DNA from: Synechococcus sp. CBW1107
GTDB taxonomy: Bacteria > Cyanobacteriota > Cyanobacteriia > PCC-6307 > Cyanobiaceae
NCBI RefSeq assembly: GCF_015841355.1
Contig: NZ_CP064908.1
Coordinates: 1,364,001 to 1,428,000 of the forward strand
DNA length: 64,000 nt
Direction of reading: 5' to 3'
The position numbers were made by a program, and so were the translations under genes. Under the pieces are notes generated by a model. That model saw nothing but the letters and a program-made list of their open reading frames with translations. It had not been told where the DNA came from and ran no database searches. This document shows positions 1 through 64,000 of the stretch, one piece after another (position 1 is the first letter of the stretch; each line of letters begins with the position of its first letter).

Positions 1-91
1 GGTCGCGGTGAACCAGGGCTTCGCTCCGGCGGATCAGGCCCTCGGTCCCGGGGATGAGGTGGCCTTCCTGCCCCCGATCAGTGGTGGCTGA
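1..91 (+). CDS. moaD: MoaD, molybdopterin synthase sulfur-carrier subunit (3' end only)
   Basis: Only the last 29 codons are in the window, read in the frame starting at base 2. The visible tail contains GDEVAFLPPISGG, the ubiquitin-like MoaD ending, and finishes in the di-glycine that is adenylated and thiocarboxylated to donate sulfur to precursor Z. moaE follows 17 bp later on the same strand, the usual partner order. The start lies upstream of the window. Confidence 0.9.
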   Translation, partial: VAVNQGFAPADQALGPGDEVAFLPPISGG

Positions 92-108
92 CCCCATGGG
101 CGACCCTG

Positions 109-573
109 ATGGCTGAGCCCCACCTCGAGCTCGTGCTGCAGCTCCATCCTGCCTGCTTCGATCCCCTGGCCGCCCTCACGGACTGGCACAGCAGCCTCAC
201 GGCCGGAGGCACCGAGCCGCCCGCTGCTGAGGCCCATTTCATCGGCCGGGTGCGCGGCCGCACGGCCGATGGCACACGGCTCGAGGCCCTGGAGCTGGAG
301 CACTACCCCGGCATGACCGAGGCCCAGATCCAGCGGCTCGCCGCCGCCATCGGCCACCGCCACGGGCTGCTGGCGGTGCGGGTCGACCACCGGGTGGGCC
401 GGGTGCTGCCGGGCGAGGCGATCGTGCTGGTGGCCGTGGCCGCCGATCGCCGCGGCCCGGCCCAGCGGGGCGGCCAGGACCTGCTCGAAGCCCTCAAGCA
501 CGACGCCCCCTTCTGGAAGCGGGAGTGGAGCGGTGGCGTGGGCCGCTGGGTGCAGGGCAACACGGCGTTCTGA
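109..573 (+). CDS. moaE: MoaE, molybdopterin synthase catalytic subunit
   Basis: Large subunit of molybdopterin synthase, which with thiocarboxylated MoaD converts cyclic pyranopterin monophosphate to molybdopterin. The 154-residue length fits the family. Visible family motifs are HFIGRVR (43-49), HYPGM (65-69) and the active-site stretch KHDAPFWKRE (130-139), whose two lysines (K130, K137) correspond to the catalytic lysines of E. coli MoaE. It lies just after moaD. No convincing ribosome-binding site precedes the ATG, which may be translated by coupling. It converges on moeA, with about 60 bp between the stops. Confidence 0.95.
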   Translation: MAEPHLELVLQLHPACFDPLAALTDWHSSLTAGGTEPPAAEAHFIGRVRGRTADGTRLEALELEHYPGMTEAQIQRLAAAIGHRHGLLAVRVDHRVGRVLPGEAIVLVAVAADRRGPAQRGGQDLLEALKHDAPFWKREWSGGVGRWVQGNTAF

Positions 574-635
574 ACGCATCGCCTGTGACGGCCTTCTGAG
601 CCCGCCGCAGCCAGGGGATCCTGAGACCACCGTCG

Positions 636-1889
636 TCAGAAGATCGGCAGGCGCAGCAGCTGCGCCCACAGCTCCGTGCCGGCCGAAAGGGAGCCCAGAT
701 CCGCCGGGATCTCCAGCAGCAGGTCGGCCCCCTGCAGCGAACCGATGCGTGAAGAGGCCTGGCTGCCCTCCACCACCGCCAGCAGCTCCCCCTCGGGCCC
801 CACCCGCAGACAGGCCCGGGCCAGCTCGGGCCGGCCGGCACCGCGCTTCAGCCCGGAAGCCAGGCGCACCTTCAGGCGCGGCAGCGGCTCCACCGGCGCG
901 CCCTCCAGCCGCTGCAGCGCCGGCACCAGCAGCTGCAGCGCCGTGATCGCCGCCGCCACCGGATTGCCCGGCAATCCAAAAAAGGGTGTGCCCAGCAGGT
1001 CGCCGAAGGCGAAGGGCCGGCCGGGCTTGAGGAACAGCTTCCAGAAGGCCACCGATCCCAACTCCGCCAGCAGTGGCCTGATCCAGTCGCTGTCGCCTGC
1101 CGACACACCGCCGGTGCTCACCACCACATCGCAGCCGGCGGCCAGTCCCAGCAGAGCCCCGCGCAGGGCGGCGGGCTGATCGGCCACCACCCGCCGCTCG
1201 GCCACCACCACCCCCAGCCGCGCCAGCAGCGCCACCAGCAAGGTGCCGTTGCTCTCCCAGATCTGCCCTGGCCCGCGGGCACTGCCCGCGGGCACCAGTT
1301 CATCGCCGCTGATCAGCAGCCCCAGCCGAGGCCGCGGCCGCAACGCCAGCTCCGCCACGCCGCAGCTGGCCAGCCGGCCGAGGTCGGCGGGGCCCAGCCG
1401 CACACCAGCGCTTAGCAGCTCCTGGCCGGCGGCGGCCTCCTCATCGGCGGCGCGGATCCAGGGGTTCTCCCCGGCCGCGCGGATCAGGCGCAGGCGCCCC
1501 CCGTCGGCCTCCACCAGCTCCTGGGGCAGCACACGGGTGGCCCCCTTCGGCAGCGGCGCCCCGGTGAGGATGCGGATCGCCTCGCCCTCCGCCAGGGGAC
1601 TGGGGTAAGGAGCGCCGGGGGCCGAGCGGCCCAGCAGGGGCCATGAGTGTCCCACCTGCGGGACACTCGGATCCGCCAGGGCGTAGCCGTCCATGATCGA
1701 GGCCCGGAAGCCCGGCACCGCCTCACGGGCGATCACCGGTTCGGCACACACCCGCCCCAGGGCCTGCTCCAGCGGCAGGGTCTCGCTGCCGGCCAGGGGC
1801 GTGAGGGCCGCGAGCACCTGGCGGCGGGCCTCCTCAAGGGGCAGGCCTTCGCGGGGGTAGGGCTCTGGCGAGGCGGTGCTGCTGCTCAT
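636..1889 (-). CDS. moeA: MoeA, molybdopterin molybdenumtransferase
   Basis: Inserts molybdenum into adenylated molybdopterin in the last step of cofactor assembly. The 417-residue length is normal for MoeA. Motifs in order: SIMDGYA (64-70, usually SAMDGYA), TGAPLP (109-114), SGDEL (194-198), GGVSAGDSD (260-268) and GLPGNP (305-310). These cover the conserved acidic residues of the active site. It starts 13 bp after the stop of moaC on the same strand, so the two are probably cotranscribed. The MogA-like adenylyltransferase that would precede it in the pathway is not in the window. Confidence 0.96.
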   Translation of the reverse strand: MSSSTASPEPYPREGLPLEEARRQVLAALTPLAGSETLPLEQALGRVCAEPVIAREAVPGFRASIMDGYALADPSVPQVGHSWPLLGRSAPGAPYPSPLAEGEAIRILTGAPLPKGATRVLPQELVEADGGRLRLIRAAGENPWIRAADEEAAAGQELLSAGVRLGPADLGRLASCGVAELALRPRPRLGLLISGDELVPAGSARGPGQIWESNGTLLVALLARLGVVVAERRVVADQPAALRGALLGLAAGCDVVVSTGGVSAGDSDWIRPLLAELGSVAFWKLFLKPGRPFAFGDLLGTPFFGLPGNPVAAAITALQLLVPALQRLEGAPVEPLPRLKVRLASGLKRGAGRPELARACLRVGPEGELLAVVEGSQASSRIGSLQGADLLLEIPADLGSLSAGTELWAQLLRLPIF

Positions 1890-1902
1890 CGGGGCTCCCG
1901 GC

Positions 1903-2418
1903 TCAGGAGGGCGCGGCGCCCGGATGCTGCCAGACGCCGTGACGTCCCCCCGTCTTGCTCAGCAGCCGCACCGGGCCGATGGTCATGGCCGGATCCGCGG
2001 ATTTCACCATGTCGTAGAGGGTGAGCAGGCCCACCTGGACGGCGGTGAGCGCCTCCATCTCCACTCCCGTGGGCCCGGTGGTGCGGGCGGCGGCCTCGAC
2101 GCGCAGACCACGGCCATCGGCGCTGGGCTCGATGCGCACCTCCAGGCCCGTGAGGCCGATGGGGTGGCAGAGGGGGATCAGCTCCCAGGTGCGCTTGGCG
2201 CCCTGGATCGCCCCCACCCGTGCCACCGCCAGCACATCCCCCTTGGGGGCCCGGCCTTCGAGCACCAGCGCCAGCACCTGCGGATCCATGGTGATGAACC
2301 CCTCGGCCACGGCGCGGCGGTCGCTGGCGGGGCGGTCGCCCACCTCCACCATGTGCACCTCACCGCTGGCGTTGAGGTGGCTGAGCCGGCCCGGGACGGA
2401 TTCCATGCCGGCGATCAT
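1903..2418 (-). CDS. moaC: MoaC, cyclic pyranopterin monophosphate synthase
   Basis: Acts with the radical SAM enzyme MoaA on GTP to give cyclic pyranopterin monophosphate. It carries LIPLCHP (80-86), [11 protein letters not shown] (117-127), LYDMVKSAD (134-142) and LLSKTGG (152-158), including the catalytic aspartate and lysine positions known from E. coli MoaC. The protein is 171 residues from the first ATG; a second Met at residue 5 would fit the usual N-terminus slightly better. It follows the DM13 gene by 12 bp and precedes moeA by 13 bp, so the three could share a transcript. moaA is not in the window. Confidence 0.95.
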
Positions 2419-2430
2419 GGCGCTTCAGGC

Positions 2431-2922
2431 TCACTTCTTCATCATCGAATCCTTCTGCATCGCGTCGTTGACCCGGGATCCTTGCTTCAGGGGCGCCCAG
2501 GCCATGGTCGCGTTGAACTTCTGGCACCAGATCAGCACCGACTTCTGCTGGCTCAGATTGATCGAGGCGGGAATCACATAGCTCTGGGCTCCCTTGCTCG
2601 AGCGCAGGGGGGCCAGCACGGTGTAGCTGCCGGCCTTGAGTTCGTACTTGGGAGGCTTGCTCATGGCCAGGGGGGTGGCCGATGGGCTGAAGGCCACCTT
2701 CAGATCGGGGGCGCTGTCGTTGGTCCTGAAATCACTGCTGAGCACGAGCACCTGCCGGCCCGCCTCCTTCTTGATCATGAAGCTGCCACTCACCGGGGCT
2801 TCGGCCTTCTGGAACGTGCCGCCGAGGGCTCCCATCTCGGCGGCCTGGACCGCCAGCATGGTGGAGGCGCCCAGGGCCAGGGCGGCCACGCCGCGGGCAA
2901 AGGTGGACTTGGGGAACAACAT
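2431..2922 (-). CDS. Exported DM13-domain protein
   Basis: A 163-residue protein with an N-terminal signal peptide (about residues 1-27, ending near VQAAE) followed by a DM13 domain. The DM13 pattern is visible as a glycine-rich start (SGSF), a VLVLSSDF strand, DLKVAFSP, and the ending VLIWCQKFNATMAWAPL, which holds the single conserved cysteine. DM13 domains have been proposed to take part in electron transfer outside the cytoplasm, but biochemical evidence is thin. It is divergent from the ECF sigma/anti-sigma pair across a short gap, a setting that suggests it is a target of, or an input to, that regulator. It is also close upstream of moaC. Precise role unknown. Confidence 0.8.
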   Translation of the reverse strand: MLFPKSTFARGVAALALGASTMLAVQAAEMGALGGTFQKAEAPVSGSFMIKKEAGRQVLVLSSDFRTNDSAPDLKVAFSPSATPLAMSKPPKYELKAGSYTVLAPLRSSKGAQSYVIPASINLSQQKSVLIWCQKFNATMAWAPLKQGSRVNDAMQKDSMMKK

Positions 2923-3114
2923 GACGGTCTGGTGGGGGTGTGAGGACGGTGCCAGCCGACGTCCCAGCGGAAACCGTGCGGCACCCCTCCACTACCGGCG
3001 GGGCCAGCGAACGGATTGCCCATCCCGCCCCGCGATGACCAGGGCCCCTCTCAATCCGATCAGGCCTCTCGGCGGTACACCGCGTGTTCCAGCCTGTTCG
3101 GCTCTCCGTTGCGC

Positions 3115-3690
3115 GTGACCACCCCCGAGCCCGACGCCGCCGCACACCCCCAGGGACGTCTCCAGGACCACCGCCCGGCGGGCTACCCCGACCTGGCCGG
3201 CCTGTACGACGCCTGCGGCGCGCCGGTGTTCCGCCTGGCCCTGCGGCTCAGTCCGTCGCGTCAGGAGGCGGAGGACCTCTGCCATGACGTCTTCCTGCGC
3301 TACTGGCAGCAGGGCCGCTATGAGCCGAAGCGCGGACCCGTGCTGGCCTACCTGCTGATGATGACCCGCTCGATGGCGTTCAATCGCATCGAGCAGCGCC
3401 GCAACCGCTGGCAGCTGGTGCAACGCTGGTCGCACCAGCTGTTTCCCTCGGCCGTGCGCAGCCCCCAGGAAGCCGCCGAGGCCGATGACCTCTCCCAGCG
3501 GGTGCGCCTGGCCCTCGAGTCGATCCCCGCCAACCAGCGCCAGGTGCTGGAGATGGCCTACTACGAGGGCCTGAGCCAGTCGGCCATCGCCGAGCGGCTG
3601 CAACTGCCCCTCGGCACGGTGAAGACCCGCTCCCGCCAGGGTCTGATTCGCCTGCGCGACCAGCTGATCGACGACCGCCCGCAACCATGA
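3115..3690 (+). CDS. ECF-type RNA polymerase sigma factor
   Basis: A 191-residue sigma factor from the GTG at 3115; an in-frame upstream start at 3016 would add 33 residues with no sigma character. Region 2 spans about 30-97 (RLSPSRQEAEDLCHDVFLRYW) and region 4 about 128-180 (LESIPANQRQVLEMAYYEG and LPLGTVKTRSRQGL, a helix-turn-helix). Regions 1 and 3 are absent, as in extracytoplasmic-function sigma factors. Its stop overlaps the next start as ATGA, and the next gene is an RskA-like membrane anti-sigma, so the pair should respond to an envelope or periplasmic signal. The arsenosugar genes follow without a break. Confidence 0.92.
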   Translation: MTTPEPDAAAHPQGRLQDHRPAGYPDLAGLYDACGAPVFRLALRLSPSRQEAEDLCHDVFLRYWQQGRYEPKRGPVLAYLLMMTRSMAFNRIEQRRNRWQLVQRWSHQLFPSAVRSPQEAAEADDLSQRVRLALESIPANQRQVLEMAYYEGLSQSAIAERLQLPLGTVKTRSRQGLIRLRDQLIDDRPQP

Positions 3691-4412
3691 GCCGCCACGA
3701 CACCCATCCCCACGGAACCGGACCCGAAGCGGAAGCCGATCTCGACCTGCTGCTGGCGGGCCATGCTCTCGGTGACCTCGACGAGCCGGAGCGCCAGCAG
3801 CTGGCGGCGCTGCTGCAGCAGCAGCCCGAGCTGCGCCAGCGTCTCGATGAGTTCAGCACCACCCTCGAGCTGCTGCCTCTGGCCCTGCCCGCCGCCGTCG
3901 GCCCGCCACAGCACCTGCGCCAGCGCCTGCTGGATCAGCGGGCGCCACAGCGTGGGGTCGGCCCCTGGCTGCTGCCGGCGCTGATGGGCCTGGGCCTGCT
4001 GGTGCTGGGCACCCAGTTGCACCAGACCCGGCAGCAACTGGCCCGGGTGCAGCAGCAGGCCGGCTCCAGCGGCACACTCACTTCGGCGAGCCGCGAGTTG
4101 CCGCTCCAGGCGATCGGGGGCGAGGGCGGCGCCAGCGGCATGGTGCTGGTCACCGGCAATCCCACCCACAACATGCTGATGCTGGATGGTCTGCCGCCGC
4201 CGCCACCCAACACCACCTACCGTCTCTGGGCCCGTGTGAACGGGCGCGAGGTGGGCTGCGTTCCCTTCGTGCCCGACGGCAAGGGTCATGTGGCCATGCC
4301 GATCCCCATCTACCCCACCAGCGCCGCCAGCAGCGTGAGCGTGAGCATCGAATCGCTGGGGGCCCTGGGGGCCCAGCCCGCCGGACGGCGCGTTCTCACC
4401 AGCACGATCTGA
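3687..4412 (+). CDS. RskA-like membrane anti-sigma factor
   Basis: A 241-residue protein with a cytoplasmic N-terminal part, LLLAGHALGDLDEPERQQL (21-39), that resembles the sigma-binding segment of RskA-type anti-sigmas. One membrane span follows at about 93-110 and then a coiled stretch. The exterior domain (about 135-238) has the RskA C-terminal pattern, including GMVLVTGNPTHNMLML and YRLWARVNGREVGCVPF. There is no zinc-binding HxxxCxxC motif. It overlaps the sigma gene by 4 bp, and its stop shares one base with the arsS start (TGATG). It probably sequesters the sigma factor and is released by a signal outside the membrane. Confidence 0.88.
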   Translation: MSRHDTHPHGTGPEAEADLDLLLAGHALGDLDEPERQQLAALLQQQPELRQRLDEFSTTLELLPLALPAAVGPPQHLRQRLLDQRAPQRGVGPWLLPALMGLGLLVLGTQLHQTRQQLARVQQQAGSSGTLTSASRELPLQAIGGEGGASGMVLVTGNPTHNMLMLDGLPPPPPNTTYRLWARVNGREVGCVPFVPDGKGHVAMPIPIYPTSAASSVSVSIESLGALGAQPAGRRVLTSTI

Positions 4413-5461
4413 TGACCACCGAGACGTGGATCACCCCGAGGCCGACCGACCTGACGCCCTCCTCTCTGCGCACCACCGACGGCGGCCCGCCGGATCCGGC
4501 CATGGCCTTTCCGCCCCTGCGCCGCGGCCGCCTGGAGACCCTGCAGGTGAACCTCACCTACCGCTGCAATCAGACCTGCGTGCACTGCCACGTGAACGCC
4601 GGCCCGACCCGCAGCGAAAGCATGGCGGCCGCCACCGTGGCCCTGATCCCCGAGGTGCTGGCCGCCCGGGGTCTGCGTTGCCTCGACCTCACCGGTGGGG
4701 CACCGGAGCTGCACCCTCAGTTCCGGGAACTGGTGCGCCAGGCCCGCGCCCTGGGCGTGGACGTGATCGATCGCTGCAACCTCACGATCCTGCAGGAGCC
4801 GGGCCAGGAGGATCTGGCCGTCTTTCTCGCCGAACAGGGAGTCACCGTGGTGGCCTCGCTGCCCTGCTACCTCCAGGACAACGTGGAGCGCCAGCGGGGC
4901 TCCGGGGTGTTCCAGCGCAGCATCAGCGGCCTGCGCCAGCTCAACGCCCTCGGCTACGGCCAGCCCGGGTCGGGCCTGGAGCTGAACCTGGTGTACAACC
5001 CCCAGGGCGCGGCGCTGCCGCCGGAGCAGGGACCGCTGGAGGCCGACTACCGGAGGGTGCTGGCGGCCGATCACGGCGTGGTGTTCAACCGGCTCTATGC
5101 CCTGGCCAACATGCCGGTCCAGCGCTTCGCGGCGGTGCTGAGGGCCCAGGGGGAGCTGGAGGGCTACCTGGCGTTGCTGCGCCGCAGCCACCGCGACGAC
5201 AACCTGACCCAGGTCATGTGCCGCCAGCTGATCAGCGTCGACTGGCAGGGCTCCCTCTACGACTGCGATTTCAACCAGCAGCTGGGGCTGGCCGCCGCTG
5301 GCGACCCTGCAGCCGTCGCTGAAGCCGGCGGTCGCCGGCGCTCCCACCTGCGCGATCTGCTGCGGCGCGACCCCGCCGGTGACCCGATCCAGGTGGGTGG
5401 GCACTGCTTCGGCTGCACCGCCGGCAGCGGCTCCAGCTGCGGCGGGGCCCTGGCCGCATGA
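4412..5461 (+). CDS. arsS: ArsS, radical SAM enzyme of arsenosugar biosynthesis
   Basis: A 349-residue radical SAM protein. The cluster motif is C52-x3-C56-x2-C59 in TYRCNQTCVHCH. A second set of cysteines near the C-terminus (C332, C335, C343 in HCFGCTAGSGSSC) and C-D-F in LYDCDFNQQ are typical of the ArsS family (older name: DUF3641). ArsS acts on dimethylated arsenic from ArsM and makes the 5'-deoxyadenosyl-arsenical precursor of arsenosugars. The pairing with arsM two genes on supports the assignment over other members of this radical SAM group. Its start overlaps the anti-sigma stop, and its own stop overlaps the next start as ATGA, so translation is probably coupled. Confidence 0.9.
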   Translation: MTTETWITPRPTDLTPSSLRTTDGGPPDPAMAFPPLRRGRLETLQVNLTYRCNQTCVHCHVNAGPTRSESMAAATVALIPEVLAARGLRCLDLTGGAPELHPQFRELVRQARALGVDVIDRCNLTILQEPGQEDLAVFLAEQGVTVVASLPCYLQDNVERQRGSGVFQRSISGLRQLNALGYGQPGSGLELNLVYNPQGAALPPEQGPLEADYRRVLAADHGVVFNRLYALANMPVQRFAAVLRAQGELEGYLALLRRSHRDDNLTQVMCRQLISVDWQGSLYDCDFNQQLGLAAAGDPAAVAEAGGRRRSHLRDLLRRDPAGDPIQVGGHCFGCTAGSGSSCGGALAA

Positions 5462-7665
5462 GCGGGGATTCAGAGGCGCGCGGTCCGCTCGGCGCCAGCC
5501 GCGGGCGCCTGCTGCTTCTCCTGGCGGTGACGGCCCTGGTGACCCTGTTCTTCGTGCTGGATCTGCCCGATCGGCTCAGTCTCGAGAGCCTGCGCCACGC
5601 CCACGGCAGCCTGCTGGCCTGGCGCGAGCGGGCCCCCGTCACCGTGGCGGGTCTGTACGCCCTCGTCTATGTGCTGATCACGGGGCTCTCCCTGCCCGGG
5701 GCGGCGGTGATGACCCTGGCCGGCGGGGCGATCTTCGGGCTGGGACTCGGCACCCTGCTGGTGTCGTTCGCCTCCAGCGCCGGCGCCACCTTCGCCTTCC
5801 TGCTGGCGCGCACCCTGCTGCGGGAGCCGATGCTGAAGCGCTTCGGCCCCCGCCTGGCCCCGATCGAAGCTGGGCTGCGCCGCGATGGAGTGCTCTACCT
5901 CCTCAGCCTGCGGCTGGTGCCGGTGTTTCCCTTCTTCCTGGTGAACGTGGTGATGGGGCTGACCCCGATCCCCACCCTTTCCTTTTATGTCACCAGCCAG
6001 ATCGGCATGCTGCCCGGCACCCTCGTGTATGTGAACGCCGGCACGCAGCTGGCCCAGCTGCGCAGCCTCGACGGCATCCTCACGCCGCCGCTGCTGCTGT
6101 CGCTGGCGCTGCTGGGGGCCTTCCCCTGGATCGCACGGCTGGCCCTGGAGCGCTGGAAGCTCTGGCGGCTCTACCGCCCCTGGACGAAGCCGGCCCGCTT
6201 CGATCGCAACCTGATCGTGATCGGTGCCGGTGCAGCGGGCCTGGTCACGGCCTACATCGCCGCCGCCGTGAAGGCGAAGGTGACCCTGATCGAAGCCGAG
6301 CGCATGGGCGGCGACTGCCTCAACACCGGCTGCGTCCCCAGCAAGGCCCTGATCGCCACGGCCCGGGCGGCGGCGCGCCTGCGCCAGGCCGATCGCTACG
6401 GCCTCGAACCCCACGAGCCCGTCGTGTCGCTGCCGCAGGTGCTGGAGCGGGTGTTCGCCAAGGTGGCGGCGGTGGCCCCCCATGACAGCGTCGAGCGCTA
6501 CGAGGGATTGGGGGTGGAGGTGCTGCGCGGCCATGGCCGCCTGATCGATCCCTGGACGGTGGCGATCAGCGGAGGCGATGGCCGGGAGCAACGGCTCACG
6601 GCGCCGGCGATCGTGCTGGCCACGGGAGCCAGCCCGGCGCTGCCGGATCTGCCAGGGGCCGAGACGGTCGGTCTGCTCACCAGTGAAACGGTCTGGCAGG
6701 CCCTGAGGGATTGCCCCCTGGCCTCACCGCGGATCGTGGTGATGGGGGGTGGTCCGATCGGTTGTGAACTCTCCCAGGCTCTGGCCCGTCTGGGCGCACG
6801 GGTCACCCTGCTGCAGCGGGGCCCGCAGCTGCTCAGCCGCGAGGACCCCGACGCGGCCGCCCTGGTGCGCCAGGCCCTCGAGGCCGACGGCGTGCGGGTG
6901 CTCACCCAGTGCACGGTGCAGGGCTTCGAGCCCCGCCTGGCGGCGAAGGCGGTGCTGATCACCACCGGCGGCCCCGAGGCCTCCGAGCCCTCGGAGCTGC
7001 TCTGTGATCAGGTGCTCTGCGCCATCGGCCGCCGGGCACGCCTGGAGGGCTACGGCCTCGAGGAGCTGGGGATCCCCACGGGCCGCACCATCGACACCAA
7101 CGCCTCCCTTCAGACGCTGTTTCCCAACATCTATGCCGCCGGTGATGTGGCCGGCCCCTGGCAGTTCACCCACACCGCCGCCCACCAGGCCTGGTACGCC
7201 GCCGTGAACGCCCTGTTCGGCCCCTTCCGCCGTTTCCGCGTCGACGGGCGGGTGATTCCCCGCACCACCTTCACCGATCCGGAGGTGGCGGGGGTGGGTC
7301 TGAGCGAACGGGAGGCCGCCCGCCAGGGGGTGGCGGTGGAGGTGACCCGCTTCCCCCTGCATGAGCTCGATCGGGCGATCGTGGAGAGCGCCGAAACCGG
7401 CTACGTGAAGGTGCTCACGCCTCCAGGCAGCGACCGCCTGCTGGGGGTGTGCATCGTGGGTGAGCAGGCCGGTGAACTGCTCGCCGAGTTCGTGCTGGCC
7501 ATGCGCTGGCGCCTGGGACTCGGCAAGATCCTCTCCACCATCCACGCCTACCCCACCCTCTCGGAAGCCAACAAATACGCCGCCGGGGCCTGGAAACGGG
7601 CCCACGCCCCCCAGCGCGTCCTGGCGCTGCTGCAACGCTTCCACAGCTGGCGCCGGGGCCATTGA
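5458..7665 (+). CDS. TVP38/TMEM64 membrane domain fused to a MerA-like FAD disulfide reductase
   Basis: A 735-residue two-part protein. Residues 1 to about 235 form a TVP38/TMEM64 (VTT/DedA-like) membrane domain with roughly five hydrophobic segments and the signature RLVPVFPFFLVNVVMGL. From about residue 250 it is a pyridine nucleotide-disulfide oxidoreductase of the mercuric reductase/lipoamide dehydrogenase group. This part has the FAD motif VIGAGAAG, the redox pair C287/C292 in GGDCLNTGCVPSK, the NAD(P)H motif VMGGGPIGCE, YAAGDVAG, and the dimerisation domain ending in HAYPTLSEA. It lacks the C-terminal Cys-Cys pair of true MerA. Lying between arsS and arsM, it may supply reducing power or handle arsenic or thiol species at the membrane; that is inference. 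Such fusions exist in other cyanobacteria. Confidence 0.88.
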   Translation: MSGDSEARGPLGASRGRLLLLLAVTALVTLFFVLDLPDRLSLESLRHAHGSLLAWRERAPVTVAGLYALVYVLITGLSLPGAAVMTLAGGAIFGLGLGTLLVSFASSAGATFAFLLARTLLREPMLKRFGPRLAPIEAGLRRDGVLYLLSLRLVPVFPFFLVNVVMGLTPIPTLSFYVTSQIGMLPGTLVYVNAGTQLAQLRSLDGILTPPLLLSLALLGAFPWIARLALERWKLWRLYRPWTKPARFDRNLIVIGAGAAGLVTAYIAAAVKAKVTLIEAERMGGDCLNTGCVPSKALIATARAAARLRQADRYGLEPHEPVVSLPQVLERVFAKVAAVAPHDSVERYEGLGVEVLRGHGRLIDPWTVAISGGDGREQRLTAPAIVLATGASPALPDLPGAETVGLLTSETVWQALRDCPLASPRIVVMGGGPIGCELSQALARLGARVTLLQRGPQLLSREDPDAAALVRQALEADGVRVLTQCTVQGFEPRLAAKAVLITTGGPEASEPSELLCDQVLCAIGRRARLEGYGLEELGIPTGRTIDTNASLQTLFPNIYAAGDVAGPWQFTHTAAHQAWYAAVNALFGPFRRFRVDGRVIPRTTFTDPEVAGVGLSEREAARQGVAVEVTRFPLHELDRAIVESAETGYVKVLTPPGSDRLLGVCIVGEQAGELLAEFVLAMRWRLGLGKILSTIHAYPTLSEANKYAAGAWKRAHAPQRVLALLQRFHSWRRGH

Positions 7666-7708
7666 CCCCAGCATCGACCCCCTCCGCCGCGTCCACTCCC
7701 GTATCGAG

Positions 7709-8806
7709 ATGACCGCATCACCACCGAGCACGGGCGTTCGTGAAGCCGTGCAGACCTATTACGGCAGCACCCTGGCCAGCAGCGCCGACCTGCGCACCAG
7801 CGCCTGCTGCGACGCCAGCGCGGTGCCCGCCGCCCTCAGGCCCCTGCTGGGCCGCCTCCATCCCGAGGTGCTCGCCCGCTACTACGGCTGCGGCCTGGTC
7901 TGTCCGCCCCTGCTGGAGGGCGCACGGGTGCTGGATCTGGGCTGCGGCAGCGGCCGTGACGCCTATCTGCTGGCCCAGCTGGTGGGGCCCACAGGCGCTG
8001 TGGTGGGGGTCGACATGACGGCCGAGCAGCTGGCGGTGGCCGAAGCCCACCGCGCCTTTCACGCCGAGTGCTTCGGCTACGACAACGTGCGCTTTCTGGA
8101 GGGCTACATCGAGGACCTGGAGCAGCTCGACCTGGAGCCAGGCAGCTTCGATGTGGTGATCTCCAACTGCGTGGTGAATCTCTCCACCGACAAGCTGGCG
8201 GTCCTGCGCGGCGTGCGGCGGTTGCTCAGGCCGGGAGGGGAGTTCTACTTCGCCGATGTCTACGCCGACCGGCGGGTGCCCCAGGCCCTGCAGGCCGACC
8301 CGGTGCTCTACGGCGAGTGCCTCAGCGGTGCCCTCTACTGGAACGATTTCCTGCGTCTGGCCCGCCAGGCGGGCTTCGCCGATCCGCGCCTGGTGCACGA
8401 TCGCCCTCTGGAGATCACCGACCCGGAACTGGCGGAGCGCACCGGTGAGCTGCGCTTCTTCTCCGCCACCTACCGGCTGTTCCGGATCGACGAGCTCGAG
8501 GATGCCTGTGAGGACCACGGCCAGGCCGTGATCTACAGGGGCACGATCCCCGGCCACCCCCACCGCCTCGACTTCGACAAGCACCACAGCCTGGACACGG
8601 GCCGGGTGTTTCCCGTCTGCGGCAACACCTTCCGGATGCTCCACCAGAGCCGGCTGGCGCCCCATCTCGACTTCATCGGCGCCGACTCCAGCGCCCACTT
8701 CGGCCTCTTCCCAGGCTGCGGCAGCGTGATGCCCTTCACAGCCGAAGTCCCCGCTGGTGTCAACGGCGCCACGCCAGCAGCGACAGGGTCCGCCTCCTGC
8801 TGTTGA
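7709..8806 (+). CDS. arsM: ArsM, arsenite S-adenosylmethionine methyltransferase
   Basis: A 365-residue class I methyltransferase that methylates trivalent arsenic stepwise. The SAM motif is VLDLGCGSGRD (74-84). The arsenic-binding cysteines of the family are present as C33/C34 (SACC), C154 (ISNCVVNLS) and C204 (GECLSGALY). The 50-residue spacing of the last two equals that of C174/C224 in the characterised algal CmArsM. The C-terminal domain carries further cysteines and the protein ends in Cys-Cys. The ATG at 7709 is chosen because upstream in-frame sequence is inside the preceding gene and lacks family character. It sits 43 bp after the fusion flavoprotein, with arsS upstream, giving a complete methylation-to-arsenosugar pair. 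Confidence 0.93.
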   Translation: MTASPPSTGVREAVQTYYGSTLASSADLRTSACCDASAVPAALRPLLGRLHPEVLARYYGCGLVCPPLLEGARVLDLGCGSGRDAYLLAQLVGPTGAVVGVDMTAEQLAVAEAHRAFHAECFGYDNVRFLEGYIEDLEQLDLEPGSFDVVISNCVVNLSTDKLAVLRGVRRLLRPGGEFYFADVYADRRVPQALQADPVLYGECLSGALYWNDFLRLARQAGFADPRLVHDRPLEITDPELAERTGELRFFSATYRLFRIDELEDACEDHGQAVIYRGTIPGHPHRLDFDKHHSLDTGRVFPVCGNTFRMLHQSRLAPHLDFIGADSSAHFGLFPGCGSVMPFTAEVPAGVNGATPAATGSASCC

Positions 8807-8993
8807 GGGCCTCGCTGCTGGTGGTGGCTGGCCAGATCCGAGCGAGCAGAAGGGGAGCGACCCCAGGCCGGGGGCACAAGCCCCTCGATAGCCGGGAATC
8901 AGCGCCTGCAGGCAGGAGGCGGAGACTCCTCGGTCGGCTTCGGCTCTTGAGACCCCCCATGGGAAGGTAACGGCTCTGTCGCGGGTCGCCGCC

Positions 8994-10250
8994 ATGGGCT
9001 GGACTCGCCCCTCCACGCGGTTCTGCATCTTCCTGACGCTGCTCAACGACCGTCTGGGGGAGAGCATCGTCTTTCCCCTGCTGCCATTCCTGCTGGCGAG
9101 TTTCACCAGTGGTGGACGCACCCTGGGGCTGCTGGCGGGCAGCTACGCCCTGGCCCAGTTCCTGTTCACCCCCCTGATCGGTGCCCTCAGCGACCGCTAC
9201 GGGCGCAAGCCGGTGATTGCCGGCTGCGTGGCCGGCTCGGTGCTGGGCCTGGGCGGTTTTGCCCTGACCCTGGCCGTGCCCTGGCCGGCGGGCAGCTCCT
9301 GGCCCCTGCCGCTGCTCTTCGGCGCCCGGCTGATCGATGGGGTGAGCGGTGGGACGGCCGCCACCGCCGGCGCGGTGCTGGCCGACATCAGCCCTCCTGA
9401 GAAGCGGGCCAAGGCCTTCGGGCTGATCGGCGTGGCCTTCGGGCTGGGGTTCATCCTCGGGCCGGCCCTGGGGGGGCTGCTGGCGGGGGTGAGTGTGACC
9501 CTGCCACTGCTGCTGGCGGTGGCGGTGGCGGCCGTGAACCTGGTGCTGGTGCTCACGGTGCTGCCGGAAACCCATCCCCCGGCCGCGCGCCTGGCCCTGC
9601 CCCGCAAGCGGGAGCTCAATCCGCTCACCCAGCTGATGCGGGTGTTCCGCAACCCCCGGGTTCGACGGCTCAGCCTGGCCTTCTTTCTGTTCTTTCTGGG
9701 CTTCAACGGCTTCACGGCCGTGCTGGTGCTCTATTTCAAACAGGTGTTCGGCTGGGGGCCGGAGCTGGCGGCCATGGCCTTCCTGGTGGTGGGCGTGGTG
9801 GCCACGGTGGTGCAGGGCGGCCTGATCGGACCGCTGGTGCAACGTTTCGGCGAAGGGCGCCTCAGCCTGGCCGGCCTGGGGCTGGTGGTCGTGGGCTGCC
9901 TGCTGATTCCCCTGGCCACGGAGGCCACGGCTCTGCCGGTGGTGTTCACCGCCCTGCCCCTGCTGGCCTGCGGCACCGGACTGGTCACCCCCTGCCTGCG
10001 CAGCCAGGTGTCGCGCCGGCTGGATGACAGCGGCCAGGGAGCGGCCCTGGGCAGCCTGCAGGGCCTGCAGAGCCTGGGCAGTTTCATCGGCCCGCCCCTG
10101 GCTGGCCTGGCCTATGACCTGGTGGGCAGGACCAGCCCCTTCTGGACCGGCATCGCCCTGTTCCTGGTGGTGGCCCTGCTGGTGGCAGGAGGTGGCCCCC
10201 TCAGCAGCCCCTCGACAAGCAAGCCCGCGACAGTGCCCCCCGGCCCTTGA
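8994..10250 (+). CDS. MFS transporter, drug/metabolite exporter type
   Basis: A 418-residue protein with about 12 hydrophobic segments. The major facilitator loop 2-3 motif is visible as GALSDRYGRKP, and a motif-C-like glycine-rich helix as GVAFGLGFILGPALGG (segment 5), which marks antiporters of the TetA-like drug:H+ group. The substrate is unknown. It lies 187 bp after arsM, with a gap that may hold its own promoter, and 29 bp before ppk1. Export of an arsenic compound is possible from its position but not shown by the sequence. Confidence 0.85.
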   Translation: MGWTRPSTRFCIFLTLLNDRLGESIVFPLLPFLLASFTSGGRTLGLLAGSYALAQFLFTPLIGALSDRYGRKPVIAGCVAGSVLGLGGFALTLAVPWPAGSSWPLPLLFGARLIDGVSGGTAATAGAVLADISPPEKRAKAFGLIGVAFGLGFILGPALGGLLAGVSVTLPLLLAVAVAAVNLVLVLTVLPETHPPAARLALPRKRELNPLTQLMRVFRNPRVRRLSLAFFLFFLGFNGFTAVLVLYFKQVFGWGPELAAMAFLVVGVVATVVQGGLIGPLVQRFGEGRLSLAGLGLVVVGCLLIPLATEATALPVVFTALPLLACGTGLVTPCLRSQVSRRLDDSGQGAALGSLQGLQSLGSFIGPPLAGLAYDLVGRTSPFWTGIALFLVVALLVAGGGPLSSPSTSKPATVPPGP

Positions 10251-10279
10251 TTGCTACCTTCCCCCCAAGAGCCCCAGCC

Positions 10280-12427
10280 ATGGATCCGGTGATGAATGAA
10301 CCCGTCGTGGCACCGGAGCTTTACATCAACCGGGAGCTGAGCTGGATCGCCTTCAACAGCCGCGTGCTGGCCCAGGCCCTCGAGCCCACCACGCCGTTGC
10401 TGGAGCAGGCGAAATTCAGCGCCATCTTCAGCAACAACCTCGATGAGTTCTTCATGGTCAGGGTGGCGTCCCTGAAGTCGCAGCTGGAGGCAGGCCTCTC
10501 CACCCTCAGCGACGACGGGCTCACCCCCAGGCAGCAGCTGGAGGCCATCCAGCAGAAACTGCGCCCGCTGCTGGAGCAGCAGCAGGCCCACTACCGCCAT
10601 CACCTCAAGCAGGCGCTGTTCGATCAGGGTGTTCAGCTGATCGACTACCAACGCCTGAACAAACAGCAGAAGACCTGGGTCAACACCTACTTCCGAACGG
10701 CCATCTTTCCGGTGCTCACCCCCCTGGCGGTGGACCCGGCCCATCCCTTCCCGTTCATGAGCAACCTCAGCTTGAACGTGGCGGCGCTGATCCGCGATCC
10801 CGACACCGGACAGCAGCAGTTCGCCCGCGTGAAGGTGCCCACCAAGACCCTGCCGCGCTTCGTCGAGATTCCCACCGAGCTCTGCACCCGCGAGCCTTCT
10901 CCCGTGTACACCGTGGTGCCCCTTGAGCAGGTGGTGGCCTTCAACCTGCAACTGCTCTTCCCCGGGATGACGATCGAGGGGCATTACTTCTTCCGCATCA
11001 CCCGCGACGCCGACCTGGAGCTGCGGGATCTGGAGGCCGACGACCTGATGGAGGCCCTGCAGGAGGGCCTGCGCAAACGCCGCCGCGGTGGTGAGGTGGT
11101 GCGGCTCGAGGTGGCCGACGAGATGCCGGAGGAAGTGGTGGATCTGCTGATGGAGGGCACCGATGTGGATTCGGCGGACCTCTACCGGATCAATGGTCCC
11201 CTCGGGCTTGACGACCTGATGCGCCTGCTGGCGATCCCCCTGCCCCAGCTCAAGGACAAGCCCCACCAGGGCCGCACCGCCCCGGCCCTGGCCAGGGCTC
11301 AGAAGAGCCGCCTGGGGGATGGCTCGATCAAGGCGGAGGAATTCGAAAGCATCTTCGCCGCGATCCGCCGCAGCGATGTGCTGCTCCACCACCCCTACGA
11401 CCTCTTCTCCACCTCGGTGGAGGAGTTCATCAACCAGGCCGCCGACGACCCCTCGGTGCTCGCCATCAAGATGACCCTCTACCGCACCTCCAAGGATTCG
11501 CCGATCATCGCGGCGCTGATCCGTGCCGCCGAGAACGGCAAGCAGGTGATGGCCCTGGTGGAGCTCAAGGCGCGCTTCGATGAGGACAACAACATCCAGT
11601 GGGCCCGTCAGCTGGAGCACTCCGGCGTTCACGTGGTCTATGGCGTGCTGGGCCTCAAGACCCACACCAAGATCATGCTGGTGGTGCGCAAGGAGAAAGA
11701 GCGCCTGCGCAGCTACGTGCACATCGGCACCGGCAACTACAACTCCAAGACGTCCAGCCTCTACACCGACATCGGCCTGCTCTCGGCCGAGCCTGATCTG
11801 GGGCAGGATCTGGTGGAGCTGTTCAACTATCTCACCGGCTTCTCGAAACAACAGAGCTTCCGCAGTCTGCTGGTGGCGCCGGTCACCCTGCGCAAGGGAA
11901 TGGAGGCCCTGATCCAGCGGGAAATCAGCCACGCCCGCGAGGGCAAGGGCGGACACATCCGCGCGAAGATGAATTCCCTGGTGGATCCAGCGATCATCGC
12001 TCTGCTCTATGAAGCCTCCCAGGCCGGGGTGGTGATCGAGCTGGTGATCCGCGGCATGTGCTGCCTGAGACCCGGGGTGCCTGGCGTGAGCGAAACGATC
12101 CAGGTGATCAGCATCATCGGCCGCTTTCTCGAGCACTCCCGGATGTTCTGGTTCGCCAACGCCGGCGAGCCTGAGATGTACATCGGCAGTGCCGATTGGA
12201 TGCCACGCAACCTCGACCGACGTGTCGAAGCGGTGACGCCGATCAAGAATCCGCAGCTGCGCGGCCAGCTGGAGCGCCTCATGGACATCTACCAGAACGA
12301 CAACTCCACCGCCTGGGACATGCAGAGCGACGGCAGCTTCATCCAGCGTCGGCCCGGCGGCGAGCCCCACTGCGCCCAGCTCGATCTGATCAAGCAATGG
12401 CGGACGGGCCTGACGGCCCAGGCCTGA
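10280..12427 (+). CDS. ppk1: Polyphosphate kinase 1
   Basis: Makes polyphosphate from ATP. From the ATG at 10280 the protein is 715 residues and begins in the conserved YINRELSWIAFNSR segment; an upstream in-frame start at 10247 overlaps the transporter gene and adds nothing conserved. The phospholipase-D-like core is clear: the autophosphorylated histidine motif GLKTHTKIMLVVR, HIGTGNYN, NNLDEFFMVR and, near the end, GSADWMPRNLDRRVE. It follows the MFS gene closely and is probably cotranscribed. A sigma factor gene with its own regulatory region follows. Confidence 0.96.
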   Translation: MDPVMNEPVVAPELYINRELSWIAFNSRVLAQALEPTTPLLEQAKFSAIFSNNLDEFFMVRVASLKSQLEAGLSTLSDDGLTPRQQLEAIQQKLRPLLEQQQAHYRHHLKQALFDQGVQLIDYQRLNKQQKTWVNTYFRTAIFPVLTPLAVDPAHPFPFMSNLSLNVAALIRDPDTGQQQFARVKVPTKTLPRFVEIPTELCTREPSPVYTVVPLEQVVAFNLQLLFPGMTIEGHYFFRITRDADLELRDLEADDLMEALQEGLRKRRRGGEVVRLEVADEMPEEVVDLLMEGTDVDSADLYRINGPLGLDDLMRLLAIPLPQLKDKPHQGRTAPALARAQKSRLGDGSIKAEEFESIFAAIRRSDVLLHHPYDLFSTSVEEFINQAADDPSVLAIKMTLYRTSKDSPIIAALIRAAENGKQVMALVELKARFDEDNNIQWARQLEHSGVHVVYGVLGLKTHTKIMLVVRKEKERLRSYVHIGTGNYNSKTSSLYTDIGLLSAEPDLGQDLVELFNYLTGFSKQQSFRSLLVAPVTLRKGMEALIQREISHAREGKGGHIRAKMNSLVDPAIIALLYEASQAGVVIELVIRGMCCLRPGVPGVSETIQVISIIGRFLEHSRMFWFANAGEPEMYIGSADWMPRNLDRRVEAVTPIKNPQLRGQLERLMDIYQNDNSTAWDMQSDGSFIQRRPGGEPHCAQLDLIKQWRTGLTAQA

Positions 12428-12455
12428 GCGCTCGCGACTCCGACCTGGCCCTAGG

Positions 12456-12471
12456 TGTAAGCATCGCTACA
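12456..12471 (+). promoter_or_regulatory. NtcA-type box upstream of group 2 sigma gene
   Basis: TGTA-N8-TACA, a perfect match to the NtcA consensus, inside a slightly longer inverted repeat (GGTGTA and TACACC, 12454-12473). It lies about 140 bp before the sigma factor ATG. The nearest -10-like hexamer, TAACTC at 12497, is 26 nt away, a little more than the usual 20-24 nt, and its last base departs from TAN3T. Nitrogen control of a group 2 sigma gene has precedent in cyanobacteria (sigE of Synechocystis). Confidence 0.6.
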
Positions 12472-12609
12472 CCAGTTGGCCAATTGGCATCAGGGATAAC
12501 TCAATGAAGAAAAGTAGCATTGCTCCTTTAGGGATTTTTCGGATTCCTGCTGCAGCCAACCACCTGACCCTGCTACATTCCGCGCACAACACTTTCGGAG
12601 GCTGGGGTG

Positions 12610-13590
12610 ATGGGGACACCTTTGCAATCCACCCCTGCCACAGGCCTCGCTTCCAAGAAAGCGAAGCCAGCGGCACGGGCGGCTCAGCCCAAAACCGGAA
12701 GCGGTCGGCTCAGCGCCGATTCCATCGGTTGGTATCTCAGCAACATCGGCCGGGTTCCTCTGCTGACGGCATCTGAAGAGATTGAGCTGGCTCACCACGT
12801 GCAGACGATGAAGCGTCTGCTGGAATTACCCGACGCTTCCCTCAGCCCCCGCCAGCGTCATCAGATCCGCATGGGCGGCCGGGCCCGTGACCGCATGATG
12901 GCCGCCAACCTCAGGCTGGTGGTGAGCGTTGCCAAGAAGTATCAGAACCAGGGGCTTGAGCTGCTCGATCTCGTCCAGGAAGGGGCCATCGGTCTGGAGC
13001 GTGCCGTCGACAAGTTCGATCCCGCCATGGGCTACAAGTTCTCCACCTATGCCTACTGGTGGATACGCCAGGGTATGACCCGGGCCATCGACAACAGTGC
13101 CCGCACGATTCGCCTGCCCATCCATGTGAGTGAAAAACTCTCGAAGATGCGCCGCATCACCCGGGAGCTCTCGCACCGCTTCGGCCGCCAGCCCAACCGG
13201 CTGGAGCTGTCCCATGCCATGGGCATGGACATCAAGGATCTGGAGGATCTGATTTCCCAGAGCGCCCCCTGCGCCTCCCTCGACGCCCACGCCAGGGGCG
13301 AGGAAGATCGCAGCACGCTGGGCGAGCTGATCGCCGATCCGGCCAGCGCCGAGCCCATGGATCACATGGACCGCTCCATCCAGAAGGAGCACCTCGGCGC
13401 CTGGCTCTCCCAGCTCAATGAGCGGGAGCAGGAGATCCTCCAGCTGCGCTTCGGACTCGAAGGCAAGGAACCTCTCACCCTCGCCGAGATCGGCCGCAAG
13501 ATCAACGTCTCACGCGAGCGTGTGCGCCAGCTCGAAGCCAAGGCGATCATGAAACTCAGGCTGATGAGCAATCTCCAGCAGGCCGCCTGA
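12610..13590 (+). CDS. Group 2 (RpoD-like, non-essential type) sigma factor
   Basis: A 326-residue sigma-70 protein without the long region 1.1 of the main RpoD. It has region 1.2 (SIGWYLSNIGRVPLLTASEE), region 2 (LRLVVSVAKKYQNQGLELL, DLVQEGAIGLERAVDKFD, FSTYAYWWIRQGMTRAI), region 3 and region 4 (LRFGLEGKEPLTLAEIGRK, NVSRERVRQLEAKAI). ATG 12610 is preferred over GTG 12607 because GGAGG at 12597-12601 is 8 nt upstream of it. Group 2 sigmas in cyanobacteria adjust transcription to nutrients, light and stress. The NtcA box upstream points to nitrogen status. Which named group 2 sigma it corresponds to is not settled from sequence alone. Confidence 0.93.
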   Translation: MGTPLQSTPATGLASKKAKPAARAAQPKTGSGRLSADSIGWYLSNIGRVPLLTASEEIELAHHVQTMKRLLELPDASLSPRQRHQIRMGGRARDRMMAANLRLVVSVAKKYQNQGLELLDLVQEGAIGLERAVDKFDPAMGYKFSTYAYWWIRQGMTRAIDNSARTIRLPIHVSEKLSKMRRITRELSHRFGRQPNRLELSHAMGMDIKDLEDLISQSAPCASLDAHARGEEDRSTLGELIADPASAEPMDHMDRSIQKEHLGAWLSQLNEREQEILQLRFGLEGKEPLTLAEIGRKINVSRERVRQLEAKAIMKLRLMSNLQQAA

Positions 13591-13636
13591 GCCGGGGCTG
13601 CTGGCAGGCTGGGTCCCGCCTGCTGGGAGTCAACCC

Positions 13637-14287
13637 GTGATGGGGGTGGCTTTGGTCTCGCTCTGGCTGGCCGCTGTGCTGGGCCTGGCCCTGTGGACGC
13701 GCCGGCGCTGGACCGATCAGCCCGAGTGGAGTCGCAAGGTGCTGCACATCGGCACAGGACCGGTCGTGCTGATCGCCTGGGCCACCGGGATCGATCGCTC
13801 GATCGCCCTGCCGGTGGCGGCCCTGGTCACCCTGCTGGCGGCCCTGAACCACCGCCTCCGCGTGCTGCCGGCCATCGAGGACGTGGGGCGCCACAGCTAT
13901 GGAACAGTGGCCTATGGCGCCGCCATCACCGTGTTGCTGGTGCTGTTCTGGCCGGCGCAGCCGCGGGCCATGGTGGCGGGGGTGCTGGTGATGGCCCTGG
14001 GAGATGGCCTCGCCGGGCTTCTGGGACCCTGGATCCCCTCGCCGAGCTGGTTGATCCTGGGGCAGCGCAAATCGGTGGTGGGCACCACAGCCATGGCCGG
14101 CATGGCCCTGATGGTGCTGCTGCTGCTGCGCCAACTGGGGGGGTCCGGCGGCCCCAGCCCAGTCGCCCTGGTGCTGATCAGCCTGGCGGCCACCCTGCTG
14201 GAGCAGGTCGCCGTGCTCGGGCTGGACAACCTCAGCGTTCCCGTGGCGACGGGCCTGCTCTGGAGCTGGCTGTCGCTCAGGCCCTGA
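13637..14287 (+). CDS. Phytol/dolichol kinase family membrane protein
   Basis: A 216-residue, mostly hydrophobic protein with about six to seven membrane spans. It has the CTP-dependent polyprenol kinase pattern: RKVLHIGTGP (32-41), an acidic GDGLAGLLG motif and LGQRKSVVGTTAMAG. In cyanobacteria this family includes VTE5/VTE6-like kinases, which salvage phytol from chlorophyll breakdown for tocopherol or chlorophyll synthesis. Whether the substrate here is phytol, phytyl phosphate or another prenol cannot be read from the sequence. GGGAG at 13625-13629 suits the GTG at 13637; an ATG follows immediately. It converges with and overlaps the next gene by 11 bp. Confidence 0.75.
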   Translation: MMGVALVSLWLAAVLGLALWTRRRWTDQPEWSRKVLHIGTGPVVLIAWATGIDRSIALPVAALVTLLAALNHRLRVLPAIEDVGRHSYGTVAYGAAITVLLVLFWPAQPRAMVAGVLVMALGDGLAGLLGPWIPSPSWLILGQRKSVVGTTAMAGMALMVLLLLRQLGGSGGPSPVALVLISLAATLLEQVAVLGLDNLSVPVATGLLWSWLSLRP

Positions 14288-14618
14288 GCATCCCCTCGCA
14301 GCGATGCTGCCAGTCGGTGGGAGTACCGAGGCCTGCCACCACCAGACGATCGCTGGGCTCGGCCTTGAGACGCAGCTGCCACTGGCGGATCACTTCGGCC
14401 CGATCCATCCAGGCCTGCAGCACCGTGGTCTCGATTCTCTCGGGATCCCAGCCCCGCTGACGGGCTGAACCCAGGGCCCAGCTGAGGAGATCATCGAGCT
14501 GAAACGGTCGAAAGCCTGCGAAAACGGGCCCTGTGAGCTCTTTGGAATGGCCACTCTGCTCGAGATAGAACAGCTGGAGAGGTTCGCTCAAGCCGCAGAA
14601 CTGGAGGAGATAAGACAT
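14277..14618 (-). CDS. Conserved-looking hypothetical protein
   Basis: A 113-residue soluble protein that I do not recognise. ATG 14618 is chosen over the in-frame ATG at 14663 because AGGAG lies 8 nt upstream of 14618. It starts MSYLLQFCGLSEPLQLFYLE and has an acidic/aromatic middle (PFQLDDLLSWALG) and a charged C-terminal helix. Its coding-like base use and good ribosome-binding site support a real gene. Its 3' end overlaps the phytol-kinase-like gene on the other strand. Confidence 0.6.
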   Translation of the reverse strand: MSYLLQFCGLSEPLQLFYLEQSGHSKELTGPVFAGFRPFQLDDLLSWALGSARQRGWDPERIETTVLQAWMDRAEVIRQWQLRLKAEPSDRLVVAGLGTPTDWQHRCEGMLRA

Positions 14619-14722
14619 GGCATGAACTCCTGATGCATCACAGGATGCCTCAAGGAACAGCAACTTAGTGGGCCTTCCCGAATCAACTGTTCAACAGGAA
14701 CATCCCGTTGCAAAGCATGATT

Positions 14723-14749
14723 CTGGCAGTCTCACTCTGGGAGTGCCAG
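14723..14749 (-). terminator. Weak hairpin downstream of DAHP synthase
   Basis: CTGGCA and TGCCAG arms plus an inner CTC/GAG pairing form an imperfect stem 12 bp past the stop of the DAHP synthase gene. No T-run follows, so a terminator role is only a possibility. Confidence 0.3.
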
Positions 14750-14760
14750 AGCTAATCCAA

Positions 14761-15834
14761 TCAGACCGGAGCCAGGTTGGCGGACTGGGCTTCAGCCACC
14801 GCTTCGGCCAGCCCCTCCAGCACCGTGCGCGTGGTCTCCAGGTCGATGCAGGCATCGGTGATGCTCTGGCCGTAGGCGAGCTGGCTCAGGTCAGCCGGGA
14901 TCTTCTGATTGCCGGCCACCAGATGACTTTCGATCATCACCCCCATCACATGGCGTGAGCCGGCACGCACCTGGCCGGCCACCTCGGCGAGCACCTCTCC
15001 CTGGCGCCGGTAGTCCTTGTTGGAATTGCCGTGACTGCAGTCGACCATCAGCCTGGCCGGGAGACCCTCCTTCCGCAAGGCAAGGGCTGCCTGCTCAATG
15101 GCCTCCGGGTGGTAGTTGGTGCCTCCCTTGCCGCCGCGCAGCACCAGATGGCCATCGGGGTTGCCGGTGGTGGAGACGATCGCGGCATGGCCCAGCTGGC
15201 TGATGCCGAGGAAATGGTGGGGCTTGGAGGCGGCCTGCATGGCATGAATGGCCGTGACGGCACTGCCATCGGTGCCGTTCTTGAAGCCGATCGGCATCGA
15301 CAGGCCCGAGGCCATCTCCCGGTGGGTCTGGCTTTCGGTGGTGCGTGCCCCGATCGCTGTCCAGCCGATCAGATCGGCGATGTACTGGGGCACCACCGGA
15401 TCGAGCAGCTCGGTGGCCGCAGGCAGCCCCATCTCGGCCAGGTGCACCAGCAGGCCCCGCGCCAGGCGCAGACCGGTGTTGATGTCGTAGCTGCCGTCGA
15501 GGTGGGGATCGTTGATCAGGCCCTTCCAGCCCACGGTGGTGCGGGGCTTTTCGAAATACACCCGCATCACCACCTCCAGCTGGTCGCGGTGGCGTTCACG
15601 CACCTCGGCGATGGCGTCGGCGTAGGCCCGGGCGGCCTTCACGTCATGCACCGAACAGGGACCGACGATCACCAGGAGGCGGGAATCCTGCCCGTGCAGG
15701 ATCTCCTTGATCCTCTCGCGGGCATCGAGCACTGTGCGGGCCGCCCTCTGGCTCAGGGGCAGTTCGCGATGGAGAACGGCCGGTGCCACCAGCGGCCGTG
15801 TCTCCACGATGTGGAGGTCGGAGGTGGTCAGCAT
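14761..15834 (-). CDS. 3-deoxy-7-phosphoheptulonate (DAHP) synthase, class I
   Basis: First enzyme of the shikimate pathway, condensing phosphoenolpyruvate and erythrose 4-phosphate. The AroFGH-type motifs are present: LLVIVGPCSVHD, MRVYFEKPRTTVGWKGLINDP (core residues R, K, P), IGARTTESQTHREMASGLS, GFKNGTDG, LRGGKGGTNY and DCSHGNSNKD. ATG 15834 gives 357 residues, matching the family; an earlier in-frame ATG at 15894 would add 20 residues lacking similarity. It is divergent from acnB across 130 bp. The feedback-inhibiting amino acid cannot be inferred safely, so I give no aroF/aroG/aroH symbol. aroE, another pathway gene, lies at 29.4 kb. Confidence 0.95.
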   Translation of the reverse strand: MLTTSDLHIVETRPLVAPAVLHRELPLSQRAARTVLDARERIKEILHGQDSRLLVIVGPCSVHDVKAARAYADAIAEVRERHRDQLEVVMRVYFEKPRTTVGWKGLINDPHLDGSYDINTGLRLARGLLVHLAEMGLPAATELLDPVVPQYIADLIGWTAIGARTTESQTHREMASGLSMPIGFKNGTDGSAVTAIHAMQAASKPHHFLGISQLGHAAIVSTTGNPDGHLVLRGGKGGTNYHPEAIEQAALALRKEGLPARLMVDCSHGNSNKDYRRQGEVLAEVAGQVRAGSRHVMGVMIESHLVAGNQKIPADLSQLAYGQSITDACIDLETTRTVLEGLAEAVAEAQSANLAPV

Positions 15835-15964
15835 GCCAGGAGCGGTCGTGAACCGTGGGCGAATCTCCCACCCTAGAGACTCCCTTCGCGGCATCTTTGG
15901 CAGCGACGGTGACTGAGGAGGGGCCCTCGGCCGGAAACAATGGGATTACCTCCCTCGTTTCGCC

Positions 15965-18592
15965 ATGCCCTCTTCAGAGAGTGTCACCGACCTGCTGGTC
16001 AGCTACCGCCAGGCGGAGACCGAGAGGGCGGCCCTGGGTGTGCCGCCCCTCCCCCTGACCGCCCAGGAGGTTCAGGCCCTCACCCAGCTGCTGGAGCAGC
16101 CTCCCGCCGGTGAGGAGGCCTTCCTCCTCCATCTGCTCAGTGAACGCATCCCACCGGGAGTGGATGAAGCCGCCTACGTCAAGGCCAGCTGGTTGAGTGC
16201 CATCGCCCAGGGGCTGAGCGCGAGCCCGCTGGTGAGCGCGATCGAGGCCACCCGGCTGCTGGCCACCATGATCGGCGGCTACAACGTCGGCGCCCTGATC
16301 AGCCTTCTGGGCCACGACGATGCCACCATCGCCGCCGAGGCGGCCAGCGGCCTCAGCCGCACCCTGCTCGTCTACGACTCCTTCCACGACGTGCTGGACC
16401 TGGCGTCCAGCAACCCCTGGGCCAAGCAGGTGGTGGAGTCCTGGGCCGCCGCCGAATGGTTCACCGCCAAACCCACGCTGCCCGCCGACATCACCGTCAC
16501 GGTGTTCAAGGTGGAGGGTGAAACCAACACCGACGACCTCTCCCCCGCCACTCACGCCACCACCCGCCCCGACATCCCTCTGCACGCCATGGCGATGCTG
16601 GAGACACGCATGCCTGGCGGCCTGGAGCTGATCAAGCAGCTTCAGGCCAAGGGTCACCCCGTCGCCTACGTGGGCGATGTGGTGGGCACCGGCAGCTCAC
16701 GCAAGTCGGCGATCAACTCCGTGCTCTGGCACACAGGCACCGACATCCCCCATGTCCCGAACAAACGCGGCGGCGGCGTGATCCTGGGGGGCAAGATCGC
16801 GCCGATCTTCTTCAACACCGCCGAAGATTCCGGCGCCCTGCCGATCGAGTGCGATGTCTCGGCGCTGAACTCGGGTGATGTGATCACGATCCGCCCCTAC
16901 GCAGGCACCATCGAGCGGGCCGCCGGCGAAGCCGGCGCGGGTGAGGTGGTGGCCCGGTTCGAGCTCAAGCCCAGCACCATCGCCGATGAAGTGCGCGCCG
17001 GAGGCCGCATCCCCCTGCTGATCGGCCGCTCGCTGACCGACAAGGTGCGGGCCCAGCTGGGTCTGGCTCCCTCGGAGCTGTTCATCCGTCCCGCGGCCCC
17101 GGCCGACACCGGCAAGGGCTTCACCCTGGCCCAGAAGATGGTGGGCAAGGCCTGCGGCCTGCCGGGCGTGCGGCCCGGCACCAGCTGCGAGCCGCTGATG
17201 ACCACCGTGGGCTCCCAGGACACCACCGGGCCGATGACCCGCGATGAGATGAAGGAGCTGGCCTGCCTCGGCTTCTCCGCCGATCTGGTGCTGCAGAGCT
17301 TCTGTCACACAGCCGCCTACCCCAAGCCGGTGGATCTGAAAACCCATGCCGAGCTGCCCGATTTCTTCAGCTCGAGGGGCGGTGTGGCCCTGCGCCCCGG
17401 CGACGGCATCATCCACAGCTGGCTGAACCGCATGCTCCTGCCCGACACCGTGGGCACCGGCGGTGACAGCCACACCCGCTTCCCTCTCGGCATCTCCTTC
17501 CCAGCTGGCTCGGGCCTGGTGGCCTTCGCCGCCGCCATCGGCGCCATGCCGCTCGACATGCCGGAATCGGTGCTGGTGCGCTTCTCCGGTTCGCTCCAGC
17601 CCGGCGTCACCCTGCGCGACGTGGTCAACGCCATCCCCTGGGTGGCGATCCAGAAGGGCCTTCTCACCGTGGCGAAGGCGGGCAAGATCAACGTGTTCTC
17701 GGGCCGGATCATGGAGATCGAGGGGCTCCCCGATCTCAAGCTGGAGCAGGCATTCGAGCTGACGGACGCAACCGCCGAGCGCTCCTGTGCCGGCTGCACG
17801 ATCAAGCTCTCGGAAGCCACCGTGGCCGAATACCTGCGCAGCAACGTGGCGCTGCTCAGGAACATGATCGCCCGCGGCTATCACGATGAGCGCACGATGG
17901 CCCGGCGCATCCAGGCGATGGAGGCCTGGCTGGCCGATCCCCAGCTGATGAGCGCGGATGCCGACGCCGAGTACGCCGAAATCCTCGAGATCAACCTCGA
18001 CGAACTGACGGAACCGGTGCTGGCCTGCCCCAACGATCCCGACAACGTCAAGCTGCTCTCGGAGGTGGCCGGGGACCGGATCGATGAGGTGTTCATCGGC
18101 TCCTGCATGACCAACATCGGCCACTACCGCGCCGCCGCCACCGTGCTGGATGGGGCGGGCACCAGCCAGGCCAGGCTCTGGGTCTGCCCTCCCACCCGCA
18201 TGGACGATGAGGTGCTGCGCGCCGAGGGCTACACCGCCAAGTTCGAAGCCGCCGGGGCCCGCATGGAACTTCCCGGCTGCTCACTCTGCATGGGCAACCA
18301 GGCCCGCGTCGATGACAACACCACGGTGTTCTCCACCAGCACCCGCAACTTCAACAACCGCCTGGGCAATGGTGCCCAGGTGTACCTGGGCAGCGCCGAG
18401 CTGGCGGCGGTCTGCGCTCTGCTGGGTCACATCCCCACCCCGGCCGAGTATCTGGAGATCGCCGCGGCCAGGATCGATCCCCTCTCCGATCAGCTCTACC
18501 GCTACCTCAACTTCGATCAGATCGAGGGATTCGAAGACCAGGGCCGGGTGGTGAGCAGCGAAGAGGAGGCCCGGGTGCTGGCGGAGGTCTGA
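15965..18592 (+). CDS. acnB: Aconitate hydratase B
   Basis: Interconverts citrate and isocitrate (and may dehydrate 2-methylisocitrate) with a [4Fe-4S] cluster. The 875-residue length and domain order are those of AcnB: an N-terminal HEAT-like domain (1-160), then the swivel domain ([15 protein letters not shown]), then the catalytic core. Cluster ligands are C714 ([10 protein letters not shown]), C772 and C775 (GCSLCMGNQ), matching the spacing in E. coli AcnB. In cyanobacteria this enzyme leads to 2-oxoglutarate, the carbon skeleton for ammonium assimilation. A ClC gene follows after about 80 bp. Confidence 0.97.
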
Positions 18593-18669
18593 CCCTGAGC
18601 ACGGAGCGCCACGCCCCCACCCGGGTCCAACCCCAGAAGGCGCGACTGACCACCTCCAGCATCCGGCGG

Positions 18670-20025
18670 ATGCTGGAGGAGCACTGGCTCAAGGTGATCC
18701 TGGCGCTGGTGGTCACCGGGCTGGGGGCCGCCACAGCGGCTCTGCTGTTCAAGCTGGGGCTCGATGGGCTGGGGCGCCTGCGTCTGCGCATGCTCGCGCT
18801 CGGCCCCGACTGGCTGCTGCTGCCGGCCATCAGTGGCGGCGGCGGCCTGATCGCCGGTCTTCTGGTGCAGATCGGGGCACCTGCGGCCCAGGGGTCGGGG
18901 GTCCCCCAGGTGATGCAGTTCCTGCGCGGGCGGCCGATCCCGATGGGCTTCGAGGTGGCCGCGGTGAAGCTGGTGGCGGGGATCGTGGCCATCGGCAGCG
19001 GCTTTCCGCTCGGCCCCTCCGGCCCCTCGATCCAGATGGGCAGTTCCGTGGGCTGGATGATGGCCCGCCTGCTCAAGGCACCCAACGCCTTTCGGCGCAT
19101 GATCGTGGCCGCCGGCGGCGGCGCGGGGATCGCGGCGGTGTTCAACGCGCCGATCGGCGGCTTCCTTTACACCCTCGAGGAGCTGCTGCAGGGGGCACGA
19201 CCCGTGGTGATGCTGCTGGTGCTGGTCACCACCTTCTGGGCCGACACCTGGGCCGATCTGCTCGGCCTTGCCGGGCTGGGGATGCACAGCGCCGGCTGGA
19301 ATCTGGGCCGGGGGTTCGTCCTGGAGCGGCAGGTCACCACCTATGTGGAGGTGTTGCCACTGGACCTGCTGGTGCTGTTCGTGGTCGGGGCCCTGGTGGC
19401 GGCGGGGGCCGAGACCTACTGCCGCTTCGTGGTCAGGCTGCACAACTGGCGACGCCAGCTGGGCATCCCCCTGGCCGGGGCCATGGCCGCGGCCGGGGTG
19501 GTGCTCGGTGTCGTCGACGCCCTGCTGCCCGCCGATTTCATCAACCGTGCGGGCATCCGCCAGGCCGTGGCGGAGGGTGACATCGACATCAGCAAAGCCC
19601 TGGCCATCGTCCTGGTGCTCTTTCTGAGCACTGGTCTGGCCGCGGCCGCAGGCACTCCCGGCGGGCTGTTCGCGCCGATGCTCACCCTCGGAGGGGCCCT
19701 GGGCCTGGCGGCGGCCGGGATGATGGAGCAGATGGGGATCAGTGCCCCGAACACCACGATCTTCGCCGGCATGGCGGCCTTCATGACCGCCTGCACGCGC
19801 ACGCCGATGACGGCCACCTTCCTGACCTTCGCCCTCACCAAGGAGCTGCTGCTGCTCAAACCGGTACTGGTGGCCAGCCTGGGCAGCCTCGTGGTGGCCC
19901 GGCTGCTGCATCGCCAGTCGATCTTCCAGCGGCTGATCCCACCCGACCCCCCCCGCAGTGCCAGCGGCCAGGGGGTCGGCGGGCTGCCGGTGCTGTCGGT
20001 GCCGCTGAGGCCGCGGCAGCTCTGA
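18670..20025 (+). CDS. ClC-family chloride channel/transporter lacking the gating glutamate
   Basis: A 451-residue membrane protein with the ClC selectivity segments: GSGVPQ (75-80, equivalent to GSGIPE with Ser107), GFPLGPSGPSIQMG (111-124) and GTPGGLFAPML. The position of the external gating glutamate (E148 in E. coli ClC) is S117. The internal proton glutamate (E203) appears conserved as E171 in YTLEEL. Loss of the first but not the second suggests uncoupled anion flow rather than strict exchange; that is inference. No CBS domains. The listed ATG is the first standard start, but the frame stays open upstream and a CTG at 18595, 7 nt after GGAGG, could add 25 residues. Confidence 0.88.
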   Translation: MLEEHWLKVILALVVTGLGAATAALLFKLGLDGLGRLRLRMLALGPDWLLLPAISGGGGLIAGLLVQIGAPAAQGSGVPQVMQFLRGRPIPMGFEVAAVKLVAGIVAIGSGFPLGPSGPSIQMGSSVGWMMARLLKAPNAFRRMIVAAGGGAGIAAVFNAPIGGFLYTLEELLQGARPVVMLLVLVTTFWADTWADLLGLAGLGMHSAGWNLGRGFVLERQVTTYVEVLPLDLLVLFVVGALVAAGAETYCRFVVRLHNWRRQLGIPLAGAMAAAGVVLGVVDALLPADFINRAGIRQAVAEGDIDISKALAIVLVLFLSTGLAAAAGTPGGLFAPMLTLGGALGLAAAGMMEQMGISAPNTTIFAGMAAFMTACTRTPMTATFLTFALTKELLLLKPVLVASLGSLVVARLLHRQSIFQRLIPPDPPRSASGQGVGGLPVLSVPLRPRQL

Positions 20026-20052
20026 GGCGGGGGAAGTCGGAACCGGCCCTTT

Positions 20053-20068
20053 TGTAGCTGAGGTTACA
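20053..20068 (+). promoter_or_regulatory. NtcA-type box upstream of lipoprotein gene
   Basis: TGTA-N8-TACA, a perfect NtcA consensus, within a longer inverted repeat TTTTGTA/TACAAAA (20050-20071). It is 65 bp before the lipoprotein ATG. Candidate -10 hexamers are TATCCG at 20095 (27 nt away) and TACCTT at 20106. The AT-rich arms stand out in GC-rich surroundings. Confidence 0.6.
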
Positions 20069-20133
20069 AAATGCCGCGCCGTCGGACGCTGCCGTATCCG
20101 CTGCATACCTTGAGGGCCGTCTGCTCCTCAACC

Positions 20134-20583
20134 ATGAACGCCACACGTCTCTGGAGCCGCTCCGCCTGGGGTGGAGTGATCCTGGCCTCGCTCCTGCTCA
20201 GCAGCTGCCAGGGCGCCAAGGAGGGCATGAAGCAGGCCGGTGACGGCATGGGGGATGCGGCCAGGCAGGCAGCCGGTGATGCCGCCAGAACAGCCGTGTC
20301 CCCCGCAGTGGCTCCCCTGATGGACATCCTCAGCAAGGGCGAGAGCCAGATCAAGGCCGGCGACATGCAGGCCGCCGTGGCCACGATGGGTGGATTCGAA
20401 GGGGTCTTCAGGAAAGTGGGGCCTCTGATCCAGCCCCTGGCGGGCGACAAGTGGCCCGCCATCGAGGCCGCCGCCCAACAGGTGATCAGCACCTTCGGCG
20501 GCGCCACACCTCCCACCGCCGAGAGCGGCAGTGGGGCCATCACCACGCTGATGGGCCTGCTGAAGGGGCTCAAGACCACCTGA
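20134..20583 (+). CDS. Small lipoprotein of unknown function
   Basis: A 149-residue protein with a lipoprotein signal: basic start, hydrophobic stretch and lipobox LSSC with C25 as the acylated residue. The mature part is rich in Ala, Gly and Lys with amphipathic helices (EGMKQAGDGMGDAARQAAG), then a helical region mentioning no known domain. ATG 20134 is chosen because it places the signal at the N-terminus. An NtcA-type box upstream suggests induction by nitrogen shortage. It is followed by a radical SAM gene. Function unknown. Confidence 0.75.
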   Translation: MNATRLWSRSAWGGVILASLLLSSCQGAKEGMKQAGDGMGDAARQAAGDAARTAVSPAVAPLMDILSKGESQIKAGDMQAAVATMGGFEGVFRKVGPLIQPLAGDKWPAIEAAAQQVISTFGGATPPTAESGSGAITTLMGLLKGLKTT

Positions 20584-20700
20584 GCGACGACCAGTCCCCG
20601 GGGGTGACAGCCTGGAGGTCACTGCGCCGATGACCCTTCTCTGGACCAGGAAACCCTGCTGTTCGAACCGGCCCAGCCGGCGGCCCATGCGCTGCGCACC

Positions 20701-22284
20701 GTGCTGGCTTTCCCCAGCACCTACTCGGTGGGTATCACCAGCCTCGGCTTTCAGGTGGTCTGGGCGACCCTGGCGCGGCGATCCGACCTGGATGTGCGGC
20801 GACTGTTCACCGACCGTGGCGACCCCCCCCACCGCCACTGCGACCTGTTCGGGCTTTCCCTCAGCTGGGAACTGGATGGGCCGGTGCTGCTGGACCTGCT
20901 GGAGCAGCAGCGCATTCCGCTCTGGAGCCGGGACCGGGGAGAAGACGATCCGATCGTTTTCGGGGGCGGGCCGGTGCTCACCGCCAACCCCGAGCCCCTG
21001 GCCCCCTTCTTCGATGCCGTCCTGCTGGGTGACGGCGAACAGTTGCTGCCTGACTTCGTGGAGGCGGTGATCGCCCACCGGCAGGCCCCCAGAGCCGAGC
21101 GTCTGCGCGCCCTGGCCCGGGTCCCGGGTGTGTACGTGCCGGCGCTCTACTCCCCGCGCTACGACTCCGAGGGCCGCCTGCTGGCAATCGAGCCCACGGA
21201 GACCGGCATCCCGGCGATCGTGGCCAAGCAGACCTGGCGGAGCAATACCCTCAGCCACTCCACGGTGATCACCCCCGAAGCGGCCTGGCCCTCGATCCAC
21301 ATGGTCGAGGTGGTACGCAGCTGCCCCGAACTCTGCCGCTTCTGCCTGGCCAGCTACCTCACCCTGCCGTTCCGCACACCATCACTGGACGATGGTCTGA
21401 TCCCCGCTGTGGAAGCGGGTCTGGGCGCCACCCGCCGGCTGGGATTGCTGGGGGCCTCGGTGACCCAGCACCCCCAGTTCGACGACCTGCTGAGCTGGCT
21501 CGACCAGGACCGCTTCGAGGACACCCGGGTGAGTGTCAGTTCGGTGCGGGCCGCCACGGTCACCCCGCAGCTGGGGCGGATCCTGGCCCGGCGGGGAAGC
21601 AAATCGCTGACGATCGCCATCGAAAGTGGCAGCGAGCGGCTGCGCCGGGTGGTGAACAAAAAACTCAGCCGCGAGGAGATTTTCGCCGCCGCCCGCTACG
21701 CGAAGGAGGGCGGGCTCAGCGGCCTGAAGCTCTATGGCATGGCCGGCCTCCCCACGGAGGACGACGAGGACATCGAAGCCACAGCCGATCTGCTGCTGGC
21801 GCTGAAGAAGGCCACCCCAGGACTGCGCCTGAGCCTGGGGGTGAGCAGCTTCGTGCCGAAGGCCCACACGCCCTTCCAGTGGGAGCCGGTGCGACCGGAG
21901 GCGGAGAAGCGCCTGAAACGGCTGGCACGCCGCCTGCAGCCCAAGGGCATTGAACTGCGACCCGAGAGCTACGGCTGGAGCGTGATCCAGGCCCTGCTCT
22001 CGCGCAGTGACAGGCGCCTGGCACCGGTGATCGCGGCTGTGCGCGGCCGCCACGGCAGCCAGGGGGGGTGGAAGACCGCCTACCGCAGCGTCTGCGAGCA
22101 GCCTCAGGGAAACCTGCCGCCACCCCCGCCCTGGCAGGACGCGATCCATGACCTGTGGGAGCCGGAGCGGGTGCTTCCCTGGGAGCACCTGGAGGGGCCC
22201 CTGCCCAAGGCCACCCTGGCGCGTCACCGGCAGGAGGCCCTGGCGATCGACGGGGTCAGGCCCGCCGCCGAGGCTCCAGGCTGA
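20701..22284 (+). CDS. Radical SAM protein with B12-binding-like N-terminus
   Basis: A radical SAM enzyme of a cyanobacterial group of unknown substrate. The cluster motif is C-x3-C-x2-C in RSCPELCRFCLASYL; GGGPVLTANPEPLAPFFDAV (frame start at 20701) belongs to a cobalamin-binding-like N-terminal domain. Typical later features are SVSSVRAATVTP, TIAIESGSERLRRVVNKK and LYGMAGLPTEDDEDI. The GTG at 20701 is the first standard start in this frame, but family-like sequence (LLFEPAQ) continues upstream to about 20641. ATG 20630 has a ribosome-binding site but is two bases out of frame, see findings. The 3' end overlaps the convergent next gene by 29 bp. Confidence 0.82.
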   Translation: MLAFPSTYSVGITSLGFQVVWATLARRSDLDVRRLFTDRGDPPHRHCDLFGLSLSWELDGPVLLDLLEQQRIPLWSRDRGEDDPIVFGGGPVLTANPEPLAPFFDAVLLGDGEQLLPDFVEAVIAHRQAPRAERLRALARVPGVYVPALYSPRYDSEGRLLAIEPTETGIPAIVAKQTWRSNTLSHSTVITPEAAWPSIHMVEVVRSCPELCRFCLASYLTLPFRTPSLDDGLIPAVEAGLGATRRLGLLGASVTQHPQFDDLLSWLDQDRFEDTRVSVSSVRAATVTPQLGRILARRGSKSLTIAIESGSERLRRVVNKKLSREEIFAAARYAKEGGLSGLKLYGMAGLPTEDDEDIEATADLLLALKKATPGLRLSLGVSSFVPKAHTPFQWEPVRPEAEKRLKRLARRLQPKGIELRPESYGWSVIQALLSRSDRRLAPVIAAVRGRHGSQGGWKTAYRSVCEQPQGNLPPPPPWQDAIHDLWEPERVLPWEHLEGPLPKATLARHRQEALAIDGVRPAAEAPG

Positions 22285-23536
22285 GGGAAGAGGCGCGCAG
22301 ACCGCAGAGCAGCACCCAGCCGGCGATGTTGATACGGCTGTCGTAGAGGGGAATATCGGTGGCGTGGAGCGCCATCAGCACCAGGAAGGCCGCCCACCAG
22401 GCGCGCTCGAACAACGCGCCGCTGGCCATCCCGCGGCGGGCCGCCTGAATCTGCAGGGCCAGAACCAGGCCCACGAGCAGCACCGCCACAAGAGCCCCAT
22501 GGCTGACCGCCAGGTCGATCGGCAGATTATGGGGATGCCCATGCCAGATGCCGGCGGTGCGCAGCGGGTAGATCACACTGAAGGCGGCGGCGCCCCAGCC
22601 CAGCCAGGGTCGTTCCGCCACCAGCTGCAGGGCCACCCCCCACTGGTTGACCCGGGTGATGGCCAGAGGCCGGCGGCCGGCGAACTCCAGATCACTCAGC
22701 CGCTCCCAGATCACTCCGGGAACCAGGGCACGGGCGGGCTGCTGCAGCACCGGGGGCACCCCAGGCAGGCTGGCCAGCCCCACGGGCAGCAGCACCAGCA
22801 GCAGCAGGGGCAGGAGCCAGATCCAGCGGGCCGGACCCGCCACCAGGGGAAGCGCCAGCACCAGGGCCCCCCAGGCATTGCGGGAGTCGGTGAGGGCCAT
22901 GGCGGCCACCAGGCCCACGGTGATCAGCAGCGCCGGCAGGCCCTTCCGCCACGACTGGCGGCCCTGCAGCAGGGCGGCCAGGGCAAAGGGCCAGACCAGG
23001 GCCAGCCAGGCTCCGGCGATGTTGGCGTAGTCGAACAGGCCGGCCAGGCGCCCGGGCGGGTTGCCGCCGGCCTTGAGGTGCCAGATGATCGCACCCCCCA
23101 GGATCTGAAATGGCCCGCTCCAGCCCCAGAAGAGCTGCCCCAGGCCGGTGACGATCACCGGTACGGTGCCGACCACCAGCCAGAGAGCCACCCGGCGGCG
23201 GGCCGGGGCTGAGGCCAGGTAGGGCTGGAACCCCCAGAAGGCCCAGAAGAACGGCAGCCAGTTGGCCAGACCCACCCAGGCCAGCCAGCCGCTGGAGGCG
23301 GTGAAACAGCCCAGCACCATCAGGGCCGACACCAGCAGCAGCATCTGGTTGACCCGATCACGCCACCAGGGCAGTCGCTGGCGGCAGCCCAGGATCAGGG
23401 CCACCAGCAGGAGGATCCCGGCCAGCAGGGCCGAACTGGCAAGCAGCAGCAGGCCCAGCTGAAAACACCGCCAACCCAGGGGCGAGGCGCCCTCGGGCCT
23501 CGTCGCATCAAGGCGCTGCAGCCACTCCTGCCTCAC
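22256..23536 (-). CDS. O-antigen ligase (WaaL)-like polytopic membrane protein
   Basis: A 426-residue protein with about 10-12 membrane segments. Features of the O-antigen ligase/polymerase superfamily are RLAGLFDYANIAGAWLAL, TDSRNAW, a long loop before the C-terminal spans and the GHPHNL motif with the conserved histidine. It probably transfers or polymerises surface glycans at the membrane; a role like that claimed for IctB-type relatives cannot be excluded. It starts with GTG whose bases overlap the purU stop (GTGA), so it is translated with purU, although no functional link is obvious. Confidence 0.72.
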   Translation of the reverse strand: MRQEWLQRLDATRPEGASPLGWRCFQLGLLLLASSALLAGILLLVALILGCRQRLPWWRDRVNQMLLLVSALMVLGCFTASSGWLAWVGLANWLPFFWAFWGFQPYLASAPARRRVALWLVVGTVPVIVTGLGQLFWGWSGPFQILGGAIIWHLKAGGNPPGRLAGLFDYANIAGAWLALVWPFALAALLQGRQSWRKGLPALLITVGLVAAMALTDSRNAWGALVLALPLVAGPARWIWLLPLLLLVLLPVGLASLPGVPPVLQQPARALVPGVIWERLSDLEFAGRRPLAITRVNQWGVALQLVAERPWLGWGAAAFSVIYPLRTAGIWHGHPHNLPIDLAVSHGALVAVLLVGLVLALQIQAARRGMASGALFERAWWAAFLVLMALHATDIPLYDSRINIAGWVLLCGLRASSLSLEPRRRA

Positions 23537-24387
23537 GAGAACACGGCGGTACGACCCCGGTAGACCATCACCTGACGGCGCAGATGCAGACGCAGAGCCC
23601 TGGCCAGGGCCAGCCGCTCCATGTCCCGACCCTTGCGGATCAGGTCCTCGACGTCATCCCGGTGGCTGACCGGCACGGTGGCCTGCTCGATGATCGGTCC
23701 GCCGTCGAGATCCTCGGTCACGTAGTGCGCCGTGGCCCCGATCAGCTTCACGCCCCGCTCCCAGGCCCGGTGATAGGGCTGAGCGCCCTTGAAGGCCGGC
23801 AGGAAGGAATGGTGGATGTTGATCACCATGGGGAAACGGGACAGAAATTCGGGGCTGAGCACCTGCATGTACTTGGCGAGCACCACCAGCTCGATGCCGT
23901 GCTCGTCGAGGAGCTGCAGCTGCACCCGCTCAGCCTCCTGCTTTGAGGCGGGCTGCACCGGCAGATGAACGAAACGTGCGCCGAAATCCTCGGCCAGGGC
24001 CTGGAGATCAGGGTGATTGGAGATCACCAGCGGCACCTGCATCGGCAACTCCCCGGCGCGCGTTCGCCAGAGCAGATCCACCAGGCAGTGATCCTGCTTG
24101 CTCACGAAGATCGCCACCCGCGCAGCGGTGTCGGAGAAATGGAGCTGGCCCACACCACCGAGCCGCTCCGCCAGAGCCGTCACCGCCGGCGCCATCGCCT
24201 CCCGTGGCAGTCCGAAACCTTCCAGTTGCCATTCGATCCGGCTGAGGAACAGCCCCGCGCCGGCATCGGTGTGGTGATCGGCATGGCGGATGTTGCCGCC
24301 GTTGGCCGCCACCCAGCCCGAGAGCTCACTGACCAGACCGGGACGGTCGGGGCAGATCAGCTGCAGAATCGCTGTGGGCACGCTCAT
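23533..24387 (-). CDS. purU: Formyltetrahydrofolate deformylase
   Basis: Hydrolyses 10-formyltetrahydrofolate to tetrahydrofolate and formate. ATG 24387 gives 284 residues, the normal size; longer in-frame starts up to 24507 overlap the psbQ start region. An ACT-like regulatory domain fills residues 1-80 (LICPDRPGLVSELSGWV). The formyltransferase-fold catalytic domain follows, with FVSKQDHCLVDLLWR, the catalytic set N-H-D in INIHHSFLPAFKG and YVTEDLDGGPIIEQ. The formate it yields is the substrate of PurT, encoded at 35.5 kb. Divergent from psbQ. Confidence 0.94.
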   Translation of the reverse strand: MSVPTAILQLICPDRPGLVSELSGWVAANGGNIRHADHHTDAGAGLFLSRIEWQLEGFGLPREAMAPAVTALAERLGGVGQLHFSDTAARVAIFVSKQDHCLVDLLWRTRAGELPMQVPLVISNHPDLQALAEDFGARFVHLPVQPASKQEAERVQLQLLDEHGIELVVLAKYMQVLSPEFLSRFPMVINIHHSFLPAFKGAQPYHRAWERGVKLIGATAHYVTEDLDGGPIIEQATVPVSHRDDVEDLIRKGRDMERLALARALRLHLRRQVMVYRGRTAVFS

Positions 24388-24505
24388 CGGCACCGCGGGG
24401 CCTGTCTCGAGGGGCATTGTGCCCGTCGCTCCCCAGACCAGTCGCCAGAAGGGCAGACGGCCACACTGGAGCAACGTACAGTCGCGCCTGACTTTGGTGC
24501 TCGCC

Positions 24506-25003
24506 ATGGCCGCTCAGCTGGTTTCCACCCTTCGTCATTCGCTGAGGCGGCTGGCCCTTGTGGCCCTCGCCGTCGTTCTCAGCTTCGGATTGGTGGCCTG
24601 CGATGGCGGCCAGGCCAAGAAGCCCCCGAGCATCAGCCCCGCCGACATGGCGATCATCCAGAGGCAGGCCGAGGGATTCCTCGCCGCCAAGGACCGTCTT
24701 CCCGAGCTGGCGTCACTGGTGAACGAGAAGAACTGGGTGTTCACGCGCAACCTGATTCACGGCCCGATGCAGGAAGTGGGCCGCGAAATGCTCTACATCA
24801 ACCAGCGCCTTCTTCCCGCCGACCGCGCCGGGGCCACGGCCCTGGCCAACCAGCTCAAGAGCGCCCTCGCCGAGCTCGATGAGGCCGCCCGTCTCCAGGA
24901 CGGTGAACGGCTGCGCAAGAGCTACATCAAGGTGGCCAGCGGCTTCGGCGCCTACGCCGAGGTCCTCCCCGCTGCCGCCCTGCCCAGCGGCTCCGAGGCC
25001 TGA
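24506..25003 (+). CDS. psbQ: Photosystem II protein PsbQ (CyanoQ), lipoprotein
   Basis: A 165-residue lumenal subunit that stabilises the oxygen-evolving side of photosystem II. The N-terminal signal ends in a lipobox (GLVAC), as known for cyanobacterial PsbQ, so it should be anchored to the thylakoid membrane by a lipid. The mature part is a four-helix-type sequence with YINQRLLPADRA and the C-terminal YIKVASGFGAYAEVLP. ATG 24506 is chosen because it puts the signal at the start; the frame is open further upstream without meaning. The FAD oxidoreductase gene follows almost at once. Confidence 0.88.
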   Translation: MAAQLVSTLRHSLRRLALVALAVVLSFGLVACDGGQAKKPPSISPADMAIIQRQAEGFLAAKDRLPELASLVNEKNWVFTRNLIHGPMQEVGREMLYINQRLLPADRAGATALANQLKSALAELDEAARLQDGERLRKSYIKVASGFGAYAEVLPAAALPSGSEA

Positions 25004-25050
25004 GCCCCACCACCTCGGCAGCGGAGAACCCCGCCGATCCCCACTCCATT

Positions 25051-26115
25051 GTGGTGATCGGGGCAGGCATCGTGGCCCTGGCCACGGCCTGGCTCCTCCA
25101 GTGCCGCGGCCATCGGGTGCGGCTGATCGCCCCGGACGCCGACGGGCCGGATCTCCAGGAATGCCGCAGCGGCAGTGCCGCGGCTCTGGGCGTGCTGATG
25201 GCCCAGGTGTTCCGGCGCAGCAGGGGCCGCGCCTGGCGCCTGCGTCAGACCTCCCTGAGCCTCTGGACTCAGTGGTGCCAGGAGCTGAACGGGCGTGGCT
25301 GCCCCGTCCCCTTCCAGGCGGGCCTGCTGCTGGTGCCGCGGGACGAGGGCGAGGCCGAGCGGCTGCGGCTGCTGCTGATGGAACGCCAGGCTCTCGGCCT
25401 GCCCCTGAGCTGGTGGGAGCCATCCCGGTTGCAGGAGCTGGGTCTGGGCGACAACGGGAGACGCACGGGCGGCCTCCATTCCGCCGAGGACGGACAGCTG
25501 AATCCCCTGGTCGCCATGGATGCCTTTCGCCGTGATGGCCTGCGGCGGGGGCTGGAGCTGTTCAGCGACCGGGTGGTGGAGCTGGAGCGGCGGCCGGCAG
25601 GCTGGAGGGTGCATGGCCACTCAGCCGCGCAGGCCATGGAGACCGAGTGGGTGGTGGTCGCTGCAGGCCTGGCCAGCGAAGGACTGCTGGCCCCCCTGGG
25701 GCATCAGCGACCACTCCAGCCTGTCCTGGGCCAGTGCCTGGAGCTGGCCGTCACCCCACCGGCCCGCTGGCCCTGCCCTGTGGTGTGGCAGGGCCTCAAC
25801 CTGGTGCCCCAGCCCAGCGGAAAGCTCTGGCTGGGGGCGACCCTGGAGCCTGGAGATCTTGCCGACCCGGGGCTCCTCGAGCCGATGCGGCAGCTGGCCG
25901 ATGAGGCCCTGGGCGGCGGGCTGAGGGAGGCGGTGGTGATCCGCCGCTGGCAGGGACTGCGGGCCAGACCCATCGGCCGACCGGCCCCGCTGCTGGAGCA
26001 ACTGGAGCCAGGACTGCTGCTGCTGTGCGGTCACCACCGCAATGGTGTCCTGCTGGCGCCCGCCTCAGCCCAGTGGGCCGTGGATCAGATCGAAGGTTCC
26101 CTTACCTGTCGTTAA
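25051..26115 (+). CDS. FAD-dependent amino-acid oxidase-like protein (DAO family)
   Basis: A 354-residue flavoprotein of the D-amino-acid/glycine oxidase fold. The N-terminus has the dinucleotide motif VVIGAGIVALATAWLL. The middle reads DGQLNPLVAMDAF, and the C-terminus has LWLGATLEPGD and GLRARPIGRPAPLL with LLLCGHHRNGVLLAPASA, which resembles ThiO-like proteins. The substrate is not deducible; glycine oxidase for thiamine synthesis is one option. GTG 25051 starts inside the first beta strand, so translation may begin upstream, possibly at a CTG (25000) overlapping the psbQ stop, see findings. Confidence 0.8.
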   Translation: MVIGAGIVALATAWLLQCRGHRVRLIAPDADGPDLQECRSGSAAALGVLMAQVFRRSRGRAWRLRQTSLSLWTQWCQELNGRGCPVPFQAGLLLVPRDEGEAERLRLLLMERQALGLPLSWWEPSRLQELGLGDNGRRTGGLHSAEDGQLNPLVAMDAFRRDGLRRGLELFSDRVVELERRPAGWRVHGHSAAQAMETEWVVVAAGLASEGLLAPLGHQRPLQPVLGQCLELAVTPPARWPCPVVWQGLNLVPQPSGKLWLGATLEPGDLADPGLLEPMRQLADEALGGGLREAVVIRRWQGLRARPIGRPAPLLEQLEPGLLLLCGHHRNGVLLAPASAQWAVDQIEGSLTCR

Positions 26116-26182
26116 CGAACTGGGGGAGATGGCTGGATAGCGTCACCGGGTGACTGCAGGCCCGAAGAGTTTTCTCCCCACC

Positions 26183-27190
26183 ATGAAACGACGTCAGCCC
26201 AATTCCCTCGCCAAGGTCGGTACGGCCCTGGGTCTCAGCCTCAGCCTGGCCCTCTCCGCCTGCGGAAGTGGCGGCGGCGGTGGCGGTGTCACCGGCAGCC
26301 TCAATGGAGCCGGTGCCTCCTTCCCGGCTTCGATCTATCAGCGCTGGTTCCAGGATCTGGCCAGCGAGGGCATCAACGTCAACTACCAGTCGGTGGGTTC
26401 AGGAGCTGGCGTGCGTCAGTTCGTGGCCGGCACCATCGATTTCGGAGCCTCCGACGCGCCGATGAAGGACAAGGACATCGCCAAGGTCGAGCGAGGCGTG
26501 GTTCAGGTGCCGATGACGGCGGGTGCCATCGCCGTGGCCTACAACCTGCCGGGCTGTGATCTCAAGCTCAGCCAGGAGCAGGTGGTGGGAGTGTTTCTCG
26601 GCAAGATCAAGAACTACAAGGATCTGGGCTGCGCCGACAAGCCGATCACCGTGGTGCACCGCTCGGACGGCTCCGGCACCACCTACAACTTCACCAACAG
26701 CCTGGCGGCTTTCAGCGACGAGTGGAAGAACGGACCCGGGGCGGCCAAGTCGGTGGCCTGGCCCACGGGTGTGGGTGCCAAGGGCAATGAAGGCATCGCC
26801 GCCACCTTGAAACAGACACCCGGCGGCATCGGCTACGTGGAAACCGCCTATGTGCAGGGTGAACTGCAGGCAGCGGCCGTGCAGAACAAGAGCGGCGACA
26901 TGCTCAAACCCACGAACGAAACGGCCAGTGCTGCTCTGGGATCGATCGACATCGGAGCGGACCTGGTGGGCAGCGATCCCAATCCTGCCTCCGGCTATCC
27001 AATCGTGACCTTCACCTGGATCCTGCTTTACAAGACCGGCAACGGTGACAAGACCGCGCTGCTCCAGAAGGTGTTCGAGCACACCCTCTCGCCCAAGGCC
27101 CAATCACTGGCCCCCGAACTGGGCTATGTGAGCCTGCCCCCCGAAGTGGTGGCCCGGGCCAAGGAAGCCGTGGCCAGCATCGGCAAGTAA
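26183..27190 (+). CDS. pstS: Phosphate ABC transporter substrate-binding lipoprotein PstS
   Basis: Binds phosphate outside the cytoplasmic membrane for the Pst importer. ATG 26183 gives 335 residues beginning with a lipoprotein signal, lipobox LSAC (C27). Phosphate-binding segments are GAGASFPASIYQRW, SGAGVRQFVAGTIDFGASDAP, HRSDGSGTTYNF and GNEGIAATLKQTPGGIGYVE. No pstC, pstA or pstB lies nearby, so this is a stand-alone pstS, common in picocyanobacteria. The Pst system is also the main entry route for arsenate. A strong pair of hairpins follows. Confidence 0.95.
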   Translation: MKRRQPNSLAKVGTALGLSLSLALSACGSGGGGGGVTGSLNGAGASFPASIYQRWFQDLASEGINVNYQSVGSGAGVRQFVAGTIDFGASDAPMKDKDIAKVERGVVQVPMTAGAIAVAYNLPGCDLKLSQEQVVGVFLGKIKNYKDLGCADKPITVVHRSDGSGTTYNFTNSLAAFSDEWKNGPGAAKSVAWPTGVGAKGNEGIAATLKQTPGGIGYVETAYVQGELQAAAVQNKSGDMLKPTNETASAALGSIDIGADLVGSDPNPASGYPIVTFTWILLYKTGNGDKTALLQKVFEHTLSPKAQSLAPELGYVSLPPEVVARAKEAVASIGK

Positions 27191-27202
27191 TCCCCGCCAG
27201 TC

Positions 27203-27277
27203 GTTCTGCTCCTGGACCCAGGACAGGTTCTGGATCCAGGAGCAGAACAACCCCCTCCTTGCAGTGCAAGGAGGGGG
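27203..27277. terminator. Two tandem hairpins between convergent pstS and dnaK
   Basis: First hairpin: 14-bp perfect arms at 27203-27216 and 27235-27248 with an 18-nt loop. Second: 13-bp perfect arms at 27251-27263 and 27265-27277 with almost no loop (CCCCCTCCTTGCA and its complement). No long T-run follows either. They sit between two genes reading toward each other and probably stop transcription from both sides. Confidence 0.7.
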
Positions 27278-27349
27278 TCCTGGTTGAGGCCTTGGTCGAC
27301 GATCGAGGCGGGCGACTGGAGGAGCCACCCGGCCACGATCACGACCCGT

Positions 27350-29269
<1,920 letters not shown>

Positions 29270-29423
29270 GGGTTCTCACCTCCTCTGAATTGAATGTTCT
29301 GTCCCATGCATCTTCATCAGTGGGGGCCACCGCAGGCGAGGTGTGGTTTCCGAACAGTGGGCGGGCGGGCGGCGTCCAGACCCGTACATTTCGCTGCCGG
29401 CATCGCCCCGGACCCCAGCCGCC

Positions 29424-30350
29424 ATGTCCTCTGAGATCTCCGCCCACACCGCGCTCGTGGCCGTTCTCGGCGATCCGGTTCGCCACTCCCTGTCGCCGGC
29501 CATGCACAACGCCGCTCTGCGGGAGCTCGGTCTCGACTGGGTCTATCTGGCTCTGCCGGTGCAGGCCACGGATCTGGCGGTGGTGCTGAGAGGTCTGGAG
29601 GCCGTCGACTGCCGCGGACTGAACGTGACGCTGCCCCACAAGCGGGCGGTGGCGGAACTGGCGGCGGAGCTGACTCCCCTGGCCCGGCGGGTCGGGGCCG
29701 TGAACACCCTGGTGCGACGCGAGGGCGGCGGCTGGCTGGGCACCAACACCGATGTGGAGGGATTCCTCGCGCCGCTGCGGGCCGGCACCGGCGCGGCAGC
29801 GGGTTCGGCACCGGACCTGGCGGGCGGGCGGGCTGTGGTGCTGGGCTGCGGCGGCAGCGCCCGGGCTGTGGTGGCGGCCCTGGCGGAGCTGGGGCTGAAG
29901 CGGATTCAGCTGGCCGGTCGGCGGCCCGAAGCCCTGGCGGCGTTCCTGGAGGAGTGCGGGTCTTGGACCCCGCAGCTGAGTGGAGTGGCCTGGCCGGCGG
30001 CGGCCATTGAGCGCGGTGATCTGCTCAGGGCGCTGGCCGAGGCCGATCTGGTGGTCAACACCACGCCGGTGGGCATGGGAACCAGCTCCAGTGCCTGCCC
30101 CCTGGATGCGGCTGAGCTCGACGCCCTGCGCGCGGGCAGCCTGGTCTACGACCTGATTTACACCCCCCGGCCAAGCCGCCTGCTGCTGGAGGCCCGTCAG
30201 CGGGGCTGCGGTGTGCTCGATGGCCTGGAGATGCTGGTGCAGCAGGGGGCCGCTGCCCTGCGGCTCTGGATCGGAGAAGGCGCCGTGTCCAGACCGCTGC
30301 CACTGGCCGCGATGCGCCAGGCCGCGCTCGATCAGCTGGGCAGCCCCTGA
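29424..30350 (+). CDS. aroE: Shikimate dehydrogenase
   Basis: Reduces 3-dehydroshikimate with NADPH. ATG 29424 gives 308 residues starting near the conserved LGDPVRHSLSPAMHN segment. Catalytic residues are K73 in NVTLPHKRAV and D110 in GTNTDVEGF. The Rossmann motif is VVLGCGGSARAVVAAL, and VNTTPVGM, YDLIYTPRPSRLL and DGLEMLVQQGAAAL complete the family pattern. Divergent from dnaK; the Tic20-like gene follows 61 bp later. Confidence 0.96.
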   Translation: MSSEISAHTALVAVLGDPVRHSLSPAMHNAALRELGLDWVYLALPVQATDLAVVLRGLEAVDCRGLNVTLPHKRAVAELAAELTPLARRVGAVNTLVRREGGGWLGTNTDVEGFLAPLRAGTGAAAGSAPDLAGGRAVVLGCGGSARAVVAALAELGLKRIQLAGRRPEALAAFLEECGSWTPQLSGVAWPAAAIERGDLLRALAEADLVVNTTPVGMGTSSSACPLDAAELDALRAGSLVYDLIYTPRPSRLLLEARQRGCGVLDGLEMLVQQGAAALRLWIGEGAVSRPLPLAAMRQAALDQLGSP

Positions 30351-30411
30351 CACCGGCCCCCGGAGATCCCCCCCTAGCCTGGGTGGACTGAAGCCGACAC
30401 ATCCCGCATCC

Positions 30412-30879
30412 ATGGAAGGCCCCCCGCTCTGGCAACGGCTCCTGGCCGTGCTGGCCTATCTGCTGCCCTGGAGTGACGGGGTGCCGTTCGGCGAGGCCCT
30501 GTTCGGCCTGGTGCCGGCGCTGCAGTGGCTGGTGCTGCCGGCCCTGCCGCTGATGGCCCTGCAGCAGCAGATCCCCTTCGGGGGGTTTCTGCTCTTCCTG
30601 GTGCTGTTCCTGGCGGTGGTGCGCAATGCCCGGGTGCCCTACTTCATCCGCTTCAACGTGCTGCAGGCGATCCTGATCGACATCGTGCTGATCCTGCTCT
30701 CGCTGGCCTTCAGCGTTCTGCTGCGCCCGCTGGGGGCCGGCTTCGCCTTGCGCACCCTCAGCAACACCGTGTTTCTGGGCACGCTGCTGCTGGTGGTGTT
30801 CTCGGTGGTGCAGAGCATCCGTGGCCGTGAACCCGACATCCCCACGGTCTCGGAAGCGGTGCGCATGCAGCTCTACTGA
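30412..30879 (+). CDS. Tic20-like membrane protein
   Basis: A 155-residue protein with four membrane segments and the family opening WQRLLAVLAYLLPWSDGVPFG, followed by YFIRFNVLQAILIDIVLIL. It belongs to the cyanobacterial Tic20/Ycf60 family, from which the chloroplast protein-import channel subunit derives. Its role in cyanobacteria is not settled. ATG 30412 is chosen because homology begins there; the frame is open earlier within aroE in a different reading frame. rpsF follows. Confidence 0.85.
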   Translation: MEGPPLWQRLLAVLAYLLPWSDGVPFGEALFGLVPALQWLVLPALPLMALQQQIPFGGFLLFLVLFLAVVRNARVPYFIRFNVLQAILIDIVLILLSLAFSVLLRPLGAGFALRTLSNTVFLGTLLLVVFSVVQSIRGREPDIPTVSEAVRMQLY

Positions 30880-30994
30880 TCCCGCCGGAGGGAGAGCCTG
30901 GGAGGGAGGAGACCGGCAGGTAGGCTGATCGATCCGTTGCTGGCAGCGTTCTGCCGCCGGCCTCCCACGAGCCCATCACGGAGCCTCAGCCCCC

Positions 30995-31348
30995 ATGTCG
31001 CAGAAGCCTTACTACGAAACCATGTACATCCTTCGTCCGGACATCCCGGAGGAAGAGGTGGAAACCCATGTGGCCAAGTACCGCGACCTGCTCACCGAAG
31101 CAGGCGCTGAAGTGCTCGATTGCCAGATGCGCGGCAAGCGCCGCCTGGCCTACACGATCGCCAAGCACCGCGAAGGCATCTACGTCCAGCTCAACCACGA
31201 TGGTGACGGCCAGCAGGTGGCCCTTCTGGAGCGCGCCATGCGGCTCAGCGAGGACGTGATCCGCTACCTCACGGTCAAGCAGGACGGTCCGCTGCCCACC
31301 CCCCGCAGCGCTCCTGCGGCCACTGAACCGGTTGCAGCCGAAGCCTGA
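30995..31348 (+). CDS. rpsF: 30S ribosomal protein S6
   Basis: A 117-residue S6 protein with the typical start [34 protein letters not shown] in the middle and an RYLTVKQDG end, plus a short Pro/Ala/Glu-rich tail. Binds 16S rRNA in the small-subunit platform, with S18 as its usual partner; rpsR is not adjacent. A GGAG precedes the ATG. Confidence 0.96.
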
Positions 31349-31418
31349 GCCAGCACGGATCGACGAATCCCGCTCAACCTGGGGATGATGGGTCTGCCTC
31401 TCATCCCTGGCCAGCTTC

Positions 31419-31880
31419 ATGGCTACAGACCTCCCCAGGCCAGGAGTGACACCACCGGTGCCGATTCCGGCCGAACTGCGCAGCCCCGAGCCAGAGTCAG
31501 AGCCGCTGGACGACCGGCTGAGACGTGAGCTGCGGGAGACGACCCTCGAGCTGGAGGTCACAAAGGCCCAGCTGTCGACCTGCCAGCAGGACCTGGAGCG
31601 GGCGCGACGCCATCTGGCCGATCTCGAGGAACTGATCAGGGATCTGCCGCAGATTTTCGAGCGCAAATTTCATCAGCGCCTGCAGCCCCTGCTCGATCAG
31701 CAACAGCTGCTGGCCCAGGACAATCATGCCCTCCGGGAGCAGGCAAGACGCCTGCTGCCTCCAGCACCGCCACCTCCCCCACCAGCCCCTGAGATCGAGC
31801 CCACGCCAGCGCCCGACTCAAGCCAGCAGGATGTGCTGGCGCCTTTGAGGGCCCTGCGGCAGCGCTGGCTCAGACGTTGA
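31419..31880 (+). CDS. Hypothetical coiled-coil protein
   Basis: A 153-residue protein that I do not recognise. Residues about 30-110 form a charged coiled coil (DRLRRELRETTLELEVTKAQ, then DNHALREQARRLL). A proline run (PPPPPP) and a basic C-terminus (ALRQRWLRR) follow. There is no signal or membrane segment. The pattern suggests a cytoplasmic protein-protein adaptor. It lies 70 bp after rpsF and converges with argG. Confidence 0.6.
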   Translation: MATDLPRPGVTPPVPIPAELRSPEPESEPLDDRLRRELRETTLELEVTKAQLSTCQQDLERARRHLADLEELIRDLPQIFERKFHQRLQPLLDQQQLLAQDNHALREQARRLLPPAPPPPPPAPEIEPTPAPDSSQQDVLAPLRALRQRWLRR

Positions 31881-31941
31881 GGTTGAGGCGTTGACCCGGG
31901 ACCCCCGCCGCAACTGCCGGCCGCGAGAGGCTGGTGGGGCT

Positions 31942-33165
31942 TCAGGCCCGGCGCCGGCTGGCCGCCCAGAGGCGAGTGGGCATCCCCCACACGTAGATGA
32001 ATCCCTCGGCGGCCCGGTGATCGAAGCGATCGTCGCTGCCATAGGTGGCCATGGCGGGCACGTAAAGGCTGTCGCTGCTGCTGGCACGACCGATCACCAC
32101 GGCATTGCCCTTGTGCAGACGCAGGCGGACCACGCCATTGACCGTGGCCTGGGTGCAGTCCAGGAAGCCATCGAGGGCCTGCTTGAGAGGGCCGAACCAG
32201 AGTCCCTGATAGACCAGGTCAGCCCAGCTGGATTCGATCTGGCGCTTGTAGCGCATCACATCGGCGGCCAGGGTGAGGCTCTCCAGCTCCTGGTGAGCTC
32301 GAATCAGCAGCAGCAGGCCAGGCGTTTCATAGATCTCCCTTGACTTGATCCCCACCACTCTGTTCTCGATGATGTCGAGGCGGCCGAAACCATGGAGGCC
32401 GGCCAGCTCATTGGCGCGGCGGATCACAGCGACCGGATCGAGACTCTCTCCATCGATCGCCACCGGGTTGCCCTGCTCGAAGGCGATCTCCACCACCTGG
32501 GGCTCATCCGGGGTGTCGCGGATCGAGCGGGTCATCGCGAACACCTCTTCGGGAGGCTCGACCATCGGATCCTCCAGCGGACCCGCCTCGATGCTGCGGC
32601 CCAGCAGGTTGAGATCGATCGAATAGGGGTTCTTCTTGCTCACCGGCGCCGGGATGCCGCAACGCTCGCCATAGGCAATCGTTTCCTCACGGCTCATGGC
32701 CCATTCCCTCGCCGGAGTGAGCACCTTCAGATCGGGAGCCAGGGCACCGATCGCCACATCGAAACGCACCTGATCATTGCCTTTGCCCGTGCAGCCATGG
32801 GCCACGGCATCGGCGCCCTGCTCCCGCGCCACCTCCACCAGCCGGCGGGCGATCAGGGGGCGGGCCAGGGCTGTGGAGAGGGGATAGCGACCCTCGTAGA
32901 GGGCATTGGCACGGATGGCGGGGAAGGCGAACTCGCGGATGAAGGGATCGATCAGATCCCCCACGATCGACTGGCTGGCACCGGAGTCGAGCGCCTTCTG
33001 GCGGATCGGCTCCAACTCATCGCCCTGGCCGAGGTCGGCGGCGAAGGTGATCACCTCCTCGACTCCCCATTCCTGTTTGAGGTAGGGAATGCAGACACTG
33101 GTGTCGACCCCGCCGGAGTAGGCGAGCACCACCCGCTTTGCCCTGGCGCCCTGCTCCTGTGCCAT
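31942..33165 (-). CDS. argG: Argininosuccinate synthase
   Basis: Joins citrulline and aspartate with ATP in arginine synthesis. ATG 33165 gives 407 residues; an earlier start at 33219 would overlap the upstream small gene. The N-type ATP-pyrophosphatase loop is [10 protein letters not shown] (15-24). Other family motifs include [29 protein letters not shown] and [15 protein letters not shown] small membrane protein gene ends 4 bp before its ATG, so the two are probably cotranscribed. Confidence 0.96.
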
Positions 33166-33169
33166 CCCC

Positions 33170-33433
33170 TCAGTCCTGTGCGTTCGAGCTGTTGCAGGAT
33201 TGTCCCTCGTCACCGTCACCGGAGCGTCCCGCGGCGGCGGTGGTCACCCGGTCCCAGCGGCTGGCGATCCAGACCCCCATCAGCAGCGGTGGAATCAGCA
33301 CCAGCCCCCACACCTGCCAGGGAACAACGGCCAGGGGTTCGGGCCAGCGCTGGCCGGCCGACACCAGCAGGGCACTGATCAGCAGAGCCAGGCTCCAGCC
33401 CAGGATCAGCGAAGGGAGTTTACCGTCGGCCAA
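33170..33433 (-). CDS. Small two-span membrane protein
   Basis: An 87-residue hypothetical protein from a TTG start. Two hydrophobic segments ([17 protein letters not shown] and [17 protein letters not shown]) are followed by a polar tail ending [12 protein letters not shown] do not recognise the family. Its stop is 4 bp from the argG ATG, consistent with an operon. No strong ribosome-binding site precedes the TTG, so the start is uncertain. Confidence 0.6.
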
Positions 33434-33504
33434 GGAGATGGTTCGGGGTGCTGGCCTATGGTGGTCGATCGGCGTCCAACGGTTGCACGCTTCACAGGCT
33501 TTCC

Positions 33505-33756
33505 ATGAGCACCCTCGACAGCATCAACCCCTCCCTCACCCGCTACCGGCGGGATGAGCCGGCGCCGGTGCTGCCCTTGCGGGATGAGCCCGATCTGCTC
33601 AGCTGGCTGGAGAGCAGCGGCCGGCTGGTGGCCGATGAGGAAACCGCCGCTCCGGATGTGAGCACGGTGGAAGAAGAGGAGCTCTCGGCTCTGATGGGCG
33701 AGAAGGAGGAGTACAACCAGGCCGATGAGCAGTCGGATGAAAACTGGGAAGATTGA
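33505..33756 (+). CDS. DUF3134 family protein
   Basis: An 83-residue acidic protein starting MSTLDSINPSLTRYRRDEPA, followed by LPLRDEPDLLSWLESSGRLV and a strongly acidic tail. This pattern matches the cyanobacterial DUF3134 family, whose function is unknown. ATG 33505 is chosen by the conserved N-terminus. It is divergent from the small membrane gene and argG, with mraY downstream. Confidence 0.8.
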   Translation: MSTLDSINPSLTRYRRDEPAPVLPLRDEPDLLSWLESSGRLVADEETAAPDVSTVEEEELSALMGEKEEYNQADEQSDENWED

Positions 33757-33830
33757 GATCCTGACCTAAGGTCCGGCCGCATCGCCACAGCGCCACGGCG
33801 GCGCCCGGACTCTTGGCCCGAACAACCCCA

Positions 33831-34916
33831 ATGCCGGCCCCAGGGGCCACCGCCGCTCCAGCCGATGGTCGGCTCAGTGCCCTGGGACTGACCCTGGGCC
33901 TGCTGATGGTCTGCATGCTCTGCGACGGCCTCAGCGGCGCTCCCCAGCTCACGCCGCCCCTGCTGGTGGCCGCCCTGGTGAGCTGGGCGCTCTGCCACTG
34001 GGGGGTGCCCCGGCTGCGGGCCCTGAAACTCGGCCAGGTGATCCGGGAGGAGGGCCCCCAGGCTCACCACGGCAAGGCCGGAACGCCCACCATGGGCGGC
34101 CTGCTGGCGGTGCCGGCAGGGGTGATCGTGGGCGGACTGGTCTCCCCCGGCGACGACCGGCTGCTGGCAGTGGCGGCAGTCACCCTGGCCTACCTGGCCA
34201 TTGGCGGTGTCGACGACTGGCGCAGCCTCACCCGCCAGACCAACACCGGCCTGACACCCCGCGGCAAGCTGCTGCTGCAGGCTCTGGCGGCGGCCCTGTT
34301 CCTGGCCTGGGCTCAGTGGAACCTCTGGATCCACACCGATGTCTCCCTGGCCCTGGGCTGGGTGCTGCCCCTCGGTCTGCTGATCCTGCCCGTGGGGTTG
34401 TTCGTGTTCCTGGCGGAGAGCAACGCCACCAACCTCACCGACGGCCTCGATGGCCTGGCCGCCGGTTGCGGCGCCATCGTCTTCACCGGCTTCGGCGCTC
34501 AGCTGATGCTGCGGGGGTCCCTGGGGGATCCGGCCATGGCTGGCTTCTGCGCCGCCATGGCCGGGGCCTGGCTGGGGTTCCTTGCCCACAACCGCCACCC
34601 GGCCCGGGTGTTCATGGGCGATACAGGCTCGCTGGCCATGGGGGCGGCCCTGAGCGCGGTGGCCCTGCTCAGCGACAGTCTCTGGCCGCTGCTGCTGATG
34701 GGAGGCGTGTTTCTGGCGGAATCGCTCTCGGTGATCCTGCAGGTGTGGGTGTTCAAGGCCACCAAGGGGCCCGATGGCCAGGGCCGCCGCCTCTTCCGCA
34801 TGGCACCTCTGCATCACCATTTCGAACTGGGGGGCCTGCCCGAGCTCAAGGTGGTTGTGCGCTTCTGGGGGGCAAGCGCGCTGCTGGTGCTCCTGGGATT
34901 GCTGTTGTTGCCCTGA
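33831..34916 (+). CDS. mraY: Phospho-N-acetylmuramoyl-pentapeptide transferase
   Basis: Transfers phospho-MurNAc-pentapeptide to undecaprenyl phosphate, making lipid I at the inner face of the membrane. ATG 33831 gives 361 residues with about ten spans; a TTG at 33813 is an alternative. Motifs: [12 protein letters not shown], the aspartate pair in [38 protein letters not shown] and, near the end, [10 protein letters not shown]. No other mur gene is adjacent. Confidence 0.96.
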
Positions 34917-34965
34917 GCGGATCGGCAGCAGACTTGAGAGGTGAAAGAAGAAACGGGAGTCTGAA

Positions 34966-35208
34966 ATGGCCTACTTCACCTGGAAGGAACAGGGTCTGAC
35001 CGCCGATTGCGCCAGCCTCGAGGCCATGGCGGCCCGCTTCGAGGAGGCGGCGGCGCTGATGCGGCGCATGGCCGCTGAGGGCTTCAGCCTGGAGCGGCAC
35101 AGCGACGGGCAGCACATCACCCATCCCGATGCGGGTGTGTTCGAGGCCTACGGGTTCATCAGCGAGGAGCCGCCGGTGCGCCAGCTCGATCTGATCCCGG
35201 GAACCTGA
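34966..35208 (+). CDS. Small hypothetical protein
   Basis: An 80-residue protein, MAYFTWKEQGLTADCASLEA at the start, then a helical Ala/Met/Arg-rich stretch and GVFEAYGFISEEPPVRQLDL at the end. I do not recognise a domain, but GGGAG 6 nt before the ATG and clear codon bias support expression. It stands alone between mraY and the 53-residue gene on the other strand. Confidence 0.65.
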   Translation: MAYFTWKEQGLTADCASLEAMAARFEEAAALMRRMAAEGFSLERHSDGQHITHPDAGVFEAYGFISEEPPVRQLDLIPGT

Positions 35209-35223
35209 GCGGTTCCCCTGCCG

Positions 35224-35385
35224 TCAGCGGCGCAGGTAACCCACCACCCAGACGGCCACGAACCCCAGCGAGGAGAGCACCAGATAGATCAGGGCCCACT
35301 TCTGGAACGTGGCGATGTCCTGGCCGAACACCAGGCCGGACTGGGCATCACCGGCGGTGGAGAAGGCGAACAGGAGGCTCAGCAC
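35224..35385 (-). CDS. 53-residue single-span membrane protein
   Basis: A short frame from GTG 35385 to TGA 35224. It translates to a peptide with an FAFSTAGDAQSGLVFGQDI region, then a membrane span (WALIYLVLSSLGFVAVWVV) and a GYLRR positive end. The compact span plus basic tail and the tight packing against its neighbours support a gene. No ribosome-binding site is obvious. The family is not recognised; one-span proteins of this size are common in cyanobacterial photosynthetic membranes. Confidence 0.55.
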   Translation of the reverse strand: MLSLLFAFSTAGDAQSGLVFGQDIATFQKWALIYLVLSSLGFVAVWVVGYLRR

Positions 35386-35479
35386 GGTGGTCGGGCGCGG
35401 ACGCCTTCTCTAGCAGGCATGGCCAGGCTCCAGCCGGCTTGGCCGGGGGCGAGGATCGGGGACGATTGCCACGAGTCCC

Positions 35480-36667
35480 ATGGCCGCCGCCCCGTTCCCG
35501 CGAACCCTGATGCTGCTGGGCAGCGGTGAACTGGGCAAGGAGGTGGCCATCGCCGCCCAGCGGCTGGGCTGCCGGGTCATCGCCGTCGACCGCTATGCCG
35601 GTGCTCCGGCGATGCAGGTGGCCGATCTGGCTGAGGTGATCACCATGTCCGACCCGGAGGCTCTCAAGACAGTCGTGAGGCGCCACCGCCCCGATCTGGT
35701 CATCCCGGAAATCGAGGCCCTGGCCGTGGATGCCCTGGCGGAGATCGAAGCGGAAGGGATCACGGTGATTCCCACGGCCCGGGCCACAGCCGTGACCATG
35801 AACCGCGACAGGATCCGGGACCTGGCCGCCGGCACGCTCGGCCTGCGCACGGCCCGCTTCGCCTACGCCGGGAGTGCCGAGGAGCTGGCCGCGGTGGCGG
35901 CTCCCCTGGGCTGGCCCGTGGTGGTCAAGCCGGTGATGAGCTCCTCCGGCAAGGGCCAGAGCGTGGTGCGCTCGGAGGACGGCCTGGCCGCCGCCTGGCA
36001 GGCGGCTCTGGACGGGGCCCGGGGCGCCGGCGCCCGGGTGATCGTGGAGGAGTTCCTGTCCTTCGAGCTGGAGATCACCCTGCTCACGGTCCGGCCCTGG
36101 TCCGGCCCCACCCTCTTCTGCCCGCCGATCGGCCATGTGCAGGAGCGCGGCGACTACCAGTGCAGCTGGCAGCCGGCCGCCCTCGGCGAAGCACAGCTGG
36201 CGTCCGCCCAGGCCATGGCCCTGGCCGTCACCGACGAGCTGGGGGGCGCCGGGCTGTTCGGGGTGGAGTTCTTCCTGTGCGGCGAGCCGGGCCGGGAGGA
36301 GGTGGTCTTCTCCGAGCTCTCCCCCCGTCCCCACGACACTGGCCTCGTCACCCTGATGGGGCAGAACCTGAGCGAATTCGAGCTGCATCTGCGGGCGGTG
36401 CTGGGCCTGCCGATCCCCGCCATCCGCTCCAGCTCTGCCGCCGCCAGCCGGGTGATTCTGGCGGATCAGACCCTCGACGCCGTTGCTTACACCGGAGTGG
36501 CCGAGGCCCTGACAGAACCTGACACCCAGGTGCTGCTGTTCGGCAAACCCAGTGCCCGCCCCAATCGCCGCATGGGGGTGGCCCTGGCCAGCGGGGTGGA
36601 CGTGGCTGAGGCACGGGCACGGGCTGATCGTGCCGCCGGTCAGATCACAGTGGTGGCGCCAGGCTGA
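35480..36667 (+). CDS. purT: Formate-dependent phosphoribosylglycinamide formyltransferase
   Basis: Uses ATP and formate to formylate GAR in purine synthesis, replacing the folate-dependent PurN. The 395-residue ATP-grasp protein begins with the PurT motif MLLGSGELGKEVAIAAQRLG. It continues with VIPEIEALAVDAL, VVVKPVMSSSGKGQSV (ATP binding), QCSWQPAAL, FFLCGE and FSELSPRPHDTGLVTL (metal and substrate site). Formate could come from PurU, encoded in the same window. An LCP gene follows 61 bp later. Confidence 0.96.
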   Translation: MAAAPFPRTLMLLGSGELGKEVAIAAQRLGCRVIAVDRYAGAPAMQVADLAEVITMSDPEALKTVVRRHRPDLVIPEIEALAVDALAEIEAEGITVIPTARATAVTMNRDRIRDLAAGTLGLRTARFAYAGSAEELAAVAAPLGWPVVVKPVMSSSGKGQSVVRSEDGLAAAWQAALDGARGAGARVIVEEFLSFELEITLLTVRPWSGPTLFCPPIGHVQERGDYQCSWQPAALGEAQLASAQAMALAVTDELGGAGLFGVEFFLCGEPGREEVVFSELSPRPHDTGLVTLMGQNLSEFELHLRAVLGLPIPAIRSSSAAASRVILADQTLDAVAYTGVAEALTEPDTQVLLFGKPSARPNRRMGVALASGVDVAEARARADRAAGQITVVAPG

Positions 36668-36728
36668 GCAGCGCGGCCCCTGGCCTTCAGCCGTGTTCGG
36701 TTATATGGTGCGCCGGTCAGGACTCCCC

Positions 36729-37757
36729 ATGGCTCAGTCCCAGCGTCACCACAACCGACCAGCCACCGGCAAGGTCGACGCTGCCAATCAGGCTGAGCGC
36801 GCGGCAGCGACGGTCGTTGCCCTCAGCCGCCGCCAGGGGCGCAGCGAACCCAGGCCCCTCGGTCTGCTGGGTCGTGCCCTGCGTCCAGCCGTTCTGGTGG
36901 CCTTCGCGAGCGGCATCGGCCTGGGCTATGGCCTGTCAGGCCCACTGCCACGGCTGATCGGTCCCGCCCTGGCGGCCCTGACCCATACGGCTCCGACACT
37001 GGGCAAGCTGGTGCCCGCGCTCCCCATCGCGCAGCACCGCATCTTGATCCTGGGCTCCGACCAGATCAGCGGCAGCACCGACGTGATGGTGGTCGTCGAC
37101 ATCCACGACGGCACCACCAAGCTCACCCAGGTGCCTCGGGACACGTTCATCGAATCGAGTCGCTTCGGTGTGCTCAAGGCCAACGCCCTCTACGCCTCCG
37201 GAGGGGTGGAGGCGGTCAAGGAGGAGCTCACGGCTCTGCTGGCCACCCCGGTGGACCGTTATCTGCTGGTGAATCTGGATGCGGTTCAGAACCTTGCCGA
37301 GGCCCTTGGGGGTGTCGAGGTGGATGTGCCCAAGCGCATGTACTACACCGACAGCCGCCAGGGGCTCTACATCGATCTCTACCCCGGCATACAGCTACTC
37401 AAGGGCAAGGACCTGGAGGGCTTCCTGCGCTTCCGCAACGACGAACTGGGAGACATTGGCCGGATGGAACGCCAGAAGCTGGTCTTCCGCGAAGTGTTCC
37501 GCAAACTGGCCCAGCCCAGCACCGTGACCCGTCTGCCGGAGCTGCTCCGGATCGCCGGCAACGACATCAGCACCGATCTCTCACCCCTGGAGCTGGGGAA
37601 TCTGATCAGCAAGCTGGGTGGCACCAACCTCAGCACCGATCGGCTGGCAGGTCGCCTGTACTGGCACGACGACCTGAGCTACTGGATGCCGGATCTGAAC
37701 ACGAAGCATGCCGCCTCCGTGGAGGCTGAGCCCGGCGAACCGGAATCCAGCCCCTGA
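36729..37757 (+). CDS. LytR-CpsA-Psr (LCP) family glycopolymer transferase
   Basis: A 342-residue protein with a cytoplasmic basic N-terminus, one membrane span (about 52-72, VLVAFASGIGLGYGL) and an exterior LCP domain. LCP hallmarks are ILILGSDQ, STDVMVVVDIHD, VPRDTFIE, NALYASGGVEAVKEEL, LEGFLRFRNDELGDIGRMERQ. Family members attach lipid-linked glycopolymers to peptidoglycan or other acceptors. TATAT at 36704 may be part of a promoter. It converges with the DUF1400 hydrolase, 16 bp between stops. Confidence 0.9.
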   Translation: MAQSQRHHNRPATGKVDAANQAERAAATVVALSRRQGRSEPRPLGLLGRALRPAVLVAFASGIGLGYGLSGPLPRLIGPALAALTHTAPTLGKLVPALPIAQHRILILGSDQISGSTDVMVVVDIHDGTTKLTQVPRDTFIESSRFGVLKANALYASGGVEAVKEELTALLATPVDRYLLVNLDAVQNLAEALGGVEVDVPKRMYYTDSRQGLYIDLYPGIQLLKGKDLEGFLRFRNDELGDIGRMERQKLVFREVFRKLAQPSTVTRLPELLRIAGNDISTDLSPLELGNLISKLGGTNLSTDRLAGRLYWHDDLSYWMPDLNTKHAASVEAEPGEPESSP

Positions 37758-37773
37758 GGCTTCGGTGTCCGTT

Positions 37774-39348
37774 TCAGGGAGACCCCAGCTGAGCCGAGGT
37801 GATCCCCACCAAGGGCATGCCGGCGTCACCCCAACCGTTGGCAGGCAGCAGCTCGGGTGCGCCCGGGCCGGGTTGTACCGCGGCGCCGGCGGCGAAGCCT
37901 CCGTTGGTCCAGGCCAGCAGCAACCCACGAAGGGCACCTCCACCTTCGGCCAGGGGGGACCCCAGGTTGAAGTGATCGCCACCGCGCACCAGCACGAGAC
38001 GATGGCCGCCCCCGCCACGGCTGGCCTCGCGGCGCATCGGCCGGATCGCTTCCGGATCCGGTGGCACCACCCAGTCGCGGGTGCCACTCACCAGCAGCAC
38101 GCGGGCGTTCATGCCCTGTCCCGCACCTGTGTCGAAGAGCAGCGACATCGGCGGACTGACGGCCACACCCACCTTGACGCGGGGATCGGCCAGGGCCGCC
38201 TGATCGGCGGCACCGAGGAAGCTGCACTGCAGCACCCAGCTGAGGTTGCGCTCCGGGTCCAGCACCTCGTCGCAGCGCGTCTTGAGCTGGCTGTCGCTGG
38301 GCCTGGCTCCCGCCAGCTGCAGCACGGTGGTGGCCCCCCACGACTGGCCGAGCACCGCCACGAACGTGGTGTTCAACGTTGTGGGCAGGCCGGCGAGACC
38401 CGCCGCGGCCCCGTCAATCACGGCTGAGACATCCAGGGGCCGCAGACGCAGCTCATCCGCCCCCGGCGGAGGCACCTTGCCGGAGAGCATGGCCTGCTGC
38501 TGACCCTGATCACTGCCCGGGTGGTAGGGCAACAGCACCGTGTAGCCGTGGCTGGCCAGGTGGCTGGCCCAGCCCTCGAAGCTCTCCGGTGCATCCCAGA
38601 GCCCATGGGAGATCACCACCAGCCGGCCGCTCGCCCCTCTGGCGGGGCTGATCTGCACCACCTGCAGCGGCTTGGGCCGATGGGGGGCCGGCAGGGTGAT
38701 CAGCTTTCGTTCCACCGTCAGAGGTCCGGGCTGACTGAGGGCCGGATCAACACTCGCCGGAGTTCGCCCAGCGATCAGTCGATCGGCCGGTTCCTGCTGA
38801 TTGGCAAGCCGCCGGACCACGAACAGGGCCCGGCCCAGGTCCACCGAGGCGGTGGTGCCCGGCAGGGCCTTCATCACGCTCAGCATGGTCAGGGGGCCCT
38901 GGGCGGCTGCCTTGTCCAGCGCCCTGGAGAGATCCCTGCTCTCAAGCTGGGCCGGCAGGCCATCGATGCCCCCCAGGGCGGAGACCAGGAGCAGCGCCTG
39001 GTTGAGCATGGGCGAACCTTCGGCCTCGTTCACCACCGCAGGCACCTGCAGCGGCAGCGGGGCATTGAACAGGCCCACCAGCCTGCGACCGATGAGCCCG
39101 TTGGTGGCCTGATCCAGTTCAGCCAGATCGCTGTTGCCGGTGAGCAGTCGATCGGTGTTGCTGAGCTCCTCGAGATTCACGCTGAAGCTGGTCTTGAGTA
39201 AGGGCAAGAGCAGCTCCACCCGCTCCAGCGCGCTGGCAGGACTTTGCAGGAACGGGACCGAACCCAACAGCCCGGCGAGGGTGAGCAACAGAGGAGCTGC
39301 CGGAGCGAAACGAAGCGCGCGCAAGTGATGGCACCCGAGGATCTCCAT
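37774..39348 (-). CDS. DUF1400-alpha/beta hydrolase
   Basis: A 524-residue exported protein. After an N-terminal signal (residues about 1-40, ending near ASALE) comes the DUF1400 region (ERVELLLPLLKTSFSVNLEE). An alpha/beta hydrolase domain follows with the nucleophile elbow GQSWGA, the acid in SGTRDWVVP and the histidine in GGDHFNLGSP. The fold resembles lipases and platelet-activating-factor acetylhydrolases; the substrate is unknown. It follows uvrA by 35 bp on the same strand and may share its transcript. A second DUF1400 protein is encoded at 46.2 kb. Confidence 0.85.
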   Translation of the reverse strand: MEILGCHHLRALRFAPAAPLLLTLAGLLGSVPFLQSPASALERVELLLPLLKTSFSVNLEELSNTDRLLTGNSDLAELDQATNGLIGRRLVGLFNAPLPLQVPAVVNEAEGSPMLNQALLLVSALGGIDGLPAQLESRDLSRALDKAAAQGPLTMLSVMKALPGTTASVDLGRALFVVRRLANQQEPADRLIAGRTPASVDPALSQPGPLTVERKLITLPAPHRPKPLQVVQISPARGASGRLVVISHGLWDAPESFEGWASHLASHGYTVLLPYHPGSDQGQQQAMLSGKVPPPGADELRLRPLDVSAVIDGAAAGLAGLPTTLNTTFVAVLGQSWGATTVLQLAGARPSDSQLKTRCDEVLDPERNLSWVLQCSFLGAADQAALADPRVKVGVAVSPPMSLLFDTGAGQGMNARVLLVSGTRDWVVPPDPEAIRPMRREASRGGGGHRLVLVRGGDHFNLGSPLAEGGGALRGLLLAWTNGGFAAGAAVQPGPGAPELLPANGWGDAGMPLVGITSAQLGSP

Positions 39349-39383
39349 GATCTCTCCTCAGCGCCTGTCTGTGCTGCGGTCCG

Positions 39384-42300
39384 TCAGGACTCGATGGCCA
39401 CAGGCGGATGCTGGGCGAGCACCTGTTTGAGATACCGGCCCGTGTGACTGGTGGGGTGCTCAGCCACCTGCTCCGGAGTGCCGGCCACCACGATTTCACC
39501 TCCCTTGTTGCCTCCTTCGGGCCCCAGGTCGATCAACCAGTCGGCACAGCGGATCACATCGAGGTTGTGCTCGATCACCACGATCGAATTGCCCTTGTCC
39601 ACCAGGCGCTGCATCACGTCCATGAGTTTGTGAACGTCGTAGAAGCTCAGGCCCGTGGTGGGCTCATCGATCAGGTAGAGGGTCTTGCCGGTGGCGCGCT
39701 TGGAGAGCTCGGTGGCCAGCTTCACCCGCTGGGCCTCACCCCCGGAGAGGGTGGGGGCCGGCTGGCCGAGCTTGATGTAGCCCAGGCCCACATCCACCAG
39801 GGTGCGCAGACGGTCCGCGGCCTGGGGGATGGCCGAGAACACCTCGGCGGCCTGTTCCACCGTCATCTGCAGAACGTCGGCGATGGTGAAGCCCTTGTAC
39901 GCCACCTGCAGGGTTTCGCGGTTGTAGCGGGCTCCCTTGCAGACATCGCACTGCACGTAGACGTCGGGGAGGAAGTTCATCTCGATCACGTTCACCCCCT
40001 GGCCGCTGCAGGCCTCGCAGCGCCCGCCCTTGACGTTGAAGCTGAACTGACCCACCTGATAGCCGCGGGCCTTGGCCTCCACGGTGGCGGCGAACACCTG
40101 GCGGATCGGATCGAAGGCGCCGGTGTAGGTGGCCGGGTTGGAGCGGGGGGTCCGGCCGATCGGGCTCTGGTCGATCACGATCACCTTGTCGACCGACTGG
40201 ATGCCGCGCAACTCGTCGAGGCCGGAGGGGAAGGGGACCCGAAGGCCGAGTTTGTGCTCGAGAGCGGGATGCAACAGCTCGTTGATCAGGGTGCTCTTGC
40301 CACTGCCGCTCACCCCGGTGACGGCCACGAGCCGACCCAGGGGAAGATCGACATCGAGACCCTGAAGGTTGTTGCGGCGACAGTTGACCAGGGTGAGTTT
40401 GCGGCTGCCGGCCGAGCGCCGCTCAGCCGGAGTGGGAATGGAGAGACGGCCGCTGAGATAGGCGCCGGTGAGCGACTCCTCGGCCTCGAGCAGGTTCTGC
40501 AGAGACCCCTCGGCCACGATGTGCCCGCCGTGCACACCGGCACCGGGTCCGATGTCGACGAGATGATCCGCGGCGCGGATCGTGTCCTCGTCGTGTTCAA
40601 CCACGATCAGGGTGTTGCCCAGATCCCGCAGCTTGAAGAGGGTGTTGAGCAGGCGGTCGTTGTCGCGCTGGTGCAGACCGATGCTGGGCTCATCAAGCAC
40701 GTAGAGCACGCCGGTGAGACCCGCCCCGATCTGGGTGGCCAGGCGGATGCGCTGGGCCTCACCTCCGGAGAGGGTCATGGCCGGCCGATCGAGGCTGAGG
40801 TAGTCAAGGCCCACATCCAGCAGGAACTTGAGGCGCATGCGGATCTCCCGCAGCACCAGGTCGCCGATCTGGATCTGGCGCGGCGTGAGCAGAGGCTTGG
40901 CCCCCTCGGCCACACCCATCAGAGCCTCGATCCGCTCGAGGGTGTCGGCCACACTCACGCCTGTGAGTTCATGGATGGCGTAGGGACCGACCCGCACCGC
41001 CAGAGCCTCGGGCCTCAGACGGAGCCCATGGCAGGTGCCACAGGGCACCATTTCGAGGTACTGCTCCAGCTTCTGGCGCACCGATTCACCGCTGGCGTCG
41101 CGCAGCTGGCGCTCCAGGATCGGCAGGATCCCCTCGAACGGCCGCAGGTACGCCTGGCTCTTGCTGTAGCGGCTGTCGGCCTGGATCGGGATCGGCTCCT
41201 CGCTGCCATGGAGCACCACCTGACGCTGCTCATCGGTGAGCTGATTCCAGGGCGTCTTGATCTCGAAGCCGAAGGCCTCGCCCACGCTGTAGAGCAGGGA
41301 GAAGTAGTAGCTGTTGTCCTTCTCGCTCCAGGGAGCGATCGCCGCGTACACCGGCAGGGAAGGATCGGGCACCACCCGCTCCAGGGTGAACTGGCGCAGA
41401 TGGCCGATGCCGTGGCAGTCGGGGCAGGCGCCATAAGGGCTGTTGAAGGAGAACAGCCTCGGGGAGAGCTCCTCCATCACGGCGCCATGCACCGGGCAGG
41501 CGAAATTTTCGGAATAGAGGCGCTCCCGCTCCACCCCCTCCGGCAGCTCCTCGCCGGCCTTGGGCACCACTTCAACCAGGGCCAGGCCATCGCCGCGCTT
41601 GAGGCAGGTGCGCAGGGAATCGGTGAGCCGCTCGTTGATCCCCTCCCGGGCCACCAGACGGTCCACCACCACTTCGATGTTGTGGGCGTGGTTCTTGTCA
41701 AGCTCGATGTTGTCGGAGAGTTCCCTCACCTCGCCGTTGATGCGCACCCGGGCGAATCCCTCGGCCACCAGGCCGGAGAGGAGCTTGGTGTGGGTGCCCT
41801 TCTTGCCGCGCACCACCGGTGCCAGCAACTGGTAACGGGTGCCCTCCGGCAGGGTGGCGATCCGGTCGACCATCTCGTCGATGCTCTCCGGCCGGATCGA
41901 GCGGCTGCACTGGGGGCAGTGGGGCTCGCCGGCCCGGCCGAACAGCAGCCGCAGATAGTCCTGGATCTCGGTGACCGTGCCGACGGTGGAGCGGGGGTTG
42001 TGACTGGTGGACTTCTGGTCGATCGAGATGGCCGGCGACAGCCCTTCGATCGCGTCGACGTCGGGCTTGTCCACCTGGCCGAGAAACTGGCGTGCATAGG
42101 CAGAGAGGCTCTCCACGTAGCGGCGCTGACCCTCGGCGAAGATCGTGTCGAAGGCCAGGGAACTCTTGCCGCTGCCGCTCACGCCGGTGAACACCACCAG
42201 CCTGTTGCGCGGCAGGGTGAGATCGATGTTGCGGAGATTGTGCTGCCGTGCTCCGCGCACCCGGATGACGTCCTCGAGGCTGCCGCCGTTGAGCACGGTG

Positions 42301-42404
42301 CTGGGATCAAGCCCAGGGGAGGCGGCCAGCCCGGGCATGGCCTCGGGGCCTCCTCCATTCGTGGCGGAGCTCTTGGATCCGGAGACGGATCTGGCGCGGG
42401 GCAT
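39384..42404 (-). CDS. uvrA: Excinuclease ABC subunit A
   Basis: DNA damage sensor of nucleotide excision repair. A 1006-residue protein with two ABC ATPase modules: Walker A sites GVSGSGKSSL (74-83) and GVSGSGKSTL, two signature motifs (LSGGEAQRIRLA, LSGGEAQRVKLA). The C-terminal zinc finger is CEAC with CDVC. In the first finger the ligands are C303, H306, C327 and C330, so the second position is His rather than Cys. An N-terminal tail of about 45 residues precedes the core. recN lies 44 bp upstream on the same strand, making a likely DNA-repair operon. Confidence 0.97.
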   Translation of the reverse strand: MPRARSVSGSKSSATNGGGPEAMPGLAASPGLDPSTVLNGGSLEDVIRVRGARQHNLRNIDLTLPRNRLVVFTGVSGSGKSSLAFDTIFAEGQRRYVESLSAYARQFLGQVDKPDVDAIEGLSPAISIDQKSTSHNPRSTVGTVTEIQDYLRLLFGRAGEPHCPQCSRSIRPESIDEMVDRIATLPEGTRYQLLAPVVRGKKGTHTKLLSGLVAEGFARVRINGEVRELSDNIELDKNHAHNIEVVVDRLVAREGINERLTDSLRTCLKRGDGLALVEVVPKAGEELPEGVERERLYSENFACPVHGAVMEELSPRLFSFNSPYGACPDCHGIGHLRQFTLERVVPDPSLPVYAAIAPWSEKDNSYYFSLLYSVGEAFGFEIKTPWNQLTDEQRQVVLHGSEEPIPIQADSRYSKSQAYLRPFEGILPILERQLRDASGESVRQKLEQYLEMVPCGTCHGLRLRPEALAVRVGPYAIHELTGVSVADTLERIEALMGVAEGAKPLLTPRQIQIGDLVLREIRMRLKFLLDVGLDYLSLDRPAMTLSGGEAQRIRLATQIGAGLTGVLYVLDEPSIGLHQRDNDRLLNTLFKLRDLGNTLIVVEHDEDTIRAADHLVDIGPGAGVHGGHIVAEGSLQNLLEAEESLTGAYLSGRLSIPTPAERRSAGSRKLTLVNCRRNNLQGLDVDLPLGRLVAVTGVSGSGKSTLINELLHPALEHKLGLRVPFPSGLDELRGIQSVDKVIVIDQSPIGRTPRSNPATYTGAFDPIRQVFAATVEAKARGYQVGQFSFNVKGGRCEACSGQGVNVIEMNFLPDVYVQCDVCKGARYNRETLQVAYKGFTIADVLQMTVEQAAEVFSAIPQAADRLRTLVDVGLGYIKLGQPAPTLSGGEAQRVKLATELSKRATGKTLYLIDEPTTGLSFYDVHKLMDVMQRLVDKGNSIVVIEHNLDVIRCADWLIDLGPEGGNKGGEIVVAGTPEQVAEHPTSHTGRYLKQVLAQHPPVAIES

Positions 42405-42448
42405 TCAGCGACCCTGACAGCCTGGAGTCTACGGGCTGCTCCTGCGGC

Positions 42449-44137
42449 TCATGAGGCTCCCTGCTGCAGCAGGCTGGCCACGTAACTGCGGGTTTCACCG
42501 GAATCGCCTCCGGCGAGCTCGGCCAGTTCCCGCTCCCTCTCTCCGCTGTCCTGCAGAGCAGTCACCCCTGTCCGGGTGCGGCCCGCGTCGACCTGCTTGC
42601 TCACGCGGAAGTGGTGCTGGGCCATGGCGGCCACCAGGGGCTGGTGGGTGACACAGAACACCTGGCGCTGCTCGGCAAGGCGACGCAGCAGGGCGGCGAT
42701 GGCCCCGCTGACCCTGCCGCTGACGCCGCTGTCGATTTCATCGAACAGCAGGGTGACATGGGGATCGGCCGCCGCCAGGCAGGTTTTCAGAGCCAGCAGG
42801 AAGCGGCTCATCTCCCCGCCGGAGGCCACCTCCTGCAGGGGGGCCAGTGGCTGACCGGGGTTGGCCGAGAACAGGAATCCAATCGCATCGGCCCCATCGT
42901 CACCGGGCGGGGCCGGTTCGATCGAGACCGAGAAGCGCACGTGGGCCAGCCCCAGTGGCCTCAGGGTGTCCATCAACTGCCGCTCCAGGGCGGTGGCGGC
43001 GACACGGCGTCGCTGGCTGAGCCGTGCGCAGGCCTGATCACGCCGGAAGCGACTGCTCTCCTCCTGCTGCTCCAACTGACGCAGCGAGGCCTCGACCCCG
43101 GTGGCATCGAACTGGCGGCGGAGATCATCCCGTAGAGCGATCAGGGCCCCGAGGTCCTGGCCGTGGCGCCGCTCCAGGGCCCTGAGCTGGGCCATCCGCT
43201 CCTGCAGTCCCGAAAGGGTTTCAGGATCACTCTCCAGGCCAGCGCCATAACGATCCAGCCCCGAGGCCAGCTCCTGCAGCAGCAGGACCGCCTCGGTACA
43301 GCGCTCCAGCCAGGGCCGCAGGCCCGCATCGTACCCCTGCAGATGCTGCAGCTCCTGCTCGATGGCGGCGAGGTGATCGAGCACCGACGGGGCACCCTCC
43401 AGACCCTCCACCAGCCGCCCGCTCACCGTCGTCACCCCCTCCTGCAAGCGGACTGCGTGGGCCAGCCGGTCCTGCTCCCCCTGCAGGCGCTGGCGCTCCT
43501 GGGGGTCGTCGAGCTGCGCCGCCTCCAGATCCTCCAGCAGCTGCAGTCGTCGTTGCCGATCGAACTGCTGACGCTCCTGCTCGGCTCTGGCGGTGTCCAG
43601 GGCCGCAGCCGCATCCTTCCAGGCCCGCACGGCCGTGCGGGCCGCCAGCAGAGCCTCGGCGATCGGTTCCCCACCGAAGCGATCCAGCCAGCGCCGCTGC
43701 TGCCCCGGACGCCCCAGCTGCTGGGTCTGCCCCTGAACGGTGAGCTCCAGCAGCAGAGGGCGCAGCTCCAGCAACTGGGCGCGGTTGACGATCACTCCAT
43801 TGATGCGGCCACGGCTGCTGATGCGGTCCTCCTGCTGGCGCCACTCCCGGCTGATGATCAGATCGGAGTCCAGCGGCTCAAGGTCCTGCTGGATCAGCCA
43901 TGACCGCACCGGCTCCGAAAAGGAGAAACCGGCTTCGATGCACGCCCGTTCACAGCCCGGGCGCAGCAGCCGCAGGCCCTCACCCCCCTGGGCTCCGCCG
44001 AGCAGGGCATCGAGGGCATCGAGGAGGAGAGATTTGCCCGCGCCGGTCTCCCCGGTGAGAACGGTGAACCCGGGCCTGAAACTGAGATCCAGAGCATCGA
44101 TCAGGGCGATGTTCTCCAGACGCAGACCCGTGAGCAC
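42449..44137 (-). CDS. recN: DNA repair protein RecN
   Basis: An SMC-like ATPase for double-strand-break repair, 562 residues. It starts MLTGLRLENIALID, with Walker A GETGAGKS (29-36), a long coiled-coil middle (about 160-370) and the C-terminal ATPase half with SGGEMSRFLLALK, LLFDEIDSGVSG and CVTHQPLVAAMAQHHFRV. First gene of recN-uvrA-hydrolase on this strand. It is divergent from the ABC1 kinase gene over 76 bp, in which I see no clear LexA box. Confidence 0.96.
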   Translation of the reverse strand: MLTGLRLENIALIDALDLSFRPGFTVLTGETGAGKSLLLDALDALLGGAQGGEGLRLLRPGCERACIEAGFSFSEPVRSWLIQQDLEPLDSDLIISREWRQQEDRISSRGRINGVIVNRAQLLELRPLLLELTVQGQTQQLGRPGQQRRWLDRFGGEPIAEALLAARTAVRAWKDAAAALDTARAEQERQQFDRQRRLQLLEDLEAAQLDDPQERQRLQGEQDRLAHAVRLQEGVTTVSGRLVEGLEGAPSVLDHLAAIEQELQHLQGYDAGLRPWLERCTEAVLLLQELASGLDRYGAGLESDPETLSGLQERMAQLRALERRHGQDLGALIALRDDLRRQFDATGVEASLRQLEQQEESSRFRRDQACARLSQRRRVAATALERQLMDTLRPLGLAHVRFSVSIEPAPPGDDGADAIGFLFSANPGQPLAPLQEVASGGEMSRFLLALKTCLAAADPHVTLLFDEIDSGVSGRVSGAIAALLRRLAEQRQVFCVTHQPLVAAMAQHHFRVSKQVDAGRTRTGVTALQDSGERERELAELAGGDSGETRSYVASLLQQGAS

Positions 44138-44213
44138 GCCGGCCTCCGGTGAGTGCCCAGACCGTAGCGGCGGTTGCTTTCGTTTAGAAGAGAAACAGTC
44201 GAACTCCTCCCTG

Positions 44214-46172
44214 ATGGTCCTCTCGGATCAGGCCACGATCACCGGGGACACGATCGCCGAACGCACCAGCAGCGCCGAGGAACTCAGCGACTTCATCGAA
44301 GCCGCCGGTCTGTTGAGCTACGACCCGCAGACCATCTCGCGGATCTACTCCGGCCACCCCCGTCGGCTGCTGCGCCGTCTCTGGCAGACCCTCGTGCCCA
44401 TCAGCCTGTTTCTGATCGGCGTGGGCTTCGACAAGTTGCTCGGGACGCTCAGCAACGAAAAACGGGCACGGGAGCGGGCACGGGAATGTGCCGAACTTCT
44501 GGCGGCCCTTGGACCCGCCTTCATCAAGGCCGGCCAGGCCCTCTCCACCCGGCCGGACATCATCCCGCCGGTGCTGCTGGAGGAACTGGCCCAGCTGCAG
44601 GACCAGCTGCCGGGCTTCGACAGCTCCCTGGCGATGGCCTGCATCGAGGAAGACCTCGGCGCACCGGTGAACAGCCTGTTCCGCCAGCTGGACCGTGAGC
44701 CCATCTCGGCAGCCTCCCTGGGCCAGGTGCACCGGGGGGTCCTGCTCAGCGGCGAGGCCGTGGCGGTGAAGGTGCAACGTCCCGGGCTGCGCGAGCAGAT
44801 CACCCTCGACCTTTACATCGTGCGCCAGATCGCCGCCTGGCTGAACAGGAACGTGCGCCTGATCCGCAGTGATCTGGTGGCCCTGATCGATGAGCTCGGC
44901 AAGCGCGTCTTCGAGGAGATGGATTACCTCAACGAAGCCAGCAATGCCGAACATTTCGCACGACTCCATCAGCACAATCCCCGGATTGCCGTGCCGCGCA
45001 TCTATCGCGAAGTCACCAGCCGCCGGGTTCTCACGATGGAGTGGATCGACGGGGTGAAGCTCACCAACCTGGAGGCCGTGCGTGCCCTGGGCATCAATCC
45101 AGACGACATGGTGCAGGTGGGGGTGAACTGCAGTCTGCAACAGTTGCTGGAGCATGGCTTTTTCCATGCCGACCCCCACCCGGGCAACCTGCTGGCCCTC
45201 CCTGACGGCCGTTTGGCCTATCTCGACTTCGGCATGATGAGCGAAGTGAGCCGCGAATCGAGAACAGGCCTGATCCAAGCTGTCGTTCACCTGGTGAACC
45301 GCAACTTCAGCTCGCTCTCGCGTGATTTCGTCAATCTCGGATTCCTCGGGGAAGAGGTGAATCTCGAACCGATCGTTCCGGCCTTCGAGAATGTCTTCGG
45401 CCAGGCCTTGGAGATGGGTGTCAGCCGCATGGATTTCAAAGCCGTCACGGACGATCTCTCCGGAGTGATGTACAGGTTTCCGTTCCAGGTGCCGCCCTAC
45501 TACGCCCTGATCATCCGCTCGCTGGTGACGCTGGAGGGCATCGCCCTGAGCGTGGACCCCGACTTCAAGATCCTCGGTGCCGCCTACCCCTACTTCGCCC
45601 GGCGGCTGATGGAGGATCCCGATCCGGCCCTGCGCAGCAGCCTGCGCGAGATGCTCTTCGACGGCGATGACTTCCGTTGGCAGCGGCTCGAGAATCTGAT
45701 CAGCAGCGCCTCGCTTCAGGACCAGCTGGATCTGGAGGGACTGCTCGATCAGGTGATCGATTTCCTCTTCTCCCCCAAGGGCGGCCTGCTGCGCCAGCAG
45801 CTGGTGGATGCCCTAGTGGACAGGGTGGACGCGATCAGCTGGCAGGCCTTCCGCCGGCTGGGTCGGCGCCTGCCTCGCCGCCTGCAACCGCCCGGACTGC
45901 GCAGCCCCCTGCTCGAGAGTGAGGAGGACGCCCTGCTCAGCCTCGAGCCGGTGCAGCAACTGCTGACGATCCTGCGTGAGCTGCCCGGCTTCGAACCTCG
46001 GTTGCTGCTGCGTCGGCTGCCCCGGCTCCTGGGGGAACCCGATCTGCGCCGCATGGGCGTGCAGCTGGCCCAGGGTCTGGCGGAGCGAAGCGTGGTACGT
46101 CTTCTGCGCGACGTGCTGGTGGCCCCCGAGCTGCGCCAGAGCGCTGTTCTCAGTGCCACGGGCAGCTCTTAG
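44214..46172 (+). CDS. ABC1/UbiB-family kinase-like protein
   Basis: A 652-residue atypical kinase of the ABC1/AarF/UbiB family, which in cyanobacteria and plastids is linked to prenylquinone metabolism and lipid bodies. ATG 44214 gives the family-typical start. Motifs: the KxGQ segment FIKAGQALSTRPDIIP, AASLGQVHRG, AVKVQRPG, HADPHPGNLL (catalytic loop) and YLDFGMM. The frame is open further upstream inside recN on the other strand, but nothing there resembles the family. The DUF1400 gene follows 28 bp on. Confidence 0.93.
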   Translation: MVLSDQATITGDTIAERTSSAEELSDFIEAAGLLSYDPQTISRIYSGHPRRLLRRLWQTLVPISLFLIGVGFDKLLGTLSNEKRARERARECAELLAALGPAFIKAGQALSTRPDIIPPVLLEELAQLQDQLPGFDSSLAMACIEEDLGAPVNSLFRQLDREPISAASLGQVHRGVLLSGEAVAVKVQRPGLREQITLDLYIVRQIAAWLNRNVRLIRSDLVALIDELGKRVFEEMDYLNEASNAEHFARLHQHNPRIAVPRIYREVTSRRVLTMEWIDGVKLTNLEAVRALGINPDDMVQVGVNCSLQQLLEHGFFHADPHPGNLLALPDGRLAYLDFGMMSEVSRESRTGLIQAVVHLVNRNFSSLSRDFVNLGFLGEEVNLEPIVPAFENVFGQALEMGVSRMDFKAVTDDLSGVMYRFPFQVPPYYALIIRSLVTLEGIALSVDPDFKILGAAYPYFARRLMEDPDPALRSSLREMLFDGDDFRWQRLENLISSASLQDQLDLEGLLDQVIDFLFSPKGGLLRQQLVDALVDRVDAISWQAFRRLGRRLPRRLQPPGLRSPLLESEEDALLSLEPVQQLLTILRELPGFEPRLLLRRLPRLLGEPDLRRMGVQLAQGLAERSVVRLLRDVLVAPELRQSAVLSATGSS

Positions 46173-46200
46173 AGTTGATTGATCACCAGGATTTCAGCTC

Positions 46201-46857
46201 TTGGCTCGTCCGCCCAAACTCCTGGCCGTCCTGCTGGGGCTCTCGCTGAGTGCGGCAGCGCCAGGACTGCCTGTTCATGCTGCCGAACAGGTGGTGTTCG
46301 TGAGCGGAGCCTTCCGGCGCTCGATTCCGGTGGCCGACCTGGAACACCTGGCCCAGACGGGTGAGGCCCGCGGGCTGCTGAGGGATGTGCTCCACTTCAG
46401 CCGGCAGGATCCGGCCTCGGTGTCCAAGCTGCTCAATCAACAACTTTCTCTGCCGCTGGTACTCACCAGCCGGCTGCTCTCGACGCGGATCGGCGAGGCA
46501 CTGCTCCAGCGGCTGGCGGGGATCTTCGCTCCTCTGAGGGCGCCGCAGATGGGTGTCCAGGCCATCCGTGGCGCCCTGATCACCGGACTGGCCAACGGCA
46601 ACGGCAGCCTCACGGCCACCGGGTTCCTGCAGGCCTATCCGGCCCAGGAGCTGGCGGTGAACATCCCGGCCCTGCTGGGTGTCATCGGCAAGGCGAGCTC
46701 GATTTCCGATCTTGTGCGCTTCTTCTCCGAATCCCCCCTCGACGGGCTGCGCGGCGATGGAGCCGTGAAGCCAGGCAGCGGCGATCAGTCCAAGACCGGC
46801 TCCAAGACGGACTCCACGTCAGAGTCCTCCCCCGCGGCACCGGTACCGGCCCCCTGA
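46201..46857 (+). CDS. DUF1400 protein without hydrolase domain
   Basis: A 218-residue exported protein from a TTG start with AGGA 9 nt upstream. A signal peptide (ends near VHAAE) is followed by a DUF1400-like region: QVVFVSGAFRRSIPVADLEH, SLPLVLTSRLLSTRIGEALLQRL, ALITGLANGNGSLTATGFLQ and a serine/proline-rich tail. It matches only the N-terminal part of the longer hydrolase at 37.8 kb; no GxSxG is present. Location points to the periplasm. Probably cotranscribed with the ABC1 kinase gene. Role unknown. Confidence 0.75.
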   Translation: MARPPKLLAVLLGLSLSAAAPGLPVHAAEQVVFVSGAFRRSIPVADLEHLAQTGEARGLLRDVLHFSRQDPASVSKLLNQQLSLPLVLTSRLLSTRIGEALLQRLAGIFAPLRAPQMGVQAIRGALITGLANGNGSLTATGFLQAYPAQELAVNIPALLGVIGKASSISDLVRFFSESPLDGLRGDGAVKPGSGDQSKTGSKTDSTSESSPAAPVPAP

Positions 46858-46932
46858 GGCCCGACGCAAACCTCCTGAACCGCTGGTGGGGACTTGGCGC
46901 GTAGATTCGTCTCAGCCTGACCGCCTGCCGAC

Positions 46933-48036
46933 GTGCCCCTGCTTTCAGCTCTTCGGCGACTGGGCCAGCAGCCAACGATGCAGGACTGGCCGGGGCTGAT
47001 CGAGGCGTACCGCCGCTGGCTGCCGGTGAGTGAGGCCACACCGGTGATCACCCTGCGGGAAGGCGCGACTCCCCTGATCCCGGCGCCGGCCGTGGCGGCA
47101 CGCCTGGGCCGCGGCATCAAGGTGTTTCTCAAATACGACGGCCTCAATCCCACCGGCAGCTTCAAGGACCGGGGGATGACCATGGCGGTGAGCAAGGCGC
47201 GGGAAGCCGGCGCCGAGGCGGTGATCTGCGCCAGCACCGGCAACACCAGTGCCGCCGCCGCGGCTTATGCCCGCCGCGGTGGCATGCGTGCCTTCGTCCT
47301 GATCCCTGATGGCTATGTGGCCCAGGGCAAGCTGGCCCAGGCCCTGGTGTACGGCGCTGAGGTGCTGGCGGTGAAGGGGAACTTCGATCGTGCCCTGGCC
47401 ATCGTGCGCGAGGTGGCCGATGCCTACCCGGTCACACTGGTCAATTCCCTCAACCCTTACCGCCTGCAGGGGCAGAAGACCGCCGCCTTCGAAGTGGTGG
47501 ATGCCCTCGGTGACGCCCCCGACTGGCTCTGCATCCCCATGGGCAACGCCGGCAACATCAGTGCCTACTGGATGGGCTTCCAGGAGTACCGGCAGGCCGG
47601 CCTCAGCCGACGTCTTCCCCGGATGATGGGGTTCCAGGCCAGTGGCTCCGCGCCGTTGGTGCTGGGTCACACGGTGGATCAACCCGACACGATCGCCACC
47701 GCGATCCGGATCGGCAATCCCGCCAACCGTGAGAAGGCCCTCGCCGTGCGTGAGCAGAGTGGAGGCAGCTTCCACGCCGTCACCGACCAGGACATTCTCG
47801 AGGCCTACCAATTGCTCGGCCGGGAGGAAGGTGTGTTCTGCGAACCGGCCAGCGCTGCCTCGGTGGCCGGTCTGCTGCAGCAGGCGGAGCAGGTGCCCGC
47901 AGGAGCCACGGTGGTCTGCGTGCTGACCGGCAATGGCCTGAAGGATCCCAACACCGCCATCGACAACTGCGATGGGGCCTTCCATGCCGGCCTGGCCCCT
48001 GAGGTGGATGTGGTGGCCAAGGTGATGGGCTTCTGA
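46933..48036 (+). CDS. thrC: Threonine synthase
   Basis: Converts O-phosphohomoserine to threonine with pyridoxal phosphate. A 367-residue protein from the GTG at 46933; an ATG at 46978 is another possible start. The cofactor lysine is K78 in [11 protein letters not shown]. Other motifs are [16 protein letters not shown], the phosphate-binding [14 protein letters not shown] and [11 protein letters not shown]. It is followed at once by a large palindrome and the putative replication origin, the same order as in other picocyanobacteria. Confidence 0.95.
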
Positions 48037-48056
48037 GCCCGGAACGCTGAACCCAG

Positions 48057-48102
48057 CAGCCAAAAGCCCCAGGCCGGAATTCCGGCCTGGGGCTTTTGGC
48101 TG
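48057..48102 (+). terminator. 46-bp perfect palindrome downstream of thrC
   Basis: Arms of 23 bp at 48057-48079 and 48080-48102, centred on GGAATTCC, with no unpaired loop in the sequence itself. The outer arms hold CAAAAG/CTTTTG. It starts 20 bp after the thrC stop and has the form of an intrinsic terminator able to act on both strands, insulating the downstream region from thrC transcription. Confidence 0.75.
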
Positions 48103-48497
48103 GGGTGTCAGTGGGCAAAGCGTCCATGGGAAAAGGGGGCCCGGCCTGGGGAGAACTGGGGCAGAGAGAACACCCCCTGAGACGCCAGGGTTTTCCCCAG
48201 ATCCGGGAAAGAGTGGAAAACCTTGAATTCGGTCGTCTTTCGAGCACGCATTCCTCAGCTCTGATTCAAAGAAATCCAGTCCTGAGCTGGAATAGAGACG
48301 TTTTCCTCTTTTTCCCCAGCCCCTACGACTACGGATTGAATTTCTTCTTTTTTTCAATCAATCCAAAACCAGTGAAAGGTGGGGGAAAGCTCGGGGGAAT
48401 CGGGCTCGGGGCCGGCTTGTTCTCGTTGCGCTTCTGACAGCGGTGTGGAAGCGTGGTGGGGCCCTTAGGGGTGTGTCCTTTCCGGAGTTGTGTCGCG
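48103..48497. other. Putative chromosomal replication origin (oriC) upstream of dnaN
   Basis: Gene-free stretch of about 400 bp. It contains 9-mers close to the cyanobacterial DnaA box TTTTCCACA: TTTTCCCCA at 48191-48199 and 48310-48318, the complement of TTTTCCACT at 48212-48220, and weaker copies at 48301-48309 and 48380-48388. An AT-rich pyrimidine tract at 48334-48368, far poorer in GC than its surroundings, is flanked by the inverted repeat GATTGAA/TTCAATC and could be the unwinding element. Origins next to dnaN are known in Synechococcus. The dnaN promoter should also be here. Confidence 0.65.
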
Positions 48498-49640
48498 ATG
48501 AAGCTGGTCTGCTCTCAGGCGGAACTGAGCGCCAGCCTTCAGCTGGTCAGCCGTGCCGTGGCTTCACGTCCCACCCACCCGGTGCTGGCCAACGTGCTGC
48601 TCACCGCCGATGCCGGCACCGGTCGGCTCAGCCTCACCGGCTTCGATCTCAGCCTCGGGATCCAGACCAGCCTGCCGGCGTCGGTGGAGAGCAGTGGCAC
48701 CATCACCCTGCCCTCGCGCCTCTTCGGGGAAATCGTGTCGCGACTGTCCAGCGACAGCCCGATCAGCCTGAGCTGTGAGGAAGGGCAGGAGCAGGTGGAG
48801 CTCACCAGCCGCTCCGGCAGCTACCAGATGCGCGGTCTCTCCGCCGAGGACTTTCCCGATCTTCCTCTCGTTCAGACCGGCACTCCTCTGCGCCTGCAAC
48901 CGGAGGCCCTGGTGAAGGGGTTGCGGGCCACCCTGTTTGCCAGCAGCGGCGATGAGGCCAAGCAGTTGCTCACCGGCGTTCACCTGGGCCTGGCCGACCA
49001 GGATCTGGAATGCGCGGCCACGGACGGGCATCGTCTCTCGGTGCTCCGCCTCGAGAAGGCCTTCTCCGGCGCCGAGGACGGCAGCGAACCTTTCGCGGTC
49101 ACGGTGCCGGCCCGCTCTCTGCGTGAACTGGAGCGGTTGCTCTCTGCCTGCAGCAGTGACGACCCGGTGAGCCTCTACTGCGATCGCGGGCAGGTGGTGT
49201 TCCTCTGGGCCGACCAGGTGCTCACCAGCCGGAGCCTCGATGGCACTTACCCCAATTACCGGCAGCTGATCCCCGATCGCTTCAGCCGAACCCTTGATCT
49301 GGATCGCCGCGGCTTGATCCAGGCCCTCGAGCGGGTGGCGGTGCTGGCCGACCAGCACAACAATGTCGTGAAGCTCAGCAGTGATCCTGGCAGCGGCCAG
49401 TTGCACATCAGTGCCGATGCTCAGGACGTGGGCAGCGGCTCCGAAGACCTGCCGGCGGTGATCAGCGGTGATCCGATCGAGATCGCCTTCAACGTCCGCT
49501 ACCTGCTCGATGGGCTCAAGGCGATGACCCCCGAGCGGGTGGAGCTGCGCTGCAATGCCCCCACGACTCCGGCGGTGCTCACCTCCGCGCAGGATCCCAC
49601 CTTCACCTACCTGGTGATGCCCGTTCAGATCCGCAGCTGA
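48498..49640 (+). CDS. dnaN: DNA polymerase III sliding clamp, beta subunit
   Basis: A 380-residue ring-forming processivity factor. It begins MKLVCSQAELSASLQLVSRA and has the three repeated clamp domains, with LANVLLTADAG, CAATDGHRLSVLRLEKAF, FNVRYLLDGLKAM and a YLVMPVQIRS ending, which forms part of the peptide-binding pocket. GGAG lies 10 nt upstream of the ATG. It is the first gene to the right of the putative origin. Confidence 0.97.
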   Translation: MKLVCSQAELSASLQLVSRAVASRPTHPVLANVLLTADAGTGRLSLTGFDLSLGIQTSLPASVESSGTITLPSRLFGEIVSRLSSDSPISLSCEEGQEQVELTSRSGSYQMRGLSAEDFPDLPLVQTGTPLRLQPEALVKGLRATLFASSGDEAKQLLTGVHLGLADQDLECAATDGHRLSVLRLEKAFSGAEDGSEPFAVTVPARSLRELERLLSACSSDDPVSLYCDRGQVVFLWADQVLTSRSLDGTYPNYRQLIPDRFSRTLDLDRRGLIQALERVAVLADQHNNVVKLSSDPGSGQLHISADAQDVGSGSEDLPAVISGDPIEIAFNVRYLLDGLKAMTPERVELRCNAPTTPAVLTSAQDPTFTYLVMPVQIRS

Positions 49641-49644
49641 GGCC

Positions 49645-50457
49645 GTGACCCTCCCCGAGCAACTGCTGCTCAGCGACCTGCTCCGGCGCCGGGTGCGCTG
49701 CAATCAGGGGATCGACCATGGTGCTGGTCTGCAGGGCTGGATGCACCCTCCCGTGCACCGCCTGCTGGGCTGGGTGAGCAAGCCTTCGGCCTTCGGTCCC
49801 CGCCGCCTGGTGTGGCGGCTCAATCAGCTGCGCGGGCTCACCGACCAGGAGGCTCTCGTGCAGGGAGATCCCGCGGACACCGACCCGGCCACCCTCGAGC
49901 GCTTGCCCACCCTCTTCGAAGCTGCCCTGCTCGGGGGCGGCAACCAACTGCTGGGTGTGATTGCCGACGCCAACGTGGAGTTGCGCAGCGGTCGCATCCT
50001 CGACTATCTGGTGGCCCGCAGCGATCCGCGTCTGCCCGGCAGCAGCCGTTGGCTGCTGTCGCCCGATCGCATCGTCGATCAGCAGCCCGGGCAGGTGATG
50101 ACCACTCTGCAGGGCCTGGACGATCTGCCCCTGGCCCGCGCCAGCGTGCGTCAGGAGTTGCTGCGGCGCTCCCGCCGCTGGCGGGAGCAGTTCGAGGAGG
50201 TGGGGGGACGCTTCGAGGAGCGGCTGGAGGGTTGGCTGGAGGAGCCGCCCTGGCAGGAGCCTGATCCTCTCGAGCCCGAAGTCCGCCTGGAGGACCGGCC
50301 CCTCAGTCGGCTTGACGAGCGGGAGGACTGGGATGACCCGGAGGGCTGGGGGGAACCCGTGCGTGAGGATTCGGCACCGCGACAGCGCCGGGCCGCGCGA
50401 CACCGGTCACAGTCCCACGATGCCGATCCGCTCGATCCGGACGATCCATGGATCTGA
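49645..50457 (+). CDS. Conserved hypothetical protein of the dnaN-purL block
   Basis: A 270-residue protein from GTG 49645, 4 bp after dnaN. It starts TLPEQLLLSDLLRRRVRCNQ and has a middle part with FEAALLGGGNQLLGVIADAN, then a strongly acidic and arginine-rich, probably disordered C-terminus (after about 165). I know no function. Picocyanobacteria carry an uncharacterised gene at this exact place between dnaN and purL, so a link to replication or simply an ancient operon is plausible. Confidence 0.75.
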   Translation: MTLPEQLLLSDLLRRRVRCNQGIDHGAGLQGWMHPPVHRLLGWVSKPSAFGPRRLVWRLNQLRGLTDQEALVQGDPADTDPATLERLPTLFEAALLGGGNQLLGVIADANVELRSGRILDYLVARSDPRLPGSSRWLLSPDRIVDQQPGQVMTTLQGLDDLPLARASVRQELLRRSRRWREQFEEVGGRFEERLEGWLEEPPWQEPDPLEPEVRLEDRPLSRLDEREDWDDPEGWGEPVREDSAPRQRRAARHRSQSHDADPLDPDDPWI

Positions 50458-50521
50458 ACCCGATCTGCCGCCGGTCGCGGCCACGGGTTCGGCCACACTG
50501 GAATCCTGATGAGTCCCCGCT

Positions 50522-52897
50522 GTGGTTGCCATACCCTCCTTCCCGGTCGCCGAGGCCCTGCGCCAGGAGGGCCTCAGCCAGGCCGACTACGACGAGATCT
50601 GCCGCCGCCTCGGCCGCGCTCCCAACCGCGCCGAGCTGGGCATGTTCGGGGTGATGTGGTCGGAGCATTGCTGTTACCGCAACTCCAGGCCATTGCTCCA
50701 GGGCTTCCCCACCAGTGGGCCGCGCATTCTGGTGGGTCCCGGTGAGAACGCCGGTGTGGTGGACCTGGGTGAGGGCCAACGGCTCGCCTTCAAGATCGAG
50801 AGCCACAACCATCCCTCCGCCGTCGAGCCGTTCCAGGGGGCGGCCACCGGGGTGGGTGGCATCCTGCGCGACATCTTCACGATGGGGGCCCGGCCGATTG
50901 CCCTGCTCAACGCCCTGCGCTTCGGGCCGCTCGAGGACGAGCGCAACGTCGGCCTGATGGAGGGCGTGGTGGCCGGCATCGCCCACTACGGCAACTGTGT
51001 GGGGGTGCCCACGGTGGGGGGTGAGGTGGCTTTCGACCCCAGCTATTCCGGCAACCCCCTCGTGAACGCCATGGCCCTGGGGCTGATGGAAACCGAGGAG
51101 ATCGTCTGCTCCGGGGCTGTGGGGGTGGGACATCCTGTGGTGTACGTGGGCAGCACCACCGGCCGCGACGGCATGGGCGGCGCCAGCTTTGCTTCTGCCG
51201 AGCTGAGTGCCGCATCACTGGATGACCGCCCGGCGGTGCAGGTGGGCGATCCCTTTCTGGAAAAGGGGCTGATCGAGGCCTGCCTGGAGGCGTTCCAGAG
51301 TGGCGATGTGCTTGCCGCCCAGGACATGGGGGCGGCTGGCCTCACCTGCAGCTGTTCGGAGATGGCCGCCAAAGGGGGTCTGGGCATCGAGCTCGATCTC
51401 GACCGGGTGCCGGCACGGGAGAGCGGCATGAGCGCCTACGACTTCCTGCTCAGCGAGTCGCAGGAGCGGATGCTGTTCGTGGTCAAACCCGGCCGGGAGG
51501 AGGCGCTGATGGAGCGCTTCACCCGCTGGGGCCTTCAGGCGGCTGTGGTGGGCCGTGTGCTGGCCGACAACGTGGTGCGGGTGCTTCAGGGAGGCCTGGT
51601 GGCGGCGGAGGTTCCCGCCAGCGCCCTCGCCGATGACACCCCGATCAACCACCACGAGCTGATCAGTGAGCCTCCGGCTGCCATCCAGGCCCACTGGCGC
51701 TGGAGCGAGACCGACCTTCCCGCCGCCACCGCCGAGGGCATCACACCGGCCGGCGGTCCTCTGGCGGGTGAGTCCCTGGGGTGGGGTGCCGTGCTGCTCC
51801 GCCTGCTCGATGACCCCACCATCGCCAGCAAACGCTGGGTCTATCGCCAGTACGACCACCAGGTGCAGGCCAACACGGTGATGCCTCCGGGCGGCGCCGA
51901 TGCGGCCGTGGTGCGCCTGCGGCCCCAGCGGGGTGAGGGCGCCATGGAGGCCGCCAGGCGCGGCGTCGCTGCCACTGTCGACTGTCCCAACCGCTGGGTG
52001 GCCCTGGATCCGGAGCGGGGGGCGGCGGCGGCGGTGGCCGAAGCGGCCCGCAACCTCAGCTGCGTGGGGGCTGAACCCCTGGCGGTCACCGACAACCTCA
52101 ACTTCCCTTCCCCGGAGACCCCCACCGGCTACTGGCAGCTGGCCATGGCCTGCCGCGGTCTGTCGGAGGCCTGCCGGGCACTGAACACTCCCGTCACCGG
52201 CGGCAACGTTTCGCTGTACAACGAAACCCGGCGGCCCGATGGCAGCCTGCAGCCGATCCATCCCACCCCCGTGGTGGGGATGGTGGGACTCGTGCACGAC
52301 CTCGATCACGTCACGGGCCTGGCCTGGCAGGCTGAGGGTGCCCAGATCTGGCTGCTGGGGGTTCCCCTGGCGGACAGCGACGTCGATGGGCGGCTGGCTC
52401 TGGCCGCCTCCAGCTATCTGGAGAGTGTCCATGGTCTGGCCACGGGCCGGCCCCCGCTGACCGACCTGACGCTGGAGCGGGCGGTGCAGGGCCTGCTGCG
52501 CCAGGCGATCACGGCGGGCCTGGTGGCCTCCGCCCACGATCTCAGCGACGGTGGTCTCGCGGTGGCGGCCGCCGAAGCCTGCATCGCCTCAGGGTTCGGT
52601 GCCGTTCTGGAGCTTCCCGCCGATGCGGGCCGCCTGGATCGCCTGCTCTTCGCCGAAGGGGGTGCCCGGGTGCTGGTGTCGCTCCGACCTTCTCAGGAGC
52701 AGGCCTGGCAGGACCTGCTGGCGGCGCGGCAGGCTGATGGACCGCCAGTGCTGGCGACGCAGGTCGGTCGGGTGGCTGAAGCCGGCGCAGCCCTGATTAT
52801 CGAGCAGAACGGCACCGTCCTCCTGTCTCTGCAGGTGGAGGAGCTGAGCGCAAGCTATGAGAACGCACTGCCGCGCCGACTGGCCGCGGCTGGCTGA
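50522..52897 (+). CDS. purL: Phosphoribosylformylglycinamidine synthase, large subunit
   Basis: Catalyses the ATP-dependent FGAR to FGAM step with the PurQ and PurS partners, which are not in the window. The 791-residue length is that of the small, three-component type. Motifs: [62 protein letters not shown] and GGNVSLYNE. It starts with GTG 50522. purF follows on the same strand. Confidence 0.96.
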
Positions 52898-52922
52898 GGC
52901 ACAATGCAAAGGTAAAAGAAAG

Positions 52923-54404
52923 GTGAACGGGCCTGTGGCAAGCGCGCACCCCACGCCGGAACGGCCCGACCGGATGGAAGAGGCCTGTGGGGTCTTTGCC
53001 GTGTATGCCCCTGGCCAGCAGGTGGCCAACCTCACCTATTTCGGCCTCTACGCCCTGCAGCACCGGGGCCAGGAGTCGGCTGGCATCGCTGTATTCAACG
53101 GCGACAAGGTGCGGCTGCACAAGGACATGGGCCTGGTGAGCCAGGTGTTTGATCAGGACGTGCTCGAGCGCATGCCCGGTGATCTGGCTGTGGGCCACAA
53201 CCGCTATTCCACCACCGGCAGCAGCCGGGTCTGCAATGCGCAGCCCGTGGTGCTGATGACCCGACTCGGCCCGTTCGCCCTGGCCCACAACGGCAACCTG
53301 GTCAATGTCGAGGATCTGCGCCAGTCGGTGCAGGCCAGTGAGATCCAGTTCACGTCCACCACCGACTCGGAGCTGATCGCCTTCGCTCTCCAGCACGCCG
53401 TCGATGGAGGACTGGGCTGGGAGGAGGCGATCCGTGATGCGGCGGGCCGCTGCCGCGGCGCCTTCAGCCTGGCGATCGGTACCCCCGATGGGCTGTTCGC
53501 CCTGCGCGACGGCCATGGGGTGCGCCCCCTGGTGTTCGGCCACCTCGGCGACAAGCACCAGGGCCAGTGGGTCGTGAGTAGTGAGACCTGCGGACTCGAC
53601 ATCATCGGTGCCGCCTACGACGGTGACGTGGGACCCGGTGAACTGATCCGCTTCAGTGCCGGGGACCCGCTGCCGGCCCGTCAGCGCTGGTGCGATGAGC
53701 CCACCAAGCTCTGCGTGTTCGAGATGATCTACTTCGCCCGGCCCGACAGTCGCTTCTTCGGCGAATCCCTCTACAGCTACCGCCACCGCATCGGTGAGGT
53801 GCTGGCTCGGGAAACGGCGGTGGAGGCCGACATCGTGATCGGCGTTCCCGATTCCGGCATTCCCGCCGCCATCGGGTTCTCCAAGGCCAGCGGCATTCCC
53901 TTCGCGGATGGCCTGATCAAGAACCGGTACGTGGGCCGCACCTTCATTCAACCCACCCAGGCGATGCGGGAGGCGGGCATCCGCGTCAAGCTCAACCCCC
54001 TGCCGGATGTGCTCTCCGGCAAACGTGTGGTGGTGATCGACGATTCGATCGTGCGGGGCACCACCAGCCGCAAGCTGGTGCTCGCTCTGCGTGAGGCCGG
54101 TGCCACCGAGGTGCACATGCGGATCAGTTCACCGCCCGTCACCCACCCCTGCTTCTACGGCATCGACACCGACAACCAGGATCAGCTGATTGCTGCTCGC
54201 CTCAATCTCCAGGAGATCACCGATCACCTCCAGGTTGATTCCCTGGCCTATCTCAGCCAGGAGGGCATGCTTGAAGCGGCCCACGACAACGCCTCTCACT
54301 TCTGCACCGCCTGCTTCGATGGCAACTACCCGATCGACATGGACGAGTCCGTGCGGTCCAGCAAGTTGATGCTCGAGCCCACGGGCCTGGCAGCCCGTGT
54401 CTGA
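52923..54404 (+). CDS. purF: Amidophosphoribosyltransferase
   Basis: Commits PRPP to purine synthesis. GTG 52923 (AAAGG 10 nt upstream) gives 493 residues with a 21-residue propeptide before the nucleophile C22 in EEACGVFAVY; ATG 52974 would leave only four. The glutaminase domain has LQHRGQESAGIAV and GHNRYSTTGSS; the transferase domain has VVIDDSIVRGTTS (PRPP loop). Cysteines in CVFEMIYFARPD, THPCFYG and FCTACFDG mark it as the iron-sulfur Bacillus type. It converges with the topoisomerase gene, 10 bp between stops. Confidence 0.96.
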   Translation: MNGPVASAHPTPERPDRMEEACGVFAVYAPGQQVANLTYFGLYALQHRGQESAGIAVFNGDKVRLHKDMGLVSQVFDQDVLERMPGDLAVGHNRYSTTGSSRVCNAQPVVLMTRLGPFALAHNGNLVNVEDLRQSVQASEIQFTSTTDSELIAFALQHAVDGGLGWEEAIRDAAGRCRGAFSLAIGTPDGLFALRDGHGVRPLVFGHLGDKHQGQWVVSSETCGLDIIGAAYDGDVGPGELIRFSAGDPLPARQRWCDEPTKLCVFEMIYFARPDSRFFGESLYSYRHRIGEVLARETAVEADIVIGVPDSGIPAAIGFSKASGIPFADGLIKNRYVGRTFIQPTQAMREAGIRVKLNPLPDVLSGKRVVVIDDSIVRGTTSRKLVLALREAGATEVHMRISSPPVTHPCFYGIDTDNQDQLIAARLNLQEITDHLQVDSLAYLSQEGMLEAAHDNASHFCTACFDGNYPIDMDESVRSSKLMLEPTGLAARV

Positions 54405-54414
54405 CTCGAGCTTC

Positions 54415-56877
54415 TCAGCTGAGCAAGGGCACCAGCTCCAGCACGGTTTCATCGGCTGAACAGGGCCAGAGCGGTTCGGCCGGGCCTTCCTCGGCCGTGC
54501 TGCGCTGCAGGTCGGACACCACCAGACGCGCGCTGCGACCCGAGGAGAACCTCAGGGCCACGATGGATGAGCGTCCTGCCTGAAGATCGGCCAGTTCATC
54601 CTCCCGCTGGCGGAAGCGCAGGCCGATCTGACCCAGGTCGCCACGCTCGCAGCGGCGCAGGCTCTCCACCTGAAGCCGCTTCAGCTGGCTGTGGCGGCTG
54701 ACCAGCAGCACGTCGGTCCCCGGATCGACGCAGGCCGCCCCCACCACGCTTTCGCCTGGCAGCAGGCGCAACAGCATCGGACCCTGCGCGGCCTTGCCCA
54801 TCAGCGGGAGGGTGTCGTCATTCACCGCCAGTCTGAGCAGGCGGCCAGTGGTGCTGGCCACCACCAGGTCCTGACCGTCCGTGCAGGGCACGACCCGGCG
54901 AAGCTGCACGCCGTCCCTGAGCTTCAGCACGGTGGCGGCCCGGCCGGAGAGTTCGCTGAACGCCTCGATCGGCAGCCGTTTGAAGCGGCCATCGCTGCTG
55001 AGCAGACCCAGGGTTCCCGTGGGCTTCTGCGGCAGGGGCAGCACCTCCACGATCGGATCGCCCAGCAGGCTCTCGGGCAGGAACTTCTCCAGGGAACCGG
55101 GCTGCTGGGCGGCGAATTCCCAGCGCAGCATGGCCACCCGGCCACTGGCGCTGAAGGCCAGCAGGGAGGGCTTGTCGGCCACCGGCAGGATCAGACGGGC
55201 CGGGGCCGGATGGTCCCCAAGCGGTGCCGCTTCATCGAGGTGCAGCCGCCCCAGCACCTGGGGGGCCACGATCCGCACCACCCCATCGGCCTGAATCAGC
55301 AGCCGCCCATCTCCGGGCAGGGACTCGAGGGCCTGCTGGCGTTGCAGTTCGGTGTTGGGCCGCACTGCGGCCGCCCGTTGGGCCACCAGATCGTCACCGC
55401 CGGCCACCAGCCTGGTGCGGCGGGGAGTGGAGTAGCGCTTCCTGAGGGCCTTGAGTTCGCTCACCATGGCATCGAGCAGGGCCGGTCGATCGTCGAGCAG
55501 GTGACGCAGCCGTTCCCGTTCCTCCAGCAGCTCCGCGGACTCCTTGCGCAGTCCGTCCTGCTCCAGACTCGTGAGCCTGCGCAGCGGCATGGCCAGCACG
55601 GCATCGGCCTGGCGTTCACTCAGGTCGAAGTGCACCTGCAGGCTGGCTCTGGCACTGGCGGCATCCGTGGACCCCTGGATCCTCTCGATCACCTCCGGCA
55701 GGGCTTCGAGGGCACGGATCAGCCCTTCCACCACTTCGAGCCGGTCCTCGGTGCGTCGTAGGGAATGGCTGGTGCGGCGGATCAGGGTGTGTTCCCGGTA
55801 CTCCAGGAACTGGTTGAGCATCTGGCGCAGGCTTAGCTGCTGGGGCTGCCCGTTCACCAGGGCGAGCAGGATGGCGCCGAAATTGCTCTGCAGAGAGGTG
55901 CGCCGTTGCAGGTCGGTGAGCACCTTGGTGGCCTCGGCATCCCGGCGCAGCTCGATCACGACACGCATCCCTTCGCGGTCGCTCTCGTCGCGGATGTCGG
56001 CGATCCCGCCGATCTTGCCGTCGTTCACCTGCTCGGCGAGCTTCTCGATCCAGCCGGCCTTGCTCAGCTGATACGGCAACTCGGTGATCACCACGGCACT
56101 GCGGCGGTGCCGGCCCTTGCCGGGCTGGACTTCCTCGATGTGGGCGATGCCACGCATCGGGATGCTGCCGCGCCCGTGCAGGTAGGTGTCGCGCACGCCG
56201 CTGCCCACCAGCACCTCCCCTCCGGTGGGGAAGTCGGGCCCGGGCACCAGTTCGAGCAGTTTCTCGTCGCTCAGCTCAGGCTTGCGGATCAGAGCGATGA
56301 GGGCGTCGACCACCTCGCCCAGGTTGTGGGGGGGGATGCTGGTGGCCATGCCCACAGCGATACCCGAGCAGCCGTTGAGCAGCAGAAACGGCAGCTGGGC
56401 CGGCAGCACCGTGGGCTCCTGCTGGGAGCCATCGAAGTTGGAGGTGAAATCGACCGTGTCGCTTCCGATCTCATCCAGGAGCGCCTGGTGTGCGATCGGA
56501 GCCAGCCGGGTTTCGGTGTAGCGCATGGCCGCCGGCGGGTCGTCGTCGACCGAACCGAAGTTGCCGTGGCCATCCAGCAGCGGATGGCGGCTGGCGAAGG
56601 TCTGCACCTGGCGCACCAGAGCGTCGTAGACCGCCTGGTCGCCATGGGGGTGGTACTTCCCGAGCACATCACCCACCACCCGGGCACATTTGCGGTACGG
56701 ACGGTCCGGGGTCAGCCCCAGTTCATGCATCGCGAACAGGATGCGGCGCTGCACGGGTTTGAGACCATCGCGCACATCGGGAAGGGCGCGGCCCACGATC
56801 ACGCTCATCGCGTACTCGAGGTACGAGCGCTGCATCTCCTGATGCAGGGAGATGGGCTGGACGCGCTCCTCGGCCAT
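54415..56877 (-). CDS. gyrA: Type II topoisomerase A subunit (GyrA/ParC)
   Basis: An 820-residue DNA gyrase or topoisomerase IV A subunit. It starts with the family's [17 protein letters not shown] and has the catalytic tyrosine Y120 in [12 protein letters not shown]-terminal beta-pinwheel follows ([27 protein letters not shown]). The GyrA box (QRRGGKG-like) that defines gyrase is not visible, so ParC function is possible; the symbol follows common cyanobacterial use. At the quinolone-contact position (E. coli Ser83) it has Q81. It converges with purF, and the TPR gene follows upstream on the same strand. Confidence 0.93.
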
Positions 56878-56953
56878 CCGGTTCTGGGGTCTGAGGGCGG
56901 AAGGGGCTCAGCCTACAGATCCTCCCCGGAGAGGTTCCATCCTGCGTCCTGTC

Positions 56954-57856
56954 TCACTCCTCCCCGGAGTCCTCCCCGTCGCTGCTGCCGGTGGCGTTGG
57001 CATTGGCCCGGTCAGTGGCGGCCTTGATCGCCGGGTTCTCAAGCAGCACCCGGGTGCTGTCGCGCAGTCGCGGGCCCCAGAGCTGTTCCTTCTGGTAGGC
57101 CTCCAGCACATAGTTGGGTTCGATCGCCAGCGCCTGGCTGGCCATGTCCAGAGCTTCCTTCTGATCGCCCGGCCGGGCATTCAGCGCCGCGGCCAGGGCG
57201 AGCATGGGTTCGGCGGCCTTGGGGTTGATCTCCAGGGCCCGGCGCCAGCGCCGGATGGCGTCGTCCGTGCGGCCGATCTCGTAGAGCACCAGTCCCTGGT
57301 TGTTGATCGCCTCCCAGAAATCCTTGCGCAGGTTCGAGGCCCGCTCAAAGGACCCCAGGGCCGCCTGGGGATCGTTGAGCAGCAGGTGGGCATTGCCCAG
57401 GTCGAAATGGGCGCCGGGATTCTTGCTGTCGAGCTTCAGACCGGTTTGCAGCAGACCGATGGCCTGGCCGGGCTGACCGTCCCGCAGGGCCAGGGAGCCT
57501 TCCGCGAACCAGATGCCGGGGTTGCGCGGATCGAGCTGTTTGGCGCGCGCCAGGGACTGGCCGGCGGCCTTGATCTGATTGCTGCGCAGCTGCGCTTCCG
57601 CCAGCAGCACCCAGCCGCGGGGATCGTTGGGCAGCAGCTGCACCGTGAGGCCCGCCAGGCGAGCCGCGTCTTCGGCCTGTCCCAGCCGTAACAGGCGCGT
57701 GGCCGCCTGGGCGATGCCCAGCCCCGCCGCCTCCAGCTCCTCCCCCTTGGGGACGTACACGTAGGGAACGAGAGCCTGTGCGGGGGTGGCAGGCGCGATT
57801 GCCAGGGTCAGGGCCAGCGGAGCCGTCGCCAGAAAGTTGAACCAGCGCGGAGCCAT
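56954..57856 (-). CDS. Exported TPR-repeat protein
   Basis: A 300-residue protein with a signal peptide (ends near TPAQA) followed by about six tetratricopeptide repeats; examples are GWVLLAEAQLRSNQIKAAGQ, GIWFAEGSLALRDGQPGQAI, AHFDLGNAHLLLNDPQAAL and INNQGLVLYEIGRTDDAI. The tail is acidic (DGEDSGEE). It is likely a periplasmic or lumenal scaffold. It lies 26 bp after queG on the same strand, an order kept in other picocyanobacteria. Partner unknown. Confidence 0.85.
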   Translation of the reverse strand: MAPRWFNFLATAPLALTLAIAPATPAQALVPYVYVPKGEELEAAGLGIAQAATRLLRLGQAEDAARLAGLTVQLLPNDPRGWVLLAEAQLRSNQIKAAGQSLARAKQLDPRNPGIWFAEGSLALRDGQPGQAIGLLQTGLKLDSKNPGAHFDLGNAHLLLNDPQAALGSFERASNLRKDFWEAINNQGLVLYEIGRTDDAIRRWRRALEINPKAAEPMLALAAALNARPGDQKEALDMASQALAIEPNYVLEAYQKEQLWGPRLRDSTRVLLENPAIKAATDRANANATGSSDGEDSGEE

Positions 57857-57882
57857 GCCAGCCGTTCGATCCGGGAATCAGC

Positions 57883-58881
57883 CTAGGGGTCCGCTTCTGG
57901 TGTCCCAGGCTGGGCCGACCGCAGATTGCGCCGCCACATCCAGGGCTTGATCCGGCGCAGGGCGGAACCACGCAGCCGCTCATCCCAGTCGGCATCACTC
58001 CAGCCGAGGGCCTCCTCGGCGTGCAGAGTCAGCAACCAGTCCCTGGGCTGCAGGTCAGGATCCTCCGAACTGGGAAGCGGCTGCTGATTCCATGGGCACA
58101 CGTCCTGGCAGATGTCGCAGCCAGCAACCCAGGGACCCATGGCCGCGGCCATGGCGGGCGGGAGGGTGTCGTCGCGGTTTTCGATCGTGTGATAGGCCAG
58201 GCAGCGGTTGGCATCCACCACAAAGGGCTCGCTGATGGCGCCGGTCGGGCAGGCCTCGATGCAGCGGCTGCAGCGTCCGCAGAGAGGTTCAGAGGGAGCA
58301 TCTCCTGGGAGATCGGCGGTGGTGAGGAGGTGGCCGATCACCATCCACGACCCCCGGCGGGGGTGGATCAGGTTGCCGTTCTTGCCGATCCAGCCCAGAC
58401 CCGCCTGCTCGGCCCAGGCCTTGTCCAGCAGGGGAGCGCTGTCGACGCAGGCCCGCCAGCTCAAGCCAGGGCACTGCTTCTCCAGCCAGCGCCCCAGGCG
58501 GCGCAGACGTCCATCGATCACCCGGTGATAGTCCCTGCCCCAGCCGTAGCGGGCGACGGCCAGGCTGCCCGGGGCCCGCTTGGCGGCCACGTGATAGTTC
58601 AGTCCCACCGCCAGCAGGCTGCGCACACCGGGCAGCAGGCTGCTGACCTGGCGGCGGCGCGGATCGTTCATCCAGGCCATACCGGCCTGGTGACCGGCCT
58701 CCAGCCAGCGCTCGAGCGCCGCCGTGCGCAGGGGGATCCGCCCATCGCCTGGCAAGGCGGCCAGGCCCACCGGTTCGAAGCCCAACGCCCTGGCCTGGGC
58801 CTTGAGCGCGATCGCCAGGTCCTGGAGGCGGTGCTCCGTGCCGGCCGGAGCGACCGGTTGCTGGGGATGGCCTGATCTCAC
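57883..58881 (-). CDS. queG: Epoxyqueuosine reductase
   Basis: Last enzyme of queuosine tRNA modification; reduces epoxyqueuosine in tRNA with cobalamin and two [4Fe-4S] clusters. GTG 58881 gives 332 residues. Cluster motifs are CGRCSRCIEACPTGAI and CDICQDVCPWN. Also visible: RYGWGRDYH and GLGWIGKNGNLIHP, both family marks. An in-frame start at 58920 would overlap the divergent gene. The TPR gene follows. Confidence 0.95.
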   Translation of the reverse strand: MRSGHPQQPVAPAGTEHRLQDLAIALKAQARALGFEPVGLAALPGDGRIPLRTAALERWLEAGHQAGMAWMNDPRRRQVSSLLPGVRSLLAVGLNYHVAAKRAPGSLAVARYGWGRDYHRVIDGRLRRLGRWLEKQCPGLSWRACVDSAPLLDKAWAEQAGLGWIGKNGNLIHPRRGSWMVIGHLLTTADLPGDAPSEPLCGRCSRCIEACPTGAISEPFVVDANRCLAYHTIENRDDTLPPAMAAAMGPWVAGCDICQDVCPWNQQPLPSSEDPDLQPRDWLLTLHAEEALGWSDADWDERLRGSALRRIKPWMWRRNLRSAQPGTPEADP

Positions 58882-58912
58882 CCGTACAGTTGCCCCTGAT
58901 TGCCATCCTGCT

Positions 58913-59560
58913 GTGACCACTGCCCCAACCAGCCGTCTTGGCTATCTCCTGCGCTGGCTCGGCCTCACCCTCGTCGTGCTGCTGGGGCTGCAGCTGGCGG
59001 CGGTGCTTTCCGCCTGGAGCTGGCAGGAGGAGGCGTTCCGCCAGATGGTGATCGAGCGTCTGATCACCCAGTCGCCGATGGCGCTGGTGGGCCTGCTGCT
59101 GGCTCTGTTCGGCTCCCGCCTCGACCAGACCGACCCCCGCTCCCCCCTGCGTTGGCTGGTGGCCGCTCTGGCGGCCGTTCTTGCCATTGCCCTGGCGGTG
59201 TCGGTGCCGGTGGCGATCAGCGGCGATGGTGTGCTGACCGCCAAGACCGAGCAGACCCTGACCGCCCAGCGCAGTCAGCTGGAGATGGCCAAGCAGCAGA
59301 GCCAGAATCCGCAGGTGCTGGAACAACTGGTGCGCCAGGCTGAGCAGTCCGGGCAGGTGCCGCCCCAGGCCACCGAGGAACAGAAGCAACAGGCGGCCCG
59401 TGGTTTCATCGATCGCCAGCTGCAGCAGATGGAACAGCAGTTCAAGGAGGCCGAGCGGGCTCAGGGTCTGGCGGTGAATCAACGCCGCTATGCCGGCACC
59501 GGCTCGGCCGCCGTGCTGGCCGTGGCCTTCACCCTGCTGGCTCTGGCCGCGTTGCTCTGA
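58913..59560 (+). CDS. HpsJ-like membrane protein
   Basis: A 215-residue protein with hydrophobic segments near residues 14-32, 50-66 and 82-101, a long polar coiled stretch rich in Gln and Glu (about 110-180), and a final membrane span (TGSAAVLAVAFTLLALAALL). The pattern resembles HpsJ-type proteins of cyanobacteria, but the family call is tentative. GTG 58913 is the first start clear of queG on the other strand. Function unknown. Confidence 0.65.
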   Translation: MTTAPTSRLGYLLRWLGLTLVVLLGLQLAAVLSAWSWQEEAFRQMVIERLITQSPMALVGLLLALFGSRLDQTDPRSPLRWLVAALAAVLAIALAVSVPVAISGDGVLTAKTEQTLTAQRSQLEMAKQQSQNPQVLEQLVRQAEQSGQVPPQATEEQKQQAARGFIDRQLQQMEQQFKEAERAQGLAVNQRRYAGTGSAAVLAVAFTLLALAALL

Positions 59561-59653
59561 AATCCCTCGGAACCATCCCGGACGCTGCTGCCCCCCCAGG
59601 CGGCTGGCTAGGTTGCTCACAGCAATCCGAACACCGGACAACCGGGACCATCC

Positions 59654-60406
59654 TTGGTGCAGACGAGCCCCAGACCTGATCAACCCTTGGGGACCCGGTT
59701 GCAGCAGGACCTCAAGAATGATCTGATCGCCGGTCTGCTGGTGGTCATTCCCCTGGCCACCACCATCTGGCTGGCGACCACGGTGAGCCGCTTCGTGCTC
59801 GCCTTTCTCACCTCGATTCCCAAGCAATTCAATCCTTTCAATACCCTCAATCCCCTCCTCCAGGAGTTGATCAACCTGGGGGTGGGGTTGCTGGTTCCTC
59901 TGTTGGGGATCCTGCTGATCGGTCTGATGGCCCGCAACATCGTCGGGCGCTGGCTGCTCGATTTCGGTGAGGGAACCCTCCAGCGAATTCCCCTCGCCGG
60001 TTCGGTCTACAAGACTCTCAAGCAATTGCTTGAAACGGTCTTCCGAGACAATTCCACCCGCTTCCGCCGGGTGGTCCTGGTGGAATATCCACGCAAGGGC
60101 CTGTTTGCCCTCGGGTTTGTCACCGGGGTTCTCGGCACTGCGATGCAGGGGGGCTTTGATCAACCGATGCTGAGTGTGTTCATTCCCACGGCTCCCAACC
60201 CCACCACCGGCTGGTACGCCGTGGTGCCTGAAACCGCGGTCCGCGATCTGGACCTCTCGGTGGAGGATGCCTTCCGCACGATCATCTCCGCTGGGATCGT
60301 CAGCCCCGATGATGAGCGTGAAACCCCGGCCAGCCGCAGCTTCTCCAGTCTTCTCGCCCAGCTGCGCGCCCCCGTTTTCTCCTCCGCCCCTCCCAACAAG
60401 CCCTGA
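59654..60406 (+). CDS. DUF502 membrane protein
   Basis: A 250-residue protein with two membrane spans (GLLVVIPLATTIWLATTVS and LGVGLLVPLLGILLIGLM) followed by the DUF502 signature RIPLAGSVYKTLKQLLETVF, ALGFVTG and VFIPTAPNPTTGW. Cyanobacterial and plant members are membrane proteins of uncertain role. TTG 59654 or GTG 59657 is the start. nusB follows 29 bp later. Confidence 0.85.
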   Translation: MVQTSPRPDQPLGTRLQQDLKNDLIAGLLVVIPLATTIWLATTVSRFVLAFLTSIPKQFNPFNTLNPLLQELINLGVGLLVPLLGILLIGLMARNIVGRWLLDFGEGTLQRIPLAGSVYKTLKQLLETVFRDNSTRFRRVVLVEYPRKGLFALGFVTGVLGTAMQGGFDQPMLSVFIPTAPNPTTGWYAVVPETAVRDLDLSVEDAFRTIISAGIVSPDDERETPASRSFSSLLAQLRAPVFSSAPPNKP

Positions 60407-60435
60407 ACCGCGGTCTGCCCCCCTCGCCCCACCCG

Positions 60436-61050
60436 ATGCCGAGTCGATCCATCTCCAGAGAACTGGCCCTGCTGATGCTGGGCCAGGTCAATGACCGCGT
60501 TCCGCCGGCCGATCTGCCGCTCGAGAGCCTGTTGCAGCAGGCTCTCGCCAGCCTGGCCCAGCATGTGCGCGACGCCCTGGACAACTCCGAGCTCGATCTG
60601 CAGCAGGCCCAGCAGCAGCTGCTCGACAGCGAACTGATCGATGGTGCCGATCAGATTTCCCGGGTTCGGGATCATCTGCAGCGGGGGCTGACCCATGCCG
60701 AGCAGGCCCTCAATCGGCTCTCGGCCAGCCTGGAGCTGCCGCGTCTGCTGATGCTCGCCGACCAGAGCGAGATCCGTGAGGGGGCGATCGCCCGCACCCG
60801 CGCTGTGCTTCAGGACCGGGATGCCCTGGATTCCCGTCTCGATGCCGTGATGGAAGGCTGGCGCCTCGGCCGCCTTCCCCGCATCGACCGCGACATCCTG
60901 CGGCTGGCGGCCGTGGATCTCCACACCTTCGGAACGCCGGCCCCGGTGGCCTGCAACGAGGCCGTGGAGCTGGCCAACCGCTACAGCGATGATCAGGGCC
61001 GCCGGATGATCAATGGGATCCTGCGTCGCCTCACCACCTCCGTCTCCTGA
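60436..61050 (+). CDS. nusB: Transcription antitermination factor NusB
   Basis: A 204-residue RNA-binding factor that joins NusE (S10) on boxA in rRNA antitermination. It begins SRSISRELALLMLGQVNDR; the extra middle part is rich in Gln and Leu. The conserved C-terminal half holds VMEGWRLGRLPRIDRDILRLA, NEAVELANRYSDDQGRRMING, as in NusB. Longer than E. coli NusB by about 65 residues, typical of cyanobacteria. ftsY begins 6 bp after its stop. Confidence 0.94.
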   Translation: MPSRSISRELALLMLGQVNDRVPPADLPLESLLQQALASLAQHVRDALDNSELDLQQAQQQLLDSELIDGADQISRVRDHLQRGLTHAEQALNRLSASLELPRLLMLADQSEIREGAIARTRAVLQDRDALDSRLDAVMEGWRLGRLPRIDRDILRLAAVDLHTFGTPAPVACNEAVELANRYSDDQGRRMINGILRRLTTSVS

Positions 61051-61056
61051 GCAAGC

Positions 61057-62673
61057 ATGGTCTTCGACTGGTTCCGGCGGCGCACCACTTCCACCGAGCC
61101 TGAGGCTGAGCCCACGCCGGTCAAGCAGGCTGGCGAGGACATGGTCGCTGACCGTGCCTCCGGCCTGTCAGACGCGCCAGATCCAGCCGCCTCGGCCACT
61201 CAACCCGCAGCGGAGGCGGTGGTCCAGGCGCCAGCCACGCCAGCCGCTGTCGATCAGGATGCCCTGGACTGGGCCCGTCAGGCCTATGCCCGCCTCAAGG
61301 CCGAGCAGGAGCGCAGCCGGCCAGCCGCCGAAGACCAGGTCGCTGAACCAGAGCCTGAACCCGTTCCGGCCGCAACGCCTCAACCTGAACCCGTCGCCGC
61401 CGCTGAGCCGGAGAACTCCTCCGAGACCAGCCCTACTCCGGGGGATCCGACCACACCAGCCGCGTCAGCCACCACACCTGAGCCACCTCCAGCCCTGGAG
61501 CCTCCCGGTGCCGCCGGCCCCTCCCTGCTGGAGCTGGCTGCGGCCAGTCGGGCCGAGCGCCAGCGGACCGTGCTCGCTCCCGGCACCGACGAGTCGCGGC
61601 CGACGCCGGAACCCACGGCTGAGCCGCCGGTCTCCACGACTGAGGAGGCCGGCCCACAGCTGGGGTCCTTCGATGCCGAGTTCACCTGGTCCGCCGAGGT
61701 GCTCGCGGCCCAGGGCCGTCGCGCCGATCAGGTTTCCCTTGAGGAGATCGACTGGCTCAGCCGCCTGCGCCGCGGCCTGGAGAAGACCCGCCGCGGCCTG
61801 GTCACCCAACTGCTCGACAACCTCGGAGACGATCCCCTCACCCCGGAGGTGCTCGACGATCTGGAAACCACTCTGCTGCGCGCCGACGTGGGGGTACAGG
61901 CGACCGACCATGTCCTCGAGGCCCTGCGCAGGCGTCTGAACGAAGAGGTGGTCGAGCCGGAGGAGGGTCTCCGCTTTCTCAAGGAGCAGCTGCGCGGGCT
62001 GCTCGAGACGCCGATCGAAGCCAGCGGCGAGCGTCTGCTGGCCCCGCAGCGGGACCGACTCAATGTCTGGTTGCTGGTGGGGGTCAACGGTGTCGGCAAA
62101 ACCACCACCCTGGGCAAGCTGGCCAATCTGGCGGTGCGCAGTGGCTACAGTTGCCTGATCGCCGCCGCCGACACCTTCCGCGCCGCCGCCGTGCAGCAGG
62201 TGAGCGTCTGGGGCGAGCGCAGCGGAGTGCCGGTGATCGCCAACCCCAGTGCCAATGCCGATCCGGCCGCCGTGGTCTACGACGCCATCGGCGCGGCCCG
62301 CTCCAGGGGCATCGAACTGGTTCTGGTGGACACGGCCGGCCGGCTGCAGACCAAGAACAACCTGATGGAGGAACTCAGCAAGGTGCGGCGCATCGTCGAC
62401 AAGCTGGCCCCGGAAGCGGTGGTGGAATCCCTGCTGGTGCTTGATGCCAGCCAGGGGCAGAACGGTCTGCGCCAGGCGATGGCCTTCGCCAGTGCCGCCG
62501 GTCTCACGGGGGTGGTGCTCACCAAGCTGGATGGCAGTGCCCGGGGTGGTGTGGCCCTGGCGGTGGCCTCCGAAGCCGGCCTGCCGATCCGTTTCATCGG
62601 CGCCGGCGAGGGCATCCGCGATCTGAGGCCCTTCAACAGCTTTGAGTTCGTCGAAGCCCTGCTCTCCAGCTGA
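61057..62673 (+). CDS. ftsY: Signal recognition particle receptor FtsY
   Basis: GTPase that docks the SRP-ribosome complex at the membrane. The 538-residue protein has an acidic, Pro/Ala/Thr-rich N-terminal extension of about 220 residues and then the NG domain. The P-loop is GVNGVGKT (342-349), followed by DTFRAAAVQQ, DTAGRLQTKNNLMEEL and TKLDGSARGG. The ending FNSFEFVEALLSS is usual. It is placed between nusB and the PP2C gene, as in other picocyanobacteria. Confidence 0.96.
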   Translation: MVFDWFRRRTTSTEPEAEPTPVKQAGEDMVADRASGLSDAPDPAASATQPAAEAVVQAPATPAAVDQDALDWARQAYARLKAEQERSRPAAEDQVAEPEPEPVPAATPQPEPVAAAEPENSSETSPTPGDPTTPAASATTPEPPPALEPPGAAGPSLLELAAASRAERQRTVLAPGTDESRPTPEPTAEPPVSTTEEAGPQLGSFDAEFTWSAEVLAAQGRRADQVSLEEIDWLSRLRRGLEKTRRGLVTQLLDNLGDDPLTPEVLDDLETTLLRADVGVQATDHVLEALRRRLNEEVVEPEEGLRFLKEQLRGLLETPIEASGERLLAPQRDRLNVWLLVGVNGVGKTTTLGKLANLAVRSGYSCLIAAADTFRAAAVQQVSVWGERSGVPVIANPSANADPAAVVYDAIGAARSRGIELVLVDTAGRLQTKNNLMEELSKVRRIVDKLAPEAVVESLLVLDASQGQNGLRQAMAFASAAGLTGVVLTKLDGSARGGVALAVASEAGLPIRFIGAGEGIRDLRPFNSFEFVEALLSS

Positions 62674-62748
62674 GCCTCTTGAACCGGGGAATCCTGCTAC
62701 CTTCGGCGCCTGCGGCCGCCTGTTACGAGCCGCACGCCGCCAGCCCGC

Positions 62749-64000
62749 GTGCCCCTGCCACCGCCCCGGCCCCATCAGGCCCTCACGGCATCGGCTTCCC
62801 TGCGGCAACTGCTCGACAGCCTCAGCCGGGAGCAACGGCGCAACCAGGAGCTGCTGGCCTCCCTCGGCTTCGCCCTGCGCAGCTTCACCAACCTGAACCG
62901 CTTCCTCGAGCTGGTTCCCCTGGTGTCGTCCCGCCTGGTGGGAGCTGAGGCCAGCCTGCTGGTGGTCTTCCACCCCGACGGGCGCCTCTGGCGGGAGCAC
63001 ACCCAGGCCAGTCCCGCCTCCCGCAGCGGCGAACTGGTGCGGCTGCTGGGGGAGCTGGATCTGCCCGCTGGCCTGGCTGAGGAGGAGGAGGTCTCCCAGC
63101 TCGATCTGCAGGTGCGCCGGCTGCTGGGGGAGGTGCAGCTGTTCGGCACCTCCGTGGTGGCCCGCAACCGGACCCGCGGACGCCTCTACGTCTTCGGCAG
63201 CGCCGAAGGTCTGACCTGGAGTGATGTCCACCGCCGCCACGTGCAGCTGGTGGCCGATCTCACGGGCGTGGCGATCGAAACCGAGCTGCTGCAGGAGGAC
63301 CGCCGCCGTCATGAGCGCCTTGATCGTCAGCTCAACACCGGTGCCGAGATCCAGGCGCAGCTGCTTCCCGACCACTGTCCGGTGATTGAGGGAGTGGAGC
63401 TGGCCGCCCGCTGTCGGCCGGCCTTCGAGGTGGGGGGTGACTACTACGACTTCATCCCGACCCGGCCCCGGCTCAGCGGACGCCGTCGTGAAACCTCTCG
63501 CTGGGCCCTGGTGATGGGCGATGTGATGGGCAAGGGTGTCCCCGCCGGCCTGCTGATGACGCTGCTGCGGGGGATGCTGCGGGCCGAGGTGCTGAGCGGC
63601 CATGCCCCCGACCGGATCCTGCACGACCTCAACGAACTGGCCCAGGAGGACCTGGCCCATTCGCATCGCTTCGTCACGCTCTTCTACTCCGACTTCGATC
63701 CCCGCAGCCGCGTGCTCCGCTATGCCAACGCCGCCCACAATCCGCCCCTGCTCTGGCGGCACCAGCGCCACGGGGTGGAGCGGCTCGATGCTCCGGGACT
63801 GCTGATCGGCCTGCAACCGGAGGCCCAGTACGGCTGCGAGCGGGTGGTGCTGGAGCCCGGGGATGTGGTGCTCTATTACACCGATGGGGTCAGTGAAGCC
63901 CTCGGTCTCACGGGTGAGCGCTTCGAGGAGGAGCGCCTGCAGCGGCACCTGGGAGAAGCCTGCCGGGCCGGTAAGAGCGCCCAGGGTGTTCTCGATGCTC
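62749..64000 (+). CDS. PP2C (SpoIIE/RsbU-type) serine phosphatase, 3' end cut off
   Basis: The frame from GTG 62749 is open to the end of the window (417 codons). The N-terminal part has a helical opening (SLRQLLDSLSREQRRNQELL) and a GAF-like sensory domain (ASLLVVFHPDGRLWREH to GVAIETELL). From about residue 190 there is a PP2C/SpoIIE phosphatase domain with AEIQAQLLPD, EVGGDYYDF, GDVMGKGVPAGLLM, AAHNPPLL and YTDGVSEAL; the aspartates bind metal. RsbU-like phosphatases act on anti-sigma antagonists; no such partner is in the window. Confidence 0.9.
   Translation, partial: MPLPPPRPHQALTASASLRQLLDSLSREQRRNQELLASLGFALRSFTNLNRFLELVPLVSSRLVGAEASLLVVFHPDGRLWREHTQASPASRSGELVRLLGELDLPAGLAEEEEVSQLDLQVRRLLGEVQLFGTSVVARNRTRGRLYVFGSAEGLTWSDVHRRHVQLVADLTGVAIETELLQEDRRRHERLDRQLNTGAEIQAQLLPDHCPVIEGVELAARCRPAFEVGGDYYDFIPTRPRLSGRRRETSRWALVMGDVMGKGVPAGLLMTLLRGMLRAEVLSGHAPDRILHDLNELAQEDLAHSHRFVTLFYSDFDPRSRVLRYANAAHNPPLLWRHQRHGVERLDAPGLLIGLQPEAQYGCERVVLEPGDVVLYYTDGVSEALGLTGERFEEERLQRHLGEACRAGKSAQGVLDA

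Follow-up and report, generated by a model that had tools for sequence, protein, structure and literature searches.

An ECF sigma/anti-sigma pair of the SigK/RskA type probably controls arsenosugar synthesis in Synechococcus sp. CBW1107

It has long been asked why phototrophs make arsenosugars and what switches the pathway on. In Synechococcus sp. CBW1107, the genes for arsenosugar synthesis are directly downstream of genes for an ECF sigma factor and an anti-sigma factor. Is this pair the switch? We analyzed a stretch of 64 kb that contains the locus (the window; coordinates are positions within it), as well as the rest of the genome and related genomes. We propose that this SigK/RskA-type pair controls arsenosugar synthesis here, with a probability of roughly 75%. 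The old question becomes testable: the promoter motif and the switch can be named, and genomes that have the switch can be compared with those that lack it. We found no report of ECF control of arsenosugar genes in open-licence titles and the openings of abstracts, but this scope is too narrow to show much.

The arsenosugar genes are joined to the sigma/anti-sigma pair

The features of the locus are:

2431 to 2922, minus strand: divergent partner gene, encoding a DM13-domain protein (PF10517)
2993 to 3018, minus strand: predicted ECF promoter CAATCCGTTCGCTGGCCCCGCCGGTA of the DM13 gene (motif scan)
3052 to 3077, plus strand: predicted ECF promoter CAATCCGATCAGGCCTCTCGGCGGTA of the sigma operon (motif scan)
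3115 to 3690, plus strand: ECF sigma factor gene, SigK-like, GTG start
3687 to 4412, plus strand: RskA-type anti-sigma gene, ATG start (PF10099 above the cut-off)
4412 to 5461, plus strand: arsS, arsenosugar biosynthesis radical SAM protein (TIGR04167), ATG start
5458 to 7665, plus strand: fusion of VTT (TVP38) and pyridine nucleotide-disulphide oxidoreductase, ATG start
7709 to 8806, plus strand: arsM-like methyltransferase gene, ATG start

The first-pass annotation described five genes in this order on one strand, and the sequence, the open reading frames, and the family matches agree. The junctions that it gave are also in the sequence: the sigma and anti-sigma genes overlap by 4 nt (ATGA), the anti-sigma gene and arsS overlap by 1 nt (TGATG), arsS and the fusion gene are joined by ATGA, and 43 nt separate the fusion gene from arsM. 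The TGATG join is present here but is peculiar to this strain among the 20 linked genomes: in the others, the distance from the anti-sigma stop to the start of arsS ranges from -44 to +39 nt (using the nearest start codon). Similarly, the extent given earlier (3115 to 8806) holds the five genes, but the unit also takes in the DM13 gene and two divergent motif copies, just outside. A simple consensus scan of 2400 to 9100 gave no sigma-70-type promoter (weak evidence, as 0.3 are expected by chance) and one terminator-like site, within arsS; neither kind of site was seen at a gene junction.

The sigma gene encodes a protein of 191 amino acids that matches Sigma70_r2 and Sigma70_r4 above cut-off (49.9, 51.4, and 48.7 bits) and, in a family profile search, has no match to region 3. 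With regions 2 and 4 only, it is an ECF sigma factor as classified by its domains. The nearest solved structure is SigK (4nqw, E = 1.5e-15). Because the curated SigK model NF007228 is not reached (105.8 vs. 226 bits), we do not file the protein as SigK, although the pair may work like SigK-RskA. The GTG start at 3115 lies after the predicted promoter, and an alternative TTG at 3016 lies before it. The only cysteines are Cys34 and Cys56 (in the protein's own numbering), each present in 10 of 20 linked copies; the SigK cysteine pair is at positions 133 and 183, according to PMC7509140.

The anti-sigma factor matches RskA_C (PF10099) with 40.1 bits vs. a cut-off of 29.4. Its predicted structure (of moderate confidence, with a mean pLDDT of 75.6) has a helical N-terminal part (helices within 13-82), a long helix (96-125) that is likely the membrane span, and a C-terminal beta domain (strands within 136-239). 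Besides RskA_C, the SigK/RskA type is marked by a single membrane helix and a helical domain at the N-terminus, and the protein is predicted to have both. The fold has no match in the PDB at E of 0.001 or below, and a sequence search returned nothing meaningful (two matches at E = 0.28).

Of the remaining proteins, ArsS is an equivalog-level match to TIGR04167 (433 bits vs. a cut-off of 300), and its CxxxCxxC cluster motif (C52, C56, and C59) is kept in 80 of 80 compared relatives. The fusion protein contains VTT_dom, Pyr_redox_2, and Pyr_redox_dim; we considered whether it is the mercuric reductase MerA and rejected this, as its score of 340.2 bits is below the cut-off of TIGR02053 (454.45). 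The ArsM-like protein is below every curated arsenite methyltransferase cut-off listed (the best is PRK11873, with 165.7 of 263 bits; NF038099 gives 88.6 of 400), and its cysteines C33, C34, C61, C154, and C204 are kept in 33 of 33 compared relatives. (The ArsC-like proteins whose genes have the motif described below also fall under curated cut-offs.) The DM13 protein matches PF10517 with 70.3 vs. 25 bits, and by eye its N-terminal stretch looks like a signal sequence. Of 47 sigma loci, 32 have a divergently oriented DM13 gene no more than about 3.2 kb ahead of the sigma pair.

A conserved motif supports ECF control of arsenosugar genes

The probable ECF promoter is CAATCCGAT-N12-CGGTA, which occurs in two divergent copies between the sigma and DM13 genes. 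(For comparison, the -35 element of SigK is CCATCC.) The -10 element of the site at 3052 to 3077 ends 37 nt ahead of the sigma factor's GTG. The 3.2-Mb genome has two exact matches to the pattern, both in this gap and none elsewhere, and three further sites with one mismatch, which equals the number for a control pattern. In this genome, the motif was not found between the anti-sigma gene and arsS. We also built a matrix from 55 sites that precede sigma or DM13 genes, 53 of them distinct; one, in genome G102, is 1.96 kb from sigma. Scores of 18 or more were reached 90 times in 1.80 million positions of the fetched loci, training sites included, and never in 3.6 million positions of simulated sequence. 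The conserved motif stands before the sigma operon, and the sigma factor may transcribe its own operon.

Across the family, the motif is nearly restricted to genomes with the sigma factor: the pattern is present in 38 of 44 other sigma-bearing genomes vs. 1 of 44 sigma-lacking genomes, which were chosen from 116 (Fisher p = 4e-17, ignoring kinship). The sigma-bearing set has 79 motif sites vs. 6 for the pattern written backwards. For 80 distinct exact sites, we recorded the first recognised downstream gene, using labels from genes met earlier in the analysis: sigma (25 sites), DM13 (22), arsS (6), BcsA-like (4), the fusion (3), GT2 (3), MsrA (3), DUF6969 (3), TIGR04283-type glycosyltransferase (2; the one tested scores 260 vs. 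182 bits), LMW ArsC-like (2), thioredoxin-like (2), bufferin maturase (1), or none (4).

All six arsS sites belong to one genus. In these six genomes the pair is not linked to arsS, and in five of them the motif also precedes the TVP38-flavoprotein gene. A seventh genome of the genus (G005) has no motif site before arsS. The three sigma-lacking genomes of the genus are unclean controls because their arsS belongs to a different lineage. Elsewhere in the genomes, the motif precedes genes for an arsenosugar glycosyltransferase, an ArsC-like protein, and DUF547 proteins. Because sites also precede arsenosugar genes where the genes are arranged differently, ECF control of the operon, though predicted, is well supported by promoter evidence that is independent of gene order.

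An envelope signal probably turns the pathway on

The first-pass annotation had proposed that the pathway is switched on through the ECF sigma factor by an envelope signal, instead of by intracellular arsenite. The motif supports the ECF part of this proposal. The nature of the signal we infer from the layout of the anti-sigma factor and from the other genes with the motif: because arsenosugar genes are in an ECF operon here and have the motif elsewhere, an envelope signal, rather than the usual arsenic sensor, probably turns the pathway on. The membrane-spanning anti-sigma factor would hold the sigma factor until a signal from the far side of the membrane frees it, and the freed sigma factor would start transcription at the motif. 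In this strain, its targets would be only its own operon (sigma, anti-sigma, arsS, TVP38-flavoprotein, and arsM) and DM13. ArsM would then methylate arsenite and ArsS would add an adenosyl-derived group, while the flavoprotein fusion might have a redox or membrane role.

In related genomes, MsrA, thioredoxin-like, and BufB/DUF2063 genes bear the motif. Together with the membrane anti-sigma factor, the MsrA, thioredoxin, and bufferin genes make a periplasmic stress (thiol, redox, or metal) the most likely signal. A broader and quite tentative idea places arsenosugar synthesis among the outputs of a periplasmic thiol/oxidative-stress response that protects the envelope, and supposes that it was repeatedly recruited under one SigK/RskA-type sigma factor. 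If so, then arsenosugars are made as envelope protection, beyond mere arsenic disposal.

Alternatively, trivalent arsenic outside the cytoplasm might be what the same sigma factor responds to, through periplasmic thiols or the periplasmic face of the anti-sigma factor; this would be a new type of arsenic sensor. Arsenite is thiol-reactive, and besides arsS the motif precedes arsenate-reductase-like and arsenosugar glycosyltransferase genes, which would fit. However, we rejected the idea that arsenic-binding cysteines mark the linked anti-sigma factors: the single cysteine, Cys191, is present in every aligned copy, both the 20 linked and the 26 unlinked ones. Furthermore, the genome's own arsR, acr3, and arsJ locus has no exact core motif, and the MsrA, thioredoxin-like, bufferin maturase, and BcsA-like genes that bear the motif are not arsenic genes. 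We consider arsenic as the signal unlikely.

The linkage has changed repeatedly

As the first-pass annotation had suggested, we looked for the same order in related genomes. By coordinates and distances, 20 of 161 family genomes have the sigma and anti-sigma genes next to arsS, so we reject chance adjacency. One laboratory strain of this Synechococcus group, WH 5701, shares the order. The annotation's worry that the order might occur in this strain alone, with a separate promoter before arsS, is also allayed, as the order recurs and neither the simple sigma-70-type scan nor the ECF motif scan found a promoter there. Because arsS is present in 157 of the 161 genomes and the sigma factor in 45, the arsenosugar pathway can do without this switch.

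A tree of the sigma and anti-sigma factors needs 3 changes of linkage. The arsS tree (built by a quick method, without bootstrap) needs 5, and well-supported branches force 3 of these. The linked genomes fall into different groups on the two trees. With at least 3 changes on either tree, a single origin followed by plain inheritance can be rejected. The trees indicate that linkage was gained or lost several times, and neither separates gains from losses. Among 290 genomes drawn from the class, 186 have a sigma match (six are in the family). At the 26 best sigma loci from outside the family, an anti-sigma gene is next in 26 of 26, and the 1.5-kb flanks contain no arsS and no exact motif core. 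Conversely, profiles built from the family found no anti-sigma gene and one weak sigma match (E = 1e-4) at 72 other arsS loci. Thus, the linkage was not found in either of these sets.

Could the arsenic genes be passengers behind an unrelated autoregulated sigma operon, expressed by read-through or from an undetected promoter, with no functional coupling? The limited spread of the adjacency fits this idea. So do G077, G083, and G134, which retain arsS of the window's lineage with neither a linked pair nor the motif. So does the absence of the motif before arsS in 17 of the 23 genomes that have the sigma factor and in which arsS is readable and unlinked. Because of these 17, we consider that sigma-arsS coupling is lineage-specific, as judged by motif sites. 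Nevertheless, the motif precedes arsS, fusion, glycosyltransferase, DUF547, and ArsC-like genes at other genomic sites, and linkage that changed at least 3 times recurred or was lost repeatedly. We find the passenger explanation very improbable.

The genome's ArsR genes are elsewhere

The contrast with ArsR control that was drawn earlier holds for the operon, which has no ArsR gene, but not for the genome, which has both kinds of system and an ArsR gene beside acr3. Of five ArsR-family matches, the strongest is directly before acr3, four are elsewhere, and none is in the window. Indeed, as first reported, the window lacks arsR, acr3, and arsC: the genome's ArsR, Acr3, ArsJ, and LMW ArsC-like protein have no match inside it, and the one full acr3 match and the one PF03960 ArsC match are both outside. 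The arsR-acr3 and arsJ genes are at about 1.11 Mb, 250 kb away from the operon. Like ArsR-controlled operons (arsR-acr3 and gapdh-arsJ), the arsenosugar operon contains arsenic detoxification genes, but it has a predicted ECF promoter instead of an ArsR gene. If correct, ECF control would show that arsenic chemistry can be coupled to signals at the envelope in a cell that has also kept a conventional arsR-acr3 locus to export arsenite. That the genome's ArsR instead sets arsS-arsM levels, with little contribution from the ECF promoter, is the least credible alternative, although the ArsR-family genes fit it: an earlier report of arsM induction by arsenic in Synechocystis is cited in PMC4010505, but PMC4010505 itself saw no induction of Synechocystis arsM, by either arsenite or arsenate, in any of the strains analyzed, and scans for sigma-70-type consensus and the ECF motif found no second promoter before arsS.

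Comparison to known systems

In mycobacteria, according to PMC10540498, PMC9861118, and PMC7509140, SigK-RskA is encoded in an mpt83-sigK-rskA cassette and has a very small regulon (mpt83, dipZ, and mpt70). The cyanobacterial system resembles it in the closest solved sigma factor, the RskA_C anti-sigma factor, and the (here predicted) very small regulon. Both also have promoter sites, predicted ones in the cyanobacteria, at the sigma locus and ahead of a small number of other genes, and a gene for a secreted protein next to the pair. It differs in that the cyanobacterial sigma factor does not reach the NCBIfam SigK model, the partner is DM13 rather than mpt83, and arsenosugar genes are among those that bear the motif.

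The MsrA, thioredoxin-like, and BufB/DUF2063 genes with the motif also recall ECF-controlled oxidative or metal envelope responses (MsrA and bufferin operons), although the known ones use other types of sigma and anti-sigma factors. The arsenic genes themselves resemble clusters of arsS, TVP38-flavoprotein, and arsM that are mostly proteobacterial, except that here the sigma/anti-sigma pair adjoins arsS. We examined 65 other arsS loci, most of them from proteobacteria and a few from cyanobacteria; the next gene after arsS is the fusion in 35 of them, and 27 contain an arsM match. Finally, near many unlinked cyanobacterial sigma/anti-sigma pairs there is a cluster of DsbD_TM-thioredoxin genes, which we take to be DipZ-like.

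An arsenosugar operon headed by a sigma factor

The genome of Synechococcus sp. CBW1107, a single contig of 3.2 Mb, contains a run of five genes on one strand and a divergent gene upstream.

Genes of the operon and its upstream neighbor
2431-2922, divergent, upstream of the sigma operon: DM13 gene
3115-3690, same strand as the other four operon genes: ECF sigma gene
3687-4412, same strand as sigma: RskA-type anti-sigma gene
4412-5461, same strand as sigma: arsS
5458-7665, same strand as sigma: VTT/TVP38-flavoprotein fusion gene
7709-8806, same strand as sigma: arsM-like gene

The first-pass annotation had read the junctions as ATGA, TGATG, ATGA and a 43-bp gap, and these were confirmed as written. 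The sigma factor, the anti-sigma factor (RskA_C) and ArsS have clear family assignments. The ArsM-like protein scores under the curated cut-offs but has five cysteines that all 33 of the 33 relatives compared also have. Among the closest arsS records are those of Synechococcus sp. WH 5701, CS-1329 and BSA11S. Behind arsM, a TetA-like MFS gene (8994-10250) adjoins ppk here and in relatives; it has no promoter motif (described below) upstream in the window and was left out of the unit.

ECF switches and arsenosugar genes are each already a known kind. We did not find their union in the titles and abstract starts listed by searches of open-licence papers.

A predicted promoter motif

Comparing the intergenic regions between DM13 and sigma genes yielded a motif whose spacing is fixed, CAATCCGATC-N7-TCR-N-CGGTA, and which reads in both directions. 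Its core occurs exactly twice without mismatch in the 64-kb window, and a search of the whole genome for CMATCCGWW-N12-CGGTA matched exactly these same two sites. (Allowing one mismatch added three further genome sites, and a backwards control pattern gave three.) Therefore, the regulon predicted for this genome comprises DM13 and the sigma operon with its arsenosugar genes.

A matrix built from the sigma and DM13 sites gave 90 matches scoring at least 18 in 1.80 million positions of fetched loci, which had been picked around sigma and arsS, and none in 3.6 million simulated positions; many of the 90 are training sites. The exact pattern was present in 38 of the 44 other sigma-bearing genomes but in just 1 of 44 sigma-lacking genomes (selected from 116), and that lone site has no recognised gene behind it. 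An exact site is missing from six sigma-bearing genomes: three have near matches before sigma (G078, 30.7; G149, 29.4; G037, 13.9), and the others (G053, G076 and G133) have a distant sigma factor, with 40-45 percent identity. A motif-like match (score 19.0) also lies on the minus strand at 12430 of locus L174, in a genome without the sigma factor (G127).

The motif precedes arsenosugar genes away from the pair

If the position of arsS behind the sigma/anti-sigma pair were an accident, no motif would be expected before arsenosugar genes elsewhere. We found such sites. Six genomes of a single genus in which the pair does not adjoin arsS have the motif immediately upstream of arsS (G066, G087, G102, G115, G138 and G156; scores 21.9 to 27.4). 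In five of these the fusion gene also has the motif in front of it (15.4 to 21.8); for the sixth, G087, that gene is outside the fetched stretch. The exact pattern lies upstream of GT2 genes in G094, G051 and G096, and the exact core lies upstream of a glycosyltransferase operon in WH 5701, CS-1329 and BSA11S. The motif also lies in front of a TIGR04283 arsenosugar glycosyltransferase gene in G060 (260 of 182 bits) and of its relative in G099 (75 percent identical), as well as of LMW ArsC-like genes in G026 and G055. DUF547 genes are preceded by the motif in five genomes in which the pair adjoins arsS (linked genomes; 18.4 to 21.0), and by a weaker version in five unlinked genomes (7.7 to 14.0).

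Other observations do not fit. Among the 23 genomes with an unlinked sigma factor and a fetched arsS (leaving out the sigma-bearing G071 and G092, whose arsS upstream region was not fetched), 17 have no motif before arsS, including the three with a distant sigma factor and several with a distant arsS. Three genomes with arsS of the window's lineage and no linked pair (G077, G083 and G134) also have no motif there. The six arsS sites, all in one genus, may represent a single event; the seventh sigma-bearing genome of that genus, G005, has no motif before arsS. The contrast within the genus, 6 of 7 sigma-bearing genomes versus 0 of 3 sigma-lacking ones, is not a clean test, since the sigma-lacking genomes have another arsS lineage.

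Conservation and history of the coupling

We surveyed 161 genomes drawn from the family Cyanobiaceae (E of 1e-20 or better for sigma and 1e-6 or better for anti-sigma), of which 157 encode arsS, 45 the sigma factor and 44 the anti-sigma factor. The order of the first three genes recurs in related genomes: sigma, anti-sigma and arsS adjoin, by coordinates, in 20 of the 161. Judged by the nearest start codon, sigma and anti-sigma overlap in all 20, and arsS starts -44 to +39 nt from the anti-sigma stop; the TGATG join is found only in this strain. A linked pair and an unlinked one coexist in G123 and G153.

Of the 47 sigma loci, 32 have a divergent DM13 gene no more than about 3.2 kb upstream of the pair (10 of the 20 linked loci versus 22 of the 27 unlinked ones). 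Neighbors of unlinked pairs, labelled from one tested representative per cluster, include an EamA transporter, DUF4079, a DipZ-like thiol-disulphide protein, MsrA, an MsrP-like protein and a ChrR-type cupin. At six loci of genus g6 (L144, L146, L147, L149, L150 and L151), a ChrR-type double-cupin gene lies beside sigma or the pair; its product is possibly a second regulator (the domain was tested on one).

In the unlinked genomes G034 and G061, as in the window, moaC-moeA is close to the pair and DM13, but here three extra genes intervene; the 13-kb loci of these two genomes have no match to arsS, fusion or arsM. This suggests an older unit, with the arsenic genes placed behind it later. Linked genomes fall into three groups on the sigma tree, and linkage needs five changes on the arsS tree (made by a quick method). 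The linked genomes are also not grouped in the same way on the two trees. The trees thus indicate that the coupling has been gained or lost several times. G134 retains an 82-residue C-terminal anti-sigma remnant before arsS (L036, L132), with a full pair elsewhere in its genome.

Other arsenic genes

The annotation's statement that arsR, acr3 and arsC are absent from the window also held. About 250 kb away, an ArsR-family gene immediately precedes acr3, and a GAPDH-like gene (identified by eye) and arsJ (588 of 400 bits) are divergent from these two; the two divergent units span L229:3784-7471 (about 1110783-1114470 of the source contig, G000:C1). No exact motif core occurs in the 13.5-kb stretch that holds them. 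The genome's four other ArsR-family matches and its one PF03960 ArsC match also fall outside the window. For the mannosyltransferase-like gene found in the WH 5701 cluster, a single search, run without a positive control, gave no homologue in the source genome, so the last steps of the pathway may differ there. In two relatives with an arsenosugar cluster, acr3 matches lie in separate pieces (G144:C9:416098-421076 and G134:C8:11362-12349).

The switch and its signal

We propose that the ECF sigma factor would control the arsenosugar genes upon an envelope redox or thiol signal. We put control by the sigma factor itself at about 0.9; the kind of signal is only slightly favored over its alternatives. 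The sigma factor's closest relative of solved structure is SigK, and a moderate-confidence model of the anti-sigma factor, with a helical N-terminal part, a single long helix and a beta domain at the C terminus, fits the layout of RskA. The mycobacterial SigK-RskA regulon is described as very small and including a dipZ gene, with obscure stimuli (PMC9861118, PMC10540498). One report states that Synechocystis arsM was induced by neither arsenite nor arsenate, which contrasts with an earlier report cited there (PMC4010505).

In relatives, the motif also precedes genes for MsrA, thioredoxin-like proteins (with a DsbD-like gene behind, by eye), a bufferin maturase and DM13; apart from DM13, each was seen in one to three genomes. 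These predicted sites suggest that the signal may be periplasmic thiol, redox or metal stress. The bufferin maturase gene (in L234:3118-5218 of G060; NF050167, 368 of 310 bits) forms a pair with a DUF2063 gene behind the motif, and a link of the sigma factor to copper handling is possible.

A BcsA-like glycosyltransferase gene lies behind the motif in four genomes (G032, G096, G083 and G099; L223/L246, L231, L236 and L237), and the G032 protein has a DUF427 domain at its end. In three genomes of one genus (L214, L215 and L218), the motif lies roughly 210-240 nt upstream of a DUF6969 gene.
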